A stretch of 64,000 nt of DNA from NCBI RefSeq assembly GCF_008042075.1, contig NZ_RDBN01000005.1, positions 899,035 through 963,034 on the forward strand, in the 5' to 3' direction. The notes below the pieces were generated by a model. It did not search any database, had not been told where the DNA came from, and saw only the letters and a program-made list of their open reading frames with translations. Shown here piece after piece: positions 1 through 64,000 of the stretch; the stretch's first letter is position 1, and every line of letters begins with the position of its first letter. The DNA is from Streptomyces sp. UW30. GTDB lineage: Bacteria; Actinomycetota; Actinomycetes; Streptomycetales; Streptomycetaceae. Both the position numbers and the translations under genes were made by a program.

Positions 1-1064
1 CCGCCGTTGCCGCCGCCCGCGCCGCCGAGGCGGGCCACGACGTGACCGGCGTCCACCTCGCCCTCTCCGCGAACCCTCAATCCTTCCGTACGGGCGCGCG
101 GGGCTGTTGCACCATCGAGGACTCCCGCGACGCCCGCCGCGCCGCCGACGTCATCGGCATCCCGTTCTACGTGTGGGACCTCGCCGACCGCTTCCGCGAG
201 GACGTGGTCGAGGACTTCATCGCCGAGTACGAGGCAGGCCGCACCCCGAACCCCTGCCTGCGCTGCAACGAGAAGATTAAGTTCGCGGCCCTGCTCGACA
301 AGGCGCTGGCCCTCGGCTTCGACGCCGTCTGCACCGGCCACTACGCCACGGTCGTGCTGGGCGAGGACGGCACGCGCGAGCTGCACCGCGCCTCCGACAT
401 GGCCAAGGACCAGTCGTACGTCCTCGGCGTCCTGGACGACAAGCAGCTCGCCCACGCCATGTTCCCGCTCGGCGACACCCTGACGACCAAGGACGAGATC
501 CGCGCGGAGGCCGAGCGCAGGGGCCTCGCGGTCGCGAAGAAGCCCGACTCGCACGACATCTGCTTCATCGCCGACGGCGACACCCAGGGCTTCCTCGCAG
601 GCCGCCTCGGCAAGGCGGAGGGCGACATCGTCGACGAGGCGGGAGCCAAGCTCGGCACCCACGACGGGGCGTACGGCTTCACCATCGGCCAGCGCAAGGG
701 CCTGCGCATCGGCACCCCGGCCTCCGACGGCAAGCCGCGCTACGTCCTCGACATCTCGCCGGTGAACAACACGGTGACGGTCGGCCCGGCGGCCTCCCTC
801 GACGTGAGTGCCCTCACCGCGATCAAGCCCCGCTGGTGCGGCGCCGCCCCGACCGGGCCCGGCACCTACACCGCCCAGCTGCGCGCCCACGGCGGCGAGA
901 CCGAGGTGAGCGCCGAGCTGGTCGACGGCGCCCTGGAGGTCTCCTTCACCGAGCCGGTCCGTGGCGTGGCGCCCGGCCAGGCGATCGTCCTGTACGACGG
1001 CACGCGCGTGGTGGGCTCGGCGACGATCGCGTCGACGGTGCGGGCGACTCCGACGGCCGTCTGA
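1..1064 (+). CDS. mnmA: tRNA-specific 2-thiouridylase MnmA (5' end outside window)
   Basis: The enzyme puts the 2-thio group on U34 of the tRNAs for Lys, Glu and Gln, in the cytoplasm. The reading frame is open from the first base (codons start at base 3), so the N-terminal PP-loop that binds ATP lies before the window. The visible part has the acceptor-tRNA segment with the first catalytic cysteine in TPNPCLRCN and the second in HDICFIADG, followed by the family's beta-barrel C-terminus with TIGQRKGL. It stops with TGA at 1062-1064. Two hairpins follow before a convergent hydrolase gene. The assignment is firm; only the true start is unknown. Confidence 0.95.
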
Positions 1065-1069
1065 GACGG

Positions 1070-1112
1070 GGCTCCCGGGCGGAGCCGAACTCCGGGCACA
1101 CGCGTGTGCCCG
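1070..1112. terminator. Two adjacent hairpins between convergent genes
   Basis: A 6-bp stem GGCTCC/GGAGCC (1070-1086) is followed by a perfect 20-bp palindrome (1093-1112, CGGGCACA-CGCG-TGTGCCCG). They sit between the stop of mnmA and the stop of the minus-strand hydrolase and could end transcription from both sides. There is no U-tract, which is normal for Streptomyces. Confidence 0.6.
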
Positions 1113-1125
1113 TCCCCCGCCCCGA

Positions 1126-1905
1126 TCAGGCCCCGAAGAACTCCGCCAGCACCGGCCCGAGAACGTCCGGATCCACCATGTGGGTCTGCCCCTCCAGGCT
1201 CCGGTACGTCCCCTCAGGCACGCTCTGCGCGACCGTCCGCGTCGCCTCGCGCATCCACGCGGGGCTCGCGCTGCCCGCGACGGCCAGCACCGGCGCCGTG
1301 ATCGAGGCGAGCCGGTCCCGGGGCACCAGACCGTCGCCCATGACGGCGTTGTCGTAGGCCAGGCTCGGCGCGATCGTCTCCATGCCGGCCCACATGGGGG
1401 ACTGACGGGCGCCCTGGATCATCTGCTCGGCCATCCCCGTCATCCGCAGGAACAGCTCCACGGCGTCCCCGCGCCGGCCCTCGTCGAGTGCCTCGGTCAG
1501 CCGCTCGGTGTACTCGGCGCGCTCGCGCGCACCGCCCTCGTAGACGGCGAACGGCACCTCGTAGACCGCGACCCGGCGCACCTGCAGACCGCTCGCCGCC
1601 GCCCGCAGCACCAGCGCGCCGCCCGAGGAGGTGCCGTACAGCGCCGCCTCGCCGCCCACCGCGTCGATCAGCGCGGCCAGGTCCTCGACCTCGCGCTCCA
1701 CCGCGTACGGCGACGCGTCGCCGCTCTGGCCGCGTCCACGCCGGTCGTACACGACGACCCGGAACCGCTCCGACAGGGGCACGGCCAACGGCGCCACCGT
1801 GCCCCCGGTCGACATCGCACCACTGACGAGGATCACCGCCGGGCCGTCACCGCTGGTCTCGTACGCGATCGACGTCCCGTCGGCTGAATTGGTGTGCTTG
1901 TCCAT
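1126..1905 (-). CDS. alpha/beta-fold hydrolase
   Basis: A 259-residue soluble hydrolase. The nucleophile elbow is GTSSGG near residue 93, with the serine as nucleophile. An oxyanion region lies near VSGAMSTGG (residues 27-35), and the likely catalytic histidine is in GQTHMVD near the C-terminus, with an acid in the preceding strand. The motif YDRRGRGQS is typical of epoxide-hydrolase or esterase-like members. No signal peptide is seen. The gene is alone on the minus strand between mnmA and a DUF427 gene. The substrate cannot be told from sequence. Confidence 0.85.
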   Translation of the reverse strand: MDKHTNSADGTSIAYETSGDGPAVILVSGAMSTGGTVAPLAVPLSERFRVVVYDRRGRGQSGDASPYAVEREVEDLAALIDAVGGEAALYGTSSGGALVLRAAASGLQVRRVAVYEVPFAVYEGGARERAEYTERLTEALDEGRRGDAVELFLRMTGMAEQMIQGARQSPMWAGMETIAPSLAYDNAVMGDGLVPRDRLASITAPVLAVAGSASPAWMREATRTVAQSVPEGTYRSLEGQTHMVDPDVLGPVLAEFFGA

Positions 1906-1942
1906 GTCTGTGGAGATTGCCGTACGGCGCGGAACTAATCGT

Positions 1943-2266
1943 TCACGACACTTCGACTTCGTAGAAGCAGAGGTGGTCCTTGATCTCGGCCACGTCCGGC
2001 TTCGGGTCCGGGTACGACCAGACGAGGTCCGCCGCGTCCGGCAGTGACCAGTAGGAGGCCGTTCCCTTGAAGGGGCAGTAGGTGTGGGTGTCGGAGGGGG
2101 TCAGCAGCTCCAGTCGTACGTCCTCGGCGGGGATGTAGTAGCGCACGGGACAGCCCGTCTCCCGCAGGGCCAGGGCCCGCTCGCTCTCCGCGAGGACCTG
2201 GCCGCCGTGAACGGCGCGCACGCGTCGTGTGTCCTGCTCGATCGTGATCGTGTGTCCATCAGCCAT
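1943..2266 (-). CDS. DUF427 domain-containing protein
   Basis: A 107-residue protein of the DUF427 family, small all-beta proteins of unknown function common in actinobacteria. The family pattern is seen in the middle (SERALALRET, YYIPAEDVRLELL) and at the C-terminus (TYCPFKGTASYWSL, WSYPDPKPDV, CFYEVEV). I take the ATG at 2264-2266 as start; the frame is open further upstream, but that stretch is arginine-rich and unlike the family. It is transcribed divergently from the LOG-like gene 50 bp away. Confidence 0.85.
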   Translation of the reverse strand: MADGHTITIEQDTRRVRAVHGGQVLAESERALALRETGCPVRYYIPAEDVRLELLTPSDTHTYCPFKGTASYWSLPDAADLVWSYPDPKPDVAEIKDHLCFYEVEVS

Positions 2267-2304
2267 ACCGGGAAAGCACTCGCGGGCGCCGGGTTCTTCC
2301 CGCG

Positions 2305-2310
2305 TACGGT
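2305..2310 (+). promoter_or_regulatory. -10 hexamer of a probable leaderless promoter
   Basis: TACGGT ends exactly six bases before the ATG at 2317, so transcription would start at or near the A of the start codon. No Shine-Dalgarno sequence is seen. Confidence 0.5.
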
Positions 2311-2316
2311 GGCTGC

Positions 2317-2856
2317 ATGCGAATCTGCGTCTTCCTCTCCGCCGCCGACCTCGACGACCGCTACACGCGCCCCGCACGCGAGTTCGCGAAACTGCTGGGC
2401 AAGGGCGGGCACACGCTCGTGTGGGGCGGTTCCGACGTCGGGCTGATGAAGGTGGTCGCGGACGGCGTGCAGGAGGCGGGCGGACGGCTCGTCGGGGTCT
2501 CCGTCGAGTTCCTGGCCGCCAAGGCCCGCGCGGGCGTCGACGAGATGGTGATCGCCAAGGACCTCGCCGAGCGCAAGAGGCTGCTGCTGGACAAGGCCGA
2601 CGCCGTGGTGATCATGGTCGGCGGCACGGGCACCCTCGACGAGGCAACCGAGATCCTGGAGCTGAAGAAGCACGGCCACACGGACAAGCCGGTGGTCCTG
2701 CTCAACACCGCCGGCTTCTACGACGGCCTTCAGGAGCAGTTCCGCCGCATGGAGGACGAGGGCTTCCTGCCCCACCCGCTGGCCGACCTGGTGTTCTTCG
2801 CGCAGGAGCCGGTGGGGGCGCTGGCGTACCTGGAGGAGAGCCGGGGCGCGGAGTGA
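2317..2856 (+). CDS. TIGR00730 / LOG-family Rossmann protein
   Basis: A 179-residue protein of the lysine-decarboxylase-like (LOG) family, many of which are cytokinin-riboside 5'-monophosphate phosphoribohydrolases, splitting nucleoside monophosphates into base and ribose 5-phosphate. The family's RK...GGxGTxxE signature is present as ERKRLLL and VGGTGTLDEATE, with Val in place of the usual Pro before GG. It is short and single-domain. The gene ends 18 bp before the SDR gene and probably shares its transcript. The actual substrate is not known. Confidence 0.8.
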   Translation: MRICVFLSAADLDDRYTRPAREFAKLLGKGGHTLVWGGSDVGLMKVVADGVQEAGGRLVGVSVEFLAAKARAGVDEMVIAKDLAERKRLLLDKADAVVIMVGGTGTLDEATEILELKKHGHTDKPVVLLNTAGFYDGLQEQFRRMEDEGFLPHPLADLVFFAQEPVGALAYLEESRGAE

Positions 2857-2874
2857 CCGGGCACTGATGCGAGC

Positions 2875-3573
2875 ATGGCGGGCATGGCTACACATCTGAT
2901 CACCGGAGCCGGCTCCGGCATCGGCGCGGCCGTCGCCCGCCGCCTGCACGCGCGCGGGGACGATCTCGTGCTCCACGCGCGCGACGCGGCCCGCGCGAAG
3001 GAGCTGGCGGCGCAGTTCCCCGGCGCGCGCACCCTGGTCGGCGACCTGGCGGACCCGGACAAGCTGTCCTGGGCCTTCTCCCACCAGTCGCTGCCGGACC
3101 GGGTGGACTCCCTGCTCCACATCGCCGGCGTCGTCGACCTGGGCCCGGTGGGTGACCTGACACCGAAGGCCTGGCGTCACCAGCTCAACGTCAACCTGAT
3201 CTCCCCGGCCGAACTCACCCGCCACTTCCTGCCGCAGCTGCGCGTCGCCCGCGGCCATGTGATCTTCGTGAACTCGGGCGCGGGTCTGCGCGCGAGCGCC
3301 GAGTGGTCCGCGTACGCCGCGTCCAAGCACGGCCTGAAGGCGCTGGCCGACTCCCTGCGCAACGAGGAGCACGACAACGGCGTCAGGGTCACGTCCGTCT
3401 ACCCCGGCCGCACCGCCAGTCCCATGCAGGCGAAGGTCCACCAGCAGGAGGGCAAGGCGTACGACGAGTCGAAGTGGATCGACCCCGAGTCGGTCGCCAC
3501 GACGATCCTGATGGCCCTGGACCTCCCGAGGGACGCGGAGGTCAACGACCTGACGGTACGCCCGGGAAACTGA
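2875..3573 (+). CDS. SDR-family short-chain oxidoreductase
   Basis: A 232-residue classical short-chain dehydrogenase/reductase with an NAD(P)-binding Rossmann fold. The cofactor motif TGAGSGIG is at residues 10-17, the catalytic serine lies in the NSGAG region, and the active-site YAASK is near residue 147. VYPGRTAS follows, as in SDRs that reduce ketones. Two starts are possible, ATG at 2875 and ATG at 2884; neither has a good ribosome-binding site, so the first nine bases are uncertain. It lies directly behind the LOG-like gene. Substrate unknown. Confidence 0.88.
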   Translation: MAGMATHLITGAGSGIGAAVARRLHARGDDLVLHARDAARAKELAAQFPGARTLVGDLADPDKLSWAFSHQSLPDRVDSLLHIAGVVDLGPVGDLTPKAWRHQLNVNLISPAELTRHFLPQLRVARGHVIFVNSGAGLRASAEWSAYAASKHGLKALADSLRNEEHDNGVRVTSVYPGRTASPMQAKVHQQEGKAYDESKWIDPESVATTILMALDLPRDAEVNDLTVRPGN

Positions 3574-3622
3574 CGGCACTTCTACGGCGCCGGGCCGGGC
3601 ACGGTCCCCCCGGAGGGTTACG

Positions 3623-3628
3623 TACGCT
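3623..3628 (+). promoter_or_regulatory. -10 hexamer of a probable leaderless promoter
   Basis: TACGCT ends six bases before the GTG at 3635, the same spacing as at several other genes of this window. Confidence 0.5.
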
Positions 3629-3634
3629 TCGGGG

Positions 3635-4645
3635 GTGAGCGACAACACCACCCAGTTCAGCTTCGGCGCAGCCACCGGCGTCGGCTCGATGCCCGGCGGC
3701 GACGCCCGCGAGGCCGCCAGGACCGTCACCGGGTCCTTCGAGGACTTTCCGTTCCTCGCCGAGCTGCCCGCTCGCGGACCCGGCGCGGACATGATCGGCC
3801 GCACCGCCGGGATGCTCGTCGAGCTGTACGCGCGCGTGGAGCCCAGCGGGTGGCGGCTCGGCGACCGGCCGGGGCGGGACACCAGGCGGGCCCGGTCGTG
3901 GCTGGGGGAGGACCTCGACGCACTGGAGGAGTTCACCCAGGGATACGAGGGGCCGCTGAAGGTCCAGGCCGTGGGGCCCTGGACCCTGGCCGCCGCCCTT
4001 GAGCTGAGGAACGGCGAGGCCGCCCTCTCCGACGCCGGCGCCTGCCGCGACCTCGCCGCCTCGCTCGCCGAGGGGCTGCGCCAGCACCTCGCGGAGGTCC
4101 GCCGCCGCTTCCCCGGCGCCCAGGTGGTGCTGCAACTCGACGAGCCCTCCCTCGTAGCCGTCCTGCTCGGACAGGTGAGGTCCGCCAGCGGGTACCGGAC
4201 CCACCGCGCCGTGGACCGGCAGATCGTCGAAGCCGCGCTCCGCGACGTCGTCGGGGTTCACGGCGACGGACCCGTCGTGGTCCACTCGTGCGCACCGGAC
4301 GTCCCGTTCGCCCTGCTGCGCCGGGCGGGGGCGGCGGCGATCTCCTTCGACTTCTCGCTCCTCACCGAGCGTGACGACGACGCGATCGGCGAGGCGGTGG
4401 AAGGGGGGACCCGGCTCTTCGCAGGTGTCGTCCCCGGCACGGACGGCCCATTGTCAGACCCTGCCGGTAGCGTCATGGGTGTCAGGACGTTGTGGCGCAG
4501 GCTGGGGCTGTCACCGGGGCTTCTCGCGGAGGCCGTCACGGTCACGCCGTCGTGCGGACTCGCGGGGGCTTCCCCCGAGTACGCACGCCAGGCTCTCGCC
4601 CACTGCGCCCGGGCGGCGAGATCCCTCGCGGACAACCCAGAGTAA
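3635..4645 (+). CDS. MetE-like vitamin-B12-independent methionine synthase family protein
   Basis: A 336-residue protein resembling only the C-terminal catalytic (UROD/MetE-like) barrel of cobalamin-independent methionine synthase; full MetE has over 700 residues. Candidate zinc ligands are the His and Cys of VHSCAPD (about residue 222) and the Cys of TPSCGLAG near the C-terminus; LDEPS is also as in MetE. The N-terminus GVGSMPG matches the short actinobacterial form. The methyl donor and acceptor are not known, and a true methionine synthase activity is not shown by sequence alone. It lies 15 bp before ligA and is probably cotranscribed with it. Confidence 0.8.
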   Translation: MSDNTTQFSFGAATGVGSMPGGDAREAARTVTGSFEDFPFLAELPARGPGADMIGRTAGMLVELYARVEPSGWRLGDRPGRDTRRARSWLGEDLDALEEFTQGYEGPLKVQAVGPWTLAAALELRNGEAALSDAGACRDLAASLAEGLRQHLAEVRRRFPGAQVVLQLDEPSLVAVLLGQVRSASGYRTHRAVDRQIVEAALRDVVGVHGDGPVVVHSCAPDVPFALLRRAGAAAISFDFSLLTERDDDAIGEAVEGGTRLFAGVVPGTDGPLSDPAGSVMGVRTLWRRLGLSPGLLAEAVTVTPSCGLAGASPEYARQALAHCARAARSLADNPE

Positions 4646-6853
<2,208 letters not shown>

Positions 6854-7125
6854 CGGTTGAAGGCCACCCGATCGGCGCATATCAGATGCATACGGGTGGC
6901 TGGGGCGCATTCGGGCAACCGTCGACGACCGCTGCCCGTGGAAGCCTTATGCGGCCTACTGTTGAGATGTGCGCCTGCCGTGCCCAGCTGCGGTTGGGGC
7001 ATCCCCTTGCTCTGGAAGGGCTTTGGAGGGTGAGGGGAAGGGCTTTCCAACGCGGTGCCGTTGAGGGTCGTTGTCGGGCATCGGGCCGCGTGGCGTGGGC
7101 ACCGCCGGCTGTGAGAGGGACGGGA
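6854..7125 (+). other. Leader region between ligA and the RmdB-type gene
   Basis: This 272-bp stretch holds the nested hairpin described at 6863-6900 and then a purine-rich leader with repeated AAGGGCTTT-like runs at 7015-7050. The frame is open upstream of the chosen start, but codon use there is not coding-like. No promoter hexamers could be assigned with confidence. Confidence 0.4.
6863..6900 (+). terminator. Nested hairpin behind ligA
   Basis: GCCACCCG (6863-6870) pairs perfectly with CGGGTGGC (6893-6900), and a second small stem GCAT/ATGC (6877-6889) sits inside the loop. It begins 10 bases after the ligA stop and most likely ends its transcript. Confidence 0.6.
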
Positions 7126-9360
7126 ATGAAACCGACCGAGAGCGCCGCCCCGCACTCACGGCTGCGTCGGATGGCCGACGCATGGCGAGGGTGGGCGACG
7201 CGGACCGCGGAGCGTTCGCGCGCGGAAAGAGGCGCGGGGAGTGCCGCCGGGCCGCCCACCGTGGCGGACGGCCGCAGCGCCGTGCAGCTCGGCGTCGACC
7301 ACACCGCGGGGCTGCCGCACGCCGAGCACGACCGCCACCTGTCGTGGCCCGCGCTGCCCGCGGCGGTCGTCGCGGCCGCCGGGTTCGTCCTCGGCGCCGG
7401 GTTCTACCGGGCGTTCACCGACCACCACGCCCTCTTCCCGTCCGGCACGGTCGGCTGGGCGCTGGCCGTGCTGACCGGCGTCATCGTCGGCCATCTCGTC
7501 GCCCTCGGCCGCGCGCGCTGGTGGGGCGGCACCGGCTCCGGCGCCGCCCTCACCCTCGCGGTGCTGATGCTCTACGGCTGGGTGCCCGCCGGCATGGTCA
7601 GCCTCACCGTCGTCGTCCTCGTCGGCGTGGCCCGCCGTAACCGCTGGCGCCAGGGCGTGCTGCACGGCGCGGTGGACATCCTCGGCATCGCCGCCGGAGC
7701 ACTGGTGCTGGCCGCCTTCGGCCGGGTGCCGACCGTCGAGAACCCCTGGAACCCGGACAGCTGGACGCTCTACACCGCCCCCGGAGTGGTGCTCGTCGCC
7801 GCCGCGTATCTCGCGGTCACCCGGGTCCTGTTGTGGTACCTGCAGTCCCCGCGCGGCGGCCTGCCCACCGTCGAGCGCACCGCCCTGGTCAGACAGGGCC
7901 TCGTCGCGGTCGCGCTGCTCGGCATCGCGCCCCTGGTGTGCGTCGTCGCCATCGCCAAGCCCCTGCTGCTGCCGCTGTTCGCCATCCCGCTCGTCGCCCT
8001 CGACTCCACCCTCTGGATAGCGCGGGCCCGGGCGGAGGAGCAGTTGCGCGATCCGCTGACCGGGCTGCCCAACCGGCAGTGGCTGTTGGAGCGCATCTGG
8101 ACCGCGCTCGACGACGCCGAGCGCATCGGCGCCCGGGCCGCCCTGATGCTGATCGACCTCGACCGCTTCCGGTCGGTCAATGACACGCTCGGTCATCTGG
8201 CCGGTGACCGGCTGCTGTTGCAGATAGCGGACCGGCTGCGCCTGGCGCTGCCGCGCGGAGCGGAGGCCGCGCGGCTCGGCGGTGACGAGTTCGCCGTATT
8301 ACTGCCGGTCGCCGACTCCACGACGTCCGCGACGCGGGTCGCCCGCGCTCTGGTCACGGCCCTGAGCTCCCCGCTCGACCTCGACGGCCTCACCCTGGTC
8401 CTGGAGGCCAGCGCCGGAGTCGCCGTCTTCCCGGACCACGCCCTCGACGCCGAGGGGTTGCTGCGGCGCGCGGACGTGGCGATGTATCAGGCGAAGCGGG
8501 ACCGCACGGGCGTGGAGGTCTACGAGTCGAAGCGCGACTCGAACACCCCCGACCGGCTGGGCCTGCTCGGAGACCTGCGGCGCGCCCTCGACGCGCAGGA
8601 GGTCGAGCTGCACTACCAGCCCAAGGTCCGCTTCGACGGTCAGGTCGCCGGGCTGGAGGCCCTGGTCCGGTGGGTGCACCCGGAGCGTGGGAGGGTGGCG
8701 CCGGACGAGTTCATAGCGATCGCCGAGTCGTCGGGGCTGATGCCGCATCTGACGGAGTACGTGCTGGAGACGGCGCTCGCGCAGGTGGCCCGGTGGCGGG
8801 CCCAGGGGCTGTATGTGCCCGTGGCGGTCAACGTCTCGCCGCGTGACGTCCACACCCCCGGGTTCGCGGGCTCGGTCGCCGCGCGGCTCGCCCGGCACGG
8901 TGTCCCGGCGGGAGCGCTCCAACTGGAGATAACGGAACACGTCCTGCTGGAGGACCCGCAGCGGGCCGCGGACACGCTGGCCGGGCTGACCGGGCACGGC
9001 GTGAAGATGTCCCTGGACGACTTCGGCACGGGCTACTCGTCCCTCGTGCATCTGCGACGGCTGCCGGTGAGCGAGCTGAAGATCGACCGCTCGTTCGTGG
9101 CCCGGCTCGCGGTGGACAACGAGGACGCGGAGATCGTGCGCTGCACGGTGGACCTGGCGCATTCGCTGGGCCTGCTCGTGGTCGCCGAGGGCGTCGAGGA
9201 CGACGAGACGTGGGAGCGGCTGCGGGACCTGGGCTGCGACGCCGTACAGGGATGGCTGGTGGCCGCCGCGATGCCGCCGGAGGAGACGACGGCATGGCTG
9301 CGGGCGCGCGGTTCGCGAGGATGGCAACGGCCGCGCGCGGCGCTGCCGGCCGCCGAGTAG
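7126..9360 (+). CDS. rmdB: Membrane GGDEF-EAL protein, RmdB-type c-di-GMP phosphodiesterase
   Basis: A membrane c-di-GMP enzyme; by position next to ligA it matches what I recall as RmdB (SCO5495) of S. coelicolor, a phosphodiesterase acting in development. About six membrane segments occupy residues 70-300. The GGDEF domain follows (RLGGDEF, motif at 385-389) but lacks the RxxD inhibitory site at the usual place. The EAL domain has every key element: GLEALVRW at 510, NVSPRD, LEITEHVL, DDFGTGYSSL, LKIDRSF, VVAEGVED. The ATG at 7126 is preceded by GAGAGGG. Codon 392, just behind GGDEF, is TTA, so translation may need the bldA tRNA. Confidence 0.9.
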   Translation: MKPTESAAPHSRLRRMADAWRGWATRTAERSRAERGAGSAAGPPTVADGRSAVQLGVDHTAGLPHAEHDRHLSWPALPAAVVAAAGFVLGAGFYRAFTDHHALFPSGTVGWALAVLTGVIVGHLVALGRARWWGGTGSGAALTLAVLMLYGWVPAGMVSLTVVVLVGVARRNRWRQGVLHGAVDILGIAAGALVLAAFGRVPTVENPWNPDSWTLYTAPGVVLVAAAYLAVTRVLLWYLQSPRGGLPTVERTALVRQGLVAVALLGIAPLVCVVAIAKPLLLPLFAIPLVALDSTLWIARARAEEQLRDPLTGLPNRQWLLERIWTALDDAERIGARAALMLIDLDRFRSVNDTLGHLAGDRLLLQIADRLRLALPRGAEAARLGGDEFAVLLPVADSTTSATRVARALVTALSSPLDLDGLTLVLEASAGVAVFPDHALDAEGLLRRADVAMYQAKRDRTGVEVYESKRDSNTPDRLGLLGDLRRALDAQEVELHYQPKVRFDGQVAGLEALVRWVHPERGRVAPDEFIAIAESSGLMPHLTEYVLETALAQVARWRAQGLYVPVAVNVSPRDVHTPGFAGSVAARLARHGVPAGALQLEITEHVLLEDPQRAADTLAGLTGHGVKMSLDDFGTGYSSLVHLRRLPVSELKIDRSFVARLAVDNEDAEIVRCTVDLAHSLGLLVVAEGVEDDETWERLRDLGCDAVQGWLVAAAMPPEETTAWLRARGSRGWQRPRAALPAAE

Positions 9361-9399
9361 TTCTCCATGTGTGAGTGCCGCGCCGTGTCGTAGGGCGTG

Positions 9400-9530
9400 T
9401 GCGGGTTCGTCGTGGCCGGTCGTCGTGGCCGGTCGCTCCCCCCGAGTTTCTCGACTTCGCTCGGATCAGGGGGACTCCCATCGCGGCGGAGCCGCAGATC
9501 GATACGGCCCCGCGCCCCTTCAGGGCGCTG
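9400..9530. repeat. Composite of dispersed Streptomyces intergenic repeats
   Basis: A GTCGTGGCCGGTC unit is present twice in tandem (about 9409-9434). It is followed by an imperfect palindrome CTCCCCCCGAG...CTCGGATCAGGGGGACTCCCA (9436-9480) and then by GCGGCGGAGCCGC...GCCCCGCGCCCCTTCAGGGCGC (9483-9527). From memory, all three are widely repeated between streptomycete genes. The palindrome looks inserted into the outer repeat. The stop codon of the convergent tetR-type gene (9520-9522) lies in the last unit. Confidence 0.6.
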
Positions 9531-10101
9531 CCGCGAAGTGTCCGATCAGCAGCGCCAACCTCTGCTCATGAGCTCTCTCCGGCAGCCGGCCGCTGCGCAT
9601 CAGCGTGACCAGCCCATGGAGCCCTGCCCAATACGTCTCCGTCAGCACTCCCAGGTCCTCGCCCTCCTTGGCGACAGGCTCCACCGCCGCTGCCAGCTCG
9701 CCGAAGGCCCGCTTCAGTGGCTCCGGGGCCTCGGCCGTGGCGAACGGCAGGTCCACCCGGTACGTGAACATGGCGTCGTAGAGCGCCGGCCGTCGCCGGC
9801 CGAAGGCCGTGTACGTCTCGCCCACCGCCGCCAGCGCCTCGCGCGTGCCCTTCGCTGCCGTACGGGCCGTGCGTAGTTCCTCCGCCAGGTCGGCGCAGCC
9901 CTGCACCGCCACCGCGGCCATGATCGCGTCCTTGCCCTTGAAGTGGCTGTAGAGGACGGGCTGGCTGTACTCGATCTCCGCCGCGAGGCGGCGGGTCGTC
10001 ACCGCGTCCCAGCCCTCCGACTCCGCGAGTTCCCGCGCGGCCGTGACGATCAGCCGCTCGCGTTCCGCTCGTTCGCGCTGCTTGCGCGTCTGGATCGACA
10101 T
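9520..10101 (-). CDS. TetR/AcrR-family transcriptional regulator
   Basis: A 193-residue repressor-type protein. The N-terminal helix-turn-helix covers about residues 12-58 (IVTAARELAESEG, TTRRLAAEIEYSQPVLYSHF), and the rest is a ligand-binding domain. It is divergent from a DUF4267 membrane gene, and the 87-bp gap holds two CTAGCA-type palindromes, one over its own -10 hexamer, so it very likely represses itself and that gene. The -10 TAGAAT ends seven bases before the ATG, suggesting a leaderless transcript. Its stop codon lies inside a dispersed repeat. Confidence 0.9.
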   Translation of the reverse strand: MSIQTRKQRERAERERLIVTAARELAESEGWDAVTTRRLAAEIEYSQPVLYSHFKGKDAIMAAVAVQGCADLAEELRTARTAAKGTREALAAVGETYTAFGRRRPALYDAMFTYRVDLPFATAEAPEPLKRAFGELAAAVEPVAKEGEDLGVLTETYWAGLHGLVTLMRSGRLPERAHEQRLALLIGHFAAAP

Positions 10102-10108
10102 GCCTGGA

Positions 10109-10114
10109 ATTCTA
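10109..10114 (-). promoter_or_regulatory. -10 hexamer of the TetR gene at 9520-10101
   Basis: On the minus strand TAGAAT ends seven bases before the start codon and overlaps the operator palindrome at 10112-10124. Confidence 0.5.
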
Positions 10115-10174
10115 GCACCGCTAGCGCAACTGTCGGTGCTCTGCTAGCTTCGCTCCTGTCCCTAGCACTGCTAG
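10112..10174. promoter_or_regulatory. Twin TetR operator palindromes
   Basis: CTAGCACCGCTAG (10112-10124) and CTAGCACTGCTAG (10162-10174) differ by one base and are each inverted repeats. A half site GCTAGC lies between them at 10143-10148. The first overlaps the regulator's -10 hexamer and the second lies just before the ribosome-binding site of the divergent gene. Confidence 0.65.
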
Positions 10175-10188
10175 CAAGGAGTGAAGCC

Positions 10189-10560
10189 ATGACCGTGACC
10201 GCGTACACCCTGGCCGTCGTGCTCAACCTGTTCTGCGTGTTCCTCGGCTACCGGTTCCTGTTCCAGCCCGCCTCCGCCGCCACCGGCTACGGCGTCCCGG
10301 CCCGGCCGGAGGGCGACGCCGGCGCCTATCTCTCCATCAAGGGCCTGCGGGACGGCACCTTCGGCCTGCTCGGCCTGGCGCTGCTGTTCTTCGTCGGCGC
10401 CCGCGCCGAGGCCTGGTTCATGCTCGCCGTGGCGATCGTGCCGATGTTCGACACACTGATAGTGCTGCGGCACGGCGGCACGAAGGCCGTGGCCTTCGGG
10501 ATTCACTTCGCCACGGCGGTCGTCGTGCTCATCAGTGCCGTCCTGCTCTTCCTCGTCTGA
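10189..10560 (+). CDS. DUF4267 family membrane protein
   Basis: A 123-residue integral membrane protein with four predicted helices: about residues 4-24 (TLAVVLNLFCVFLGYRFLF), 55-70, 75-92 and 102-121. Family members of this length are small four-helix proteins of unknown function, often beside a TetR regulator, as here. The ATG at 10189 has an AAGGAG site at 10175-10181, and the second operator palindrome ends just in front of it. It is probably a target of the divergent TetR protein. No function can be given. Confidence 0.8.
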   Translation: MTVTAYTLAVVLNLFCVFLGYRFLFQPASAATGYGVPARPEGDAGAYLSIKGLRDGTFGLLGLALLFFVGARAEAWFMLAVAIVPMFDTLIVLRHGGTKAVAFGIHFATAVVVLISAVLLFLV

Positions 10561-10597
10561 GCACGTCCACAACGTCATCGCACCGGGGGTTGGGGAA

Positions 10598-11092
10598 ATG
10601 TCGCTGTTCGTTCCGAAGTTCGACGAGTCCGTGATCGTCCGCGAGGCCGAGGCCGAAGTCGTCGGCCGGGCGCCCACCACCGTCCGGCTACTGGCCGACA
10701 GCAGTCGGACCGGCGGCGCGCTGTCCACCCAGCGGGTCACGCTCACCGGCGGCGCCGACGGCGCCAAGCCGCACTGGCACGACAACTCCGCCGAGATGTT
10801 CTTCCTGCTCGACGGCGCCGCCGAGATCCTCTCCGGCGACGACGTCGTCACCGCCGGCCCCGGCGACCTCGTCGTCGTGCCGCCCGGCAAGCCGCATGCC
10901 TTCTCCGCCGTTCCGGGCGCCGACGCAGACCTGCTGATCGTCATCACCCCGGGCGTCGAGCGCTTCGAGTACTTCCGCCACCTCCAGCGCATCGCCCTCG
11001 GCGAGGCCACCGTGGAGAGCCTGTTGGAGGTGCAGGAGCGGTACGACAACCACTTCCTCAGGAGCGAGGCCTGGGACGGGCGCAGCCGGTGA
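10598..11092 (+). CDS. cupin domain-containing protein
   Basis: A 164-residue single-cupin protein. Cupin motif 1 is seen as [16 protein letters not shown] (about 58-73), giving two His and a Glu as metal ligands, and motif 2 as [16 protein letters not shown] (about 88-103) with the third His. Such proteins bind Fe, Mn or Zn and may be dioxygenases, isomerases or sensors; the substrate is not evident. The ATG at 10598 follows a G-rich stretch. It lies 37 bp behind the DUF4267 gene and may share its transcript. Confidence 0.85.
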
Positions 11093-11110
11093 CGAGGCAC
11101 CCACCGGCGC

Positions 11111-11150
11111 GGGGCGGGGAAACCGTTTCACGGCCACAGGCCCCCGCCCC
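11111..11150 (+). terminator. Hairpin between cupin gene and gatC
   Basis: GGGGCGGGG (11111-11119) pairs perfectly with CCCCGCCCC (11142-11150) across a 22-base loop. It separates the cupin gene from the gat operon. Confidence 0.5.
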
Positions 11151-11196
11151 ATAGGATTGGCCTCAAACACACACACTCACCCCAGAGGATCGCTGC

Positions 11197-11493
11197 ATGC
11201 CTGGCATCACGCGCGAGGAGGTCGCCCACCTCGCACGGCTGGCGCGTCTGGAGCTGAAGCCCGAAGAGCTCGAGCACTTCGCGGGACAGCTGGACGACAT
11301 CATCGGCGCGGTCGCACGCGTCAGCGAGGTCGCCGACCAAGACGTACCGCCGACCTCGCACCCGCTCCCGCTGACGAATGTCATGCGGGCGGACGAGGTC
11401 CGTCCGTCGCTCACCCCCGAGCAGGCGCTCTCCGGCGCCCCGGCCCAGGAGCAGCAGCGTTTCAAGGTGCCGCAGATCCTGGGGGAGGACTAA
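11197..11493 (+). CDS. gatC: Asp-tRNA(Asn)/Glu-tRNA(Gln) amidotransferase subunit GatC
   Basis: The 98-residue small subunit that wraps around and stabilises GatA in the tRNA-dependent amidotransferase. The family opening [17 protein letters not shown] is clear, as is the typical C-terminal LRPDEVRPSL-like stretch ([16 protein letters not shown]). The enzyme converts Glu-tRNA(Gln) and Asp-tRNA(Asn) to Gln-tRNA(Gln) and Asn-tRNA(Asn). It is the first gene of a tight operon, with gatA five bases behind it. Confidence 0.95.
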
Positions 11494-11498
11494 CCGCC

Positions 11499-13001
11499 AT
11501 GACGGACAACGTCAACATCATCAAGCTGACGGCCGCCGAGACCGCCGAGAAGATCGCCTCCGGCGAGCTCACGGCCGTGCAGGTCGCCGAGGCACACCTG
11601 GCCCGCATCGAGGCCGTCGACGAGAAGGTGCACGCCTTCCTGCACGTCGACCGCGAGGGCGCCCTCGCGGCGGCCCGTGCCGTGGACGACAAGCGCGCCA
11701 AGGGCGAGAAGCTCGGCCCGCTGGCCGGTGTCCCGCTCGCGCTGAAGGACATCTTCACCACCGAGGGCATTCCGACGACCGTCGGTTCGAAGATCCTCGA
11801 AGGCTGGATCCCGCCGTACGACGCCACCCTCACCAAGCGTCTCAAGGCCGCCGACGTCGTCATCCTCGGCAAGACCAACATGGACGAGTTCGCCATGGGG
11901 TCGAGCACCGAGAACAGCGCGTACGGGCCCACCGGCAACCCCTGGGACCTCACCAAGATCCCCGGCGGCTCCGGCGGTGGCTCCTCCGCCGCCCTCGCCT
12001 CCTTCCAGGCCCCCCTCGCCATCGGCACCGACACCGGCGGTTCCATCCGCCAGCCGGCCTCCGTCACCGGCACGGTGGGCGTGAAGCCGACGTACGGCGC
12101 GGTCTCGCGGTTCGGCATGGTCGCCTTCTCGTCCTCCCTCGACCAGGGCGGCCCCTGTGCCCGTACGGTCCTGGACGCGGCCCTGCTGCACGAGGTCATC
12201 GCCGGGCACGACCCGCTCGACTCCACCTCCATCGACGCCCCGGTCCCGCCGGTCGTCGAGGCCGCCCGCAACGGCAGCGTCCAGGGCATGCGCGTCGGCG
12301 TCGTCAAGCAGTTCCGCGGCGAGGGCTACCAGGCCGGTGTCATCCAGCGCTTCGACGAGTCCGTCGAGATGCTGAAGGAACTGGGCGCCGAGATCGTCGA
12401 GCTGGACTGCCCGTCCTTCGACCTCGCCCTGTCGGCGTACTACCTGATCGCGCCCTCGGAGTGCTCCTCCAACCTCGCCCGCTTCGACGGCCTGCGCTAT
12501 GGCCGGCGGACCGGCGACGACGGCACGCACTCCGCCGAGGAGGTCACCTCCCTCACCCGTGAGGCGGGCTTCGGCCCCGAGGTGAAGCGCCGCATCATGC
12601 TCGGCACGTACGCCCTGTCGAGCGGGTACTACGACGCGTACTACGGCTCCGCGCAGAAGGTCCGCACGCTCATCACCCGGGACTTCGAGAAGGCCTTCGA
12701 GCAGGTCGACGTGATCGTCTCCCCGACGACACCGACCACCGCCTTCGCGATCGGCGAGCGTGCCGACGACCCGATGGCGATGTACCTCGCCGACCTGTGC
12801 ACCATCCCCACCAACCTCGCGGGCAACGCGGCCATGTCGCTGCCCTGCGGTCTGGCCCCGGAGGACAACCTCCCGGTCGGGCTGCAGATCATCGCGCCGG
12901 CGCTGAAGGACGACCGTCTTTACAAGGTCGGCGCCGCCGTCGAGGCCGCCTTCGTGGAAAAGTGGGGGCACCCGCTCCTCGAGGAGGCACCGTCGCTGTG
13001 A
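11499..13001 (+). CDS. gatA: Asp-tRNA(Asn)/Glu-tRNA(Gln) amidotransferase subunit GatA
   Basis: The 500-residue amidase-signature subunit that frees ammonia from glutamine. The Ser-cisSer-Lys catalytic triad is visible: Lys in PLALKDIF (about residue 84), the cis-Ser in [13 protein letters not shown] (about 155-167) and the nucleophile in [13 protein letters not shown] (about 175-187). I chose the ATG at 11499, five bases behind the gatC stop and preceded by GGGGGAGGAC. The stop codon overlaps the GTG of the next small gene (GTGA), so the two are translationally coupled. Confidence 0.96.
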
Positions 13002-13237
13002 GCAAGCTGTCCAAGGCGAAGGACTTCAAGAAGTCCAAGTCCGGTCTGTACCTGTCCATGGCCACCACCGCGTTCGGTGCGGTCAGTGTCGCCAAGCAGG
13101 CGAAGAAGGCCCGCGTGGAGAGTGACACGCTGCGCCTGATCGACGCCGCCGTGTCCGCCGCCGCCATCGCCACCGGCCTCGCCATCCTCTACCGCGAGCT
13201 GAAGCGGCTGGGCGACGACGACGTCCTGCTGGGCTGA
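12998..13237 (+). CDS. Small conserved protein between gatA and gatB
   Basis: A 79-residue basic protein starting on a GTG that overlaps the gatA stop by four bases. The N-terminus is lysine-rich ([15 protein letters not shown]), then comes one or two hydrophobic stretches (about 20-30 and 50-64, [16 protein letters not shown]), ending in a short charged tail ([10 protein letters not shown]). It could be a small membrane-associated protein. The same position between gatA and gatB is, as far as I recall, kept in other Streptomyces. No function is known. Confidence 0.75.
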
Positions 13238-13252
13238 GAGGGAAGTTTCACC

Positions 13253-14767
13253 GTGACCACCACGACCGACCTGGTGTCGTACGAGGACGCGCTGGCGTCG
13301 TACGACCCCGTCATGGGCCTTGAGGTCCATGTCGAACTCGGCACCAAGACCAAGATGTTCTGCGGCTGTTCGACCGAACTCGGTCAGGACGCCAACACGC
13401 AGACCTGCCCCACCTGCCTCGGCCTGCCCGGCGCGCTCCCGGTCGTCAACGCGACCGGCGTCGAGTCGGCGATCAAGATCGGTCTCGCGCTGCACTGCGA
13501 GATCGCCGAGTGGTGCCGCTTCGCCCGGAAGAACTACTTCTATCCGGACATGCCGAAGAACTTCCAGACCTCCCAGTACGACGAGCCGATCGCCTTCAAC
13601 GGCTACCTCGACGTCCAGCTGGAGGACGGCGAGACCTTCCGTGTGGAGATCGAGCGCGCCCACATGGAGGAGGACACCGGCAAGTCGACGCACGTCGGCG
13701 GCGCGACGGGCCGTATCCACGGCGCCTCGCACTCGCTGCTGGACTACAACCGCGCCGGCATCCCGCTCATCGAGATCGTCACCAAGCCGATCGAGGGTGC
13801 GGGCGAGCGCGCCCCCGAGGTGGCGAAGGCGTACGTCCGTGAGCTGCGCGAGCTCATCAAGGCGCTCGGTGTCTCGGAAGCCCGCATGGAGATGGGCCAG
13901 ATGCGCTGCGACGTGAACCTGTCGCTGCGCCCGAACGGCACCGAGAAGTTCGGCACCCGCTCCGAGACGAAGAACGTGAACTCGCTGCGTTCCGTGGAGC
14001 GTGCGGCCCGCTTCGAGATCCAGCGGCACGCGGCCGTCCTCGGCAGCGGCGGCACGATCATCCAGGAGACCCGGCACTTCCACGAGGACACGGGGTCCAC
14101 GACCTCGGGCCGCGTGAAGGAGGAGGCCGAGGACTACCGGTACTTCCCCGAGCCGGACCTCGTGCCGGTGGCACCGTCTCGCGAGTGGGTCGAGGAGATC
14201 CGCGCCGGCCTGCCGGAGATGCCGCTGGCCCGCCGTAACCGGCTGCTCGCCGAGTGGGGCATCTCCGCCGTCGAGATGCAGGCGATCCTCAACGCCGGTG
14301 CGCTGGACCTGATCGTCGCCACCATCGACGCCGGTGCCGACGCCGCGTCCGCCCGCAAGTGGTGGATGGGCGAACTGGCGCGCAGCGCGAACGAGTCGGG
14401 CACGTCGCTGGACGAGCTGTCGATCACGCCGGTCGAGGTCGCCCGCGTCGCCGAGCTGGTCTCGAAGGGCGACCTGAACGACAAGCTGGCCCGCCAGGTC
14501 ATCGAGGGCGTCCTCGCGGGCGAGGGCACGCCGGACGAGGTCGTCGACCGGCGCGGTCTGAAGGTCGTCTCCGACGAGGGCGCCCTGACCACCGCGGTCG
14601 AGGAGGCCATCGCCGGCAACCCGGCCATCGCCGACAAGATCCGCGGCGGCAAGGTGGCCGCGGTCGGCGCCCTGGTCGGCGCGGTCATGAAGGCGACCCG
14701 GGGTCAGGCCGACGCGGCGCGCGTCAAGGAGCTGATCCTGGAGCAGCTGGGCGTCAGCGAGGGCTGA
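13253..14767 (+). CDS. gatB: Asp-tRNA(Asn)/Glu-tRNA(Gln) amidotransferase subunit GatB
   Basis: The 504-residue kinase-like subunit that activates the tRNA-bound Glu or Asp and binds tRNA. It opens with [18 protein letters not shown]; the Cys residues of CGCS and [10 protein letters not shown] match the zinc site of bacterial GatB. ENSP-type and [11 protein letters not shown] motifs follow, and the C-terminal third is the YqeY-like tRNA-binding tail (from about residue 350). The GTG start at 13253 has a GAGAGGGAAG site. It ends the operon; a strong terminator begins 19 bases later. Confidence 0.96.
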
Positions 14768-14785
14768 GGCACGCAGTGGTGAACC

Positions 14786-14823
14786 CCGAGGGGGATGCGT
14801 CGACCGTGACGCATCCCCCTCGG
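14786..14823. terminator. Strong bidirectional terminator behind gatB
   Basis: Two perfect 16-base arms (14786-14801 and 14808-14823; left arm CCGAGGGGGATGCGTC) enclose a six-base loop. It ends the gat operon and also faces the stop of the convergent methyltransferase gene at 14831. Confidence 0.9.
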
Positions 14824-14830
14824 CGCGTTC

Positions 14831-15634
14831 TCAGACCCGGCGTCCCACGAGTCGTACGAAACCCAGAGCACGCCCCTCGTCCAGCCGCAGCATGTCACCG
14901 ACCTGGCGGGCCATCGTGCGATGGAACTCCTCCGGGCTCTCCTCGGCGATCACGTCGCACCACAGCAGCCAGTCCCGCCAGCCGTCCGGCTGCCAGTCGG
15001 CGGCCTCGACCTCGACGGCGCCGCTGCGGGTCCACTGCCGCCGCCACCAGTCGGCCGAGTGGAAGCACCAGTAGTCGGGCTCCCAGTAGGGCTTCAGATG
15101 CTCCGGCGGCTCGATGCCGTCCGGCTCCTCCCGCAGCGCCGGTACGACGACGCCGATCCGCCCGCCCGGCTTCAACAGGCGGGTGAGCGTGGGCAGATAC
15201 AGGTCGTTCGTCCCGAAGTACTGGTAGGCGTCGATGCTCACGATCGCGTCGAAGCCGCCCTCGGCGAACGGCAGGTCGTGCGCCTCCACACGCACCGGCA
15301 GCACACGGTCGGCGAAACCGGCCTCGGCGACGCGCCGCGCGTTGTCGTCGGGTTCGATCCACAGGTCGGCGGCGGTGACCTGGGCGTCGTACTCCCTGGC
15401 CAGGAACACGGAGGTCATCGCCCGGCCACAGCCCAGGTCGAGGACGCGTGCGCACGGGCGCAGGGCGTCCAGGCCGAGGGCGGGGGCCAGCCACTCCAGC
15501 AGCCAGAGTGCGTTCGGGCCCATCTGGTTCTCGACGACCCAGCGGGGGTCGTAGCTGTTGCTGCGCGGGTGGCCGGGGTGGGTCAGCCGCTTGGCGAGGT
15601 CCTCGTCCGAGGTCCTCCGGGTGACGTTTGGCAT
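14831..15634 (-). CDS. SAM-dependent class I methyltransferase
   Basis: A 267-residue methyltransferase with the Rossmann SAM site VLDLGCGRAMTS (about residues 65-76), motif II AADLW and the post-motif region HDLPFAEGGFDAIVSIDAYQYF. The downstream LLKPGGRIGVVVP matches class I enzymes acting on small molecules. The tail is rich in Trp (DYWCFHSADWWRRQW). I chose the ATG at 15632-15634 because AAGGAG stands nine bases before it; the frame is open upstream without such a site. Substrate unknown. Confidence 0.85.
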   Translation of the reverse strand: MPNVTRRTSDEDLAKRLTHPGHPRSNSYDPRWVVENQMGPNALWLLEWLAPALGLDALRPCARVLDLGCGRAMTSVFLAREYDAQVTAADLWIEPDDNARRVAEAGFADRVLPVRVEAHDLPFAEGGFDAIVSIDAYQYFGTNDLYLPTLTRLLKPGGRIGVVVPALREEPDGIEPPEHLKPYWEPDYWCFHSADWWRRQWTRSGAVEVEAADWQPDGWRDWLLWCDVIAEESPEEFHRTMARQVGDMLRLDEGRALGFVRLVGRRV

Positions 15635-15808
15635 CGGTGAACGGGCTCCTTGAGTCCGGGGAAGCGGAAAGGGATACGAAAGGAGCTCGGTCGGACGCTC
15701 AAACAATGCACCTGCCCAGGTCGGCGGCGGTGTGCCGCGAGATGGTCGACCTTCGGAAGCTAGCAGCCGGCCGCGCGGCCCCGCACCCGCTTTCGCAGCG
15801 CGACGCGC

Positions 15809-15814
15809 TACGCT
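15809..15814 (+). promoter_or_regulatory. -10 hexamer before the small membrane protein gene
   Basis: TACGCT ends eight bases before the ATG at 15823; no Shine-Dalgarno sequence is seen, so the transcript may be nearly leaderless. Confidence 0.4.
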
Positions 15815-15822
15815 CGCCCGCC

Positions 15823-16209
15823 ATGAGTGGACGCGGTGATTCCGAGATATCCGAGACGGGGGAGGACCGGACCGACAGGCCCGAGCACGAGCACGCCGAG
15901 GACCTGGAGGACATCCAGGACCCGGACGACATCGACGACGCCCACGACGCCGACGACCCGGCGCAGGTGGCGCGGCGGGCCCGCTGGACGGCTGCCGTGA
16001 CCGGGGCGCTGCTCGCCCTGGCGGGACTGGCCGCCTCGGCGCTGCGTCTCAGCGGATCGGCCCCGGCTCTCGTCCCGGCCGCCTACGCCTTCGGCGCCGC
16101 GGTCTGCGCGCTCGCCGCGTTCCTCGGCTCCCGGGGGCGCACCCGGCGGGCGCTGTGGCTGCTGGTGGCCGGAGTGATGGTGATGGCGCTGGGGGACCAG
16201 TTCGACTGA
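15823..16209 (+). CDS. Acidic-tailed small membrane protein
   Basis: A 128-residue protein that I do not recognise. The first 50 residues are acidic and Asp/Glu/His-rich (EDLEDIQDPDDIDDAHDADD) and look disordered. Three hydrophobic segments follow (about 57-72, 78-98 and 107-124), ending in MALGDQFD. The charged N-terminus is probably cytoplasmic. It stands alone between a divergent methyltransferase gene and the MMPL transporter gene. Confidence 0.75.
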   Translation: MSGRGDSEISETGEDRTDRPEHEHAEDLEDIQDPDDIDDAHDADDPAQVARRARWTAAVTGALLALAGLAASALRLSGSAPALVPAAYAFGAAVCALAAFLGSRGRTRRALWLLVAGVMVMALGDQFD

Positions 16210-16422
16210 TGTGACAGGCGCCACTCGGCAATGACAGAGTGACCGTTACTGTCCTGTGATCTGCCTCCCATTCCTGTGAATAAACCCACGAACGCGGCAA
16301 ACGATCTCGCCCTCCTGCGAGAGTTTGCTTCACATCGCTCATGCGTTCTTTGCGGGCTGTTCACTTTCCTGAACGACTGATCCCGGTCAAAGATCCACAA
16401 ATCGTCCCCCGGGAGCACGTTC
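16210..16422 (+). other. AT-richer upstream region of the MMPL gene
   Basis: This 213-bp gap is visibly richer in A and T than its surroundings. It holds the hairpin at 16297-16328 and several TTCAC/GTGAA half sites (GTGAA at 16276-16280, TTCAC at 16330-16334 and 16363-16367), which look like regulator sites. The GTG start of the transporter at 16423 follows CGGGAG. Confidence 0.4.
16297..16328. terminator. Bulged hairpin before the MMPL gene
   Basis: GCAAAC plus TCTCGC (16297-16310) pair with GCGAGA plus GTTTGC (16317-16328), leaving a two-base bulge. It could end the upstream small-gene transcript or be a regulatory site. Confidence 0.45.
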
Positions 16423-18651
16423 GTGGCAGCTCTTGCACGCTGGTGTGTCCAACGTCGCCTCGTCGCCGTACTGCTCTGGCTGCTCGCCTTCGGCGGGGTG
16501 ACCGCGGGCGCCGTCGTGACGGGCACCGCGTACTCGAACGACTACCAGGTGCCCGGCACCGAGTCCGGCCGCGCCACGCAGCTCCTGGAGGACGGCTTCC
16601 CCGGCCTCGGAGGCGACAGCGACACCGTCGTCTGGCACACCCCGTCCGGCACCGTCCGCGCCGCCGACGTCGAACAGACCATGACGCGTACCCTCGACGA
16701 GATCGCGGAACTGCCCGGCATCGCGGCCGTCACCAGCCCGTACGACAAGCAGGGCACCGCCCAGATCAGCGAGGACGGGCACACGGCGTACGCCACCGTC
16801 ACCTTCGACGACAGCGCCGAGAACCTCGACCAGGGCGAGGCGCAGGCCGTCGTGAGCGCGGCCGAGGACGCCGAGGCCGACGGGCTCCAGGTGGAGCTGG
16901 GCGGCAGCGCCGTCGCCCTCACCGAGTCCTCGGGCGGCCATCTCGCCGAGGTCGTCGGCGTGGCCGTCGCCGCGGTCGTGCTGTTCCTCGCCTTCGGCTC
17001 GCTCGCCGCCTCGCTGCTGCCCATCGCCACCGCGCTGGTCAGCGTCGGCACCGCGTACGCCGCAATAGCGCTCCTCGGGCACGCCATGACCGTGGCCGAC
17101 TTCGCGCCCATGCTCGGGATGCTCATCGGGCTCGGCGTCGGCATCGACTACGCCCTGTTCATCGTCACCCGCCACCGGCGTGGACTGAAACGCGGCCTGC
17201 CCGTCGCCGAGTCGATCACGAACGCCGTGTCGACCACCGGACGGGCGGTGGTCTTCGCGGGCGCGACCGTGTGCATCGCCCTGCTCGGCATGCTGATCCT
17301 GCAGCTGAGCTTCCTCAACGGCGTCGCGATAGCCGCCTCGCTGACCGTGGTCCTCACCGTCGCGGCCTCCGTGACCCTGCTGCCCGCCCTGCTCTCGTTC
17401 ATCGGCCTGCGCGCCCTCAGCCGCCGCGAGCGGCGCCGGCTGACCGAGCACGGCCCCGAGCCCGAGCTGCCCACCGGGTTCGCCGCCCGCTGGTCGGCGT
17501 TCGTGGAGCGCCACCCCAAGGCGCTCGGCGCGATCGCCCTGGCCGTCATCACGGTCCTCGCACTGCCCACCCTGGGCCTGCGCCTGGGCACCTCCGACCA
17601 GGGAAACGACCCGCAGACCTCCACCACCCGCCAGGCCTACGACCTCCTCGCCGAAGGCTTCGGCCCCGGCGTGAACGGCCCGCTCACCCTCGTCACCAAG
17701 GTCGACGGCGGCGACGACAAGCTCGCCCTCGACAACCTCGACGCCACTCTCCGGGGCACCGAGGGCGTCGCTTCGGTGACGCCGGTGACCTACAACTCCG
17801 GCGGCGACACCGCGTACCTCACCGTCGTACCGGAGTCCTCCCCGCAGTCGCGGCAGACCAGCGACCTCGTCGACCGGCTGCGCGACGAGATCCTGCCCCG
17901 CGCCCAGACCGGCACCTCGCTCGATGTGAACGTCGGCGGCATGACGGCCGGCTACGACGACTTCGCCGACGTGATCGTCGGCAAGCTGCCGCTCTTCGTC
18001 GGCGTCGTCGTCGGACTGGGCTGTCTGCTGCTCCTGCTCGCCTTCCGGTCCGTCGGCATCCCGCTGAAGGCCGCCGTGATGAACGTGGCCGCCGTCGCCG
18101 CCGCCTTCGGTGTCGTCGTCGCGATCTTCCAGTGGGGCTGGGGGAGCGAGCTCCTCGGACTGGGCCGCGCCGGGCCGATCGAGCCATTCCTCCCCGTGAT
18201 CATGGTGTCGGTGCTGTTCGGCCTCTCCATGGACTACCAGGTCTTCCTGGTCAGCCGGATGTACGAGGAGTGGCTGGAGACCGGTGACAACCGGCGGGCC
18301 GTCCGGATCGGCCTCGCCGAGACCAGCCGGGTGATCAACTCCGCCGCGGTCATCATGATCTCGGTCTTCCTCGCCTTCGTCCTCAGCGGCGACCGCGTGA
18401 TCGCCATGTTCGGCATAGCCCTCGCCGCCGCCGTCGCCCTGGACGCCTTCATCCTGCGCACCCTCCTCGTCCCCGCCCTGATGCACATGCTCGGCGGCGC
18501 CAACTGGTGGCTGCCGCGCTGGCTGGAGCGGCGCATGCCCCGCATCAGCATCGAGCCGCCCGAGTCCCGCGCCGCCCATGAGAGGCTCACCGACGTCGTG
18601 GCGGAACTGGAGAAGGAGCAGCGGGGCGATGTACGCGATATCGCTGGGTGA
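16423..18651 (+). CDS. MMPL-family RND transporter
   Basis: A 742-residue inner-membrane exporter of the MmpL group, driven by the proton gradient and usually moving lipids or drugs. The pattern is the classic double one: one helix near the N-terminus, an extracytoplasmic loop, then a block of helices with GLGVGIDYALFIVTRHR (about 245), and the same again in the second half with LFGLSMDYQVFLVSRMYEEW (about 600). The Asp and Tyr of the GxxxDY motifs, thought to carry protons, are both there. Start GTG 16423. The stop lies inside the following GNAT gene, so both are coupled. Confidence 0.92.
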   Translation: MAALARWCVQRRLVAVLLWLLAFGGVTAGAVVTGTAYSNDYQVPGTESGRATQLLEDGFPGLGGDSDTVVWHTPSGTVRAADVEQTMTRTLDEIAELPGIAAVTSPYDKQGTAQISEDGHTAYATVTFDDSAENLDQGEAQAVVSAAEDAEADGLQVELGGSAVALTESSGGHLAEVVGVAVAAVVLFLAFGSLAASLLPIATALVSVGTAYAAIALLGHAMTVADFAPMLGMLIGLGVGIDYALFIVTRHRRGLKRGLPVAESITNAVSTTGRAVVFAGATVCIALLGMLILQLSFLNGVAIAASLTVVLTVAASVTLLPALLSFIGLRALSRRERRRLTEHGPEPELPTGFAARWSAFVERHPKALGAIALAVITVLALPTLGLRLGTSDQGNDPQTSTTRQAYDLLAEGFGPGVNGPLTLVTKVDGGDDKLALDNLDATLRGTEGVASVTPVTYNSGGDTAYLTVVPESSPQSRQTSDLVDRLRDEILPRAQTGTSLDVNVGGMTAGYDDFADVIVGKLPLFVGVVVGLGCLLLLLAFRSVGIPLKAAVMNVAAVAAAFGVVVAIFQWGWGSELLGLGRAGPIEPFLPVIMVSVLFGLSMDYQVFLVSRMYEEWLETGDNRRAVRIGLAETSRVINSAAVIMISVFLAFVLSGDRVIAMFGIALAAAVALDAFILRTLLVPALMHMLGGANWWLPRWLERRMPRISIEPPESRAAHERLTDVVAELEKEQRGDVRDIAG

Positions 18652-19204
18652 CGACGGATCCGAGCTGAGGCCCCTGGAGCCCTGGCACGCAGAGGAGTTC
18701 CTCGCGAACCTGGAGCGGGGCCGGGAGTTCATCGGGGAGTACATCCCGTTCGGCTCGAACGCCACCGACGTGGCGTCGGCACGGGAGACACTCCAGCGGT
18801 ACGCGGACATGCGCGCCGCGGACACGGCGTCGTACCACGGCATCTGGCTGGACGGAAAACTCGTCGGAGGGGTTCTCACCCTGAACTTCGACGCGGCGAC
18901 CGGCAACTGCGAGGTCGGGTGCTGGCTGGAGCCCGCCGCGACCGGACGCGGGCTCATCACCCGGGCCATGCGGGTGCTCATCGACTGGGCGGTCGAGGAA
19001 CGCGGCATCCACCGCGTCGAATGGGTCGCAGCCTCCGGCAACACCCCCAGCCTGAACGTCGCCCGGCGGCTCGGAATGACCCGCGACGGCGTACGCCGCC
19101 AGGCTCACCCCTATCGTGGGGTGCGGCACGACCTGGAGGTGTGGTCGATCCTCGCCCCGGAGTGGCGTGAAGCACGCGCGCGTGCCGCACACAACGATCA
19201 TTAA
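18629..19204 (+). CDS. GNAT-family N-acetyltransferase (RimJ/RimL-like)
   Basis: A 191-residue acetyl-CoA-dependent acetyltransferase. The RimJ/RimL type is shown by the opening ELRPLEPWHAEEF, by the acetyl-CoA binding region GCWLEPAATGRGLITRAM (about 96-113), and by ASGNTPSLNVARRLGM (about 134-149) with the usual Asn. The ATG at 18629 follows AAGGAG and lies 23 bp inside the end of the MMPL gene. Substrate may be a ribosomal protein N-terminus or a small amine; not decidable here. Confidence 0.85.
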   Translation: MYAISLGDDGSELRPLEPWHAEEFLANLERGREFIGEYIPFGSNATDVASARETLQRYADMRAADTASYHGIWLDGKLVGGVLTLNFDAATGNCEVGCWLEPAATGRGLITRAMRVLIDWAVEERGIHRVEWVAASGNTPSLNVARRLGMTRDGVRRQAHPYRGVRHDLEVWSILAPEWREARARAAHNDH

Positions 19205-19230
19205 GACACTTCTCAGAGAGCGTCCGTACG

Positions 19231-19812
19231 GTGCGAGACATGGGAACGAAGACAGTGGACGAGACCGGAGCCGAGACGGGCACCGACGCGAAGACCGACG
19301 AGGAGAAGGTGGACGTCACCAAGACGGCCGACGCCACTGACTCCACCGACGCCGACGAGGCGACGGAGACCGACGAGCTGGACGAGGAGGTGGCCGCCGA
19401 GGCCACGGAAGAGGCGCCCTCCGGCGTCGGCCAGGGCGCGGGCGCGGTCGTCTCCGCGGCGCTCGGCCTCGTGTCCCTGACCGGCGGCTGGATCGGTACG
19501 GTCGCCGCCGCCCGCGAGACCCTCGTCGGCCAGCTGGAGACCGCTTCGAACGCGAGCGTCTCCCAGCAGATCAAGGAGGTCTACGGCGACGCCTGGCAGA
19601 CCTCCGCGCTGTGGGCCGGCGTGTTCGCGCTGGCCGCGCTGATCGTCGGCGTCGTCGTGCTCGCCCGTCCCGCGTTCGGGGCGCCCGGCAAGCCGCAGGC
19701 CGTGTGGATCAAGTCGGTCGCCTGGGGCGGCGTCGCACTCGGCGTCATCGGCCTCCTGCTGGCCGTCCTCAAGTACACCGACGCACTGCTCGGCCTGCCC
19801 TCAGCAGGCTGA
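19231..19812 (+). CDS. Membrane protein with acidic Thr/Asp-rich N-terminus
   Basis: A 193-residue protein of unknown function. The first 65 residues are low-complexity and rich in Asp, Glu, Thr and Ala, probably disordered. Three hydrophobic segments follow (about 70-90, 125-145 and 162-183). GTG at 19231 and ATG at 19240 are both possible starts. It resembles the small acidic membrane gene at 15823-16209 in design but not in sequence. A long inverted repeat lies behind it. Confidence 0.7.
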   Translation: MRDMGTKTVDETGAETGTDAKTDEEKVDVTKTADATDSTDADEATETDELDEEVAAEATEEAPSGVGQGAGAVVSAALGLVSLTGGWIGTVAAARETLVGQLETASNASVSQQIKEVYGDAWQTSALWAGVFALAALIVGVVVLARPAFGAPGKPQAVWIKSVAWGGVALGVIGLLLAVLKYTDALLGLPSAG

Positions 19813-19853
19813 GTCACCGCAGGTCCCGAGGGGTCTCAGAGCCGCCGTAAGCA

Positions 19854-19893
19854 CCTTAGACGGCGCCCTGAGGCCCCTCACGCGCGTCTAAGG
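19854..19893 (+). terminator. Hairpin behind the acidic membrane protein gene
   Basis: CCTTAGACG (19854-19862) pairs perfectly with CGTCTAAGG (19885-19893). The 22-base loop contains a further small stem TGAG/CTCA. Confidence 0.6.
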
Positions 19894-20019
19894 CCCCACC
19901 GGCCGGCGAAGATGCGGAACTCTCCCGATGTGGCGGACCCGCCTGGGAGAGGAAGGTTGAGACATCGCGGAAAGCGACGCCAGAAACCACCTCTCACCAG
20001 CGAAAACGAGGGTCCATCC

Positions 20020-20217
20020 ATGTACGGGTACGAACTCCACCACATCCGTTCCGCCGAACTGATCCGCAGGGCCGAGCACCAGCGCCTGGTCCGCGAGGCC
20101 GTACGTGGCCGCCGCGCGGCCCGCCGCGAGGCCGCGGAACGCTCCGCGCACGGTTCCGCGGAGACGGAGTCGCATACGCTCCGCCTCCGCAGGCACCGGC
20201 CTCCGCGCGCCGCGTGA
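20020..20217 (+). CDS. Small Arg/Glu-rich protein
   Basis: A 65-residue basic protein starting MYGYELHHIRSAELIRRAEH and dominated by Arg, Ala and Glu, likely one long helix. Similar short proteins with the same opening are, from memory, frequent in Streptomyces genomes. The start at 20020 follows GAGGGTCC. It stands upstream of the large LuxR gene. No function known. Confidence 0.65.
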   Translation: MYGYELHHIRSAELIRRAEHQRLVREAVRGRRAARREAAERSAHGSAETESHTLRLRRHRPPRAA

Positions 20218-20264
20218 GGGCGGGCGGCCGTCCGCGGCCATCGGTCGACACCGGGCCGCACTTC

Positions 20265-20313
20265 CCGACGCCGGGCCGGGCAATCGCAGCAACACCGACG
20301 CCGGGCCCGGCAA
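20265..20313 (+). promoter_or_regulatory. Two 19-bp direct repeats before the LuxR gene
   Basis: CCGACGCCGGGCCGGGCAA (20265-20283) recurs at 20295-20313 with one base changed. The copies are exactly 30 bp apart, about three helix turns, and end 45 bp before the likely start. They could be activator or autoregulatory sites. Confidence 0.4.
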
Positions 20314-20357
20314 AAACCGGTGCCCTCCTGTCGGCGGCGCGTGCGATGCTCGGCCCC

Positions 20358-23300
20358 GTGGAAAACCGGTCAGTCAGCCCCGTGTTCGTCGGTCGCGCAA
20401 CCGAGTTGGAGACGCTGAACGACGCGCTCGCCCGTGCCGCCGCGGGCGAGCCGCAGGCATGGGTGATCGGCGGTGAGGCAGGAGTCGGCAAGACCCGCCT
20501 CGTCGAGGAGTTCGCGACGGCCGCCGCCCGCGAGGGCGCCGTCGTCGTGCTCGGCGGCTGCGTCGAGATCGGCGCCGACGGCCTGCCGTTCGCCCCGTTC
20601 TCCACGGCGCTGCGCGCCCTGCGCCGCGAACTGCCCGACGAACTGACCGCCGCGGCCGCCGGCCAGGAAGAGGAACTGGCCAGACTGCTCCCCGAGTTGG
20701 GGGAGAGCGCCCCTTCCCGAGGGTCGGACCGCTCCGACGAGGAGGGCATCGCCCGCCTCTTCGAACTCACCGCCCGCCTCCTGGAGCGCGTCGCCGCCGG
20801 CCGCACCGTCGTCGTGGCCCTGGAGGACCTGCACTGGGCCGACGCCTCCACCCGCCACCTCCTCGCCTACCTCTTGCGCACCCTGCGCACCGGCCGCCTG
20901 ATCGTCCTCGCCACCTACCGCTCCGACGACATCCACCGCCGCCACCCCCTGCGCCCGCTCCTCGCCGAACTCGACCGGCTGCGCACGGTCCGCCGCATCG
21001 AACTCGGCCGCTTCAACCGCGCCGAGGTCGGCCGCCAGATCGCCGGCATCCTCGCCTGCGAACCCGACCCGGCCCAGGTCGACGAGATCTTCGAACGCTC
21101 CGACGGCAACGCCTTCTTCGTCGAGGAACTCGCCGTCGCCTCCCACGACGGCAGCTGCACCGGCCTCACCGACACCCTGCGCGACCTGCTTCTGGTCCGC
21201 GTCGAGAGCCTGCCCGAGAGCGCCCAGCGGGTCGCCCGGATCGTCGCCGAGGGCGGCTCCACCGTCGAGTACCGGCTGCTCGCCGCCGTCGCCCAGCTCG
21301 CCGAGGACGACCTCATCGAGGCGCTGCGAGCCGCCGTGGGCGCCAACATCCTCATCGCGGCGCCCGGCGACGACGGCTACCGCTTCCGGCACTCCCTGGT
21401 CCGCGAGGCCGTCGGCGACGATCTGCTCCCCGGTGAGCGCTCCCGCCTCAACCGCCGCTACGCCGAAGCCCTGGAGGCCGACCCGACGCTCGTCCCGGCC
21501 GGCGAACGCGTCATGCGGCTGGCCAGCTACTGGTACCACGCCCACGACCCGGCCAAGGCCCTGCCCGCCGTCCTGGACGCCTCCGTCACCGCCCGCCGCC
21601 GGCACGCCCACTCCGAACAACTGCGGCTGCTGGAACGCGCGATGGAGCTCTGGGACTCCGCCCCCGAGGACACCCGCGCCACACTGCGCCCCGTCGACTA
21701 CACCGAGGTCTACCCTCCCTGCGGCTGCGACCCCGCCACCACACCCCTGCGCTACCTCGACCTCATGGCCGAAGCCGCCGTCGCCGGACGGCGCTGCGGA
21801 GAGCGCGAACGCGCCCTGAAGATCACCAAGCGCGCCCTGCACCTGCTGGAGGAAGAGGGCGATCCTCCCCCAAGCTCTCAACTACGTTCGAGCCGGGGGG
21901 ACCCCCAGCGCGCCGCATGGTTCTGGGTCCAGCGCTCCCGGCTGGTCCAGGCCCTGGCCCGCGGCGACGGCTGGAAGGAGCTGGGCACCGCCCAGGAACT
22001 CGTGCGCGGCCTGCCGCCGTCCGAGGTGCACGCCGAGGTGCTGGCCACCGCGGCCAACTGGTCGATGCTCCGCGCCCCCGGCCCCGACGCCATGTCGGCC
22101 GCCGAACGGGCCGTGGAGTACGCCCGCATGGTGGGCGCCGAGGACATCGAACTCAACGCGCGCCTCACCCTCGGCGTCCTCATGGTCGACGCCGGCGACA
22201 TCGAGACCGGCCTGGCCCAGATGTACGAGGTCAAGGACGAGGTACTGGCCCGTGGCCTCACCACCGTGGTGGGCCGCAGCCATGTGAACCTGCCGTCCGT
22301 GCTGGAAGGCGTCGGCCGCTCGCAGGACGCCGTCCGCATCCTGCGCGAGGGGCTGCGCCTCACCCAGGAGTGGGGCCTGCGTGACTCCGAGGCGTGGATG
22401 TGGTCGAACCTCGCCGAGTCACTGCTCTCCCTGGGCCGCTGGGACGAGGCCGCCGAGGCCGCGAGGAACGCCCAGCGCACGGGTCAGTCCGCCAAGCCGC
22501 GCGGCGGCGGCTCCAACCGCCTCGCCCACCTCGCGCTCGCCCGCGGCGACATCGCCGAGGCCGCCCGCCATCTCGCCGCCGCCCGCGCCTCCTACGGCAC
22601 GCACGACCCCATGCCACAGAACAACCTGCCGATGTCCTTCCTCACCCTGGGCATAGCCGCCGCCGAGGGCCGCTTCCTCGACGCCCGAGCGGAAGCCGAA
22701 CGGGCCCTGAGCGCCGGCTTCCCGCCCGGCACACAGCGCTACGCCTGGCCGCTGCTGCTGGCCGCCGCCGTCGCCGAGTCCGACGTCCGCACCCACGCAC
22801 TGCCCACCGCCCAGGAGGGCCGCACCGCCTTCCTCGCACGGCTCTTCGAGGCCGTCCGCAAACTCACCACGGGCGCGCCCCTGTGGCTGGCGTACGAGAA
22901 GTGGACCCGCGCCGAACTCGACCGTGCCGACGGCCGGGCCAGCGCCGACGCCTGGTCGGAGGTGGTCACCGCGATCGAGCCCCTGGAGCGCCCCTACGAC
23001 CTCGCCCGCGTCCGCCACCGCCTGGCCGAGGCCCTCCTCGCGATCGGCGGCGACGACGAGCGCGCCCGCGCCACCGAACTGCTCCGCCTGACCCGGGCCA
23101 CCGCCGCCCACCTGGGCGCCCGCCCACTCGTCGACGCCTCGACCCACCTGGCCCAGCGAGCCCGCCTCACCCTCGCCGTGACCCCGCCCCTGCCCGCGGA
23201 CGACCCCGCCGACTCCCTCGGCCTCACCACCCGCGAACGGGACGTCCTGCGCCTGGTCTCCGCCGGACGCACCAACCGCCAGATCGCCGAGGAACTCTTC

Positions 23301-23441
23301 ATCTCCCCGAAGACCGCCAGCGTCCATGTGTCGAACATCCTGGGCAAGCTCGGCGTCTCGGGAAGGGGCGAGGCGGCGGCGGTGGCGCATCGGCTGCGGC
23401 TGTTTCCGGCCGAAACACTCACAACAGGGACGAGCCGCTGA
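20358..23441 (+). CDS. Large ATP-binding LuxR-family regulator (LAL type)
   Basis: A 1027-residue regulator. An AAA-type ATPase domain comes first (Walker A GEAGVGKTRL about 39-48; Walker B VVALEDLHWAD about 155), then a long helical repeat region, and a C-terminal LuxR helix-turn-helix (LTTRERDVLRLVSAGRTNRQ to VHVSNILGKLGV). I prefer the GTG at 20358 (VENRSVSPVFVGR); ATG 20346 is possible. At about residue 502 the codons for PPPSSQLRSSRG come from a copy of a dispersed palindromic repeat inserted in frame. The effector and target genes are unknown; direct repeats lie upstream. Confidence 0.88.
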   Translation: MENRSVSPVFVGRATELETLNDALARAAAGEPQAWVIGGEAGVGKTRLVEEFATAAAREGAVVVLGGCVEIGADGLPFAPFSTALRALRRELPDELTAAAAGQEEELARLLPELGESAPSRGSDRSDEEGIARLFELTARLLERVAAGRTVVVALEDLHWADASTRHLLAYLLRTLRTGRLIVLATYRSDDIHRRHPLRPLLAELDRLRTVRRIELGRFNRAEVGRQIAGILACEPDPAQVDEIFERSDGNAFFVEELAVASHDGSCTGLTDTLRDLLLVRVESLPESAQRVARIVAEGGSTVEYRLLAAVAQLAEDDLIEALRAAVGANILIAAPGDDGYRFRHSLVREAVGDDLLPGERSRLNRRYAEALEADPTLVPAGERVMRLASYWYHAHDPAKALPAVLDASVTARRRHAHSEQLRLLERAMELWDSAPEDTRATLRPVDYTEVYPPCGCDPATTPLRYLDLMAEAAVAGRRCGERERALKITKRALHLLEEEGDPPPSSQLRSSRGDPQRAAWFWVQRSRLVQALARGDGWKELGTAQELVRGLPPSEVHAEVLATAANWSMLRAPGPDAMSAAERAVEYARMVGAEDIELNARLTLGVLMVDAGDIETGLAQMYEVKDEVLARGLTTVVGRSHVNLPSVLEGVGRSQDAVRILREGLRLTQEWGLRDSEAWMWSNLAESLLSLGRWDEAAEAARNAQRTGQSAKPRGGGSNRLAHLALARGDIAEAARHLAAARASYGTHDPMPQNNLPMSFLTLGIAAAEGRFLDARAEAERALSAGFPPGTQRYAWPLLLAAAVAESDVRTHALPTAQEGRTAFLARLFEAVRKLTTGAPLWLAYEKWTRAELDRADGRASADAWSEVVTAIEPLERPYDLARVRHRLAEALLAIGGDDERARATELLRLTRATAAHLGARPLVDASTHLAQRARLTLAVTPPLPADDPADSLGLTTRERDVLRLVSAGRTNRQIAEELFISPKTASVHVSNILGKLGVSGRGEAAAVAHRLRLFPAETLTTGTSR
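21866..21911 (+). repeat. Dispersed palindromic repeat inside the LuxR gene
   Basis: CCTCCCCCAAGCTCTCAAC...GTTCGAGCCGGGGGGACCCCC is the same kind of imperfect palindrome as the one at 9436-9480 (both CCCCC[A/C]AG...CTTCG- or ACGTTCG-like...GGGGG.AC.CCC). Here it is read in frame as about 14 residues without a stop. Confidence 0.65.
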
Positions 23442-23480
23442 GGTTTACGCTGTAAGGGACGTCGGCGCAGGGAGGGCTTC

Positions 23481-23699
23481 GTGTTCAACGCGTTCGAGGA
23501 ACTCTTCGCCCCCGGCCGCAAGCACACCCGGGACGAACAGAACCGTCTGGAACTGACCCGCGAGGACGTCGGCGACAACGACCCCGGGCACGGACCGATA
23601 GATCTCGCGTCCGGGAAGGTCATCGTGCGCCCGCCCGAGCCGTCCGGCGAGAAGACCGACGAGGACACCGAGGCCGACGAGGACGGCGGTAAGCAGTAG
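23481..23699 (+). CDS. DUF6191 domain-containing small protein
   Basis: A 72-residue acidic protein with the opening MFNAFEELFAPGRKHTRDEQ and a conserved-looking middle ELTREDVGDNDPGHGPIDL, then a disordered tail rich in Asp, Glu and Lys. I believe it belongs to DUF6191, streptomycete proteins without known role. It starts 40 bp behind the LuxR gene and ends seven bases before the convergent sugar dehydrogenase gene. Confidence 0.7.
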   Translation: MFNAFEELFAPGRKHTRDEQNRLELTREDVGDNDPGHGPIDLASGKVIVRPPEPSGEKTDEDTEADEDGGKQ

Positions 23700-23705
23700 G
23701 CCCGC

Positions 23706-24860
23706 TCAGGTCACCTGCAGCTCCAGGATCCGGTCGTCCCCGTCCTTGGGGTCACCCCGCCCGTCCGTGTTGCTCGTCATCAGCCACAGCTTGTCCCCGC
23801 CCGCCGGGACGACCGTCCGCAGCCGGCCGTACTCGCCCTCCAGGAAGGCCTGCGGGTCCGCCGAGGCCTCCGTGCCGTTCAGGGGGATGCGCCACAGCCG
23901 CTGGCCCTTCAGGCCCGCCATCCAGAGGGAGCCCTCGGCGTGGGCGATGCCGCTCGGGGAGGCGTCGTCGGTGCCCCACTGGGCGAGGGGGTTGTGGAAC
24001 GCGGTGTCGTCCGACTTGCCCTCGGCCTCCGGCCAGCCGTAGTTGTCACCCGGCTTGATCGCGTTCAGCTCGTCCCAGGTGTCCTGGCCGAACTCGGAGG
24101 CGAACAGGCGCTGTTCGGAGTCCCAGGCCAGGCCCTGCACATTGCGGTGGCCGTACGAGTACACAGGGGAGTCGGGGAACGGGTTGCCCGGCGCCGGCTC
24201 GCCCTCCGGTGTCAGACGGAGGATCTTGCCGCCCAGGGACTCCTTGTCCTGGGACAGGCCCGTGTCACCGCTCTCCCCGGTGCCCGCGTACAGCATCTTG
24301 TCCGGGCCGAAGGCGATCCGGCCGCCGTTGTGGATGTAGCCCTTGGGGATGCCCTTGAAGATCGTGTCGGGCGCGCCCAGCTGGTCGCCGGCAGGCCGCT
24401 GCTCGTCGTACAGCATGCGGACGATGCGGTTGTCCGAGGCCGAGGTGAAGTACGCGTAGACCATGTGGTCCGCGGCGTAGTCCGGGGACAGCGCCAGGCC
24501 CATCAGGCCGCCCTCGCCCGCCGGGGACACCCCTGCCACCTCGCCCAGCTCGGTCTTCTTGCCCGTCTCGCCGTCGACGCGGGTGACCGTGGCGTCGTCG
24601 CGGGAGGAGACGAGCAGGTCGCCGTCCGGGAGCGGGGCGAGGCCCCAGGGGGTCTTCAGGCCCTCGGCGACCGTGCGCACCACCTTGACCGAGCCCTGCG
24701 CCGGTGGGGTCTCGGCCGCCTGCCCGGTGGGCGAGGCCGAGGTCCTGCTCGGTGCCCTGTCTCCGCCCTTGGCCGGCGAGTCCCCGTCGTCGGAGGAACA
24801 GCCGGCCGTCAGCAGGAGTGCAGCCGTGGCCAGTACGGCCGACACAACTCGACGTTGCAC
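23706..24860 (-). CDS. PQQ-dependent sugar dehydrogenase family lipoprotein
   Basis: A 384-residue secreted beta-propeller of the glucose/sorbosone (YliI-type) dehydrogenase family. The N-terminus is a lipoprotein signal with lipobox LLLTAGC (about residues 15-21), followed by a Ser/Pro/Thr linker. Propeller motifs are GLKTPWGLAPLPDGDLLVS, GEGGLMGLALSPDY, NGGRIAFGPDKMLYAGTGE and SYGHRNVQGLAWD, the last ones carrying the residues that bind Ca and PQQ in the family. The GTG start at 24860 has an AAGGGA site eight bases ahead. Whether PQQ is made by this organism is not shown. Confidence 0.9.
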   Translation of the reverse strand: MQRRVVSAVLATAALLLTAGCSSDDGDSPAKGGDRAPSRTSASPTGQAAETPPAQGSVKVVRTVAEGLKTPWGLAPLPDGDLLVSSRDDATVTRVDGETGKKTELGEVAGVSPAGEGGLMGLALSPDYAADHMVYAYFTSASDNRIVRMLYDEQRPAGDQLGAPDTIFKGIPKGYIHNGGRIAFGPDKMLYAGTGESGDTGLSQDKESLGGKILRLTPEGEPAPGNPFPDSPVYSYGHRNVQGLAWDSEQRLFASEFGQDTWDELNAIKPGDNYGWPEAEGKSDDTAFHNPLAQWGTDDASPSGIAHAEGSLWMAGLKGQRLWRIPLNGTEASADPQAFLEGEYGRLRTVVPAGGDKLWLMTSNTDGRGDPKDGDDRILELQVT

Positions 24861-24995
24861 GATCACGGTCCCTTCGATGCGGCGGGTTCTACTGTTCTTA
24901 CACCGCTCGCGCCTCAGAGGTTCCCGATCCATGAACCCTGGATCAGCGACGGCCCCCGGGTCGTTTCCCTCCAGGGCCGCAGAACCCTCGCGGCG

Positions 24996-25994
24996 TCAGT
25001 CCCAGGATCCTCGCGCCCCCGGCAGCTCCGCCACCTCGGCCAGGTCCTGCGGGGTCAGCCGCAGCGCCCCGGCCCCCGCGTTCTCCGTCACCCAGCGTTC
25101 CTGCTTGGTCCCCGGTATCGCGACGACGTGCCGTCCCTGGGCCAGCACCCACGCCAGCGCCACCTGCGCCGACGTGACCTGCTCCCCGTGGCGGGCCGCG
25201 ACGCGGCGCAGGCCGGCCACGATCGGCTGGTTCGCCGCCATCATCTCCGCGGTGAAGCGGGGATGCCGGGCGCGCACGTCGTCCGGTTCGAAGCCCTGGC
25301 CCGGGGTGAGCGTGCCGGTGAGGAAGCCGTTGCCCAGCGGCATCGCCGCCAGGAAGCCGACGCCGCGGGCCTCGCACCACGGCAGCAGCGCCTCCAGTGC
25401 CTCCGGCGACCACACCGACAGCTCGGCCTGCACCGCGCTCACCGGGAAGACCTGCTGCACCCGCTGCAACTGCCGGATCGTTGCGTCGTGCAGGCGCGTT
25501 CCGAGGCGGCGGCCGCCTCGCGCGCCCACCGCGCACAGCCCCAACGCCCGTACCTTTCCCGCCCGGACGAGGTCCGCCATCGCGCCCCACGTCTCCTCGA
25601 CGGGCACTTCGGGGTCGGCGCGGTGCAGTTGGTAGAGGTCGATCACGTCCGTCTGAAGGCGGCGCAGAGAGGCGTCGCAGGCCCGCTTCACATAGCCGGG
25701 GCGGCCGTTGGCCACGATGTGCTGTTCGCCGACCAGCAGGCCGACCTTGGTCGACACGAACGCGTCCTGGCGGCGCTCCTTCAACACCCGCCCCACCAGC
25801 AGCTCGTTGGTGAACGGGCCGTACATGTCGGCCGTGTCCAGCAGCGTCGAGCCCAGATCGAGCGCCCGGTGCACCGCCCTGACCGACTCCTCGCCCCGCT
25901 GCCGCGACGAGCTGTACGCCCAGCTCATCGGCATGCACCCGAGCCCGACGGCTCCCACCGCGAGTGCCGCCGCGCCGATCGTCCTGCGCTCCAC
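24996..25994 (-). CDS. Aldo/keto reductase
   Basis: A 332-residue NADPH-dependent TIM-barrel reductase of the AKR family. The catalytic tetrad is visible as Asp and Tyr in DTADMYG (about 52-58), Lys in VSTKVG (about 79) and His in YQLHRAD (about 121). The C-terminal cofactor loop IPGTKQERWVTEN is typical. The start is GTG at 25994 (VERRTIG), behind GGGAGGG; the frame stays open far upstream but only as a mirror of the plus-strand gene. Substrate unknown. It shares a short divergent promoter region with the D-2-hydroxyacid dehydrogenase gene. Confidence 0.9.
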   Translation of the reverse strand: MERRTIGAAALAVGAVGLGCMPMSWAYSSSRQRGEESVRAVHRALDLGSTLLDTADMYGPFTNELLVGRVLKERRQDAFVSTKVGLLVGEQHIVANGRPGYVKRACDASLRRLQTDVIDLYQLHRADPEVPVEETWGAMADLVRAGKVRALGLCAVGARGGRRLGTRLHDATIRQLQRVQQVFPVSAVQAELSVWSPEALEALLPWCEARGVGFLAAMPLGNGFLTGTLTPGQGFEPDDVRARHPRFTAEMMAANQPIVAGLRRVAARHGEQVTSAQVALAWVLAQGRHVVAIPGTKQERWVTENAGAGALRLTPQDLAEVAELPGARGSWD

Positions 25995-26056
25995 CTGGCC
26001 GTAACCCTCCCTCTTCCGGCACCCCAACCTAACCTCTGCACTCCAGTTCCCTGACA

Positions 26057-26062
26057 TAGCCT
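26057..26062 (+). promoter_or_regulatory. -10 hexamer of a probable leaderless promoter
   Basis: TAGCCT ends seven bases before the ATG at 26070. Confidence 0.45.
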
Positions 26063-26069
26063 CCTGACC

Positions 26070-27020
26070 ATGACTGCTGACGTCTGGCTCCCCATCCCGC
26101 CGCAGGAGATCGAGGGCCTCCCCGAAGGCCCCCACTACCGCTTCTGGAACGGCGCCGAGGACTTCCCCGCCGACCCGGCCGAGTGCGCCTTCTACGTCGT
26201 CCCGTACATGAAGCCGCCCGCGCTGGGACGGCGTCCGCTGCCGCAGATGACCAACGTGGAGGTCGTACAGACGCTGTCCGCCGGCACCGACCACGTCGAG
26301 CCCGGCCTCAGGCATCTGCGGCCCGGCGTACGGCTGTGCAACGCACGCGGGGTGCACGAGGCGAGCACCGCCGAGCTCACGCTCACGCTGATCCTCGCCT
26401 CGCTGCGCGGCGTTCCCGACTTCGTGCGGGCGCAGGAGCGGGGGGAGTGGCTCGGCGGGTTCCGTCCCGCATTGGCGGACAAGAACGTCCTCATCGTGGG
26501 ATACGGCTCGATCGGGGCCGCCATCGAGGACCGGCTCGCACCCTTTGAGCTCGCGCGGGTGGCGCGCGTCGCGCGCTCTGAGCGCACCACGGCGCGCGGC
26601 GTTGTGCATCCGCTCACCGAACTGCCCGCTCTGCTTCCGGAAGCCGACGTCGTCATCCTGTCCACGCCCTTGACGGACGCCACCCGGCACCTGGTCGACG
26701 CGGACTTCCTGGCCCGGATGAAGGACGGCGCGCTGCTGGTCAACGTCGCCCGTGGGGGCGTCGTGGACACCAAGGCGCTGCTGGCCGCGCTGGAGAGCGG
26801 GCGCGTCACCGCCGCCCTGGACGTCACCGACCCCGAGCCGCTGCCTCAGGACCACCCGCTGTGGCAGGCCCCGGGCGTCCTGATCAGCCCTCATGTGGGC
26901 GGTCCCACGTCGGCGTTCCTGCCGCGCGCCAAGCGGTTGCTGGTGGACCAGTTGAGTCGTTATGTGAACCGGGAGCCGTTGCGCAACGTGATCCTTACGA
27001 CGGGCACGACGCACGCGTGA
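26070..27020 (+). CDS. D-2-hydroxyacid dehydrogenase (NAD-binding)
   Basis: A 316-residue D-isomer-specific 2-hydroxyacid dehydrogenase. It has the NAD-binding VGYGSIGAAIEDRL (about 143-156), the catalytic Arg in NVARGGVVD (about 230), the Glu in DPEPLPQDHP (about 255) and the His in SPHVGG (about 276). These reduce or oxidise 2-keto/2-hydroxy acids. The product is shorter than SerA and lacks an ACT domain, so it is not a second phosphoglycerate dehydrogenase. Substrate is open. Confidence 0.9.
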   Translation: MTADVWLPIPPQEIEGLPEGPHYRFWNGAEDFPADPAECAFYVVPYMKPPALGRRPLPQMTNVEVVQTLSAGTDHVEPGLRHLRPGVRLCNARGVHEASTAELTLTLILASLRGVPDFVRAQERGEWLGGFRPALADKNVLIVGYGSIGAAIEDRLAPFELARVARVARSERTTARGVVHPLTELPALLPEADVVILSTPLTDATRHLVDADFLARMKDGALLVNVARGGVVDTKALLAALESGRVTAALDVTDPEPLPQDHPLWQAPGVLISPHVGGPTSAFLPRAKRLLVDQLSRYVNREPLRNVILTTGTTHA

Positions 27021-27471
27021 CGCTCACGGGTTGACTATCGCGCGGGTGCCGCGCGTGTCGTGCGTAACAGGCCCATAATCCGGTTCGAGTACCGTCCGCA
27101 ACCCCACGGAAGCGGTCCGTACTCGCATATGCGCTGGTCGTCACGGAGCGTAGAGGTGCTATGTCCCTGAGTGACGAGACTGGTGTATCGTCCCGACAGG
27201 GGCAGCGCCGCGTACTTTCGGCGCCGGGGATGGACATTTCAGATTTGTGAGGGGGGCGACGGGCGATGCACGGCCTATGGACGAGCGATCCGACGCGACG
27301 GGGCCGTCGGCGGCGACCCTGGCGAACGGCCGCGCGCAGACGCGGCCACCACGGCACCCACGGCTGCCGTCACAACCATCACCAGCGCAGGCACAGCAGC
27401 CGCAGGCGGCATGAGCACCCAGCGCAACGGGACCCTCGGGACCCGCGAGCGGCGCGGACCGGGAGGGCCCG
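27021..27471 (+). other. Long upstream region of the second GGDEF gene
   Basis: These 451 bases contain a TTGACT at 27031-27036, an imperfect inverted repeat GAGTACCGTCCG/CGGTCCGTACTC (27087-27098 and 27113-27124) and a short frame 27277-27414 (45 residues, opening MDERSDATGPSAATLANG). The first half of that frame has G/C-rich third positions; the bias then moves to the next frame. It may be a leader peptide, or the N-terminus of the following gene separated from it by frameshifts. No further gene is seen. Confidence 0.4.
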
Positions 27472-30400
27472 GTGAGCTCGCCACCGCCCCCCACGACGAC
27501 GCTCGACGGAGCGCTGCGCGCCCGGCGCCCGTCGGCGGTGACACTGCCTCGTCCCTCGTCGAGCGGCAACGGCTCGGGACTGTTTCCGCAACTCGCTCTG
27601 GCTCTGGTGTGCGCGGGATACGCCGTCGGTTCCGCGGTCGGCTGGGGTTCGGACCAAGTCGCGCTGGTCATGGGTGACTTCGGGCTGGCCGCGGCGGCGG
27701 GCGCCGCCGCCGTGTCCTGCTTCCGCTACGCCCGCAGGGGCCGTATCCGCTTTCGACCCGCATGGCTGCTGTTCGCGCTCTCCTCGGCCATGGCGGCCCT
27801 CGGCAACCTGGTCTGGGGGTGGTACGAGGTCGTCCTGGAGCTGCCCGTGCCCAGCCCCTCGTACGCCGACGGGTTCTTCCTGTGCTTCGCGCCGCCCGCC
27901 ATCGTGGGACTCCTGGTGCTCGCCAAGCGCCCGGTGACCAAGGCCGGCTGGGTCTGTCTCGGGCTGGACGCCTGGCTGATCGGCGGCTCGCTCCTGACGC
28001 TGGCGTGGAGCCTCGCGCTGGCCCAGGCGGCCAAGATCGACTCCAGTGGAGGGGCGAGCGTGGCGCACACCGCGCTCTCGCTGGCCTACCCGCTGCTCGA
28101 CATCGCGCTGGTCAGCATGGTGCTCGCGCTGCACTTCCGGCGCTCCTCCGCCAACCGCACCGCGGTCAACACCGCGATCGGCGCGCTCGCACTGACCGTG
28201 ATGTGCGACGCCCTGTTCACCTCGCCGCTGCTGCACAACAACTACCGCTCCGGCCAGCTGCTCGACGCGGGCTGGTTCGCCGGCTCGCTGCTCCTGGCCT
28301 ACGCCCCGTGGGCCCAGCCCCGGAACGGGCAGGAGGACTGCGACCGGCACGGCACATCGGGGCACACGCGCGTGGTGCACGAGCACCTGCCGGGCCAGCG
28401 CTCCGGAAGCCATCACCACACGCCCCCGCAGGGAGGTGATCACCTCCGGTATCCGGTCACCCGCCCGATCGCCGGCTCCCTGGCCGCGCTCACCCCGTAC
28501 CTCGCAGCCGCCGTCTGCACCCTGGGGATCCTCTACAACGTCCTCAACGGCCGCAGCGTCGACCGCGTGGTGCTCATCACCGGCGGCACGGTCGTGCTGG
28601 CGCTCGTGGTGCGCCAGGGCATCATGCTGCTCGACAACATCACCCTCACCCAGGAACTGGCGCAGAAGGAGAACCACTTCCGCTCCCTGGTGCAGGGCTC
28701 CAGCGACGTCATCATGATCGCCGCGCCCAACGGCATCCTCCGGTACGTCTCCCCGGCCGCCGCCGGGGTCTACGGCCGCTCCGCCGAGGACCTGGTGGGT
28801 ACGGAACTGGCCAATCTCATCCACCCGGAGGACCTGGGCTGCGTGGTGCACGAGGTGCGCCGCTTCCTCGCCGCCAGCCCACTCGAGGAACCCACTACGC
28901 GCATCGAATGCCGCTTCCGGTCCGGCGAGGACCGCTGGCTCAACGTCGAGTCGACCGTCAACCGGCACCACGGCGGCCTCATCTTCAACAGCCGGGACGT
29001 GACCGAAAGAGTGCGCCTCCAGGCGCAGCTCCAGCACAACGCCGAGCACGACCCGCTCACCGACCTGCCCAACCGCGCGCTGTTCACCCAGCGCGTCCAG
29101 CAGGCCCTGTCCGGCCGCCGGGCCTCCGACCGGGGCATCGCCCTGCGCAACACGGCCGTCCTCTTCATCGACCTCGACGGCTTCAAGGGCGTCAACGACA
29201 CCATCGGACACCAGGCCGGGGACGAACTGCTCGTCCAGGCCGCCCGCAGACTCCAGGAGGCGGTCCGGCAGGGCGACACGGCCTCCCGGCTGGGCGGCGA
29301 CGAGTTCGCCGCCCTGATCGTCGGGGACAACACCCGTGACCGCACCGCCCGTGAACGCCACATACTGGAGCTCGCCGACCGCCTCAGGCTGACGCTGTCG
29401 CAGCCCTACCTCATCGACGGCAACGATGTCCGGGTCAACGCCTCCATCGGCGTCGCCTTCGCCGAACCGAGCCTCGGCGCGGGGGAGTTGCTGCGCAACG
29501 CCGACCTGGCCATGTACCGCGCCAAGGCGAGCGGCAAGGGACGCGTCGAGCTCTACAAGCCGCAGATGCAGCAGGACGTCGTCCGCAAGGCCGAGCTGGC
29601 CACGCGTCTGCGGGCCGCGCTGCACGCAGGCGAGTTCGCGCTGCTGCACCAGCCCGTGGTGTGCCTGGCGGACGGCCGGATCGCATCGGTCGCCGCCCAG
29701 GCGCGCTGGCGGTCCTCGCAAGGGGTGCTGTTCACGCCCGCCGAGTTCCTGCGGGTGGCCGAGGACAGCGACAAGACCGCCGAGCTGGGCCGCTGGATGC
29801 TGGAGGAGGCCGTCGAGCAGGCCGCCGAGCGCACCGCGACCGGGCTCGCCGTACCCATCGCGGTACGGATGGGCGCGCGCCGGCTGCTGGACCGTTCGAT
29901 GCCGCTCGGGTCGATCGAGGCGCTGCTGACCCGGCACGGGCTGCCGTCCGGGTCGCTGGTCATCGAGGTGTCCGACCTCGACCCACGGATCTCGCTGGAC
30001 GATCTGGAGCGCCGCCTGAGCGGCCTGCGCAGACTCGGTGTCCGGGTCGCCCTGGACGGCTTCGGCAGCGGGTACGCGGCGATCACCGCACTGCGCAGGC
30101 TCCCCGTCGACGTCCTCAGGCTCGACCGCGGTCTGGTCGAGGGCGTCGTCGAGTCCGCGCGGCTGCACAAGATCACCAGTGGGCTGCTGCGGATCTCCGC
30201 CGACCTCGGGCTGCAGTCCGTGGCCGACGGCGTGGACCTGCCGGAGCAGGTCGTCGCACTGCGGGCGATGGGGTGCACGCACGGGCAGGGCATGGCGTTC
30301 TCCGGGCCACTGGACGAGTACCGGCTGCGCCGGGCGCTCAGTTCCGGCCACTATCCGGTACCGCACGGGCCGGCCGAGCCCGCGTTCGCCGGTGGGGGCG

Positions 30401-30489
30401 CGGGGGTGTACACCAGTGGTGTCCCCGCTGTTCTCGGAGGCGGCAGTGCCCTTCGCTCACATAATGAGACTCCCGTCCCACCTACTTGA
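27472..30489 (+). CDS. Membrane PAS-GGDEF protein with degenerate EAL domain (Cdg-type diguanylate cyclase)
   Basis: A 1005-residue c-di-GMP protein; by place in front of ilvB it corresponds to one of the Cdg proteins of S. coelicolor (SCO5511 as I recall). About eight to nine helices lie in residues 38-360, interrupted by a His-rich loop near 300-325. A PAS domain (about 395-515) precedes GGDEF (SRLGGDEF, motif at 608-612), which is intact and keeps the RxxD inhibitory site (RQGD). The EAL half has lost its catalytic residues: AAQARW for EALLRW, VIEVSD for LEITE, DGFGSGY for DDFGTGY, ADGVD for AEGVE. It should therefore make but not cut c-di-GMP. GTG start behind GGGAGGGCCC. Confidence 0.88.
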   Translation: MSSPPPPTTTLDGALRARRPSAVTLPRPSSSGNGSGLFPQLALALVCAGYAVGSAVGWGSDQVALVMGDFGLAAAAGAAAVSCFRYARRGRIRFRPAWLLFALSSAMAALGNLVWGWYEVVLELPVPSPSYADGFFLCFAPPAIVGLLVLAKRPVTKAGWVCLGLDAWLIGGSLLTLAWSLALAQAAKIDSSGGASVAHTALSLAYPLLDIALVSMVLALHFRRSSANRTAVNTAIGALALTVMCDALFTSPLLHNNYRSGQLLDAGWFAGSLLLAYAPWAQPRNGQEDCDRHGTSGHTRVVHEHLPGQRSGSHHHTPPQGGDHLRYPVTRPIAGSLAALTPYLAAAVCTLGILYNVLNGRSVDRVVLITGGTVVLALVVRQGIMLLDNITLTQELAQKENHFRSLVQGSSDVIMIAAPNGILRYVSPAAAGVYGRSAEDLVGTELANLIHPEDLGCVVHEVRRFLAASPLEEPTTRIECRFRSGEDRWLNVESTVNRHHGGLIFNSRDVTERVRLQAQLQHNAEHDPLTDLPNRALFTQRVQQALSGRRASDRGIALRNTAVLFIDLDGFKGVNDTIGHQAGDELLVQAARRLQEAVRQGDTASRLGGDEFAALIVGDNTRDRTARERHILELADRLRLTLSQPYLIDGNDVRVNASIGVAFAEPSLGAGELLRNADLAMYRAKASGKGRVELYKPQMQQDVVRKAELATRLRAALHAGEFALLHQPVVCLADGRIASVAAQARWRSSQGVLFTPAEFLRVAEDSDKTAELGRWMLEEAVEQAAERTATGLAVPIAVRMGARRLLDRSMPLGSIEALLTRHGLPSGSLVIEVSDLDPRISLDDLERRLSGLRRLGVRVALDGFGSGYAAITALRRLPVDVLRLDRGLVEGVVESARLHKITSGLLRISADLGLQSVADGVDLPEQVVALRAMGCTHGQGMAFSGPLDEYRLRRALSSGHYPVPHGPAEPAFAGGGAGVYTSGVPAVLGGGSALRSHNETPVPPT

Positions 30490-30522
30490 CAGTGGGTGTG
30501 CGCCGGGGGGAGGGTCAGTGCC

Positions 30523-30564
30523 ATGCGCACCCGAATTCTCGTACTTGGAAAGCGCGTCGGCTGA
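30523..30564 (+). CDS. ilv leader peptide
   Basis: A 13-residue frame, MRTRILVLGKRVG, starting on ATG behind GGGGGGAGGG. It holds the run Ile-Leu-Val-Leu, followed by another Val, i.e. exactly the three branched-chain amino acids, and uses codons that are rare in Streptomyces (ATT, GTA, CTT). It lies 55 bases before a U-tract terminator and 170 bp before ilvB. This is the layout of a translation-controlled attenuator: ribosomes stalling at these codons when Ile, Leu or Val are short would prevent the terminator. Comparative studies of actinobacteria have predicted ilv leaders of this type. Confidence 0.8.
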   Translation: MRTRILVLGKRVG

Positions 30565-30618
30565 AGCTGGTGACGTCCGGACAGACCCGGAACTCCCAGC
30601 GACCACCACCGGCGCGCT

Positions 30619-30652
30619 CCCCTCGCTTGCCTTACGGCACGAGGGGTTTTTT
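30619..30652 (+). terminator. Attenuator terminator upstream of ilvB
   Basis: CCCCTCG (30619-30625) pairs with CGAGGGG (30640-30646). The stem continues after a two-base bulge as TGCC/GGCA, and TTTTTT follows (30647-30652). A U-tract terminator is unusual in this genome, and it sits between the ilv leader peptide and ilvB. Confidence 0.85.
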
Positions 30653-30732
30653 GTTGCACAGGCACCAGTCGTGCAGCATCGAAACTCCGCTCAAACTTCG
30701 CAAAAACCCTCAGCATCGAGAAGAGAATGCCG

Positions 30733-32583
30733 ATGACCGAGCAGGCCACCGGGGCCCATAATCCGCAGCCGCGGCCCCGATCCGGAGGACAGCAGTCCGC
30801 CCCCGAGCACGTCACGGGGGCGCAGTCCCTGATCCGTTCGCTCGAGGAGGTCGGCGCCGACACGGTATTCGGCATTCCCGGTGGTGCGATCCTTCCGGCG
30901 TACGACCCGCTGATGGACTCCACCCGAGTGCGCCACGTCCTGGTCCGGCACGAGCAGGGCGCCGGTCACGCCGCCACCGGCTATGCGCAGGCCACCGGCA
31001 GGGTCGGCGTCTGCATGGCGACCTCGGGGCCGGGCGCCACCAACCTGGTCACGCCGATCGCCGACGCGCACATGGACTCCGTGCCGATGGTCGCGATCAC
31101 CGGCCAGGTCGCTTCCAAGGCGATCGGCACGGACGCCTTCCAGGAGGCGGACATCGTCGGCATCACCATGCCGATCACCAAGCACAACTTCCTGGTCACC
31201 AAGGCCGAGGACATCCCCCGGGTGATCGCGCAGGCGTTCCACATCGCCTCCACCGGCCGCCCCGGCCCGGTCCTGGTCGACATCGCCAAGGACGCCCTGC
31301 AGGCGAAGACCACGTTCTCCTGGCCGCCCGTCATGGACCTGCCCGGCTACCGGCCCGTCACCAAGCCGCACGCCAAGCAGATCCGCGAGGCCGCCAAGCT
31401 GATCACCGCCGCCAAGCGGCCCGTCCTCTACGTCGGCGGCGGCGTCATCAAGGCCGGTGCCACCACCGAGCTGAAGGTCCTCGCCGAACTCACCGGAGCG
31501 CCCGTCACCACCACCCTGATGGCGCTCGGCGCATTCCCCGACAGCCACCCGCTGCACGTGGGAATGCCGGGCATGCACGGTGCGGTCACCGCCGTCACCG
31601 CGCTGCAGAAGGCCGACCTGATCGTCGCCCTCGGAGCCCGCTTCGACGACCGCGTCACCGGCAAGCTGGACAGCTTCGCCCCGCACGCCAAGATCGTCCA
31701 CGCCGACATCGACCCCGCGGAGATCGGCAAGAACCGCGCCGCCGACGTGCCGATCGTCGGTGACGCCCGCGAGGTCATCGCCGACCTGGTCCAGGCCGTC
31801 CAGAAGGAGCACGCCGAGGGCCACAAGGGCGACTACACCGCCTGGTGGAAGGACCTGAGCCGCTGGCGGGACACCTACCCGCTCGGCTACGACCAGCCCG
31901 AGGACGGCTCGCTGTCCCCGCAGCAGGTGATCGAGCGCATCGGCCAACTCGCCCCCGAGGGCACGGTCTTCGCGGCCGGCGTCGGCCAGCACCAGATGTG
32001 GGCCGCGCACTTCGTCCAGTACGAGAAGCCCGCGACCTGGCTGAACTCCGGCGGCGCCGGGACGATGGGCTACGCGGTCCCGGCCGCGATGGGCGCCAAG
32101 GCCGGCGTGCCGGAGAAGACGGTCTGGGCGATCGACGGCGACGGCTGCTTCCAGATGACCAATCAGGAACTCACCACCTGCGCCCTGAACAACATCCCGA
32201 TCAAGGTCGCCATCATCAACAACGGCGCCCTCGGGATGGTCCGCCAGTGGCAGACCCTCTTCTACAACCAGCGCTACTCCAACACCGTGCTGCACTCCGG
32301 CCCCGAGGCCGACGGCAAGCAGCCGAGCGCCGGCACCCGCGTCCCCGACTTCGTGAAGCTGTCGGAGGCCATGGGCTGCTACGCGATCCGCTGCGAGAAC
32401 CCGGCCGACCTCGACAAGGTCATCGAAGAGGCGAACTCCATCAACGACCGTCCGGTCGTCGTCGACTTCATCGTCCACGAGGACGCGATGGTGTGGCCGA
32501 TGGTCGCCGCAGGCACCTCCAACGACGAGATCATGGCCGCCCGGGACGTCCGCCCCGACTTCGGCGACAACGAAGACGACTGA
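30733..32583 (+). CDS. ilvB: Acetolactate synthase large subunit
   Basis: The 616-residue thiamine-diphosphate enzyme that makes acetolactate and acetohydroxybutyrate, the first common step of Val, Leu and Ile synthesis. The activating Glu is in [14 protein letters not shown] (about 75), the FAD-binding middle domain spans about 225-375, and the ThDP motif [14 protein letters not shown] is near 475. The N-terminal 25 residues are a variable, proline-rich tail. Of two in-frame ATGs, 30733 has better spacing to GAGAAGAG than 30727. It heads ilvBN and is controlled by the leader and terminator upstream. Confidence 0.96.
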
Positions 32584-32605
32584 GCGAGAGAGACGTAAAA
32601 AGACC

Positions 32606-34250
<1,645 letters not shown>

Positions 34251-34262
34251 GCCTCATTCGAC

Positions 34263-34289
34263 GGGGCCGGAGCGTGCTGCTCCGGCCCT
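34263..34289 (+). terminator. Terminator behind ilvC
   Basis: Perfect arms GGGCCGGAGC (34264-34273) and GCTCCGGCCC (34279-34288) with a five-base loop, followed by TGTTGT. Confidence 0.85.
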
Positions 34290-34481
34290 GTTGTCCAACC
34301 CGTCGCATCACGGACGGGTGATCCTTCCGCGGAGGCGCAAGACGCCTCTCACCGCGCCACTACACTGCCTTACTACATACGCGTCAGGCCCACAGCGTCG
34401 TGCGTCTTCCACGCGGCTAGCAACCCTCCACCGCCTGCGGCCGTCGGGACGGCCGTCCGCATTGGACTTGTGAGGACTCAC

Positions 34482-36071
34482 GTGAGCTCGAAACCCGTCG
34501 TACTCATCGCTGAAGAGCTGTCGCCTGCCACTGTCGACGCGCTTGGCCCCGACTTCGAGATCCGGCACTGCAACGGAGCGGACCGAGCCGAGCTGCTCCC
34601 GGCCATCGCCGAGGTCGACGCGATCCTGATCCGCTCCGCCACCAAGGTGGACGCCGAGGCGGTCGCCGCCGCGAAGAAGCTCAAGGTCGTCGCACGAGCC
34701 GGCGTCGGCCTGGACAACGTCGACGTCTCCGCCGCCACCAAGGCCGGCGTCATGGTCGTCAACGCCCCCACCTCGAACATCGTGACCGCCGCCGAGCTGG
34801 CCTGCGGTCTGCTCGTCGCCACCGCCCGCCACATTCCGCAGGCCAACGCCGCGCTGAAGAACGGCGAGTGGAAGCGCAGCAAGTACACGGGTGTGGAGCT
34901 GGCCGAGAAGACCCTGGGTGTCGTGGGTCTGGGGCGGATCGGTGCGCTGGTCGCCCAGCGTATGTCCGGCTTCGGCATGAAGGTCGTCGCCTACGACCCC
35001 TACATCCAGCCCGCGCGCGCCGCGCAGATGGGCGTCAAGGTGCTGTCGCTGGACGAGCTGCTCGAGGTCTCCGACTTCATCACCGTCCACCTGCCCAAGA
35101 CCCCCGAGACCGTCGGCCTCATCGGCGACGAGGCGCTGCGCAAGGTCAAGCCGAGCGTGCGCATCGTCAACGCCGCGCGCGGCGGGATCGTCGACGAGGA
35201 GGCGCTGTACTCCGCCCTCAAGGAGGGCCGGGTCGCCGGTGCCGGTCTGGACGTGTACGCGAAGGAGCCCTGCACGGACTCCCCGCTCTTCGAGTTCGAC
35301 CAGGTCGTCGCCACCCCGCACCTCGGTGCCTCCACCGACGAGGCGCAGGAGAAGGCCGGTATCGCCGTCGCCAAGTCGGTGCGCCTCGCGCTCGCCGGTG
35401 AGCTGGTCCCGGACGCGGTGAACGTCCAGGGCGGTGTCATCGCCGAGGACGTCAAGCCGGGTCTGCCGCTCGCCGAGCGCCTCGGCCGGATCTTCACGGC
35501 GCTCGCCGGTGAGGTCGCGGTCCGCCTCGACGTCGAGGTGTACGGCGAGATCACGCAGCACGATGTGAAGGTGCTGGAGCTGTCCGCCCTCAAGGGTGTC
35601 TTCGAGGACGTGGTCGACGAGACCGTGTCGTACGTCAACGCCCCGCTGTTCGCCCAGGAGCGTGGCGTCGAGGTGCGGCTGACGACCAGCTCGGAGGCGA
35701 CCGACCACCGCAACGTCGTCACCGTGCGCGGCACGCTGTCGAACGGCGAGGAGGTGTCGGTGTCCGGCACGCTGGCCGGTCCCAAGCACCTTCAGAAGAT
35801 CGTCGCGGTCGGCGAGTACGACGTGGACCTCGCGCTGGCCGACCACATGGCCGTGCTGCGGTACGAGGACCGTCCGGGTGTCGTCGGCACCGTCGGCCGG
35901 ATCCTCGGCGAGGCCGGGATCAACATCGCCGGTATGCAGGTGTCGCGTGCGGTCGCCGGTGGCGAGGCGCTGGCCGTCCTCACCGTCGACGACACGGTGA
36001 CGCAGGCGGTGCTGACGGAGGTGGCCGAGGAGATCGGCGCCACGTCGGCGCGTTCCGTGAACCTCGTCTGA
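34482..36071 (+). CDS. serA: D-3-phosphoglycerate dehydrogenase
   Basis: The 529-residue first enzyme of serine synthesis, oxidising 3-phosphoglycerate with NAD. NAD site GVVGLGRIGALVAQR (about 145-159), catalytic Arg in NAARGGIVDEEAL (about 235), Glu in YAKEPCTDSP (about 265) and His in TPHLGASTDEAQEKAG (about 283). Behind the catalytic part come the ASB domain (about 320-450) and a C-terminal ACT domain (about 455-529) for serine feedback, the long form found in actinobacteria. I chose the GTG at 34482, six bases behind GAGGAC; GTG 34470 is less likely. Confidence 0.96.
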   Translation: MSSKPVVLIAEELSPATVDALGPDFEIRHCNGADRAELLPAIAEVDAILIRSATKVDAEAVAAAKKLKVVARAGVGLDNVDVSAATKAGVMVVNAPTSNIVTAAELACGLLVATARHIPQANAALKNGEWKRSKYTGVELAEKTLGVVGLGRIGALVAQRMSGFGMKVVAYDPYIQPARAAQMGVKVLSLDELLEVSDFITVHLPKTPETVGLIGDEALRKVKPSVRIVNAARGGIVDEEALYSALKEGRVAGAGLDVYAKEPCTDSPLFEFDQVVATPHLGASTDEAQEKAGIAVAKSVRLALAGELVPDAVNVQGGVIAEDVKPGLPLAERLGRIFTALAGEVAVRLDVEVYGEITQHDVKVLELSALKGVFEDVVDETVSYVNAPLFAQERGVEVRLTTSSEATDHRNVVTVRGTLSNGEEVSVSGTLAGPKHLQKIVAVGEYDVDLALADHMAVLRYEDRPGVVGTVGRILGEAGINIAGMQVSRAVAGGEALAVLTVDDTVTQAVLTEVAEEIGATSARSVNLV

Positions 36072-36080
36072 GACGCGGGT

Positions 36081-36160
36081 GTCCGAGGGCCTGCGGCCCC
36101 CGGACACCGGCTTCGGCCCTTGAGGGGCCTCGTTCTCAAACGCCGGACGGGCTGAGTTGG
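36081..36160. repeat. Dispersed 3'-end repeat, copy 1
   Basis: The stretch with CTTCGGCC...GGGGCCTCGTTCTCAA and GCCGGACGGGCTGA is a repeat that, from memory, is spread through Streptomyces intergenic regions. A second version is at 56885-56957. The stop codon and last residues (SPSGV) of the minus-strand MFS gene are made from it. Confidence 0.6.
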
Positions 36161-37671
36161 TCAGCCTGTCCGGCGTTTTGCCGTGCCCGTCGCGGCAGGC
36201 TCACCGCCGCCAGCACCGCCGCTCCCACCAACAGGGCCGCCCCCGCGATCGCCGCGCCCTGCATCCCGCTGGTGAACGCCTCGCGCGCGACCGTGGCAAG
36301 ACCCGGCACCTGATCGGCGACCGCCAGTGCTCCGCCCAGCGTCTCGCGGGCCGCGTCCGGGGCCGAGTCCGGGATGTCGTGACGGTAGATCGCCGTACCG
36401 ATCGAGCCGAGCACCGCCATGCCCAGCGCGCCGCCGAACTCTCCGCCGGTCTCCATCAGGGAGGACGCGGCGCCGGCCCGCTCCACCGGGGCGGTGCCCA
36501 TCGCGAGGTCCATGATCTGGGACATCACCGTGACGCCTCCGACGGCCAGGACCGCGCACGAGGTCAGCACCAGCCACATCGAGTCGGTTCCGGCGAGGGC
36601 CAGCAGTGCGAAGCCGGCCGCGGCGATCGCGAAGCCCGCCGTGACGACGTAGGCCCGATCGACGCCCTTCTGCACCAACTGGGTCGCGATCGGACCCGCC
36701 GCCCCGATCGGCACCGACGGCAGCAGCGCCCACAGGGCCGCCTCCAGCGCGCCCATGCCGAGCACCGACTGCAGGTACTGCGTGGTGAAGTACGACGAGC
36801 CCATCACCGCGAACATGCAGACGAGGTTCAGGGCGACCGACGGCGCGAAGCCGCGCCCCCGGAACAGGGCCGGGGAGATCATCGGTGAGGTGCCGGTGCG
36901 CTGGCGGTGCACGAACAGCGCCGCGAACAGCAGGCCGACGGTGATCGAGACGACGTAGCGGACGTTCCAGCCCTCGGAGGGAATCTCCTTCAGGCCGTAG
37001 ACCACGGGGAGCACGGCCGCCATCGACAGGGGGACGCTCAGCAGGTCGAATCGGCCGGGGGCCGGGTTCTTCGACTCGGGGAGCAGGAGCGGGCCGAGGA
37101 TCAGCAGCAGCGCCATGGCGGGCAGGTTGATCAGGAAGACCGAGCCCCACCAGAAGTGCTCGACCAGCACGCCGCTCATCACCGAGCCCAGCGCGATCCC
37201 GCCGGTCATCACGCCGGACCACACGCCGATCGCCTTCGCGCGCTGGCCGGGGTCGGTGAACATCGTGCGGAGCATGGCCATCGTCGACGGCATCAGGGTC
37301 GCGCCGCCGATGCCGAGGACCGCGCGGGCCGCGATCAGCATCTCGGCGCTGTTCGCGTACGCCGCCGTCAGTGAGGCGGCGCCGAAGGCGGCGGCGCCGA
37401 TCAGCAGGAGCCGGCGGTGGCCGATGCGGTCGCCGAGCGAGCCCATCGTCATCAGCAGGCCCGCCAGGACGAAGGCGTAGATGTCGAAGATCCACAGCTG
37501 CTGGGTGCCGGTCGGCTCCAGGTCCGCGCTGATCGCCGGGATCGCGAAGTAGAGGACCGAGACGTCCATCGAGACCAGCAGCAGCGGCAGCATCAGCACG
37601 CCCAGGGCGGTCCATTCGCGGCGGCCGGCCCGGGCGGGCGGCGCGGTGGTGGTGCTCGGGTTCGTTGTCAT
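36136..37671 (-). CDS. MFS transporter, DHA2 (EmrB/QacA) type
   Basis: A 511-residue drug exporter with 14 predicted helices. Motif A is seen as GSLGDRIGHRRLLLIG (about 77-92), motif C-like residues in VLGIGGATLMPSTMAM (about 118-133), and the first helix carries the Asp of LLLVSMDVSVLYFAIPA (about 31-47). The N-terminus is a short Thr/Pro/Ala tail. It is divergent from a TetR gene with tandem 13-bp sites between them, so the TetR protein very likely controls it. The C-terminal SPSGV and stop come from a dispersed repeat. Confidence 0.93.
   Translation of the reverse strand: MTTNPSTTTAPPARAGRREWTALGVLMLPLLLVSMDVSVLYFAIPAISADLEPTGTQQLWIFDIYAFVLAGLLMTMGSLGDRIGHRRLLLIGAAAFGAASLTAAYANSAEMLIAARAVLGIGGATLMPSTMAMLRTMFTDPGQRAKAIGVWSGVMTGGIALGSVMSGVLVEHFWWGSVFLINLPAMALLLILGPLLLPESKNPAPGRFDLLSVPLSMAAVLPVVYGLKEIPSEGWNVRYVVSITVGLLFAALFVHRQRTGTSPMISPALFRGRGFAPSVALNLVCMFAVMGSSYFTTQYLQSVLGMGALEAALWALLPSVPIGAAGPIATQLVQKGVDRAYVVTAGFAIAAAGFALLALAGTDSMWLVLTSCAVLAVGGVTVMSQIMDLAMGTAPVERAGAASSLMETGGEFGGALGMAVLGSIGTAIYRHDIPDSAPDAARETLGGALAVADQVPGLATVAREAFTSGMQGAAIAGAALLVGAAVLAAVSLPRRARQNAGQADQLSPSGV
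36138..36178. terminator. Long hairpin at the serA / MFS junction
   Basis: Two 18-base arms (36138-36155 and 36161-36178) pair with a single G-T wobble around a five-base loop and are followed by TTG. It overlaps the last codons of the MFS gene and would stop transcription of serA. Confidence 0.75.
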
Positions 37672-37678
37672 GACGGTG

Positions 37679-37684
37679 AATGTA
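37679..37684 (-). promoter_or_regulatory. -10 hexamer of the MFS gene
   Basis: On the minus strand TACATT ends seven bases before the ATG of the MFS gene. Confidence 0.5.
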
Positions 37685-37696
37685 CGCGCGTCTTAA

Positions 37697-37735
37697 ACGC
37701 TTGTCTAGAACGTTTGTATAGGACGCTTGTATGGA
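37697..37735. promoter_or_regulatory. Three tandem 13-bp repeats, probable TetR sites
   Basis: ACGCTTGTCTAGA, ACGTTTGTATAGG and ACGCTTGTATGGA follow each other without gap (37697, 37710, 37723). They lie between the divergent -10 hexamers of the MFS and TetR genes, where a repressor would block both. Confidence 0.6.
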
Positions 37736-37742
37736 CCGGCGG

Positions 37743-37748
37743 TAGGGT
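37743..37748 (+). promoter_or_regulatory. -10 hexamer of the TetR gene at 37755
   Basis: TAGGGT ends six bases before the ATG, fitting a leaderless transcript. Confidence 0.5.
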
Positions 37749-37754
37749 GGTCGC

Positions 37755-38339
37755 ATGGGACACCGTGAGGATCTGCTGGAGGGCGCCAAGCGCTGCCTGC
37801 TCGACAAGGGCTTCGCGCGCACGACGGCGCGGGACATCGTCAAGGAGTCGGGGACCAACCTGGCCTCGATCGGCTACCACTACGGCTCCAAGGACGCGCT
37901 GCTGGCGCAGGCGTACGTATCTCTGGTCGAGGGGATGAGCGATGCCTTCGACGGCGACGAGAGCGCCGGGATCACCGCCGAGCCGGGCTCGTTCGAGAGG
38001 TTCGAGCAGGTGTGGTCGAACATCATCGGCACCATGCGCGAGCCAGGTTCGATGTGGCGGCTCAGCATGGAGATCGTCGTCATGGGCGACCGGCTGCCCG
38101 AGCTCCGCGACCATCTGGCGGCCGCTCAGCGGGAGGCCGGGCGCGGGCTGATTCCGCTGCTCATGGGCGGACGGGAGGAGGACGTCCCGGAGGAGGCCGT
38201 GGACACGCTCGGCATGTTCTACGTGACCCTGATGACGGGCCTCATCGCGCAGTGGACCTTCGACCCGAAGACCGCGCCCGGCGCGGACCAGCTCACCGCG
38301 GGGCTGCGCCAGGTGTTCGAGGCGGTCACGAGGAAATGA
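37755..38339 (+). CDS. TetR/AcrR-family transcriptional regulator
   Basis: A 194-residue regulator. The helix-turn-helix is at about residues 8-52 (AKRCLLDKGFARTTARDIVK, SIGYHYGSKDALL). The ligand domain ends LTAGLRQVFEAVTRK. It is divergent from the MFS exporter across tandem repeats and is the likely repressor of that pump. Its last 14 bases overlap the convergent ATPase gene of the ABC operon. Confidence 0.92.
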   Translation: MGHREDLLEGAKRCLLDKGFARTTARDIVKESGTNLASIGYHYGSKDALLAQAYVSLVEGMSDAFDGDESAGITAEPGSFERFEQVWSNIIGTMREPGSMWRLSMEIVVMGDRLPELRDHLAAAQREAGRGLIPLLMGGREEDVPEEAVDTLGMFYVTLMTGLIAQWTFDPKTAPGADQLTAGLRQVFEAVTRK

Positions 38340-39000
38340 CGCGTCCCTCGCGCATCTCGATCGCCCGGTCCGCGAAGTGCCGTACGACGGCCCGGTCGTG
38401 GCAGATGAACAGGTAGCCGAGGCCGAGGTCGTCCTGGAGGTCGGCGAGCAGGTTCAGCACGCCGGCCCGGACCGAGGGGTCGAGGGACGAGACCGGTTCG
38501 TCGAGGACCAGCAGACGCGGCTGCGACGCCAACGCGCGGGCGATTCCGACCCGTTGGCACTGGCCGCCGGAGAGCTCGTGCGGGCGACGGTCGCCGTACG
38601 ACGGGTCCAGGCCGACCCGGTCGAGCAGTTCGGCCACCTGGTCGGGAGTGGGCCTACGGCCCTGGATCCGCAGGGGTTCCGCCACCGCGTCGCGGATGCG
38701 GTGGCGGGGGCTGAGCGAGCCGTACGGATCCTGGAAGACGGGCTGCATGCGCGGGCGGATCGGGCGCAGCTCGCGTTCGGAGAGGGACGTCAACTCCCGG
38801 CCCTCGAAGCGCACTTCACCGGAGTCCGGGCGGCGCAGCTGCAGGACCGCCAGGCCCGTGGAGGACTTGCCGCAACCGGAGGGGCCGTTCAGGGCGAGGG
38901 TCTCGCCGGCGTCCAGGGTGAAGGAGACGTGGTCCACGGCGGTGGCGTCGCCGTAGCGGACCACGAGGTCGCGGACGTCGAGCAGGGCGTCAGTGCTCAT
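38326..39000 (-). CDS. ABC transporter ATP-binding protein (DppF/NikE type)
   Basis: A 224-residue ATPase, the last gene of the ABC operon. Walker A is GPSGCGKSS (about 39-47), the signature LSGGQCQRVGIARAL (about 142-156) has Cys where most have Gln-Gln or Arg, Walker B is LLVLDEPVSSLDPS, and the switch His is in ICHDRAVV. It lacks the C-terminal oligopeptide/nickel extension that the sister ATPase had. Its ATG overlaps the stop of that gene by four bases. Role: powering import of a metal chelate or peptide through the fused permease. Confidence 0.88.
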   Translation of the reverse strand: MSTDALLDVRDLVVRYGDATAVDHVSFTLDAGETLALNGPSGCGKSSTGLAVLQLRRPDSGEVRFEGRELTSLSERELRPIRPRMQPVFQDPYGSLSPRHRIRDAVAEPLRIQGRRPTPDQVAELLDRVGLDPSYGDRRPHELSGGQCQRVGIARALASQPRLLVLDEPVSSLDPSVRAGVLNLLADLQDDLGLGYLFICHDRAVVRHFADRAIEMREGRVISS

Positions 39001-40009
39001 GCGGACTGCTGCTCCTTCTCCTGGAACAACTCCGTTGCGGGATACGGGACTTCAGTCCAGCGGTGGCAGGCCACCAGCCGGTTCTCCACTTGCTGCGGTG
39101 CCGGGTCCGCCGTACGGCAGGCGTCCACGGCGAGCGGGCAGCGCGGGGCGAAGGCGCAGCCCGGCGGGAGCGCGCCCGGCGCGGGCGGTGAGCAGGACGA
39201 TGGGCAGGCGGGCGGTGCGCGGGTCCGCACGCAGCGCCCCCGGCGGCATGCGGCAGCGCGCCGTGATCGCCATGGCGACGGTCAACGAGCCCGAGATCGT
39301 CGTCGCCGACGAGCCGACGACCGCGCTGGACGAGGAGCACCGCGACCAGGTGCTGCGAGTGCTGGCCGAGCAGCGGGAGGCGGTCGGCGTGCTCCCGTAC
39401 GACGTCCATGTCATGGGTGACGAGCACGAGCGCGGCGCCGACCGCCTCCCGCTGCTCGGCCAGCACTCGCAGCACCTGGTCGCGGTGCTCCTCGTCCAGC
39501 GCGGTCGTCGGCTCGTCGGCGACGACGATCTCGGGCTCGTTGACCGTCGCCATGGCGATCACGGCGCGCTGCCGCATGCCGCCGGAGTACTCGTGCGGAT
39601 ACGCCCGCGCCTTGCGTCCGGCGTCCGGGATGCCCACCCGGTCCAGCGCGGCGACCGCCCGGGCGCGGGCCTCCTTGCGGGAGACGCGGGCCACCGACCG
39701 TACGGCGGCGGCGAGTTGGTCGCCCACCGGGTGCACGGGGGAGAGGGCGGACAGGGCGTCCTGCGGGACGAGGGAGATACGGCGGCCGCGGTGCGCCGTG
39801 AGGTCCGGCCGGATCGTTCCGCTCGTCGTCGCGCCCTTGGGCAGCATGCCCAGCAGCGCCCGGGCGGTGAGGGACTTGCCCGCGCCCGACTCGCCGACGA
39901 TCGCCAGGACTTCGCGTGGGCGGACGTCGAAGGACAGGCCGCGTACGGCCTCGACGCCGTCGAAGGCGATGCGCAGGTCGCGCACCGACAGCAGTGCGTC
40001 AGTCGGCAA
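38997..40009 (-). pseudogene. ABC transporter ATP-binding protein (DppD/NikD type), disrupted by an inverted duplication
   Basis: The 5' part is normal: TTG start at 40009 seven bases behind GGAAGGAG, Walker A GESGAGKSL, signature EYSGGMRQRAVIAMA, Walker B EIVVADEPTTALD and the switch VTHDMDVVREH. Right after this the frame runs into a reverse-complement copy of its own codons (39240-39389 copies 39436-39585). The normal C-terminus is still there in another frame: LPPGCAFAPRCPLAVDACRT and ACHRW, ending at 38997 in a four-base overlap with the next gene. The segment between VVREH and that tail is replaced. Either a real mutation or an assembly fold-back error. Confidence 0.85.
39240..39585. 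repeat. Perfect 150-bp inverted repeat with 46-bp spacer
   Basis: Bases 39240-39389 are the exact reverse complement of 39436-39585; the match stops at both ends (39239/39586 and 39390/39435 do not pair). The right arm is the original coding copy (signature to Walker B of the ATPase), the left arm an inverted copy. Not a known mobile element; no target duplication was seen. Confidence 0.95.
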
Positions 40010-41747
40010 CGGAGGGCTCCTTCCGTACGGTCCGTGCTCCCCGGCCCCGCACGGCCGCCGCCCCCGACACCGCCAGGCCCGCCAGCAGGGCCAGCGCCGC
40101 GGCCGGGGCGAGGGCCGCCCAGGGGGCGCGTTCGACATAGGCGCGGGACTCGTCGAGCAGCAGGCCCCATTCGGGCGCCGGCGGCTGGGCGCCCAGGCCC
40201 AGGAAGCCGAGGGAGGCCAGGGCCAGGGCGATGCCGGGCAGGCGCAGCAGGGCGTGGCGGGCGACCGGGGCGGCGACGGACGGCAGGACGTGCCGGGTGA
40301 GGATCCAGAACGGGGTCGCGCCCATGGCCCGTTGGGCGGTGAGGAACGCCGATGCCCGCACCTCCTGCACGAGCGCCGCCGCGTGTGCCGACAGTGCCGG
40401 CCAGGAGATCAGCGCCACGGCGAGGGCCGCGCCCGCGGTGCCGGGGCCGGTGGCCGCGGCGACCAGGATGCCGACGATCACCGGGGGCAGGGCGTTGGCG
40501 ATGTCCGCCGCGCCCGCCGCGACGCCGGGCAGGAAGCCCAGCGCGAGCGCGAGCAGCAGGCTCAGCGCACAGATCGCGGCGGCCGTGCCGACCGTCGAGG
40601 CGGCGCCGTGGCCGAGCCGGGCCAGCACGTCGCGGCCGAGGGCGTCCGTGCCGAGCGGGTGCGCCGAGGAAGGGGCGGCCAGGCGGGCGGCCGTGTTCAC
40701 CGTGTACGGGTCGCGCAGCAGGCCCGAGCCGACGGTGAGCAGCAGGACGGCGGCGAGCGTCAGCGGGAGCGCCGGGTGGGCGCGGACCGGGCGGGCCGGG
40801 GGCAGCGTCAGCCCCGCGTCGCGCAGGGCGGGGCCGAGCAGCCGGCGCCGTACGCCCACCGCCGTTGCGCCCGCGGCCAGGCCGAGCAGCAGCAGGGCCA
40901 GCACCGAGCCCTGGAGCAGCGGCAGGTCCTGCGACTTGGCCGCGCCGAGCGCGGTGCGGCCGATGCCGGGCACCGCGAAGACCGTCTCCACCGCGACCGC
41001 GCCGCCGGTCAGACCGACGGCGACCATCCCGAACTGCGGTACCAGCGGCGGCAGTACGCGCTTGAGGGCGGCCGCCGAGATCGTCGCACGGCCCACTCCC
41101 GCACCCCGCCACAGCTCCACCCACCGCTCGTCGAGGACGGCGGGCAGCGCGTCCGCGACCAGCCGGCCGAGCAGCCCGCCCGCCGGGACGCCTAGGGCGA
41201 GCGCGGGCAGCACCAGATACTCGGGGCCCGCCCAGCCGGACGTCGGCAGCCACCCCAGCCACACCCCGCACACCAGCAGCGCCACCGTGGCCAGCAGGAA
41301 CTCGGGTACGGCGGCGAGCATGGCGGCGAAGGAACCGGCCGAGGCGCGTCCGCGCACCAGCACCGGCGCCACGAGCGCGGCGGCCAGCGCGACCGCGACG
41401 CCGAGTGCCGCGCCCATCAGGCCCAGCGACACCTGGACGCCGGTGACGACGGACGGCAGCACGTCGGTCCCGGACACCCAGGAGGTGCCGAAGTCGCCGT
41501 GCAGGAGGCCGGAGGCCCAATTCCCCAGCAGAGAAAGGGGACCGGCGTCCAGGCCGAGGTCCGCGCGGATCGCGGCCAGGGCCTCCTCGGTCGCCTCGCG
41601 CTCGGCCGACCGGGCGCGCAGCACGGTGAGTGCCGGGTCCCGGTGCGAGAGCCAGGGGAGCAGACCGACGGCGGCCAGGACGGCGACGAGGCATACGAGG
41701 CGGGTCAGTGCGGCCGGGCTGATCAACTTGCTTGCCTTGAAGCTCAC
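39999..41747 (-). CDS. Fused ABC transporter permease (DppB-DppC type)
   Basis: A 582-residue membrane protein that joins the two permease subunits of a Nik/Opp-type importer in one chain. The first half (about 1-320) ends in the DppB-type EAA loop (GAGVGRATISAAALKRVLPP, AVPGIGRTAL); the second (about 330-575) shows the DppC features LGTDALGRDVLARL and the EAA loop RAMGATPFWILTRHVLPS. Normally these are two genes. It overlaps the substrate-binding protein gene by four bases (ATGA) and the ATPase gene by eleven, so all are coupled. Confidence 0.9.
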   Translation of the reverse strand: MSFKASKLISPAALTRLVCLVAVLAAVGLLPWLSHRDPALTVLRARSAEREATEEALAAIRADLGLDAGPLSLLGNWASGLLHGDFGTSWVSGTDVLPSVVTGVQVSLGLMGAALGVAVALAAALVAPVLVRGRASAGSFAAMLAAVPEFLLATVALLVCGVWLGWLPTSGWAGPEYLVLPALALGVPAGGLLGRLVADALPAVLDERWVELWRGAGVGRATISAAALKRVLPPLVPQFGMVAVGLTGGAVAVETVFAVPGIGRTALGAAKSQDLPLLQGSVLALLLLGLAAGATAVGVRRRLLGPALRDAGLTLPPARPVRAHPALPLTLAAVLLLTVGSGLLRDPYTVNTAARLAAPSSAHPLGTDALGRDVLARLGHGAASTVGTAAAICALSLLLALALGFLPGVAAGAADIANALPPVIVGILVAAATGPGTAGAALAVALISWPALSAHAAALVQEVRASAFLTAQRAMGATPFWILTRHVLPSVAAPVARHALLRLPGIALALASLGFLGLGAQPPAPEWGLLLDESRAYVERAPWAALAPAAALALLAGLAVSGAAAVRGRGARTVRKEPSVAD

Positions 41748-43237
41748 TTGACGTGCGTGTCCACCGTGACGAGCTCACGCTCGCGCGGGTCGTGGGCGGC
41801 GTCCACGACACCGGCCGCGTCGCCCTGGATCACCCGCTCGTGGAGCATCGGGACGGCCGCGTCCGTCGCGAGCACGGCGGCCTCGGCCGCGATGATCGCT
41901 GCGCGGCGGGCGTCGCCGACCTTGGTGTCGGAGGCCTTCCTCAGGGCCGCGTCCACGCTCCTGTCGGTGAGCTGCGACAGGTTGAAGGTGCCGTCGGAGG
42001 CGAAGTCGCTGTACAGATAGGCGGCCGGGTCACCGGAGTCGAGGACCGTGGCGCGGGAGAGGACGAACGCGTCGAACCTGCCCGCGAGGGCGTCGGCCTC
42101 GATGTTGGTGTACTCGCGGACGTCCAGCTTCACCCTGAATCCGGCCTTCTGGAGCTGCTGTTGCAACGTGGCGGCGACCTCGGGCATCTCGGCCCGGTCG
42201 GTGTACGTCCCGATGGTGATCGCCTCGCCGTTCGGTTTCCCGGCCTTGGTGTGCCGGACGGGCGACCGAACTTCGGCGGCCCAGGGCAGCGCGGGCCCCA
42301 GCAGGCCCTCGGCGACATCGGCACGACCCTCGTACACGCCCTTCACCAGCGCCTTGGCGTCGATCGCCGCGCGGGCCGCCGCTCGCAGCGCGCCGTTCCT
42401 GAAGGCGCCCTTCCCGGTGTTCAGGTACAGCGTGTTGGTGCGCGGCATCGGGACCTCGGTGATCAGGTCCTGGTCGAGCACCGCGGCCTGCGACACCGGG
42501 ATCGCCTCTACGATGTCGGCCTCGCCGCTGCGGAGCGCCGCCGCGCGGGCGGTGCCGTCGGGGACGAACGTCACGTCGATTCCGGGGGCCTTGGCCTTGC
42601 CGCCCCAGTAGGCGTCGTAGCGGTCGAGAGTGGCGGAGGTGGTGCCGTTCACCTTCGTGAGCTCGAAGGGGCCGGTGCCGGTGCCGACGGGGTTCACCGC
42701 CTTCCCGCGGTACGCCTTCGCCGCCAGGACCGACAGCTGCGGGGAGCTGAGGCGCTGCGGGACCAGGGGGTCCGCGACGGCGGTCGTGACGGTGACGGTG
42801 CCGGCGTCCTCGGCCTTCACGGTCAGCTCGACGCCGTCGAGGATGCGGGGCTTGGGGGAGGCGGTGGCCGCCTTGGTGAGGGAGAGTGCGACGGCCTTGG
42901 CGTCCAGCTTCGTTCCGTCGTGGAAGGTCACGCCGTCGCGTATCTCGAAGGTCCAAGTGCGGCCGGACTGCTGCCACTTGGCGGCGAGTGCGGGCTGAGC
43001 GTCGCCCGCCTCGTCGAGCTTCACCAGGGTCTCGGCGGTCGACCAGCGGGACAGCTTGAAGGCGTCGTCGGAGAGCGGGGACAGCCCGGAGCGCGGGGGC
43101 TGCAGCATCGCTACGCGGACGCGCCGGCCGTCGGCCCCCGCGTCCGTGGACTGCGCACCGGCGAAGCAGCCGGTGAGCAGCGCGGAGGCCGCCGTGAGGG
43201 CGGTGACGGGGAGCAGGCGGTTCGCGGGCAGGCGCAC
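41744..43237 (-). CDS. ABC transporter substrate-binding lipoprotein (SBP_bac_5 family)
   Basis: A 497-residue extracytoplasmic binding protein of the peptide/nickel class. The signal peptide has lipobox LLTGC (about 21-25). Family marks are WTFEIRDGVTFHDGTKLDA (about 95-113) and GTGPFELTKVNGTTSATLDR (about 171-190). Proteins of this class bind peptides, nickel or metal-chelator complexes. It is the first gene of the operon, and a Zur-like palindrome lies 57-71 bp before its start, which favours a zinc- or metallophore-related ligand. The ligand is not shown by sequence. Confidence 0.9.
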   Translation of the reverse strand: MRLPANRLLPVTALTAASALLTGCFAGAQSTDAGADGRRVRVAMLQPPRSGLSPLSDDAFKLSRWSTAETLVKLDEAGDAQPALAAKWQQSGRTWTFEIRDGVTFHDGTKLDAKAVALSLTKAATASPKPRILDGVELTVKAEDAGTVTVTTAVADPLVPQRLSSPQLSVLAAKAYRGKAVNPVGTGTGPFELTKVNGTTSATLDRYDAYWGGKAKAPGIDVTFVPDGTARAAALRSGEADIVEAIPVSQAAVLDQDLITEVPMPRTNTLYLNTGKGAFRNGALRAAARAAIDAKALVKGVYEGRADVAEGLLGPALPWAAEVRSPVRHTKAGKPNGEAITIGTYTDRAEMPEVAATLQQQLQKAGFRVKLDVREYTNIEADALAGRFDAFVLSRATVLDSGDPAAYLYSDFASDGTFNLSQLTDRSVDAALRKASDTKVGDARRAAIIAAEAAVLATDAAVPMLHERVIQGDAAGVVDAAHDPRERELVTVDTHVK

Positions 43238-43293
43238 GGGACCCTCCGGGTAAAGGGGCGGTCAAGAGAGCGGTTGCTGTGACCGTAGCATGA

Positions 43294-43308
43294 TGACAAT
43301 CATTTCCA
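43294..43308. promoter_or_regulatory. Zur-like box
   Basis: TGACAATCATTTCCA differs at two positions from the actinobacterial Zur-type palindrome TGAAAATCATTTTCA; a Fur-type box fits less well (three differences). It lies between the ABC binding-protein gene and the divergent FAD monooxygenase gene. Confidence 0.6.
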
Positions 43309-43347
43309 ATAGCTGGGTTGGCTTTGTGGCTTCCGATCGGGGCGCGG

Positions 43348-44922
43348 ATGATGGAACTCATGCAGCCCGACATGCCTGTCGCAGGCGCCGAGGTGGACGT
43401 TCTGATCGTCGGTGGCGGGCCCGTCGGGCTCACCGCCCGTGCGCTGCTCGAACGTTGGGGAGTGCGGGTCCTGCTGGTCGAGAAGCATCGGGAACTGTCG
43501 CCGTTCCCCCGGTCCCGGCTGGTCAACGTGCGCTCGATGGAGATCTTCCGGCAGCTCGAACTCGCCGAGCGGATCACGGCCGCCGCGTTCGCCCCGGAGT
43601 ACGGCCGGATCCGCTTCCGGGACACCCTGCACGCCTCCGACTTCGCTTCGGCGGCGATGATCGGGGTCAGCGCGCCCGTGCCCGAGAGCCCCGTGATCGG
43701 AGTCGTCACCTCGCAGGACCGGCTGGAGCCCGCCCTGCTCGGCGCGGCGGCCTCGGAGGTGCGGTTCGGTGTCGAACTCGTCGACCTGGCCGAGGAGGAC
43801 GAGGGCGTCGTGGCGCGGCTCGTCGAGAGCCGCGGCGGGGCGGCGACGGAGATCCGCGCCCGCTACGTGCTGGCCGCCGACGGTGCGAACTCCACCGTCC
43901 GCGAGCGGCTGGGCATTCACACCCGCGGTCCCGGCGCGGTGGGCCGCGTCACCACCGTCGTCTTCGACGCCGACCTCAACCGCTGGTCCGCCCGCCATCC
44001 CGCCGGGGTCTACCTCACCGCACAGGGGTCGCTTCTGCCGCTGTACCCCGAGGGCGGCTGGGCCCTGTTCGTGCCGACACCCGAGGACACCGCCGGCGCC
44101 GACTGGCCCGGCCTCGTCGCGCGCGCTCTCGGCGACGACATGGACATCGACGTGCTGCGGGTGGAGCACTGGGTCGTGAACGCCTTCGTCGCCGAGCGCT
44201 TCCGGCACGGCCGGATCCTGCTTGCCGGCGACGCCGCGCACGCGATCCCGCCCGCCGGGGGCCTGGGCATGAACGTCGGCGTCGCCGATGTGCACAACCT
44301 CTGCTGGAAGTTGGCGGGCGTGCTGCGCGGTTGGGCCGGGCCGGACCTGCTGGACAGCTACGAGACGGAACGACAACCCGTCGCCCGCCGGACGCTCGGC
44401 CAGGCGGTGGAGAACTCCAAGATGATGTTCCAGGTGCAGGACGTGCGCCGGGAACAGCTCCAGGCGGCCGCGGCACAGGCACCGGACCGCGTTGAACCGC
44501 CCTGGTCGGAGCAGTACTTCGCGCAACTCGGCCTGGTACTCGGCGTCGCCTACCGCTCCGCCGCCGTGCTGACCGACGGCGCCGGCGCGCCCGAGCCGTC
44601 CGACACGGGCACGACCTACGTCGCCACGGCGAAACCGGGCCACCGCATGCCCCATCTCTGGCTCACGGAAAGCCGCTCCACGCTCGACGCGTTGGGCGAG
44701 TGGTTCACCCTGCTCACCGTGGACCCCTGGGAACCGCGCGCCACCCTGCCCTGGCCGCTACGCGTCGAGCCCCTCCCCGCAGAACACACCCACCGCTGGG
44801 ACCTACGCCCGCACGAAGCCCTCCTCATCCGCCCCGACGGCCACATCGCCGCCCGCTGGAACGACGGCCCGCCGAGCGACGGCACGCTGCACAAGGCGCT
44901 CACGACTGTCACCGCCCGCTGA
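43348..44922 (+). CDS. FAD-dependent monooxygenase (phenol hydroxylase-like)
   Basis: A 524-residue flavin hydroxylase of the PheA/TfdB/UbiH class using NAD(P)H and O2 on an aromatic or polyketide-like substrate. It has the FAD motif LIVGGGPVGLTARALL (about 20-35), the DG motif AADGANSTVRERLG (about 175-188) and the GD motif LLAGDAAHAIPPAGGLGMN (about 291-309). I prefer ATG 43348; a TTG at 43318 and ATG 43351 are also in frame. It is divergent from the ABC operon across the Zur-like box. Substrate unknown. Confidence 0.87.
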   Translation: MMELMQPDMPVAGAEVDVLIVGGGPVGLTARALLERWGVRVLLVEKHRELSPFPRSRLVNVRSMEIFRQLELAERITAAAFAPEYGRIRFRDTLHASDFASAAMIGVSAPVPESPVIGVVTSQDRLEPALLGAAASEVRFGVELVDLAEEDEGVVARLVESRGGAATEIRARYVLAADGANSTVRERLGIHTRGPGAVGRVTTVVFDADLNRWSARHPAGVYLTAQGSLLPLYPEGGWALFVPTPEDTAGADWPGLVARALGDDMDIDVLRVEHWVVNAFVAERFRHGRILLAGDAAHAIPPAGGLGMNVGVADVHNLCWKLAGVLRGWAGPDLLDSYETERQPVARRTLGQAVENSKMMFQVQDVRREQLQAAAAQAPDRVEPPWSEQYFAQLGLVLGVAYRSAAVLTDGAGAPEPSDTGTTYVATAKPGHRMPHLWLTESRSTLDALGEWFTLLTVDPWEPRATLPWPLRVEPLPAEHTHRWDLRPHEALLIRPDGHIAARWNDGPPSDGTLHKALTTVTAR

Positions 44923-44967
44923 CCGAGCGGCACGATGGTCCATTGCCACCGAGGGGCGGTGGTGTGC

Positions 44968-45564
44968 CTACTCCGGTTCTGCCCGGTGCGTGGCGGATCG
45001 GGTCAGCTCGGTGATGAGGTGCTCCAGCGCGGCGGTGGCGGTGGTGCCGGAGGCGGCGACCTCGGGCACGATGTCGCCGGCGGAGCGGCGCAGTTCGAGC
45101 CACCCGAGGTAGGCGGCATACGCAATGACCGCCTGACGCCGGGCGGGGGCGGGGGCCAGGCCCAGGTCGGTGTAGAGGTCCGTGAGGTAGGCGATCCGTC
45201 GCTCGGTGACCCGGCGCAGGACCGGGGCGACGGCGGGGTGATCGGCATGGGCGACGATCGCCGTCTCCAGGCCGTTGATGCTTTCCTGCCCCAGCGCTGT
45301 GGTGAACAGGGCCGTCAGCCTTTGCCGGGGATCGGCGATGTCGGCCAGCTCCGAGATCAAGGCCGCGGTGTCGTCCTGCTCCCACATTTCCAGCGCGGCC
45401 GTCAGCAGTGCGTCGCGATCCTTGAAGTGCCAGTAAAAACTGCCCCGGGTCGCCCCCAGCTCGCCCGCGAGTGCGTTGACCGATACTGCGGCGACTCCGC
45501 CGCGTGCCATCGCGCTGAGCGCCGCGGTCGACCAGTCCGGGGGTGTGAGGTGCCTTCTCGCCAT
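44968..45564 (-). CDS. TetR/AcrR-family transcriptional regulator
   Basis: A 198-residue regulator with helix-turn-helix at about 12-50 (STAALSAMARGGVAAVSVNA, GATRGSFYWHFKDRDALL). The start is ambiguous: ATG 45564 fits a leaderless promoter, since TACTGT ends six bases before it; ATG 45588 has neither a site nor a promoter. The -10 hexamer lies inside a 12-bp palindrome, pointing to autorepression. The divergent DUF3995 and DUF6463 membrane genes are likely targets. Confidence 0.88.
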   Translation of the reverse strand: MARRHLTPPDWSTAALSAMARGGVAAVSVNALAGELGATRGSFYWHFKDRDALLTAALEMWEQDDTAALISELADIADPRQRLTALFTTALGQESINGLETAIVAHADHPAVAPVLRRVTERRIAYLTDLYTDLGLAPAPARRQAVIAYAAYLGWLELRRSAGDIVPEVAASGTTATAALEHLITELTRSATHRAEPE

Positions 45565-45569
45565 CTCCG

Positions 45570-45597
45570 TACAGTACTGTATGGTCATTCCATACAG
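45570..45597. promoter_or_regulatory. Overlapping operator palindromes and -10 of the TetR gene
   Basis: TACAGTACTGTA (45570-45581) is a perfect 12-bp palindrome and contains the minus-strand -10 TACTGT (45571-45576). CTGTATGG (45577-45584) and CCATACAG (45590-45597) form a second inverted repeat around TCATT. Both share the CTGTA element. Confidence 0.65.
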
Positions 45598-45625
45598 GGG
45601 TGTACGGAGTGGCTGGGGGAGCAGT

Positions 45626-46126
45626 ATGACGCTGACGAAACTCGCTGGTGGGACGGCTGCGGTCGGCCTCGGCGCGGTCGGGGCACTGCACGGGATCTGG
45701 ACCTTCTCGCCCTGGCCACTGGCCGGCCGCGCCGAGTTCGCCCGTACGGTCGTCGGGGTCGCTGAAGCCGACCTGCCTGCACCGGAGTTGACGGCCGCCG
45801 TCGCGGCGGCGCTCGGGGCGGCCTCCTATGTGGTCGCGGCCCGGGCCGAGTTGGTCCCGCAGTTGCGGCCGCGCCGTTTGGTGGACCAGGGCGTATGGGG
45901 CGTCGCAGGCGTGCTGCTTCTGCGAGGTGCAGCTGGTCTGGTTTTCTCCGGTCTGGCCGGCCGGCCGACCGATTTCACCCGCTGGGACCTGGCGCTGTAC
46001 TCCCCGCTGTGTCTGGCGCTCGGGGGGCTGACGGCATACGTCGCTGCCTCCACTCACGCCCCGCGCCGCCAAGACCGACGCCACGCCATCAGGAGACTCA
46101 AGGACCTCAGGAATCGAGGAAGCTGA
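45626..46126 (+). CDS. DUF3995 family membrane protein
   Basis: A 166-residue integral membrane protein with four predicted helices (about 7-25, 52-70, 88-108 and 118-140) and the family-like opening GGTAAVGLGAVGALHGIWTF. A basic tail (RRQDRRHAIRRLKDLRNRGS) follows. The ATG at 45626 stands behind GGGGGAG. It is divergent from a TetR gene and two bases before a second membrane gene, with which it forms an operon. Function unknown. Confidence 0.78.
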   Translation: MTLTKLAGGTAAVGLGAVGALHGIWTFSPWPLAGRAEFARTVVGVAEADLPAPELTAAVAAALGAASYVVAARAELVPQLRPRRLVDQGVWGVAGVLLLRGAAGLVFSGLAGRPTDFTRWDLALYSPLCLALGGLTAYVAASTHAPRRQDRRHAIRRLKDLRNRGS

Positions 46127-46128
46127 CA

Positions 46129-46512
46129 ATGACCCGGTTGATTCCCCGACTGGTGATCGCGCTGGCCGCATTGCACTTCGCCGTCGCCCTGATCGCCTCA
46201 GACACCTTCGGTGAGGTGGCCCGCGACGGATTCTGGAACGCCGTTCCCGGAAAGCCGCAGCGCGAGTACGAGATGTGGTTCTTCCTCGCGGGGTTCGGCC
46301 TCCTCGCCCTGGGCACACTCAGCCGACGAATAGCCCGTGACACCGGCAGGCTGCCGGCACAGCTGGGCTGGTATCTGCTGGCCATCGGTGTGCCGCTGCA
46401 GATCCTCTATCCGGTCTCCGGCGCGCCGGGGCTGATCGTGCTCGGGGTGCTGGCCCTGATCGCGGCCCGGCGGGACAGCACGGAAATCGCGGACCCTGCA
46501 ACTGCCCTATAG
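46129..46512 (+). CDS. DUF6463 family small membrane protein
   Basis: A 127-residue membrane protein with four helices (about 5-24, 50-64, 80-95 and 98-114). [20 protein letters not shown] in the middle is what I associate with DUF6463, but I cannot check this. The ATG stands two bases behind the DUF3995 stop, behind GAGGAAG. The last six bases overlap the convergent PucR gene. Function unknown; regulated with its partner by the divergent TetR protein. Confidence 0.7.
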
Positions 46513-47703
46513 CCGCGCCCCCTTCAACGCCATGTGCAGCAGCAGCCGGTCCTCGCCGTCGTCCAGGTCCAGGCCCGTGAGCTGTTCGACGCGGGAGAGG
46601 CGGTAGTACAGGGTCTGGCGGTGGATGCCGAGCTCGGCGGCGGTGCGGCCGGCCTGGCCCGCGCAGTCGAGGTAGACCTCGGCGGTGCGGGCGAGCTCGT
46701 GATGCGCGGGGGACAGGAGAGGGGCGACCACGGGGTCGTGCACCGTCTGCGGGGCCAGGGAGGTCAGCAGGCGGTACGGGCCGATGTGCGACCACTGCGC
46801 CACCGGGCCGAGCCGTGGTTCCGCGAGCGCTGCTCGGGCCGCGGCCGACGCCTCCTGCCAGAGCGCGCCCAGGTCGGCGAGGCCGGTGCGCGGTTCGCCG
46901 AGACCGGCCGCCGCCGGTGCCCCGCCCTTCGCGCGCGGCCGGGCCGCCGGACCCTCCTTCAGCAGCCGGGTCGCCGCCGCCTGCGCCGCCGTGCGCACCT
47001 CGGGGGAGCGCAGCCGTACGAGCACGGCCAGGCTCTGGTCGGCGGCCCCCCACGGGACCGTGCACAGCGCGGTCGCGTGCGGCACCGTCCGCACCGACGG
47101 GGCGTCGTCGGGGTCGGCCGAGGGCCAGGGGGCCACGCAGACCACCGTATGGACACCGTCCGCCCGCGGGCCGAGGGCCGTGCGCAGCTCGGCGATCGCC
47201 ATGTCCCCCTGCCAGCCGCGCTCGCCGGTCAGCGCGGCCCGCAGCTCCCGGCTGAGGTCCGCCCCGTGCTGCGCCTCGTCCGCGAGCAGCGCGCCGATCC
47301 GGGCCGCGACCTCCATCGCGGCCGCCAGCTGCCCGTCCGTGGGTCCCGGATCGTCGTCCAGGAGCCAGACGTAGCCCCGCACGACACCCCTGTGGCGTAC
47401 GGGGAGGCAGATGCGTCCGCGGTACACCCCCGCCTCCGGAGTGCGGGGGATCCGCACCGGCCCCGTGGCACGCGTGATGCCGAAGCCCTCGAACCAGGTC
47501 CGTACGGCCGACGTGGAGCGGCGCGTCAGGATCGAGCGGGCGCGCACGGGGTCCAGGGCCGACGCGTCGAGCTCGTCCTCGCTGTCGTAGGCCCCGAACG
47601 CGATCAGCTCGAAGTCCCGGTTCTCCAGCGTCGCGGGGGCGCCCAGCAGCTCCGAGATCTCGTCGACCAGCTCCTGGTAGTCACCCTTGAATTCCGACGT
47701 CAC
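46507..47703 (-). CDS. PucR-family regulator of proline catabolism
   Basis: A 398-residue transcription factor with a long sensory N-terminal part and a C-terminal PucR-type helix-turn-helix ([20 protein letters not shown], about 358-377). By position it is divergent from the proline dehydrogenase and P5C dehydrogenase genes and is probably their regulator, as the PucR proteins in this place are. I chose the GTG at 47703 because GGGAG lies nine bases ahead; ATG 47721 and 47742 are in frame but lack such a site. Confidence 0.85.
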
Positions 47704-47770
47704 CCGGGTATTCTCCCGCATTTCCCGAGGGGCTTCATACATCTGTCTGAGATCTGCGGCACGGATGCGT

Positions 47771-47780
47771 GACAGCTGTC
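47771..47780. promoter_or_regulatory. Perfect palindrome in the put intergenic region
   Basis: GACAGCTGTC lies midway between the divergent PucR and proline dehydrogenase genes. It is a candidate binding site for the PucR protein, together with the stem CACGG/CCGTG about 35 bp further on. Confidence 0.35.
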
Positions 47781-47884
47781 GATGGCCGACGATCGGAGGG
47801 ATCCTTAGGTTTCACGGTGGTTCTCCGTGCCGTACCCGACTGGTTGGGATTCGGCTGCTTTTCTCCTGTCTGTGGAGGTGCCCC

Positions 47885-48811
47885 GTGCTGGGTCCCGTGA
47901 TTCTTGCCGCGTCGCGCAGCGACCGGATGCGACGCCTGATCTCGGCGGCCCCGGTGACCAAGCAGGTCGTCGACCGCTTCATCCCGGGCGAGACGGTCGA
48001 CGAGATCGTGCCGATCATCAAGGACCTCAGCGACCGGGGTCTGGAGCTGACGATGGACGTCGTCGGCGAGGACATCACGCGCCCGGAGCAGGCCGCGGCC
48101 GCCCGGGACGCCTATCTGCTGCTCATCGACCGGCTCAAGGAGCTGGAGCTGGGCACCAGGGCCGAGATGTCCGTGAAGCTGTCGATGTTCGGGCAGGCGC
48201 TGGAGGGCGGCCACGAGCTGGCCCTCGCCAACGTCCGGCCGGTCGTCGAGGCCGCCGCCGCGATCGGCACCACCGTCACCCTCGACGCCGAGGACCACAC
48301 CACCCTCGACTCGATGTTCGCCATCCACGAGGAGCTGCGGAAGGACTTCCCGCAGACCGGCTGCGTCATCCAGGCCTACCTCTTCCGCACCGAGGCCGAC
48401 GCCCGCCGCCTCGCGGACAGCGGCAGCCGCGTACGGCTCGTCAAGGGCGCCTACAAGGAGCCCGCCGAGGTCGCCTACCAGCAGAAACACGAGATCGACA
48501 AGGGTTACGTCCGGATCCTGAAGATTCTGATGGAGGGCGCCGGGTACCCGATGATCGGCTCCCACGACCCGCGTCTGATCTCCATCGCGCAGGAGCTCGC
48601 GCGGGCGGCCGGGCGAAAGCTCGACGAGTACGAGTTCCAGATGCTCTACGGGATCCGCAGCGACGAGCACCTGCGCCTCGCCGCAGAGGGCCACCGCATG
48701 CGCGTCTACACCGCCTTCGGCACCGACTGGTACGGCTACTTCATGCGGCGCCTGGCGGAGAAGCCGGCCAACCTCCTGTTCTTCGCCCGCTCGATCCTCA
48801 CCAAGGGCTGA
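47885..48811 (+). CDS. Proline dehydrogenase
   Basis: A 308-residue single-domain FAD enzyme that oxidises L-proline to pyrroline-5-carboxylate and passes electrons to the membrane quinones. The barrel strands are recognisable: VKLSMFG (about 98-104), TVTLDAEDHTT, VIQAYLFRTEADA, RLVKGAYKEPAEVAY (about 187-201) and the C-terminal FGTDWYGYFMRRLAEKP with the substrate-binding Arg pair. It is much shorter than PutA and is the monofunctional type. GTG start behind GGAGGTG. The P5C dehydrogenase gene follows at 31 bp. Confidence 0.95.
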   Translation: MLGPVILAASRSDRMRRLISAAPVTKQVVDRFIPGETVDEIVPIIKDLSDRGLELTMDVVGEDITRPEQAAAARDAYLLLIDRLKELELGTRAEMSVKLSMFGQALEGGHELALANVRPVVEAAAAIGTTVTLDAEDHTTLDSMFAIHEELRKDFPQTGCVIQAYLFRTEADARRLADSGSRVRLVKGAYKEPAEVAYQQKHEIDKGYVRILKILMEGAGYPMIGSHDPRLISIAQELARAAGRKLDEYEFQMLYGIRSDEHLRLAAEGHRMRVYTAFGTDWYGYFMRRLAEKPANLLFFARSILTKG

Positions 48812-48842
48812 CCCACCCGCTCAGTAAGGAGTTACGGAACCC

Positions 48843-50474
<1,632 letters not shown>

Positions 50475-50491
50475 CACGCCAACTCATCGGA

Positions 50492-50521
50492 AAAGGCCGG
50501 GTCTTGAGGGACCCGGCCTTT
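50492..50521 (+). terminator. Terminator behind pruA
   Basis: Perfect 12-base arms AAAGGCCGGGTC (50492-50503) and GACCCGGCCTTT (50510-50521) with loop TTGAGG. Confidence 0.9.
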
Positions 50522-50543
50522 GCCGTGCGGGGAGAATGCGGCC

Positions 50544-51374
50544 ATGACGGTGACGGCGGACGACGGCGTACGACTGTGGGCGAGCGCGAGCGCGAGCGGC
50601 CGGGGCGAGCCGCTGGTCCTGTGCCACGGCGGGCCCGGGCTGTGGGACATGTTCGAGGACGTGTCCGCCATGCTCGACGACACGGCCACAGTGGTGCGAT
50701 GGGACCAGCGCGGATGCGGGCGCTCCGAGCGCTGCGCGGGCCCGTGGACGACCGACCGGTTCGTGGCCGACCTCGACGCCGTCCGACGGCACTTCGGGCC
50801 CGGTCGGACGGCGCTGCTCGGCCACTCCTGGGGCGCGCAGCTGGCGCTCGCCTACGCACTGGCGCACCCGGAGCGGGTGAGCACGCTGGTGTACGTGGCC
50901 GGAACGGGCATCGGGCCGCCCGACGACTGGCACCCGGCCTACGAGGAGAACTTGCTCGCGAGGCTGGGCGAGGATCCCGAACGGCTGGCTCGCTGGCGGG
51001 AGTTGCCCAAGGACGACCCGGAACGGGCGGTCTTCCAGTGGTCGGTCGAGTTCGAGGACCGGGCGCGGGCGCTGGAGCACGCCCGGCGGATGGCCGACCC
51101 GTGGTTCGGCATCAACACCGAGTGCGGCGCGGCCCTGAACGCCGAGACCCGGCGCACCTGGGGCACCCCCGAGCTGTACGCCGCCTGCCGGGACCTGGAC
51201 CTGCCCGTGCTCATCGTCGACGGGGCCCACGACATCCGGCCGCGCTCGGCGGTGGACTCGCTGGAGCGGGCGCTGCCCCAGGTGCGCCGGGTGACCCTGC
51301 CCGACGCCGGGCACCTGCCGTGGGTGGAGGACCCGAAGGGCTTCCGGGAGGCGGTGGCGGCCGCGCTGGGGTGA
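50544..51374 (+). CDS. alpha/beta hydrolase resembling proline iminopeptidase (peptidase S33)
   Basis: A 276-residue hydrolase with the three hallmarks of prolyl aminopeptidase-like enzymes: HGGPG for the oxyanion hole (about 32-36), WDQRGCGRSE (about 56-65) and the nucleophile elbow GHSWGAQLAL (about 94-103). The catalytic Asp and His are in VDGAHDIRP and PDAGHLPWVED. If true it frees N-terminal proline from peptides, which suits the proline catabolic genes just before it, though a strong terminator separates them. Related family members act on other substrates. ATG 50544 stands behind GGGGAG. Confidence 0.8.
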   Translation: MTVTADDGVRLWASASASGRGEPLVLCHGGPGLWDMFEDVSAMLDDTATVVRWDQRGCGRSERCAGPWTTDRFVADLDAVRRHFGPGRTALLGHSWGAQLALAYALAHPERVSTLVYVAGTGIGPPDDWHPAYEENLLARLGEDPERLARWRELPKDDPERAVFQWSVEFEDRARALEHARRMADPWFGINTECGAALNAETRRTWGTPELYAACRDLDLPVLIVDGAHDIRPRSAVDSLERALPQVRRVTLPDAGHLPWVEDPKGFREAVAAALG

Positions 51375-51375
51375 G

Positions 51376-51582
51376 CTACTCGGCGATCTCCGTGCGCTCC
51401 CACCACTCGTAGACGGCCAGCGCGCCCTGCGGCGTGTCCGTCTGCCGGGTCGTCGGCCGGAAGTGCTCGTATCCACCGCGGAGCTTGATCTTCACGTCCG
51501 GCCCGGGGGCCGGGGCCGGGACGATCCGGTCGGGCAGGTCGTCCGGGCCGCCCTCGAGGAACACTTTCGCCGTGTCGTTCAT
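51376..51582 (-). CDS. DUF5988 family protein
   Basis: A 68-residue protein with the layout of DUF5988: FLEGGPDDLPDRI, then KIKLRGGYEHFRPT and the C-terminal AVYEWWERTEIAE. Such proteins are found in actinobacteria, sometimes near biosynthetic genes, and have no assigned function. Its stop lies one base behind the stop of the convergent hydrolase gene. Confidence 0.8.
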   Translation of the reverse strand: MNDTAKVFLEGGPDDLPDRIVPAPAPGPDVKIKLRGGYEHFRPTTRQTDTPQGALAVYEWWERTEIAE

Positions 51583-51676
51583 GACCTCACCGTTCCCCTC
51601 GCCGAGCCCGTCCGTCCCGTGCCGCCCGGAGGATCAGCCGAGTGGGCGATCCTCGACGGTGTCCGCCGGCGGCGCC

Positions 51677-51682
51677 GATACT
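51677..51682 (+). promoter_or_regulatory. -10 hexamer of the AAC(2')-like gene
   Basis: GATACT ends six bases before the ATG at 51689; no ribosome-binding site is visible, so the transcript is probably leaderless. Confidence 0.4.
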
Positions 51683-51688
51683 GGTCGG

Positions 51689-52246
51689 ATGACCACATCC
51701 GCTTCCGCCGTCACGGCCCGCACCGCGCACACCGCGGACCTCACCCCCGCCGAACTGCGCGCGATCCGCGCCCTGTTGGACGACGCCTTCGACGGCGACT
51801 TCTCCGACGAGGACTTCGAGCACGGGCTCGGCGGCATGCACGCCCTCGTCCACGACGACGCCGGACGGCTCGTCGCGCACGGGTCGGTGATCATGCGGCG
51901 GGTGCGGCACCGGGACAGGTGGCTGCGGGTCGGGTACGTCGAGGCGGTCGCCGTACGGCCCGACGCGCGCCGTACCGGGCTCGGCGGCCGGGCGATGGCC
52001 GAGCTGGAGCGGGTGATCGACCGGGCCTACGACGCGGGGATGCTCTCCGCGAGCGACGAGGGGGCCGCGCTGTACGCCGCCCGGGGCTGGGAGGTGTGGC
52101 CCGGGCGGGTCTGTGCGCTCGGGCCCGACGGGGTCGTCCATCTGCCCGAGGAGGAGGGCACCACGTTCGTGCGGACCGCACCGGCCGCTGCGCTCGATCC
52201 CGCATTCGAGCTGGTCTTCGACTGGCGGGACGGGGATGTGCTGTGA
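51689..52246 (+). CDS. GNAT acetyltransferase resembling aminoglycoside 2'-N-acetyltransferase
   Basis: A 185-residue GNAT protein that follows the AAC(2')-I pattern known from mycobacteria almost block by block: HTADLTPAELRAIRALLDDA, FEHGLGGMHALVHDD, RVGYVEAVAVRPDARRTGLG (acetyl-CoA loop), LSASDEGAALYAARGWEVW and the C-terminal FDWRDGDVL. Members acetylate the 2'-amine of aminoglycosides; chromosomal ones may have other natural targets. Start ATG 51689 with a probable leaderless promoter. Whether it gives resistance is not shown. Confidence 0.82.
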   Translation: MTTSASAVTARTAHTADLTPAELRAIRALLDDAFDGDFSDEDFEHGLGGMHALVHDDAGRLVAHGSVIMRRVRHRDRWLRVGYVEAVAVRPDARRTGLGGRAMAELERVIDRAYDAGMLSASDEGAALYAARGWEVWPGRVCALGPDGVVHLPEEEGTTFVRTAPAAALDPAFELVFDWRDGDVL

Positions 52247-52498
52247 CGAGCCGTCGGTAGAAAGGGCAGGTCAGCGGCGTGTGACCCACTGCGCCGTCTC
52301 AGATAGTAGGAAGTCCGAGTAATTGTGGAGACAGATGCGCCGTCCTCCCTTAGCTTTGTAGAAGCCGAACGTCTCGCTCGATCAAGCGAATGGCGGTCGT
52401 GAGCGGGCCCCGTGCAGGCAACCCCTGCGGCACCGCTCCCCGCCCCATCCGGCGTCTCCCCTCTGTGCACTCCCGATTGTCGAAGGAGTCGATTTCCC
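52247..52498 (+). other. Upstream region of the 46-residue protein gene
   Basis: 252 bases without a gene. A pattern TAGTAGGAAGTCCGAG stands at 52305-52320 and TTAGCTTTGTAGAAG at 52350-52364; either may belong to a promoter, but no clear -35/-10 pair was found. Confidence 0.35.
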
Positions 52499-52639
52499 AT
52501 GGCCGAGACGACCGCCCGCCGTCGAGTCCGTCACATCTCCCGTACCAGCGAGTCCGACCGCAAGAACGCCGCGGCTGCCCTGCAGCGCGCGCTCGACCGT
52601 CGGGACAACGGGGGCAGCACCGGCCACCAGGCCGCCTGA
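52499..52639 (+). CDS. Small basic protein
   Basis: A 46-residue protein, MAETTARRRVRHISRTSESD onward, rich in Arg, Ser and Ala, ending in GGSTGHQAA. A good GAAGGAG site lies about ten bases before the ATG. I recall similar short proteins at this place in other Streptomyces but no function. Confidence 0.65.
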   Translation: MAETTARRRVRHISRTSESDRKNAAAALQRALDRRDNGGSTGHQAA

Positions 52640-52709
52640 CGCCGTAACAGCACGTCAACAGCACGCCGCCGGCCGGGAGCCGCGCCCGACCGAGGTGCGG
52701 CGCGTGGGC

Positions 52710-54284
52710 TCAGGCCCCGCGCCGCACCTCGAAGTGGTCGATGCGCTCCCCGTTCTGCGCCAGTGCCGACACCTTCAGCCGGGGCTTCGTGCCGCCCTCC
52801 GCCTCCACCGTGAGGAAGGAGAAGCCCCGGTAGCGCACCCGCGACCACTGCACGCTCTCCGGCTTGGTGTTGCGTGACTTGGTCCACCTGAAGGTGTCGA
52901 CCGACTCCCGCTCGGTCACATGCCCCTCGTAGCTCTCCTCGACGCCCGGGGGGAAGCCGTACAGCTCCTTGCCGCCCCCGCCCGCCGTGACGTACACGAT
53001 GCCGTCCCGGGTCGGGTCCGTCGAGGCGCCGATGGGCACCTGCCGGCCGACCTCGCCGTTCTTGATGGCGTCCGTCCGCTCGTAGACGTGGTTGTGCCCG
53101 TTGATCACCAGGTCCACCTCGTGCCGGGCGAACAGCGGCACCCACTCGGCCCGCACACCCCCGTCGGACGCGTGCGAGGACGTCGAGTAGGCGCAGTGGT
53201 GGAAGAAGACGACGATGAAGTCGACGCCCTTGGCCGCCCGCAGCTCACCGAGCCGCTCGTCCAGCCACTTCGTCTGACGGCCGTCCGTGTGGCCCCGGTT
53301 GGCGGGAATCTCGTACGACACGTCGTTCGCGTCCAGCGCCACGAAGCCGACGTTGCCGTAGGTGAAGGAGTACACGCCGGGGGCCGTACGGGAATCGAAG
53401 CCGCTGTCCGGCAGGGACCAGCGGGCCAGCTGGCCGCCGTAGCCGTCCGGCGAGTACCAGGCCTCCATGTCGTGGTTGCCGGTCGTCACCATCCACGGCA
53501 CCGACTTGGCCACCGACTCGGTCTGCTTGAGGTACCCGTCCCAGTAGCCGGGGTCGTAGGCGTCCGACTCCTTGCCCAGGCCCTTGACGTTCGCGTAGCA
53601 GATGTCGCCGGCGTGGAGGTGGAAGGCCGGGTTCTGGCCCAGCAGGAGCTTGTCGTTGGTGGCGGCCGCCTCGCTGACGCCCTGGTCGCCGAAGGCCGTG
53701 AAGGTGAAGGTCTCCGCGCTCGCGGGAGCCGTGCGGAAGGAGGCGATCGTCGCGCGGTTCTTCGGGGCCGCCGGGTCGAAGCCGTCATGGCCCACGCCGT
53801 AGTAGTACGTCGTGCCGGGGCTCAGGGAGTCCAGTGCCGCGTGGACGTAGTACTGCTCCAGCGCCGCGCGGATGCCCTGCAGTTCGGGGGTGTACAGATC
53901 GCGGATCTCGGCGTCGATCCTGCGGCTCAGGTCGTCGGGCCGCAGGCCGATCCGGATGTACGGCTTCTTCACCGCGGCCGGGACCTGCCAGGAGATCCGC
54001 ATCTGCGACTTCGGGTCGGCGCCGAAGGCGAGATGGCGGCCGAAGGGGGCCACGGCGGAGCCCGGCACCTTCGTGAGGGTGGACGCCGACGCCGACGCCG
54101 AGGTCCTCGCGCCGGACGTACCCGACTGCGACCCCGCGCAGCCGGTCAACAACCCGCCCGCCACCGCGCCCGCCGTCACCAGCGTGCGGCGCCGGGTCAG
54201 CTTGGTGCGCAGGTACTCGTGCTGCTCCGCCATGGTCATGCGGCGGGCGAACTGCGGGGGGATGCCGAAGTCGGGGATGTCCAT
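52710..54284 (-). CDS. Tat-exported metallophosphoesterase (purple acid phosphatase type)
   Basis: A 524-residue secreted phosphatase. The N-terminus carries a twin-arginine signal (LTRRRTLVTAGAVAGGLLTG, about 29-48) with a possible lipobox LLTGC, followed by a fibronectin-like N-domain (ISWQVPAAVKKPYIRIG). Metal-binding motifs in order are FGDQG, HAGDICY, GNHD, FFHHCAY and GHNHVYERT, as in purple acid phosphatases with a two-metal centre. Start ATG 54284 (MDIPDFGIPPQF); later ATGs are possible. It is divergent from leuB. Confidence 0.92.
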   Translation of the reverse strand: MDIPDFGIPPQFARRMTMAEQHEYLRTKLTRRRTLVTAGAVAGGLLTGCAGSQSGTSGARTSASASASTLTKVPGSAVAPFGRHLAFGADPKSQMRISWQVPAAVKKPYIRIGLRPDDLSRRIDAEIRDLYTPELQGIRAALEQYYVHAALDSLSPGTTYYYGVGHDGFDPAAPKNRATIASFRTAPASAETFTFTAFGDQGVSEAAATNDKLLLGQNPAFHLHAGDICYANVKGLGKESDAYDPGYWDGYLKQTESVAKSVPWMVTTGNHDMEAWYSPDGYGGQLARWSLPDSGFDSRTAPGVYSFTYGNVGFVALDANDVSYEIPANRGHTDGRQTKWLDERLGELRAAKGVDFIVVFFHHCAYSTSSHASDGGVRAEWVPLFARHEVDLVINGHNHVYERTDAIKNGEVGRQVPIGASTDPTRDGIVYVTAGGGGKELYGFPPGVEESYEGHVTERESVDTFRWTKSRNTKPESVQWSRVRYRGFSFLTVEAEGGTKPRLKVSALAQNGERIDHFEVRRGA

Positions 54285-54397
54285 GGTGGGAAAGTTCCCA
54301 GCGACGGCCAACACCCTGCATACATACGGGTGAACGGCGGCCGAAGGGCAGACGCCGTCCCCCGTCCGGCCGTCCGCATCGCGGACACCGCATGTCA

Positions 54398-54407
54398 TCC
54401 CATGGGA
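54398..54407 (+). promoter_or_regulatory. Palindrome in the leuB promoter
   Basis: TCCCATGGGA lies seven bases before the -10 TAGGGT, inside the presumed -35 to -10 spacer, and could be an operator. Confidence 0.35.
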
Positions 54408-54414
54408 CGAGGAG

Positions 54415-54420
54415 TAGGGT
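54415..54420 (+). promoter_or_regulatory. -10 hexamer of leuB
   Basis: TAGGGT ends six bases before the ATG at 54427; the overlapping GAGGAG (54409-54414) would then be promoter rather than ribosome-binding site. Confidence 0.45.
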
Positions 54421-54426
54421 GCCGAC

Positions 54427-55470
54427 ATGTCTCGCAGCCTCAATCTCGCAGTGATTCCCGGTGACGGCATCGGCCAGGAGGTCGTGGCCGAAGGCCTGAA
54501 GGTCCTCTCCGCCGTCCTTGAGCAGGATGTGAAGCTGGAGACCAAGGAGTACGACTTCGGCGCCCGGCGCTACCACGCCACCGGTGAGACCCTCACCGAC
54601 GCCGACCTCGACGCCCTGAAGCAGCACGACGCGATCCTGCTGGGCGCGATCGGCGACCCGGGCGTCCCCTCCGGCGTCCTGGAGCGCGGCTTCCTGCTCA
54701 AGCTCCGCTTCGCCTTCGACCACCACGTCAACCTGCGTCCGTCGAAGCTCCTTCCGGGTGTCGCCACCCCGCTCGCGGGTGAGCCGCAGATCGACTTCGT
54801 CGTCGTCCGCGAGGGCACGGAAGGCCCGTACACCGGCAACGGCGGCACCATCCGCAAGGGCACCGAGCACGAGGTCGCCACCGAGGTCTCCGTCAACACG
54901 GCCTTCGGTGTCGAGCGGGTCGTCCGGGACGCGTTCGCCCGCGCCCAGGCCCGGCCGCGCAAGAAGCTGGCGCTGATCCACAAGAACAACGTGCTGACCT
55001 TCGCGGGTCACCTGTGGACGAACGTCTTCAACAAGGTGGCCGAGGAGTTCCCCGAGGTCACCACCGAGTACATGCACGTCGACGCGGCCACCATCTACCT
55101 GGTGACCCAGCCCGAGCGCTTCGACGTCATCGTCACCGACAACCTCTTCGGCGACATCATCACCGACCTCGCCGCGGCCGTCTCCGGCGGCATCGGCGTC
55201 GCCGCGAGCGGGAACATCAACCCGAGCGGCGCGTTCCCGTCCATGTTCGAGCCGGTCCACGGCTCGGCCCCGGACATCGCCGGCCAGGGCAAGGCCGACC
55301 CGACCGCCACGGTCCTGTCCGTCGCCCTGCTCCTGCGCCACCTCGGGTACGACGCCGAGGCCGGCCGCATCGAGGACGCCGTGTCGGCCGACCTCGCGGA
55401 GCGCACCGGCAAGCCCGCCCGTAGCACCTCGGAGATCGGCGACGCGCTCGCCGTACGAGTAGCCGGCTGA
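54427..55470 (+). CDS. leuB: 3-isopropylmalate dehydrogenase
   Basis: The 347-residue leucine-pathway enzyme that oxidises and decarboxylates 3-isopropylmalate with NAD. The opening [19 protein letters not shown], the substrate loop [24 protein letters not shown], the catalytic Lys/Tyr region (KNNVLTF) and the metal site [18 protein letters not shown] are all typical; [18 protein letters not shown] closes the NAD pocket. It is not next to leuA, C or D here but precedes ilvE. Confidence 0.95.
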
Positions 55471-55767
55471 TCCGGCGCGCCACTCGAACACTCTTCGAAG
55501 CCGCCGGGTCACTTCGCACCCGGCGGCTTCCCCATGTCCGCCGCCGGGTGTCACCATCGACCCCTGGATCGCGATTCACTCCGTACCGGCCGATTTCTCC
55601 CTCAAGCACTCAAAGAGCCGGGGGGAGCCCTCATCCGGCTCCGCGCTTGCGATAATCGAACGCGGAGCCGCGGAATGAGGGAATGCTCGGACGTCCTAGC
55701 ACTGGCCCTTGGCAGTACTGGCGTGAGCGCGGCCCGCCACAACCAAACCGGTGAAGGACACCTACTC
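55471..55767 (+). other. leuB-ilvE intergenic region
   Basis: About 300 bases. The leuB terminator is at 55497-55530 and a perfect 9-bp inverted repeat GGCTCCGCG/CGCGGAGCC at 55637-55669, with GATAAT in its loop. An ATG at 55675 is in frame with ilvE; the extension it would add contains a Val/Leu-rich run with rare CTA and CTT codons, but the ribosome-binding site lies before the later ATG. Confidence 0.4.
55497..55530 (+). terminator. Terminator behind leuB
   Basis: Perfect 13-base arms GAAGCCGCCGGGT (55497-55509) and ACCCGGCGGCTTC (55518-55530) with an eight-base loop. Confidence 0.9.
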
Positions 55768-56856
55768 ATGACGACGCCCACGATCGAGCTCAAGCCCTCC
55801 GCCAGCCCGCTCGCCGCCGCCGAGCGCGAGGCGATACTGGCCAACCCGGGATTCGGCCGCCACTTCACCGACCACATGGTGACGATCAAGTGGACCGAGG
55901 GCCGCGGCTGGCACGACGGCGAGCTCGTGCCGTACGCGCCGCTCTCGCTGGACCCGGCCACCATGGTCCTGCACTACGCGCAGGAGATCTTCGAGGGCCT
56001 GAAGGCCTACCGCCAGCCCGACGGGTCCGTCGCCTCCTTCCGCCCGGAGAAGAACGCCCGGCGCTTCCAGGCCTCGGCCCGCCGGCTCGGCATGCCGGAG
56101 CTGCCGGTGGAGACGTTCATCGAGGCGTGTGACGCGCTGGTCGCGCAGGACGCGGACTGGGTGCCGGCGCACGGCGGCGAGGAGTCCCTCTACCTGCGCC
56201 CGTTCATGTTCGCGACCGAGGTCGGCCTGGGTGTGAAGCCCGCGAGCGAGTACCTCTTCATCGTCATCGCCTCCCCGGCCGGCGCCTACTTCCCCGGTGG
56301 CGTCAAGCCGGTGTCCATCTGGGTCTCCGAGGACCACGTCCGCGCCGTGCCGGGCGGCATGGGCGACGCCAAGACCGGCGGCAACTACGCCGCGTCCCTG
56401 CTCGCCCAGGCCGAGGCCGCCGCCAAGGGCTGCGCCCAGGTCTGCTACCTCGACGCGGTCGAGCGCAAGTGGGTCGAGGAGCTCGGCGGCATGAACCTGT
56501 ACTTCGTGTACGGCGACAGGATCGTCACGCCCTCCCTCACCGGCTCCATCCTGGAGGGCGTCACCCGTGACTCCCTGCTCACGGTCGCCCGTGACCTCGG
56601 GTACGAGGCCGAGGAGGGCCGCGTCTCCATCGACCAGTGGCAGCGCGACTCCGCCAACGGCAGCCTCACCGAGGTCTTCGCCTGCGGCACGGCGGCCGTC
56701 ATCACGCCGGTCGGCACCGTGAAGCGCACGGGCGCCGAGTGGCGGCAGAGCGACGGGGAGCCCGGCGAGGTCACGCTGAAGCTCCGCCAGGCCCTCCTCG
56801 ACATCCAGCGGGGCACTGCGCGGGACCAGCACGGGTGGATGCACAAGCTGGGCTGA
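55768..56856 (+). CDS. ilvE: Branched-chain amino acid aminotransferase
   Basis: The 362-residue class IV PLP enzyme that makes the last step of Leu, Ile and Val synthesis and the first of their breakdown. The PLP lysine is in [16 protein letters not shown] (about 204), [15 protein letters not shown] (about 67-81) is the usual substrate strand, and [17 protein letters not shown] and [13 protein letters not shown] bind the cofactor phosphate. ATG 55768 stands nine bases behind GAAGGA; an in-frame ATG far upstream is less likely. Confidence 0.95.
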
Positions 56857-56884
56857 TCAGTGCTCGGCGTCGAGGCCGGGGTCG

Positions 56885-56957
56885 CCGGGGGCCGGCGCCC
56901 CCGGACCCCCGCTTCGGCCTAGACGGCCTCGTCCTCAAGCTCCCCCAGACGGGCTGA
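56885..56957. repeat. Dispersed 3'-end repeat, copy 2, with hairpin
   Basis: CCGGGGGC/GCCCCCGG (56885-56904) forms a stem with loop CGGC and can end ilvE transcription. GCTTCGGCC, GGCCTCGTCCTCAA and GACGGGCTGA behind it match the repeat at 36081-36160. The stop codon (56919-56921) and the tail GELEDEAV of the minus-strand permease are made from it. Confidence 0.6.
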
Positions 56958-58364
56958 AAATGCCGCCCCCGGGCTCTGCTGAGACCGAGCCCGGGGCTGC
57001 AGCAGCGCGTACGCCACACCCCCCACCACCCCCGACAGCAGGAAACTGCAGTCCACCCCGCCCGTCAGGCCGAGCAAAGGCCCCTCGTACGACGGCAGGG
57101 AGACGGCGAGCAGGCCGACCGTCGCGCCCAGGGTCCAGGACACGGTCGCCGGGATGTTCCAGCCGGAGCGGTACCAGTAGACGCCGCCCTTCGCGCGGCG
57201 GTTGAAGACCTGGAGGGCGTCCGCGTCGTACACGCCCCGGCACCGCACGAACCCGATCAGGGTGATGACCGCCCACGGTGTGCCGACGGCGGTCAGCAGC
57301 AGCACGAAGGACGTCATCGCGTCCTGTGCGGTCGAGGCGTAGTGGCCGACGAAGACGCAGACCGTGGCGACGACCGCGACCGCGCAGGTCGCCCGGGCGC
57401 GGGAGGCGCGCGGCAGGATGGCGTCGAGGTCGAGGCCCATGGAGTAGAGCATCAGGCCCGCGTTGCCGACCGAACCGGCGGAGGCGGCGAGGAGGAGCGG
57501 CAGCAGGTACCAGGCGGGTGAGGCGTCGACCAGGGGACCGGCGTAGTCGAGGGCGGCCCGTGCCGCGTACGAGGTGAACGTGCCGAACAGCTGCGGGACC
57601 AGCAGCCCCAGGATCAGGCCGAGCCAGGTCGCGTGCAGCACCCGGCGTGAGGAGTGCCGGGCCGGGGAGATGTAGCGGGTGTAGTCGCCGAGCAGGGTGA
57701 TGAAGGCGATCGGTCCCGACAGTCCCGCCGCCACCGTCGCCAGCAGCCACGTGGGCCAGAAGCCGCCCAGCAGATAGCCGCCCGCCTCGGGCAGCGCCTG
57801 CGTCGTGAAGTGCGGGGCGTAGGCGATCACGCCGAGGAGCAGCAGCGCCGTCATGCCGACCGCGAGGATCCGGGACATGGCGAGCAGCACCCGGTAGCCG
57901 TACACCGCGCCCGCGACGGTCGCCGCGGCCAGCAGCCCGTAGACCACGCCGTACGCCACCCCGCTCGCCGGCAGCCCGAACAGCCGGCCCAGTACGCCCA
58001 CCATGACGTCGCCGCCGATCCACACGGTCAGGGCCGTGTAGCCGAGGGCGAGCAGCAGGCCGACCACCGAGCCGACCAGTCGGCCGCGCACCCCGAACTG
58101 GGCTCCCGAGGAGGTGGACAGGTTCGTCGCCGTGCGCAGGGAGATCAGGGCCAGCGGGGCGGTGAGGGCGGTGCCGACCACCGTGCCCACCACGATCGAG
58201 CTCACCGATGCCCACCAGTCCAGGCCGAAGGACGGCGGCAGCCAGCCGAAGACGATCACCCCGAGGCACAGGTTCGACCCGAGCAGGATCGAGACGAGGT
58301 CCCGGGGGCCGCTCGTGCGTTCCTCCTCCGGGATGGTGTCGACTCCGCGCTGTTCCATCGGCAT
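56919..58364 (-). CDS. NCS1-family permease (cytosine/purine/allantoin type)
   Basis: A 481-residue transporter with twelve predicted helices of the nucleobase:cation symporter 1 family. Family marks are SILLGSNLCLGVIVFGWLPP (about 25-44), TNLSTSSGAQFGVRG (about 80-94) and LGDYTRYISP (about 225-234). Members import cytosine, uracil, hydantoin, allantoin or thiamin precursors. It is divergent from the urease-like operon, suggesting uptake of the compound degraded there. ATG 58364 follows GAGGGAG. Its C-terminus is encoded by a dispersed repeat. Confidence 0.88.
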   Translation of the reverse strand: MPMEQRGVDTIPEEERTSGPRDLVSILLGSNLCLGVIVFGWLPPSFGLDWWASVSSIVVGTVVGTALTAPLALISLRTATNLSTSSGAQFGVRGRLVGSVVGLLLALGYTALTVWIGGDVMVGVLGRLFGLPASGVAYGVVYGLLAAATVAGAVYGYRVLLAMSRILAVGMTALLLLGVIAYAPHFTTQALPEAGGYLLGGFWPTWLLATVAAGLSGPIAFITLLGDYTRYISPARHSSRRVLHATWLGLILGLLVPQLFGTFTSYAARAALDYAGPLVDASPAWYLLPLLLAASAGSVGNAGLMLYSMGLDLDAILPRASRARATCAVAVVATVCVFVGHYASTAQDAMTSFVLLLTAVGTPWAVITLIGFVRCRGVYDADALQVFNRRAKGGVYWYRSGWNIPATVSWTLGATVGLLAVSLPSYEGPLLGLTGGVDCSFLLSGVVGGVAYALLQPRARSQQSPGAAFSARLGELEDEAV

Positions 58365-58446
58365 GGGTGGCTCCCTCGGTTTGAGTGACGTTCAATCTGA
58401 AGTCCCCGAGGTTTGCTGTCAACCTTTCGGTTCAGCGAATTTCATG

Positions 58447-58465
58447 TTTAGAGTGATGCTCTAAA
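58447..58465. promoter_or_regulatory. Operator-like palindrome before the urease-like operon
   Basis: TTTAGAG (58447-58453) and CTCTAAA (58459-58465) form a perfect inverted repeat around TGATG, 28 bp before the first start codon. A second inverted repeat AACC/GGTT lies at 58423-58434. The TetR gene at the end of the operon is a candidate reader. Confidence 0.6.
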
Positions 58466-58493
58466 GTCGAGTCTGGCAAGGAGGTGTCGCGTC

Positions 58494-59198
58494 GTGAGAC
58501 TGACCCCCACGGAACGTGACCGGCTGCTGCTCTTCGGAGCCGCCGAACTGGCCCGGGCGCGCCGGGCCCGCGGGCTGCGCCTGAACGTCCCGGAGGCGAC
58601 GGCGATCATCGCGGACACGGTGTGCGAGGCCGCCCGGGACGGCGCCCGGCTCGCCGAGGCGATCGAGCGTGCCCGCCGCGTGCTCGGGCCGGACGACGTG
58701 CTGCCGGGTGTGGCGGACATCGTCACCGAGGTCCATGTCGAGGCGGTCTTCGACGACGGCTCGCGCCTCGCGGTCGTCTCCGACCCCATCGGGGGCGGGC
58801 TCGGCCCGCAGGCTCCCGGCGCGCTGTTGCCGGGTCCGGATCACGCCGAGCCGGAGGCGGCGCTGCGGCTGACGGTCACCAACACCGCGACCGTGCCGGT
58901 CTCCGTCACCTCGCACTTCCACTTCTTCGAGGCCAACCCGCGGCTGGACTTCGCGCGCGAGCAGGCCTACGGCATGCGGCTCGCCGTGCCCGCCGGGTCG
59001 TCCGTGCGCTTGGGGCCGGGGGAGAGCATCGAGGTCGGGCTGGTCCCGATCGGCGGCGAGCGGATCGCGATCGGGTTCGCGGGGCTCGTCGACGGGCCGC
59101 TGGACGCGCCCGGCGCCCGCGCGCAGGCTCTGCGCCGGGCCGCCGCATGCGGCTACCTCGGCGTCACGGAAACACCTGATCAGGAGGTCGTGCGATGA
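58494..59198 (+). CDS. Urease-like gamma-beta fusion subunit
   Basis: A 234-residue fusion of UreA (gamma, about 1-100: RLTPTERDRLLLFGAAELAR, LNVPEATAIIADTVCEAARD) and UreB (beta, about 108-205: LRLTVTNTATVPVSVTSHFH, FFEANPRLDFAREQAYGMRL). Fused gamma-beta chains occur in some bacteria and in H. pylori. GTG start with AAGGAGGTG upstream. It overlaps the alpha-subunit gene by four bases. Unlike the plain urease operons, no ureD, E, F or G follows. Confidence 0.88.
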   Translation: MRLTPTERDRLLLFGAAELARARRARGLRLNVPEATAIIADTVCEAARDGARLAEAIERARRVLGPDDVLPGVADIVTEVHVEAVFDDGSRLAVVSDPIGGGLGPQAPGALLPGPDHAEPEAALRLTVTNTATVPVSVTSHFHFFEANPRLDFAREQAYGMRLAVPAGSSVRLGPGESIEVGLVPIGGERIAIGFAGLVDGPLDAPGARAQALRRAAACGYLGVTETPDQEVVR

Positions 59199-60907
59199 GC
59201 CGCCCAGGAGGCCACGCCGCCGAGGCCCGCCGCCTCAGCCCGTACGAGTACGCGTCCACCCACGGCCCGCGCGCCGGCGACCGGATCCGGCTCGGCGACT
59301 CCGGGCTGACGATCCGGGTCGAGTCCGACTCCCAGCGCTACGGCGACGAGTTCCTCGCCGGGTTCGGCAAGACCGCCCGGGACGGCCTGCACCTCAAGGC
59401 CGCCGCCGTCCGGGACACCTGCGACGTCGTCATCAGCAATGTGGTGGTGATCGACGCGGCGCTCGGGATCCGGAAGGTCTCCATCGGGATCCGCGAGGGG
59501 CGGATCTGCTCGATCGGGCGGGCCGGGAACCCCGACACCCTCGACGGGGTCGACGTCGTCGTCGGCACGGGCACCTCGATCGTGTCCGGCGAGGGGCTCA
59601 TCGCCACCGCCGGGGCCGTCGACACCCATGTCCATCTGCTGTCGCCGCGCATCATGGAGGCCTCGCTCGCCTCCGGCGTGACCACGATCATCGGCCAGGA
59701 GTTCGGGCCGGTCTGGGGCGTCGGCGTCAACTCGCCCTGGGCGCTCAAGCACGCCTTCAACGCCTTCGACGCCTGGCCCGTCAACATCGGTTTCCTGGGC
59801 CGGGGTTCGTCCTCGCACGACGCCCCGCTCGTCGAGGCCCTCGCCGAGGGCGGCGCGAGTGGCTTCAAGGTGCACGAGGACATGGGCGCCCACACCCGAG
59901 CGCTGGACACGGCGTTGCGCGTCGCCGAGGAACACGACGTGCAGGTCGCCCTGCACAGCGACGGGCTGAACGAGTGCCTGTCGGTCGAGGACACCCTGCG
60001 CGTCCTGGACGGCCGCACCATCCACGCCTTCCACATAGAGGGCTGCGGCGGCGGTCACGTCCCCAACGTGCTGAAGATGGCCGGGGTCCCGAACGTCATC
60101 GGCTCCTCCACCAACCCCACCCTGCCCTTCGGCCGGGACGCGGTCGCCGAGCACTACGGCATGATCGTCTCCGTCCACGACCTGAAGACCGACCTGCCCG
60201 GCGACGCGGCGATGGCCCGCGACCGCATCCGCGCCGGGACGATGGGCGCCGAGGACGTGCTGCACGACTTGGGCGCCATCGGCATCACCTCGTCGGACGC
60301 GCAGGGCATGGGCCGGGCCGGCGAGACCGTCCGCCGTACGTTCGCCATGGCCGGGAAGATGAAGGCCGAGTTCGGTGCCCCGGACGACGGCCACGACAAC
60401 GAACGCGTCCTGCGCTACATGGCCAAGCTGACCATCAACCCGGCCATCGCGCACGGCCTCGCCCACGAGGTCGGCTCGATCGAGGTCGGCAAGCTGGCGG
60501 ACATCGTGCTCTGGCGCCCGGAGTACTTCGGCGCCAAGCCGCAGCTCGTGCTCAAGTCCGGCTTCCCTGCCTACGGTGTGGTCGGCGACCCGAACGCCGC
60601 CACCGACACCTGCGAACCCCTCGTCCTGGGCCCGCAGTTCGGGGCGTACGGCGCCACCCCCGCCGACATCTCCGTCGCCTTCGTCGCACAGGCCGCCGTC
60701 GACCAGGGCAACGACTCGATGCCGACCCGGCGCCGCAGGGTCGCCGTGCGCGGCACGCGCGGCATCGGGCCGGCCGATCTGCGCCTGAACTCCCGTACCG
60801 GAGCCGTCGACGTCGACCAGCGCACCGGCCTGGTCACCCTCGACGGCGAGCCGCTGCGCTCGGAGCCGGCCGAGTCCGTCTCCCTCAACCGCCTCTACTT
60901 CCTCTAA
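59195..60907 (+). CDS. Urease-like alpha (catalytic) subunit
   Basis: A 570-residue amidohydrolase of the urease alpha family. By comparison with Klebsiella urease, all nickel ligands are kept: His145 and His147 (DTHVH), Lys225 (GFKVHEDMG, the carbamylated lysine), His254, His280 and Asp368 (TSSDAQGMG). The mobile flap is changed: the Cys319 equivalent is Val327, while the neighbouring His320 equivalent remains as His328. Residues between the HxH and the lysine differ much from true ureases. It may be a urease or an enzyme for a substituted urea; see the findings. Confidence 0.88.
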   Translation: MSRPGGHAAEARRLSPYEYASTHGPRAGDRIRLGDSGLTIRVESDSQRYGDEFLAGFGKTARDGLHLKAAAVRDTCDVVISNVVVIDAALGIRKVSIGIREGRICSIGRAGNPDTLDGVDVVVGTGTSIVSGEGLIATAGAVDTHVHLLSPRIMEASLASGVTTIIGQEFGPVWGVGVNSPWALKHAFNAFDAWPVNIGFLGRGSSSHDAPLVEALAEGGASGFKVHEDMGAHTRALDTALRVAEEHDVQVALHSDGLNECLSVEDTLRVLDGRTIHAFHIEGCGGGHVPNVLKMAGVPNVIGSSTNPTLPFGRDAVAEHYGMIVSVHDLKTDLPGDAAMARDRIRAGTMGAEDVLHDLGAIGITSSDAQGMGRAGETVRRTFAMAGKMKAEFGAPDDGHDNERVLRYMAKLTINPAIAHGLAHEVGSIEVGKLADIVLWRPEYFGAKPQLVLKSGFPAYGVVGDPNAATDTCEPLVLGPQFGAYGATPADISVAFVAQAAVDQGNDSMPTRRRRVAVRGTRGIGPADLRLNSRTGAVDVDQRTGLVTLDGEPLRSEPAESVSLNRLYFL

Positions 60908-60916
60908 GGACACCCC

Positions 60917-61966
60917 ATGTCTGCTGCCTCCGACGGCTTCCGCATGCCCGCCGAGTGGACCCCGCACGAGCGCACCTGGATGGCCTGGCCGGGGCCGAAC
61001 GTGACCTTCGAGGACGCCGAGGATCTCATGGCGGCCCGCCTGGCCTGGGCGTCGGTCGCCCATGCCGTGCGACGCTTCGAACCGGTGACGATGGTGTGCG
61101 GCCCGGGACAGTCCGAGGAGGCCCGGACGCTGCTCGGGCCGGGTGTGGAGACCGTCGAACGGGACCTCGACGACGCCTGGATGCGCGACATCGGCCCCAC
61201 CTTCCTGACCGACGGCGCCGGTCGACTCGCCGCTGTCGACTGGACGTTCAACGGCTGGGGTGCGCAGGACTGGGCCAGCTGGGAGCACGACGCGAAGATC
61301 GCCGGTCATGTCTCCGACCTGGCCGGCTCGACAAGGACGTACGCCTCGAAGCTGGTGAACGAGGGCGGGGCGATCCATGTCGACGGCGAGGGGACGGTCC
61401 TGCTCACCGAGACCGTCCAGCTCGGGCCGGAGCGCAACCCGCACTGGACGCGGGAGGAGGTCGAGGCCGAGATCCACGCCATGCTCGGCACCCGCAAGGC
61501 GATCTGGCTGCCCCGCGGCCTCACCGGCGACTACCCGCCCTACGGCTTCGGCACCCTGGGCCATGTCGACATCGTCGCCGCCTTCGCCCGGCCCGGCGTC
61601 GTCGTGGCCCATGTGCAGCCCGACCCGGCGCACCCCGACCACGAGGTGACCAAGGAGATCCTCGGCCTGCTGAAGTCGCAGACGGACGCACGCGGGCGCC
61701 GACTGGAGGTCGTCGAGGTCCCCGCCCCGACCGTCCTGGAGACCGACGGCCACTGGGCCGACTACTCCTACATCAACCACTACCTCTGCAACGGCGGCGT
61801 GGTGCTCTGCGGCTTCGACGACCCGCGCGACGAGATCGCGGCCGGCATCTTCCGACGGCTCTTCCCGGAGCGGACGGTGACGCTCGTCGACGCGCGCACG
61901 CTCTTCGCGGGCGGGGGCGGCATCCACTGCATCACTCAGCAGCAGCCGAGGGGCGTGGTCAGGTAG
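60917..61966 (+). CDS. Agmatine deiminase family protein
   Basis: A 349-residue enzyme of the guanidino-group-modifying family. Agmatine deiminase turns agmatine into N-carbamoylputrescine and ammonia. The catalytic set is present: Asp in DDAWMRDIGPTF (about 91), Glu in NEGGAIH (about 151), His and Asp in GHVD (about 216) and the nucleophile Cys in GGGGIHCITQQQP (about 340). The residue before GHVD is Leu where most have Asp, so the substrate may differ. It begins ten bases behind the urease alpha gene. Confidence 0.87.
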   Translation: MSAASDGFRMPAEWTPHERTWMAWPGPNVTFEDAEDLMAARLAWASVAHAVRRFEPVTMVCGPGQSEEARTLLGPGVETVERDLDDAWMRDIGPTFLTDGAGRLAAVDWTFNGWGAQDWASWEHDAKIAGHVSDLAGSTRTYASKLVNEGGAIHVDGEGTVLLTETVQLGPERNPHWTREEVEAEIHAMLGTRKAIWLPRGLTGDYPPYGFGTLGHVDIVAAFARPGVVVAHVQPDPAHPDHEVTKEILGLLKSQTDARGRRLEVVEVPAPTVLETDGHWADYSYINHYLCNGGVVLCGFDDPRDEIAAGIFRRLFPERTVTLVDARTLFAGGGGIHCITQQQPRGVVR

Positions 61967-61975
61967 AACGTACGG

Positions 61976-62467
61976 GTGAACGTACTGCTCTGCGCCACCT
62001 GCGGAACCCGGCTGACCGAGCCGGTCCGGCGGCTCGACGAGAAGCCCGAGTACCCCGGCTGGGACGGCCTCCCGGGCCCGGACGGCCGACGGCACGGCCC
62101 GCCGAGCGTGCCGCGCGGGACGTACGTCGTCGACCCGCTGCCCTTCGGGGCGCCGTTCGAGCCGATCGGCCCCGACGAGGAGTACGACGGGGAAGTGCCC
62201 GGCGGCAAGTGGAGGTCCGACGAGCGGGGCTTCCTGGTCGCCGCCGGGCCACGCGGCACCTACGTCCTGCACCCGGACGACGTCGTGGACCTCACCCCCC
62301 ATTCCGACAGGTACCGCCTCATCGGCTGCTGCGGTCCGGACGGCTCGGCCGGGGTCAACCACGTCTGTGGCTGCGGGGCCGAGGTGGCCATCGTCGCCGC
62401 CGACTGCTCGAGCGGCTACGAGACCCGGCTCGTCCCGGACGCCGTCCGTGTGGAGGCCGTCGCGTGA
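61976..62467 (+). CDS. Uncharacterised Cys-rich protein
   Basis: A 163-residue protein that I do not recognise. It begins CATCGTRL, a CxxC knuckle, and ends with a second cysteine cluster GCCGPDG...NHVCGCGAEVA...ADCSSGYE, so it may bind zinc. The middle is rich in Pro, Gly and Asp. It starts on GTG ten bases behind the agmatine deiminase gene and overlaps the TetR gene by four bases, so it belongs to the operon. Confidence 0.7.
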   Translation: MNVLLCATCGTRLTEPVRRLDEKPEYPGWDGLPGPDGRRHGPPSVPRGTYVVDPLPFGAPFEPIGPDEEYDGEVPGGKWRSDERGFLVAAGPRGTYVLHPDDVVDLTPHSDRYRLIGCCGPDGSAGVNHVCGCGAEVAIVAADCSSGYETRLVPDAVRVEAVA

Positions 62468-63069
62468 CGCCCGCCCGCCGCCGCACCCCCGCCCCACCCC
62501 GCGAGGACGTCCTCGCCGCGGCCATGGACATGATCGCGGAACTGGGCCTGGAGAAGCTCACCATGGCGGCGCTCGGCCGTGAGGTCGGGATGAGCAGCGG
62601 CCATCTGCTCTACTACTTCCACTCCAAGGACGAACTGCTGCTGCGCACCCTGGAGTGGAGCGAGGGCCGGCTCGGCGCCGAGCGCGGCCGGCTCCTCACC
62701 CGGTCCGCCTCCGCCCGCGAGCGGCTCGACGCGTACGTCGACCTGTACGTCCCCTACGGCCACCGCGACCCGCACTGGACGCTGTGGCTGGAGGTCTGGA
62801 ACCGCTCGCAGAACGCCGACGAGGAAGCCCGCGAACGGCAGGCCGCGATCGAGGGTGCCTGGCACCGCGACCTGGTGGCGCTGGTCGCGGAAGGCGTGTC
62901 GAGGGGGGAGTTCCGTGCGGTCGACCCGGATCGTTTCGCGGCCCGGCTGCGGGCGCTGCTCGACGGCTTCTCGATCCATGTGGCGATCGGGCTGCGCGGC
63001 ACGGACCGAGCGCAAATTCTGCGCCACGTAAGGGAGTTCCTCGACGACAGCCTCCTCGCGGACTCCTGA
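62464..63069 (+). CDS. TetR/AcrR-family transcriptional regulator
   Basis: A 201-residue regulator ending the urease-like operon. Helix-turn-helix at about 15-58 (LAAAMDMIAELGLEKLTMAA, MSSGHLLYYFHSKDELLL). The C-terminal domain (YVPYGHRDPHWTLWLEVWNR) resembles the BetI-like group that senses amines or cholines. GTG start overlaps the stop of the preceding gene. It probably controls the operon and the divergent permease through the TTTAGAG palindrome. Confidence 0.88.
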   Translation: MTPARRRTPAPPREDVLAAAMDMIAELGLEKLTMAALGREVGMSSGHLLYYFHSKDELLLRTLEWSEGRLGAERGRLLTRSASARERLDAYVDLYVPYGHRDPHWTLWLEVWNRSQNADEEARERQAAIEGAWHRDLVALVAEGVSRGEFRAVDPDRFAARLRALLDGFSIHVAIGLRGTDRAQILRHVREFLDDSLLADS

Positions 63070-63191
63070 GCCAAGGTCCTGGTTGTACGCAATATGGCGG
63101 ATTGACCCTGTAGTGCGTGGTGCGTTTGCCTCGTGGGGAGCCCTCGGCGCGGGCCGGGGGAGAAGCGTCCACGGGGACCACAGGGGGGACC

Positions 63192-63419
63192 ATGTCCGAA
63201 GCCGGCCGCAAGGTCGCCTTCCAGCAGGGCCGTGACGTCCGGGTCCGCGACCTCGGCACCGGCGCCACGACCCGGGTCAAGGGCGCCCAGCCCTCGCCGG
63301 CCGGGCACCCTTCCGTCAACGCCGACGGCACCGTCGTCGCGTTCGAGTCGGCATCACCCGATCTGGTGGAGGGCGACACCAACGGGGTGTCGGACGTCTT
63401 CCTGCGGACAGTTCACTGA
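63192..63419 (+). CDS. Short TolB-like (PD40 repeat) protein, possibly a remnant
   Basis: A 75-residue protein without signal peptide whose second half, HPSVNADGTVVAFESASPDL and GDTNGVSDVFLR, is one PD40/TolB-type propeller repeat. The next gene has the same repeat several times. A single blade cannot fold as a propeller alone, so this looks like a truncated paralogue or a cofolding partner. The ATG follows GGGGGGACC. Confidence 0.6.
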   Translation: MSEAGRKVAFQQGRDVRVRDLGTGATTRVKGAQPSPAGHPSVNADGTVVAFESASPDLVEGDTNGVSDVFLRTVH

Positions 63420-63444
63420 CAACCACGCACCAACAGGGGGAATC

Positions 63445-64000
63445 TTGCTGAGAACCATGCGCGCGGCGTCCGTCGCCGTACTCGCGGGGGCGCTGATCGC
63501 CGCAACGGCGACAGCGGCGTCCCCGGCACCGGGGCCGGACACCGAGCGGGTCACGCTGACGTCGACGGGGCAACAGGGCGACGGCGACTCGTACGGGGCA
63601 CAGTTCAGTGCCGACGGCCGGTTCGCGGCCTTCACGGCGTACGCGACCAACCTGGTGCCCGGCGACACCAACGGGCACGCGGACGTCTTCGTGCGCGACC
63701 TGCGCAGGGGGACCGTCGAGCGGATCAGCGTCGCCTCGGACGGCACCCAGGCCGACATGCCCTCGTCGACGGCGGCCATCAGCGCCGACGGGCGGTACGT
63801 CCTGTTCCGTTCCAACGCGCGGAACCTGGTGCCCTGGGACCCGCCGCCCACGAACGACGCGGCCGAGGACGTCTATCTGCACGACCGGCGCACCGGCCGC
63901 ACCGAGCGGATCAGCGTCGGCTTCGACGGCGGCTCCGCCTTCTCGGCCGGCGCCCATATGTCGGCCGATGCCCGCTACATCGTGTTCAACGCCAAGGCCG
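63445..64000 (+). CDS. Secreted TolB-like (PD40) beta-propeller protein, 3' end outside window
   Basis: The frame is open to the end of the window (185 residues visible). It has a signal peptide (MRAASVAVLAGALIAATATA) and then repeats of the type QFSADGRFAAFTAYATNLVP, GDTNGHADVFVRDLRRG, AAISADGRYVLFRSNARNLV and HMSADARYIVFNAKA, i.e. PD40 blades as in TolB or secreted calcium-binding propellers. The start is TTG 63445 (behind AGGGGGAA) or ATG 63457. Function unknown. Confidence 0.8.
   Translation, partial: MLRTMRAASVAVLAGALIAATATAASPAPGPDTERVTLTSTGQQGDGDSYGAQFSADGRFAAFTAYATNLVPGDTNGHADVFVRDLRRGTVERISVASDGTQADMPSSTAAISADGRYVLFRSNARNLVPWDPPPTNDAAEDVYLHDRRTGRTERISVGFDGGSAFSAGAHMSADARYIVFNAKA

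Follow-up and report, generated by a model that had tools for sequence, protein, structure and literature searches.

The ureAB and ureC2 genes described here lie beside a predicted guanidino deiminase gene, and we hold, with little better than even confidence, that their products form a urease-fold amidohydrolase (UreABC2) that is not an ordinary urease and most likely acts on the product of that deiminase. The textbook urease is a nickel enzyme, regarded as urea-specific and reliant on a dedicated maturation machinery. If our reading is true, the urease fold can evolve new substrates and self-assemble its metal site. The annotation 'urease subunit alpha' may also miscount ureolysis in many Actinomycetota, because the NF009686 profile matches UreC2 above its cut-off.

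Organization of the locus

The window, i.e. the whole 64-kb stretch analysed (contig C137, positions 899035–963034), contains the gene order originally predicted, on which open reading frames and family matches agreed: a ureAB fusion, a ureC-like gene, a deiminase gene, a gene for a Cys-rich protein and a tetR gene, with a divergent NCS1 permease gene. On the plus strand, ureAB (58494–59198, GTG start) encodes the fused urease gamma and beta subunits (PF00547, PF00699; NF009671, 315 bits against a cut-off of 243) and ureC2 (59195–60907) a urease alpha-like subunit (PF00449, PF01979; NF009686, 747 bits against a cut-off of 354), the gamma, beta and alpha domains all scoring above cut-off in profile searches. 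They are followed on the same strand by the gene for the predicted PAD_porph-family guanidino deiminase, here PAD (60917–61966; PF04371, 365 bits), by that for the small Cys-rich protein (61976–62467; no matches in Pfam or NCBIfam), and by that for a TetR-family regulator with a BetI-like C-terminal domain (approximately 62464–63069; PF00440, PF13977). The NCS1-type permease, a candidate importer, is encoded on the minus strand (56919–58364; PF02133, 351 bits). The locus is beyond chance, as many relatives carry UreC2 at more than 90% identity, dN/dS of UreC2 is low (0.08–0.21 in all seven pairs) and the gene order recurs in related loci.

A motif scan of the region between the permease gene and the operon identified two operator-like, unstranded palindromes, TTTGAGTGACGTTCAAT on the NCS1-proximal side (58380–58396) and TTAGAGTGATGCTCTAA directly 5' of ureAB (58448–58464); these were the two matches to the motif in 64 kb, against 0.05 expected. 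The ureAB-proximal palindrome was present with at most one mismatch in 45 of 47 distinct NCS1–ureAB regions, shuffled copies never having fewer than two mismatches, and a second site at the same threshold accompanied it in 33 of the 47, as compared with 1 of 940 shuffled copies. Twenty Streptomyces loci were fetched, 18 of them with a window-type PAD (at least 49% identity) and 16 of these 18 with the NCS1 permease, which was absent at L127, L132 and the second-copy loci L134 and L135. A tetR gene was found near PAD in most of the Streptomyces loci read. The Cys-rich gene was rejected as a core component and is treated as an optional insert, since scanning loci L061–L100 and L101–L143 with it as query recovered it outside the window only in L124 and L131.

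UreC2 is distinct from the canonical urease

UreC2 is a distinct protein and not a duplicate of the ordinary urease of the same genome, to whose UreC, encoded on a separate contig, it is 47% identical; with the urease alpha equivalog TIGR01792 it scored 636 bits, under the cut-off of 680. The metal ligands H145, H147, K225, H254, H280 and D368 are retained, as are H227 and H328, and all of these, together with R344 and R346, are invariant in 20 UreC2 sequences and the canonical UreC (L001). By Klebsiella numbering, we take these residues to be the ligands, the carbamylated lysine and the catalytic histidines and arginines. The active-site loop was rebuilt from residue 167 in every UreC2 row aligned: where canonical ureases read GGGTGP...TPGPW, UreC2 reads GQEFGPVWGVGVNS----PW, which is four residues shorter and carries Q, then E, D or N, and W. 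UreC2 also reads EGCGGGH in place of the canonical EGAGGGH, and the GGGxGP loop was present in all five canonical control ureases read. The structure model (mean pLDDT 78.5) was poor exactly at residues 172–177, inside the rebuilt loop, and for this reason we make no claim about the pocket from it.

A first tree was built with 57 of the 62 rows wanted, five being left out for stops or short matches. Since the available part of PMC2492869 had grouped Streptomyces UreC with those of Yersinia, Bradyrhizobium and Pseudomonas syringae, four canonical ureases, including a Hafnia/Escherichia albertii pair, were added in a second tree, from which L254 was left out for a stop. In this second tree (40 rows), without the Bradyrhizobium and P. 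syringae ureases of that grouping, UreC2 was still separated from 11 canonical ureases with 100/100 support.

The nickel ureases of Klebsiella, Sporosarcina and Yersinia share with UreABC2 the subunit set, metal ligands and catalytic His and Arg, and structure comparison indicated a common fold with UreC2 (Z 44.7–49.3, rmsd 1.9–2.7 over 514–553 residues), although identity is about 45–50% and the UreC2 loop is the shorter one. The iron urease UreA2B2 of Helicobacter mustelae is not known to need accessory proteins. It also shares the fold (3qga, Z 47.3), but does not stand out as closer in sequence, scoring 504 bits with UreC2 where other ureases reach up to 542; the available part of PMC11541087 describes it as a second urease with another metal, iron.

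Examined genomes with UreC2 alone lack UreD and UreF

Profile searches detected no UreD, UreF or UreG within the 64-kb window, in line with the original prediction; the source genome has one UreD, one UreF and one above-cut-off UreG, all on contig C123 and adjoining the canonical ureC. Among 35 genomes examined for urease alpha content, five of them picked for missing UreD, 25 had UreC2 as sole urease alpha, and UreD, UreF and above-cut-off UreG were found in none of these 25; the UreC2-only genome G429 has a piece of UreG at a contig end. Outside Streptomyces, 22 of 29 UreC2 carriers had no other urease alpha, with UreD, UreF and above-cut-off UreG in 0 of the 22, and all three were present in the seven that also carried a canonical ureC. 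From their absence in UreC2-only genomes, UreC2 seems to need none of the standard urease maturation proteins. We know of no deiminase linkage for the urease of Bacillus subtilis. That enzyme, likened to UreABC2 by description and not by sequence, is encoded by ureABC without accessory genes, as at the window locus, and splits urea with very low activity, according to the available part of PMC8600894.

PAD is linked to UreC2 in Streptomyces

In a survey of 150 Streptomyces genomes, 87 carried a total of 96 UreC2 copies, and at 95 of these a PAD in the same orientation lay no more than 3 kb away, the remaining copy (L139) adjoining a broken PAD. A PAD match was present in 87/87 genomes with UreC2 versus 22/63 without (Fisher P=4e-21, shared ancestry not corrected for). 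Nine genomes had two UreC2 copies; five second copies were read, four of which (L095, L097, L134 and L135) lie near a PAD with a different loop and one (L096) adjoins a window-type PAD. Outside Streptomyces, UreC2 adjoins two further PAD groups, one such group occurring in Kribbella, Tetrasphaera and Mycolicibacterium, where four of five loci have PotA- and PotD-matching genes. When the label 'linked to UreC2' was placed on a PAD tree it spanned more than one clade and was weakly more clustered than shuffled labels (27/500 as low), and therefore we claim several linked groups without putting a figure on their origins. The case for a fourth such group (L062, L081, L086 and L230) is weak, because at the inspected locus L081 PAD is on the opposite strand with genes between.

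Independent occurrence, named beforehand as a sign against the proposal, was also observed. Nine Streptomyces genomes had a window-type PAD and TetR and no full UreC2 (eight clearly, one locus being ended by the contig), each with another urease alpha and UreD, and G120 carried such a PAD at another site. A pattern search for UreC2, using loci of at most 8 kb, returned 99 loci, reduced to 96 by leaving out L218, L223 and L225, which lack UreC2; since the pattern was built on HV-type sequences, it misses the HI-type UreC2 of the window itself. Within 4 kb, an Amidohydro_3 gene (at least 36% identity to a query) was found in 37 of the 96, PAD in 15, never both (P=3.5e-4 for mutual exclusion, ancestry and cut loci not corrected for), and neither in 44. 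One branch adds a C45 hydrolase, an FAD oxidoreductase and PotABCD-like genes. A plasmid search gave four UreC2 records at 60–80% identity, three of which were read, and no PAD was found at three plasmid UreC2 loci in NRPS clusters; viral contigs gave one pattern match, without any query gene. Thus, the co-occurrence expected from the window held at every UreC2 copy found in the Streptomyces survey, one with a broken PAD, but the pairing is non-obligatory, because PAD and UreABC2 each occur without the other.

The deiminase differs from AguA

The specificity for agmatine first ascribed to the deiminase was not borne out, as PAD scored 308.9 bits with the AguA equivalog TIGR03380, under the cut-off of 381.8, and its loop is altered. 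Alignment to 1vkp placed W88, D91, H216, D218, C338 and the Asn-Gly-Gly element as in that structure, the roles of these residues being taken from a figure legend in the available part of PMC4487231. The loop preceding the catalytic His is unlike that of AguA: the AguA structures 1vkp and 6nib have an acidic residue at −4 to this His and DN after it, while the window-type PAD has neither. In 102/102 window-type PADs, from partly redundant loci, position −4 is Gly and GHVD is followed by two hydrophobic residues. The acidic residue presumably has a functional role in AguA. In this lineage the PAD loop points to a tail other than the aminobutyl group of agmatine, though aminobutyl could still be the group carried.

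AguB is a nitrilase-family amidase. Its reported absence stood at the family level, with no match to TIGR03381 above the cut-off of 410 bits in any of the 150 Streptomyces genomes, but not for its relatives, since sub-threshold AguB-like nitrilases occur in 144 of the 150 (best 268 bits); these could perform the second step instead of UreABC2. For the predicted mutual replacement of UreC2 and AguB there was no contrast to compare, because no genome had an above-cut-off AguB.

A proposed pathway and its alternatives

We propose that PAD would convert R-NH-C(=NH)-NH2 and H2O to R-NH-CO-NH2 and NH3, after which UreABC2 would cleave R-NH-CO-NH2 to R-NH2, NH3 and CO2 at the carbamylated-lysine two-metal site retained from urease. 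The rebuilt loop would accommodate or bind the R group, possibly the aminobutyl of agmatine; the enzyme would mature without UreD, UreF and UreG, like the urease of B. subtilis, and TetR may act at both palindromes. The scheme resembles AguA–AguB, in which a PAD_porph deiminase likewise yields a mono-substituted urea for cleavage by a second enzyme, but differs in that a urease-fold enzyme adjoins the deiminase, itself under the AguA cut-off. The original suggestion that the urease paralogue splits a substituted urea is thus favoured by the deiminase linkage, the absence of UreD, UreF and UreG, the rebuilt loop and the lack of an above-cut-off AguB, and is weakened by the non-obligatory pairing. 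Somewhat short of even credence goes to the broader view that a whole Actinomycetota clade of self-maturing urease-fold enzymes abandoned urea for substituted ureas from guanidino deiminases or other amidohydrolases, which would be an additional route to complete guanidino-compound breakdown besides AguB and transcarbamylase, reused in peptide antibiotic clusters.

It is rather unlikely that UreABC2 is a second, accessory-free urease for urea itself, with PAD supplying urea (for example from guanidine) or scavenging nitrogen independently. The retained urease ligands and equivalents of the two catalytic His would suit such an enzyme, as would the stand-alone ureABC of B. subtilis with its very low urease activity (PMC8600894, available part) and the presence of another urease alpha and UreD in all nine genomes with the syntenic-type PAD and no UreC2. 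Yet UreC2 keeps adjoining PAD although urease alpha matches exceed UreC2 copies in 84/87 UreC2 genomes and a UreD match is present in 82/87; moreover, the loop is rebuilt in all aligned rows, and a urea transporter was found in none of a selection of scanned UreC2 neighbour proteins versus six of nine annotated canonical control loci. An alternative in which UreABC2 hydrolyses ureides or amides generally, supplied according to lineage by PAD, Amidohydro_3 or a peptide assembly line, is also unlikely; the mutually exclusive Amidohydro_3 and PAD neighbours, the branch with its extra hydrolase, oxidoreductase and PotABCD-like genes and the plasmid NRPS clusters would fit it. This alternative is compatible with the PAD pathway at the window locus, and the two solved chains closest to the Amidohydro_3 partner are uncharacterised. 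The diverged loop could instead mark an inactive or non-catalytic paralogue, which is highly improbable given the invariant catalytic residues, the low dN/dS in all seven pairs and the 25 of 35 examined genomes (five picked for missing UreD) in which UreC2 is the sole urease alpha.

Relation to published clusters

The ure(AB)C genes SCO5525–SCO5526 of Streptomyces coelicolor and SAV2715 of Streptomyces avermitilis probably represent the same cluster as that of the window. In S. coelicolor we take its neighbourhood to be leuB–ilvE. A bare ure(AB)C cluster has been in print since 2008, when the available part of PMC2492869 described it as made up solely of these genes. As far as the available part of PMC3293853 goes, ureABC is SCO5525–5526, with SCO5527 as an agmatine-pathway homologue and SCO6414 listed among the arginine decarboxylase pathway homologues in S. 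coelicolor; arginine and ArgR had no effect on ureABC, nor on the arginine decarboxylase pathway genes, including SCO5527, except gabT. The available parts of these two accounts hold no deiminase link, loop change or substrate idea. In the open-licence literature we found no report of an operon link between a urease and an agmatine-type deiminase, of accessory-free UreC2 genomes or of the altered UreC2 loop. A label of nrdA for SCO5526 is, we believe, mistaken. SCO5526 is given under that name in PMC4991794.

Organization of the ureAB-ureC2 operon

The source genome is 9.9 Mb in size (window at contig C137:899035-963034). Open reading frames and family matches placed, 3' of leuB and ilvE, an NCS1 permease gene on the minus strand (56919-58364) and, divergent from it on the plus strand, an operon composed of a ureAB fusion (58494-59198), ureC2, coding for a urease alpha-like protein (59195-60907, with a four-base overlap with ureAB), a PAD_porph deiminase gene (PAD, 60917-61966), a small Cys-rich gene (61976-62467) and finally a TetR gene (about 62464-63069), as described in the original prediction. 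UreD, UreF and UreG were indeed not in the window; all three, with the genome's one copy of canonical ureC, are on a different contig. The canonical UreC and UreC2 of this genome are 47% identical, and the window PAD is the sole PF04371 match in the whole genome. We take the order leuB-ilvE-ureAB to be that of S. coelicolor as well. A bare cluster of ure(AB)C genes has already been published (extract of PMC2492869); for the urease-deiminase link and for a ureide-splitting urease, searches of an open-licence library gave no report.

A palindromic motif was matched twice in the 64 kb, against 0.05 matches expected, both times between the permease gene and ureAB, at 58380-58396 (permease side) and 58448-58464 (ureAB side). 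With at most one mismatch, the ureAB-side site was present in 45 of 47 distinct permease-ureAB regions and the other in 33 of 47. The two palindromes are natural candidate sites for TetR, which would bind them, and they would tie the permease to the operon.

UreC2 conserves the urease active site and has an altered loop

H145, H147, K225, H227, H254, H280, H328, R344, R346 and D368 were invariant among 20 UreC2 proteins and the genome's canonical UreC, and by Klebsiella numbering these make up the metal site of urease together with its acid-base helpers. In contrast, the loop past strand 162-167 reads GGGTGPAEGSKATTVTPGPW in the canonical protein and GQEFGPVWGVGVNS----PW in UreC2 (signature: Q, next E/D/N, plus W), and the canonical EGAGGGH is EGCGGGH in UreC2. 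In a census of 189 partly redundant rows, the lysine and D368 motifs were found in all 189, the altered loop in 185, the strict HxH motif in 184 and the strict pattern around H328 in 174, while the EGCGGGH count was biased because 96 loci had been fetched through that motif. A 100/100 branch parted 50 UreC2 rows from 7 canonical ureases, and the same split (29 against 11) was obtained in a second tree with four extra canonical ureases, the Hafnia/E. albertii pair among them. Both trees were built without the Bradyrhizobium and P. syringae ureases, with which an extract of PMC2492869 groups the Streptomyces ure(AB)C cluster. The structure model of UreC2, of low certainty at the new loop, best matched urease alpha chains (Z up to 49.3, rmsd 2.2 over 542 residues), with the next families well below (Z about 24). 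UreC2 is under purifying selection, since dN/dS was 0.08-0.21 in 7 pairs.

UreC2 is linked to a guanidino deiminase

Within the genus, 96 copies of UreC2 (at least 78% identity; canonical near 48%) were found across 87 of 150 genomes. In 95 of them a PAD match lay on the same strand at a distance of no more than 3 kb, and of at most 100 bases in 73 of the 95 pairs; the 96th (genome G118) consists of adjoining broken pieces of UreC2 and PAD. Outside the 96, G039 and G042 have UreC2 truncated by contig ends, with PAD adjoining. All 87 UreC2 genomes had a PAD match, as compared with 22 of the other 63. Nine genomes carry a second UreC2 copy; among the five second loci read, L095, L097, L134 and L135 have a downstream PAD with a different loop, LLDTETDGHVDG (L097 and L135 with an additional PAD upstream of ureAB), and L096 has a window-type PAD (at least 49% identical to the window's). 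At L097:5293-6951, by a second UreC2 copy, the PAD frame runs on into a phosphoribosyltransferase-like (ComF-like) region.

Beyond the genus, loci titled Acidimicrobiaceae or from one freshwater family have a window-type PAD upstream of UreAB, another PAD group is near UreC2 at L160, L166 and L200, and a third adjoins it in three Kribbella, one Tetrasphaera and one Mycolicibacterium records, four of these five loci with PotA- and PotD-matching genes. In the PAD tree, UreC2-linked PADs did not form a single clade. Judged from these sequences, the deiminase and the urease-fold enzyme are likely to work in series, so that the predicted pathway stands in kind, while its substrate is unproven and agmatine doubtful.

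UreC2 occurs in genomes without maturation genes

UreD, UreF and UreG were searched for in 35 genomes, comprising all 29 non-genus UreC2 carriers of the class sample, the source genome and five genus genomes picked because an earlier scan gave no UreD match. All three were present in each of the seven non-genus carriers with both UreC2 and canonical ureC, while UreD, UreF and over-cut-off UreG were found in none of the 22 UreC2-only carriers, which include G429, where a fragment of UreG lies at the end of a contig (a possible assembly gap), and G175, where UreG was matched weakly (46 bits, cut-off 204). Likewise, none was found in G093, G147 and G111, genus genomes where UreC2 is the only full urease alpha; the other two, G101 and G017, have canonical ureC in badly broken assemblies, and the source genome has canonical ureC, UreC2 and all three accessory genes. 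Altogether, the full set was present in 8/10 genomes with canonical ureC, and any over-cut-off match in 0/25 without it (n=35, Fisher p 2e-6, ancestry ignored). As a control, at least one accessory gene was near ureC in 9/9 annotated canonical urease loci from plasmids, leaving out two further records without annotation. The usual maturation proteins thus seem dispensable for UreC2. B. subtilis, with ureABC, no accessory genes and very low activity, is a precedent (extract of PMC8600894).

Deiminase substrate and points against the pathway

The window PAD keeps the catalytic W88, D91, H216, D218 and C338 (roles from an extract of PMC4487231). It scores under the AguA (agmatine deiminase) cut-off and has an insert before the catalytic His, with Gly, common to 102/102 window-type PADs, against an acid in 1vkp and 6nib; according to the same extract, the position three residues ahead of this His in the related enzyme of P. 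gingivalis is located along the expected path of the substrate tail. For these reasons agmatine is a doubtful substrate of the window PAD; PADs of other groups may use it.

Cleavage of the deiminase product, proposed for UreABC2 and done by the amidase AguB in the known pathway, could be carried out by an enzyme elsewhere in the genome, because sub-threshold AguB-like nitrilases are present in 144 of 150 genus genomes. PAD also occurs without full UreC2 in 22 genus genomes, the loci of 17 of which were read. Nine keep window-type PAD and TetR without adjoining UreABC2, eight of them next to ilvE and the ninth at a contig end, and each of these nine genomes has another urease alpha and UreD. 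In two of the 17, UreC2 is truncated by contig ends. A window-type PAD (52%) is found elsewhere in G120, and the PADs of the last five are all of other types. ilvE, PAD and TetR are kept and ureAB and ureC2 missing at L099, L102, L105, L111, L116, L117, L119 and L120, with the NCS1 gene kept as well at L102; six of the nine genomes (G056 among the nine) have two urease alpha matches. In S. coelicolor, SCO5525-5526 were unaffected by arginine or ArgR, according to an extract of PMC3293853.

Distribution and other partners of UreC2

Searches with the window's own UreC2 type covered genus, class and phylum samples, and at E 1e-170 gave UreC2-like matches in 57/394 genomes of the class and 10/396 of the phylum. 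A pattern scan of genome_contigs returned 99 stretches, 96 with UreC2, whose record titles (available for 80/99) were Actinomycetota or gave no phylum. UreAB was present in 86 of these 96 loci, PAD within 4 kb in 15, an Amidohydro_3 gene in 37, both in none and neither in 44, absence being weak evidence as the loci span at most 8 kb. At least one PotABCD-query match was found in 26/96, an ATPase match alone being weak evidence. The L085 branch has the order Amidohydro_3, ureAB, ureC2, C45 hydrolase, FAD oxidoreductase and PotABCD-like importer, and this cluster recurs in freshwater-type Actinomycetota records (L085, L148, L157, L177, L190, L199 and others), where it resembles a unit for taking up and degrading some nitrogen compound.

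At three plasmid loci, UreAB-UreC2 lies within a nonribosomal peptide cluster. Since PAD, Amidohydro_3 and peptide-cluster contexts all occur, UreC2 has more than one partner, which in the window lineage is PAD. The three plasmids (L141-L143) are from Embleya sp. NBC_00888, Streptomyces sp. NBC_00637 and S. anulatus; their UreAB-UreC2 match at 65-68% and lie among phosphotransferases, a gene resembling a 2OG-Fe oxygenase and a protein whose B12-binding match is below threshold. When the first tree is rooted at its midpoint, they and S. caelestis L185 together branch off first among the UreC2 rows. Another guanidino-to-urease neighbourhood is found at L248, a Rubrobacter indicoceani plasmid, where canonical urease genes adjoin agmatinase-family, formamidase and sodium:solute symporter genes.
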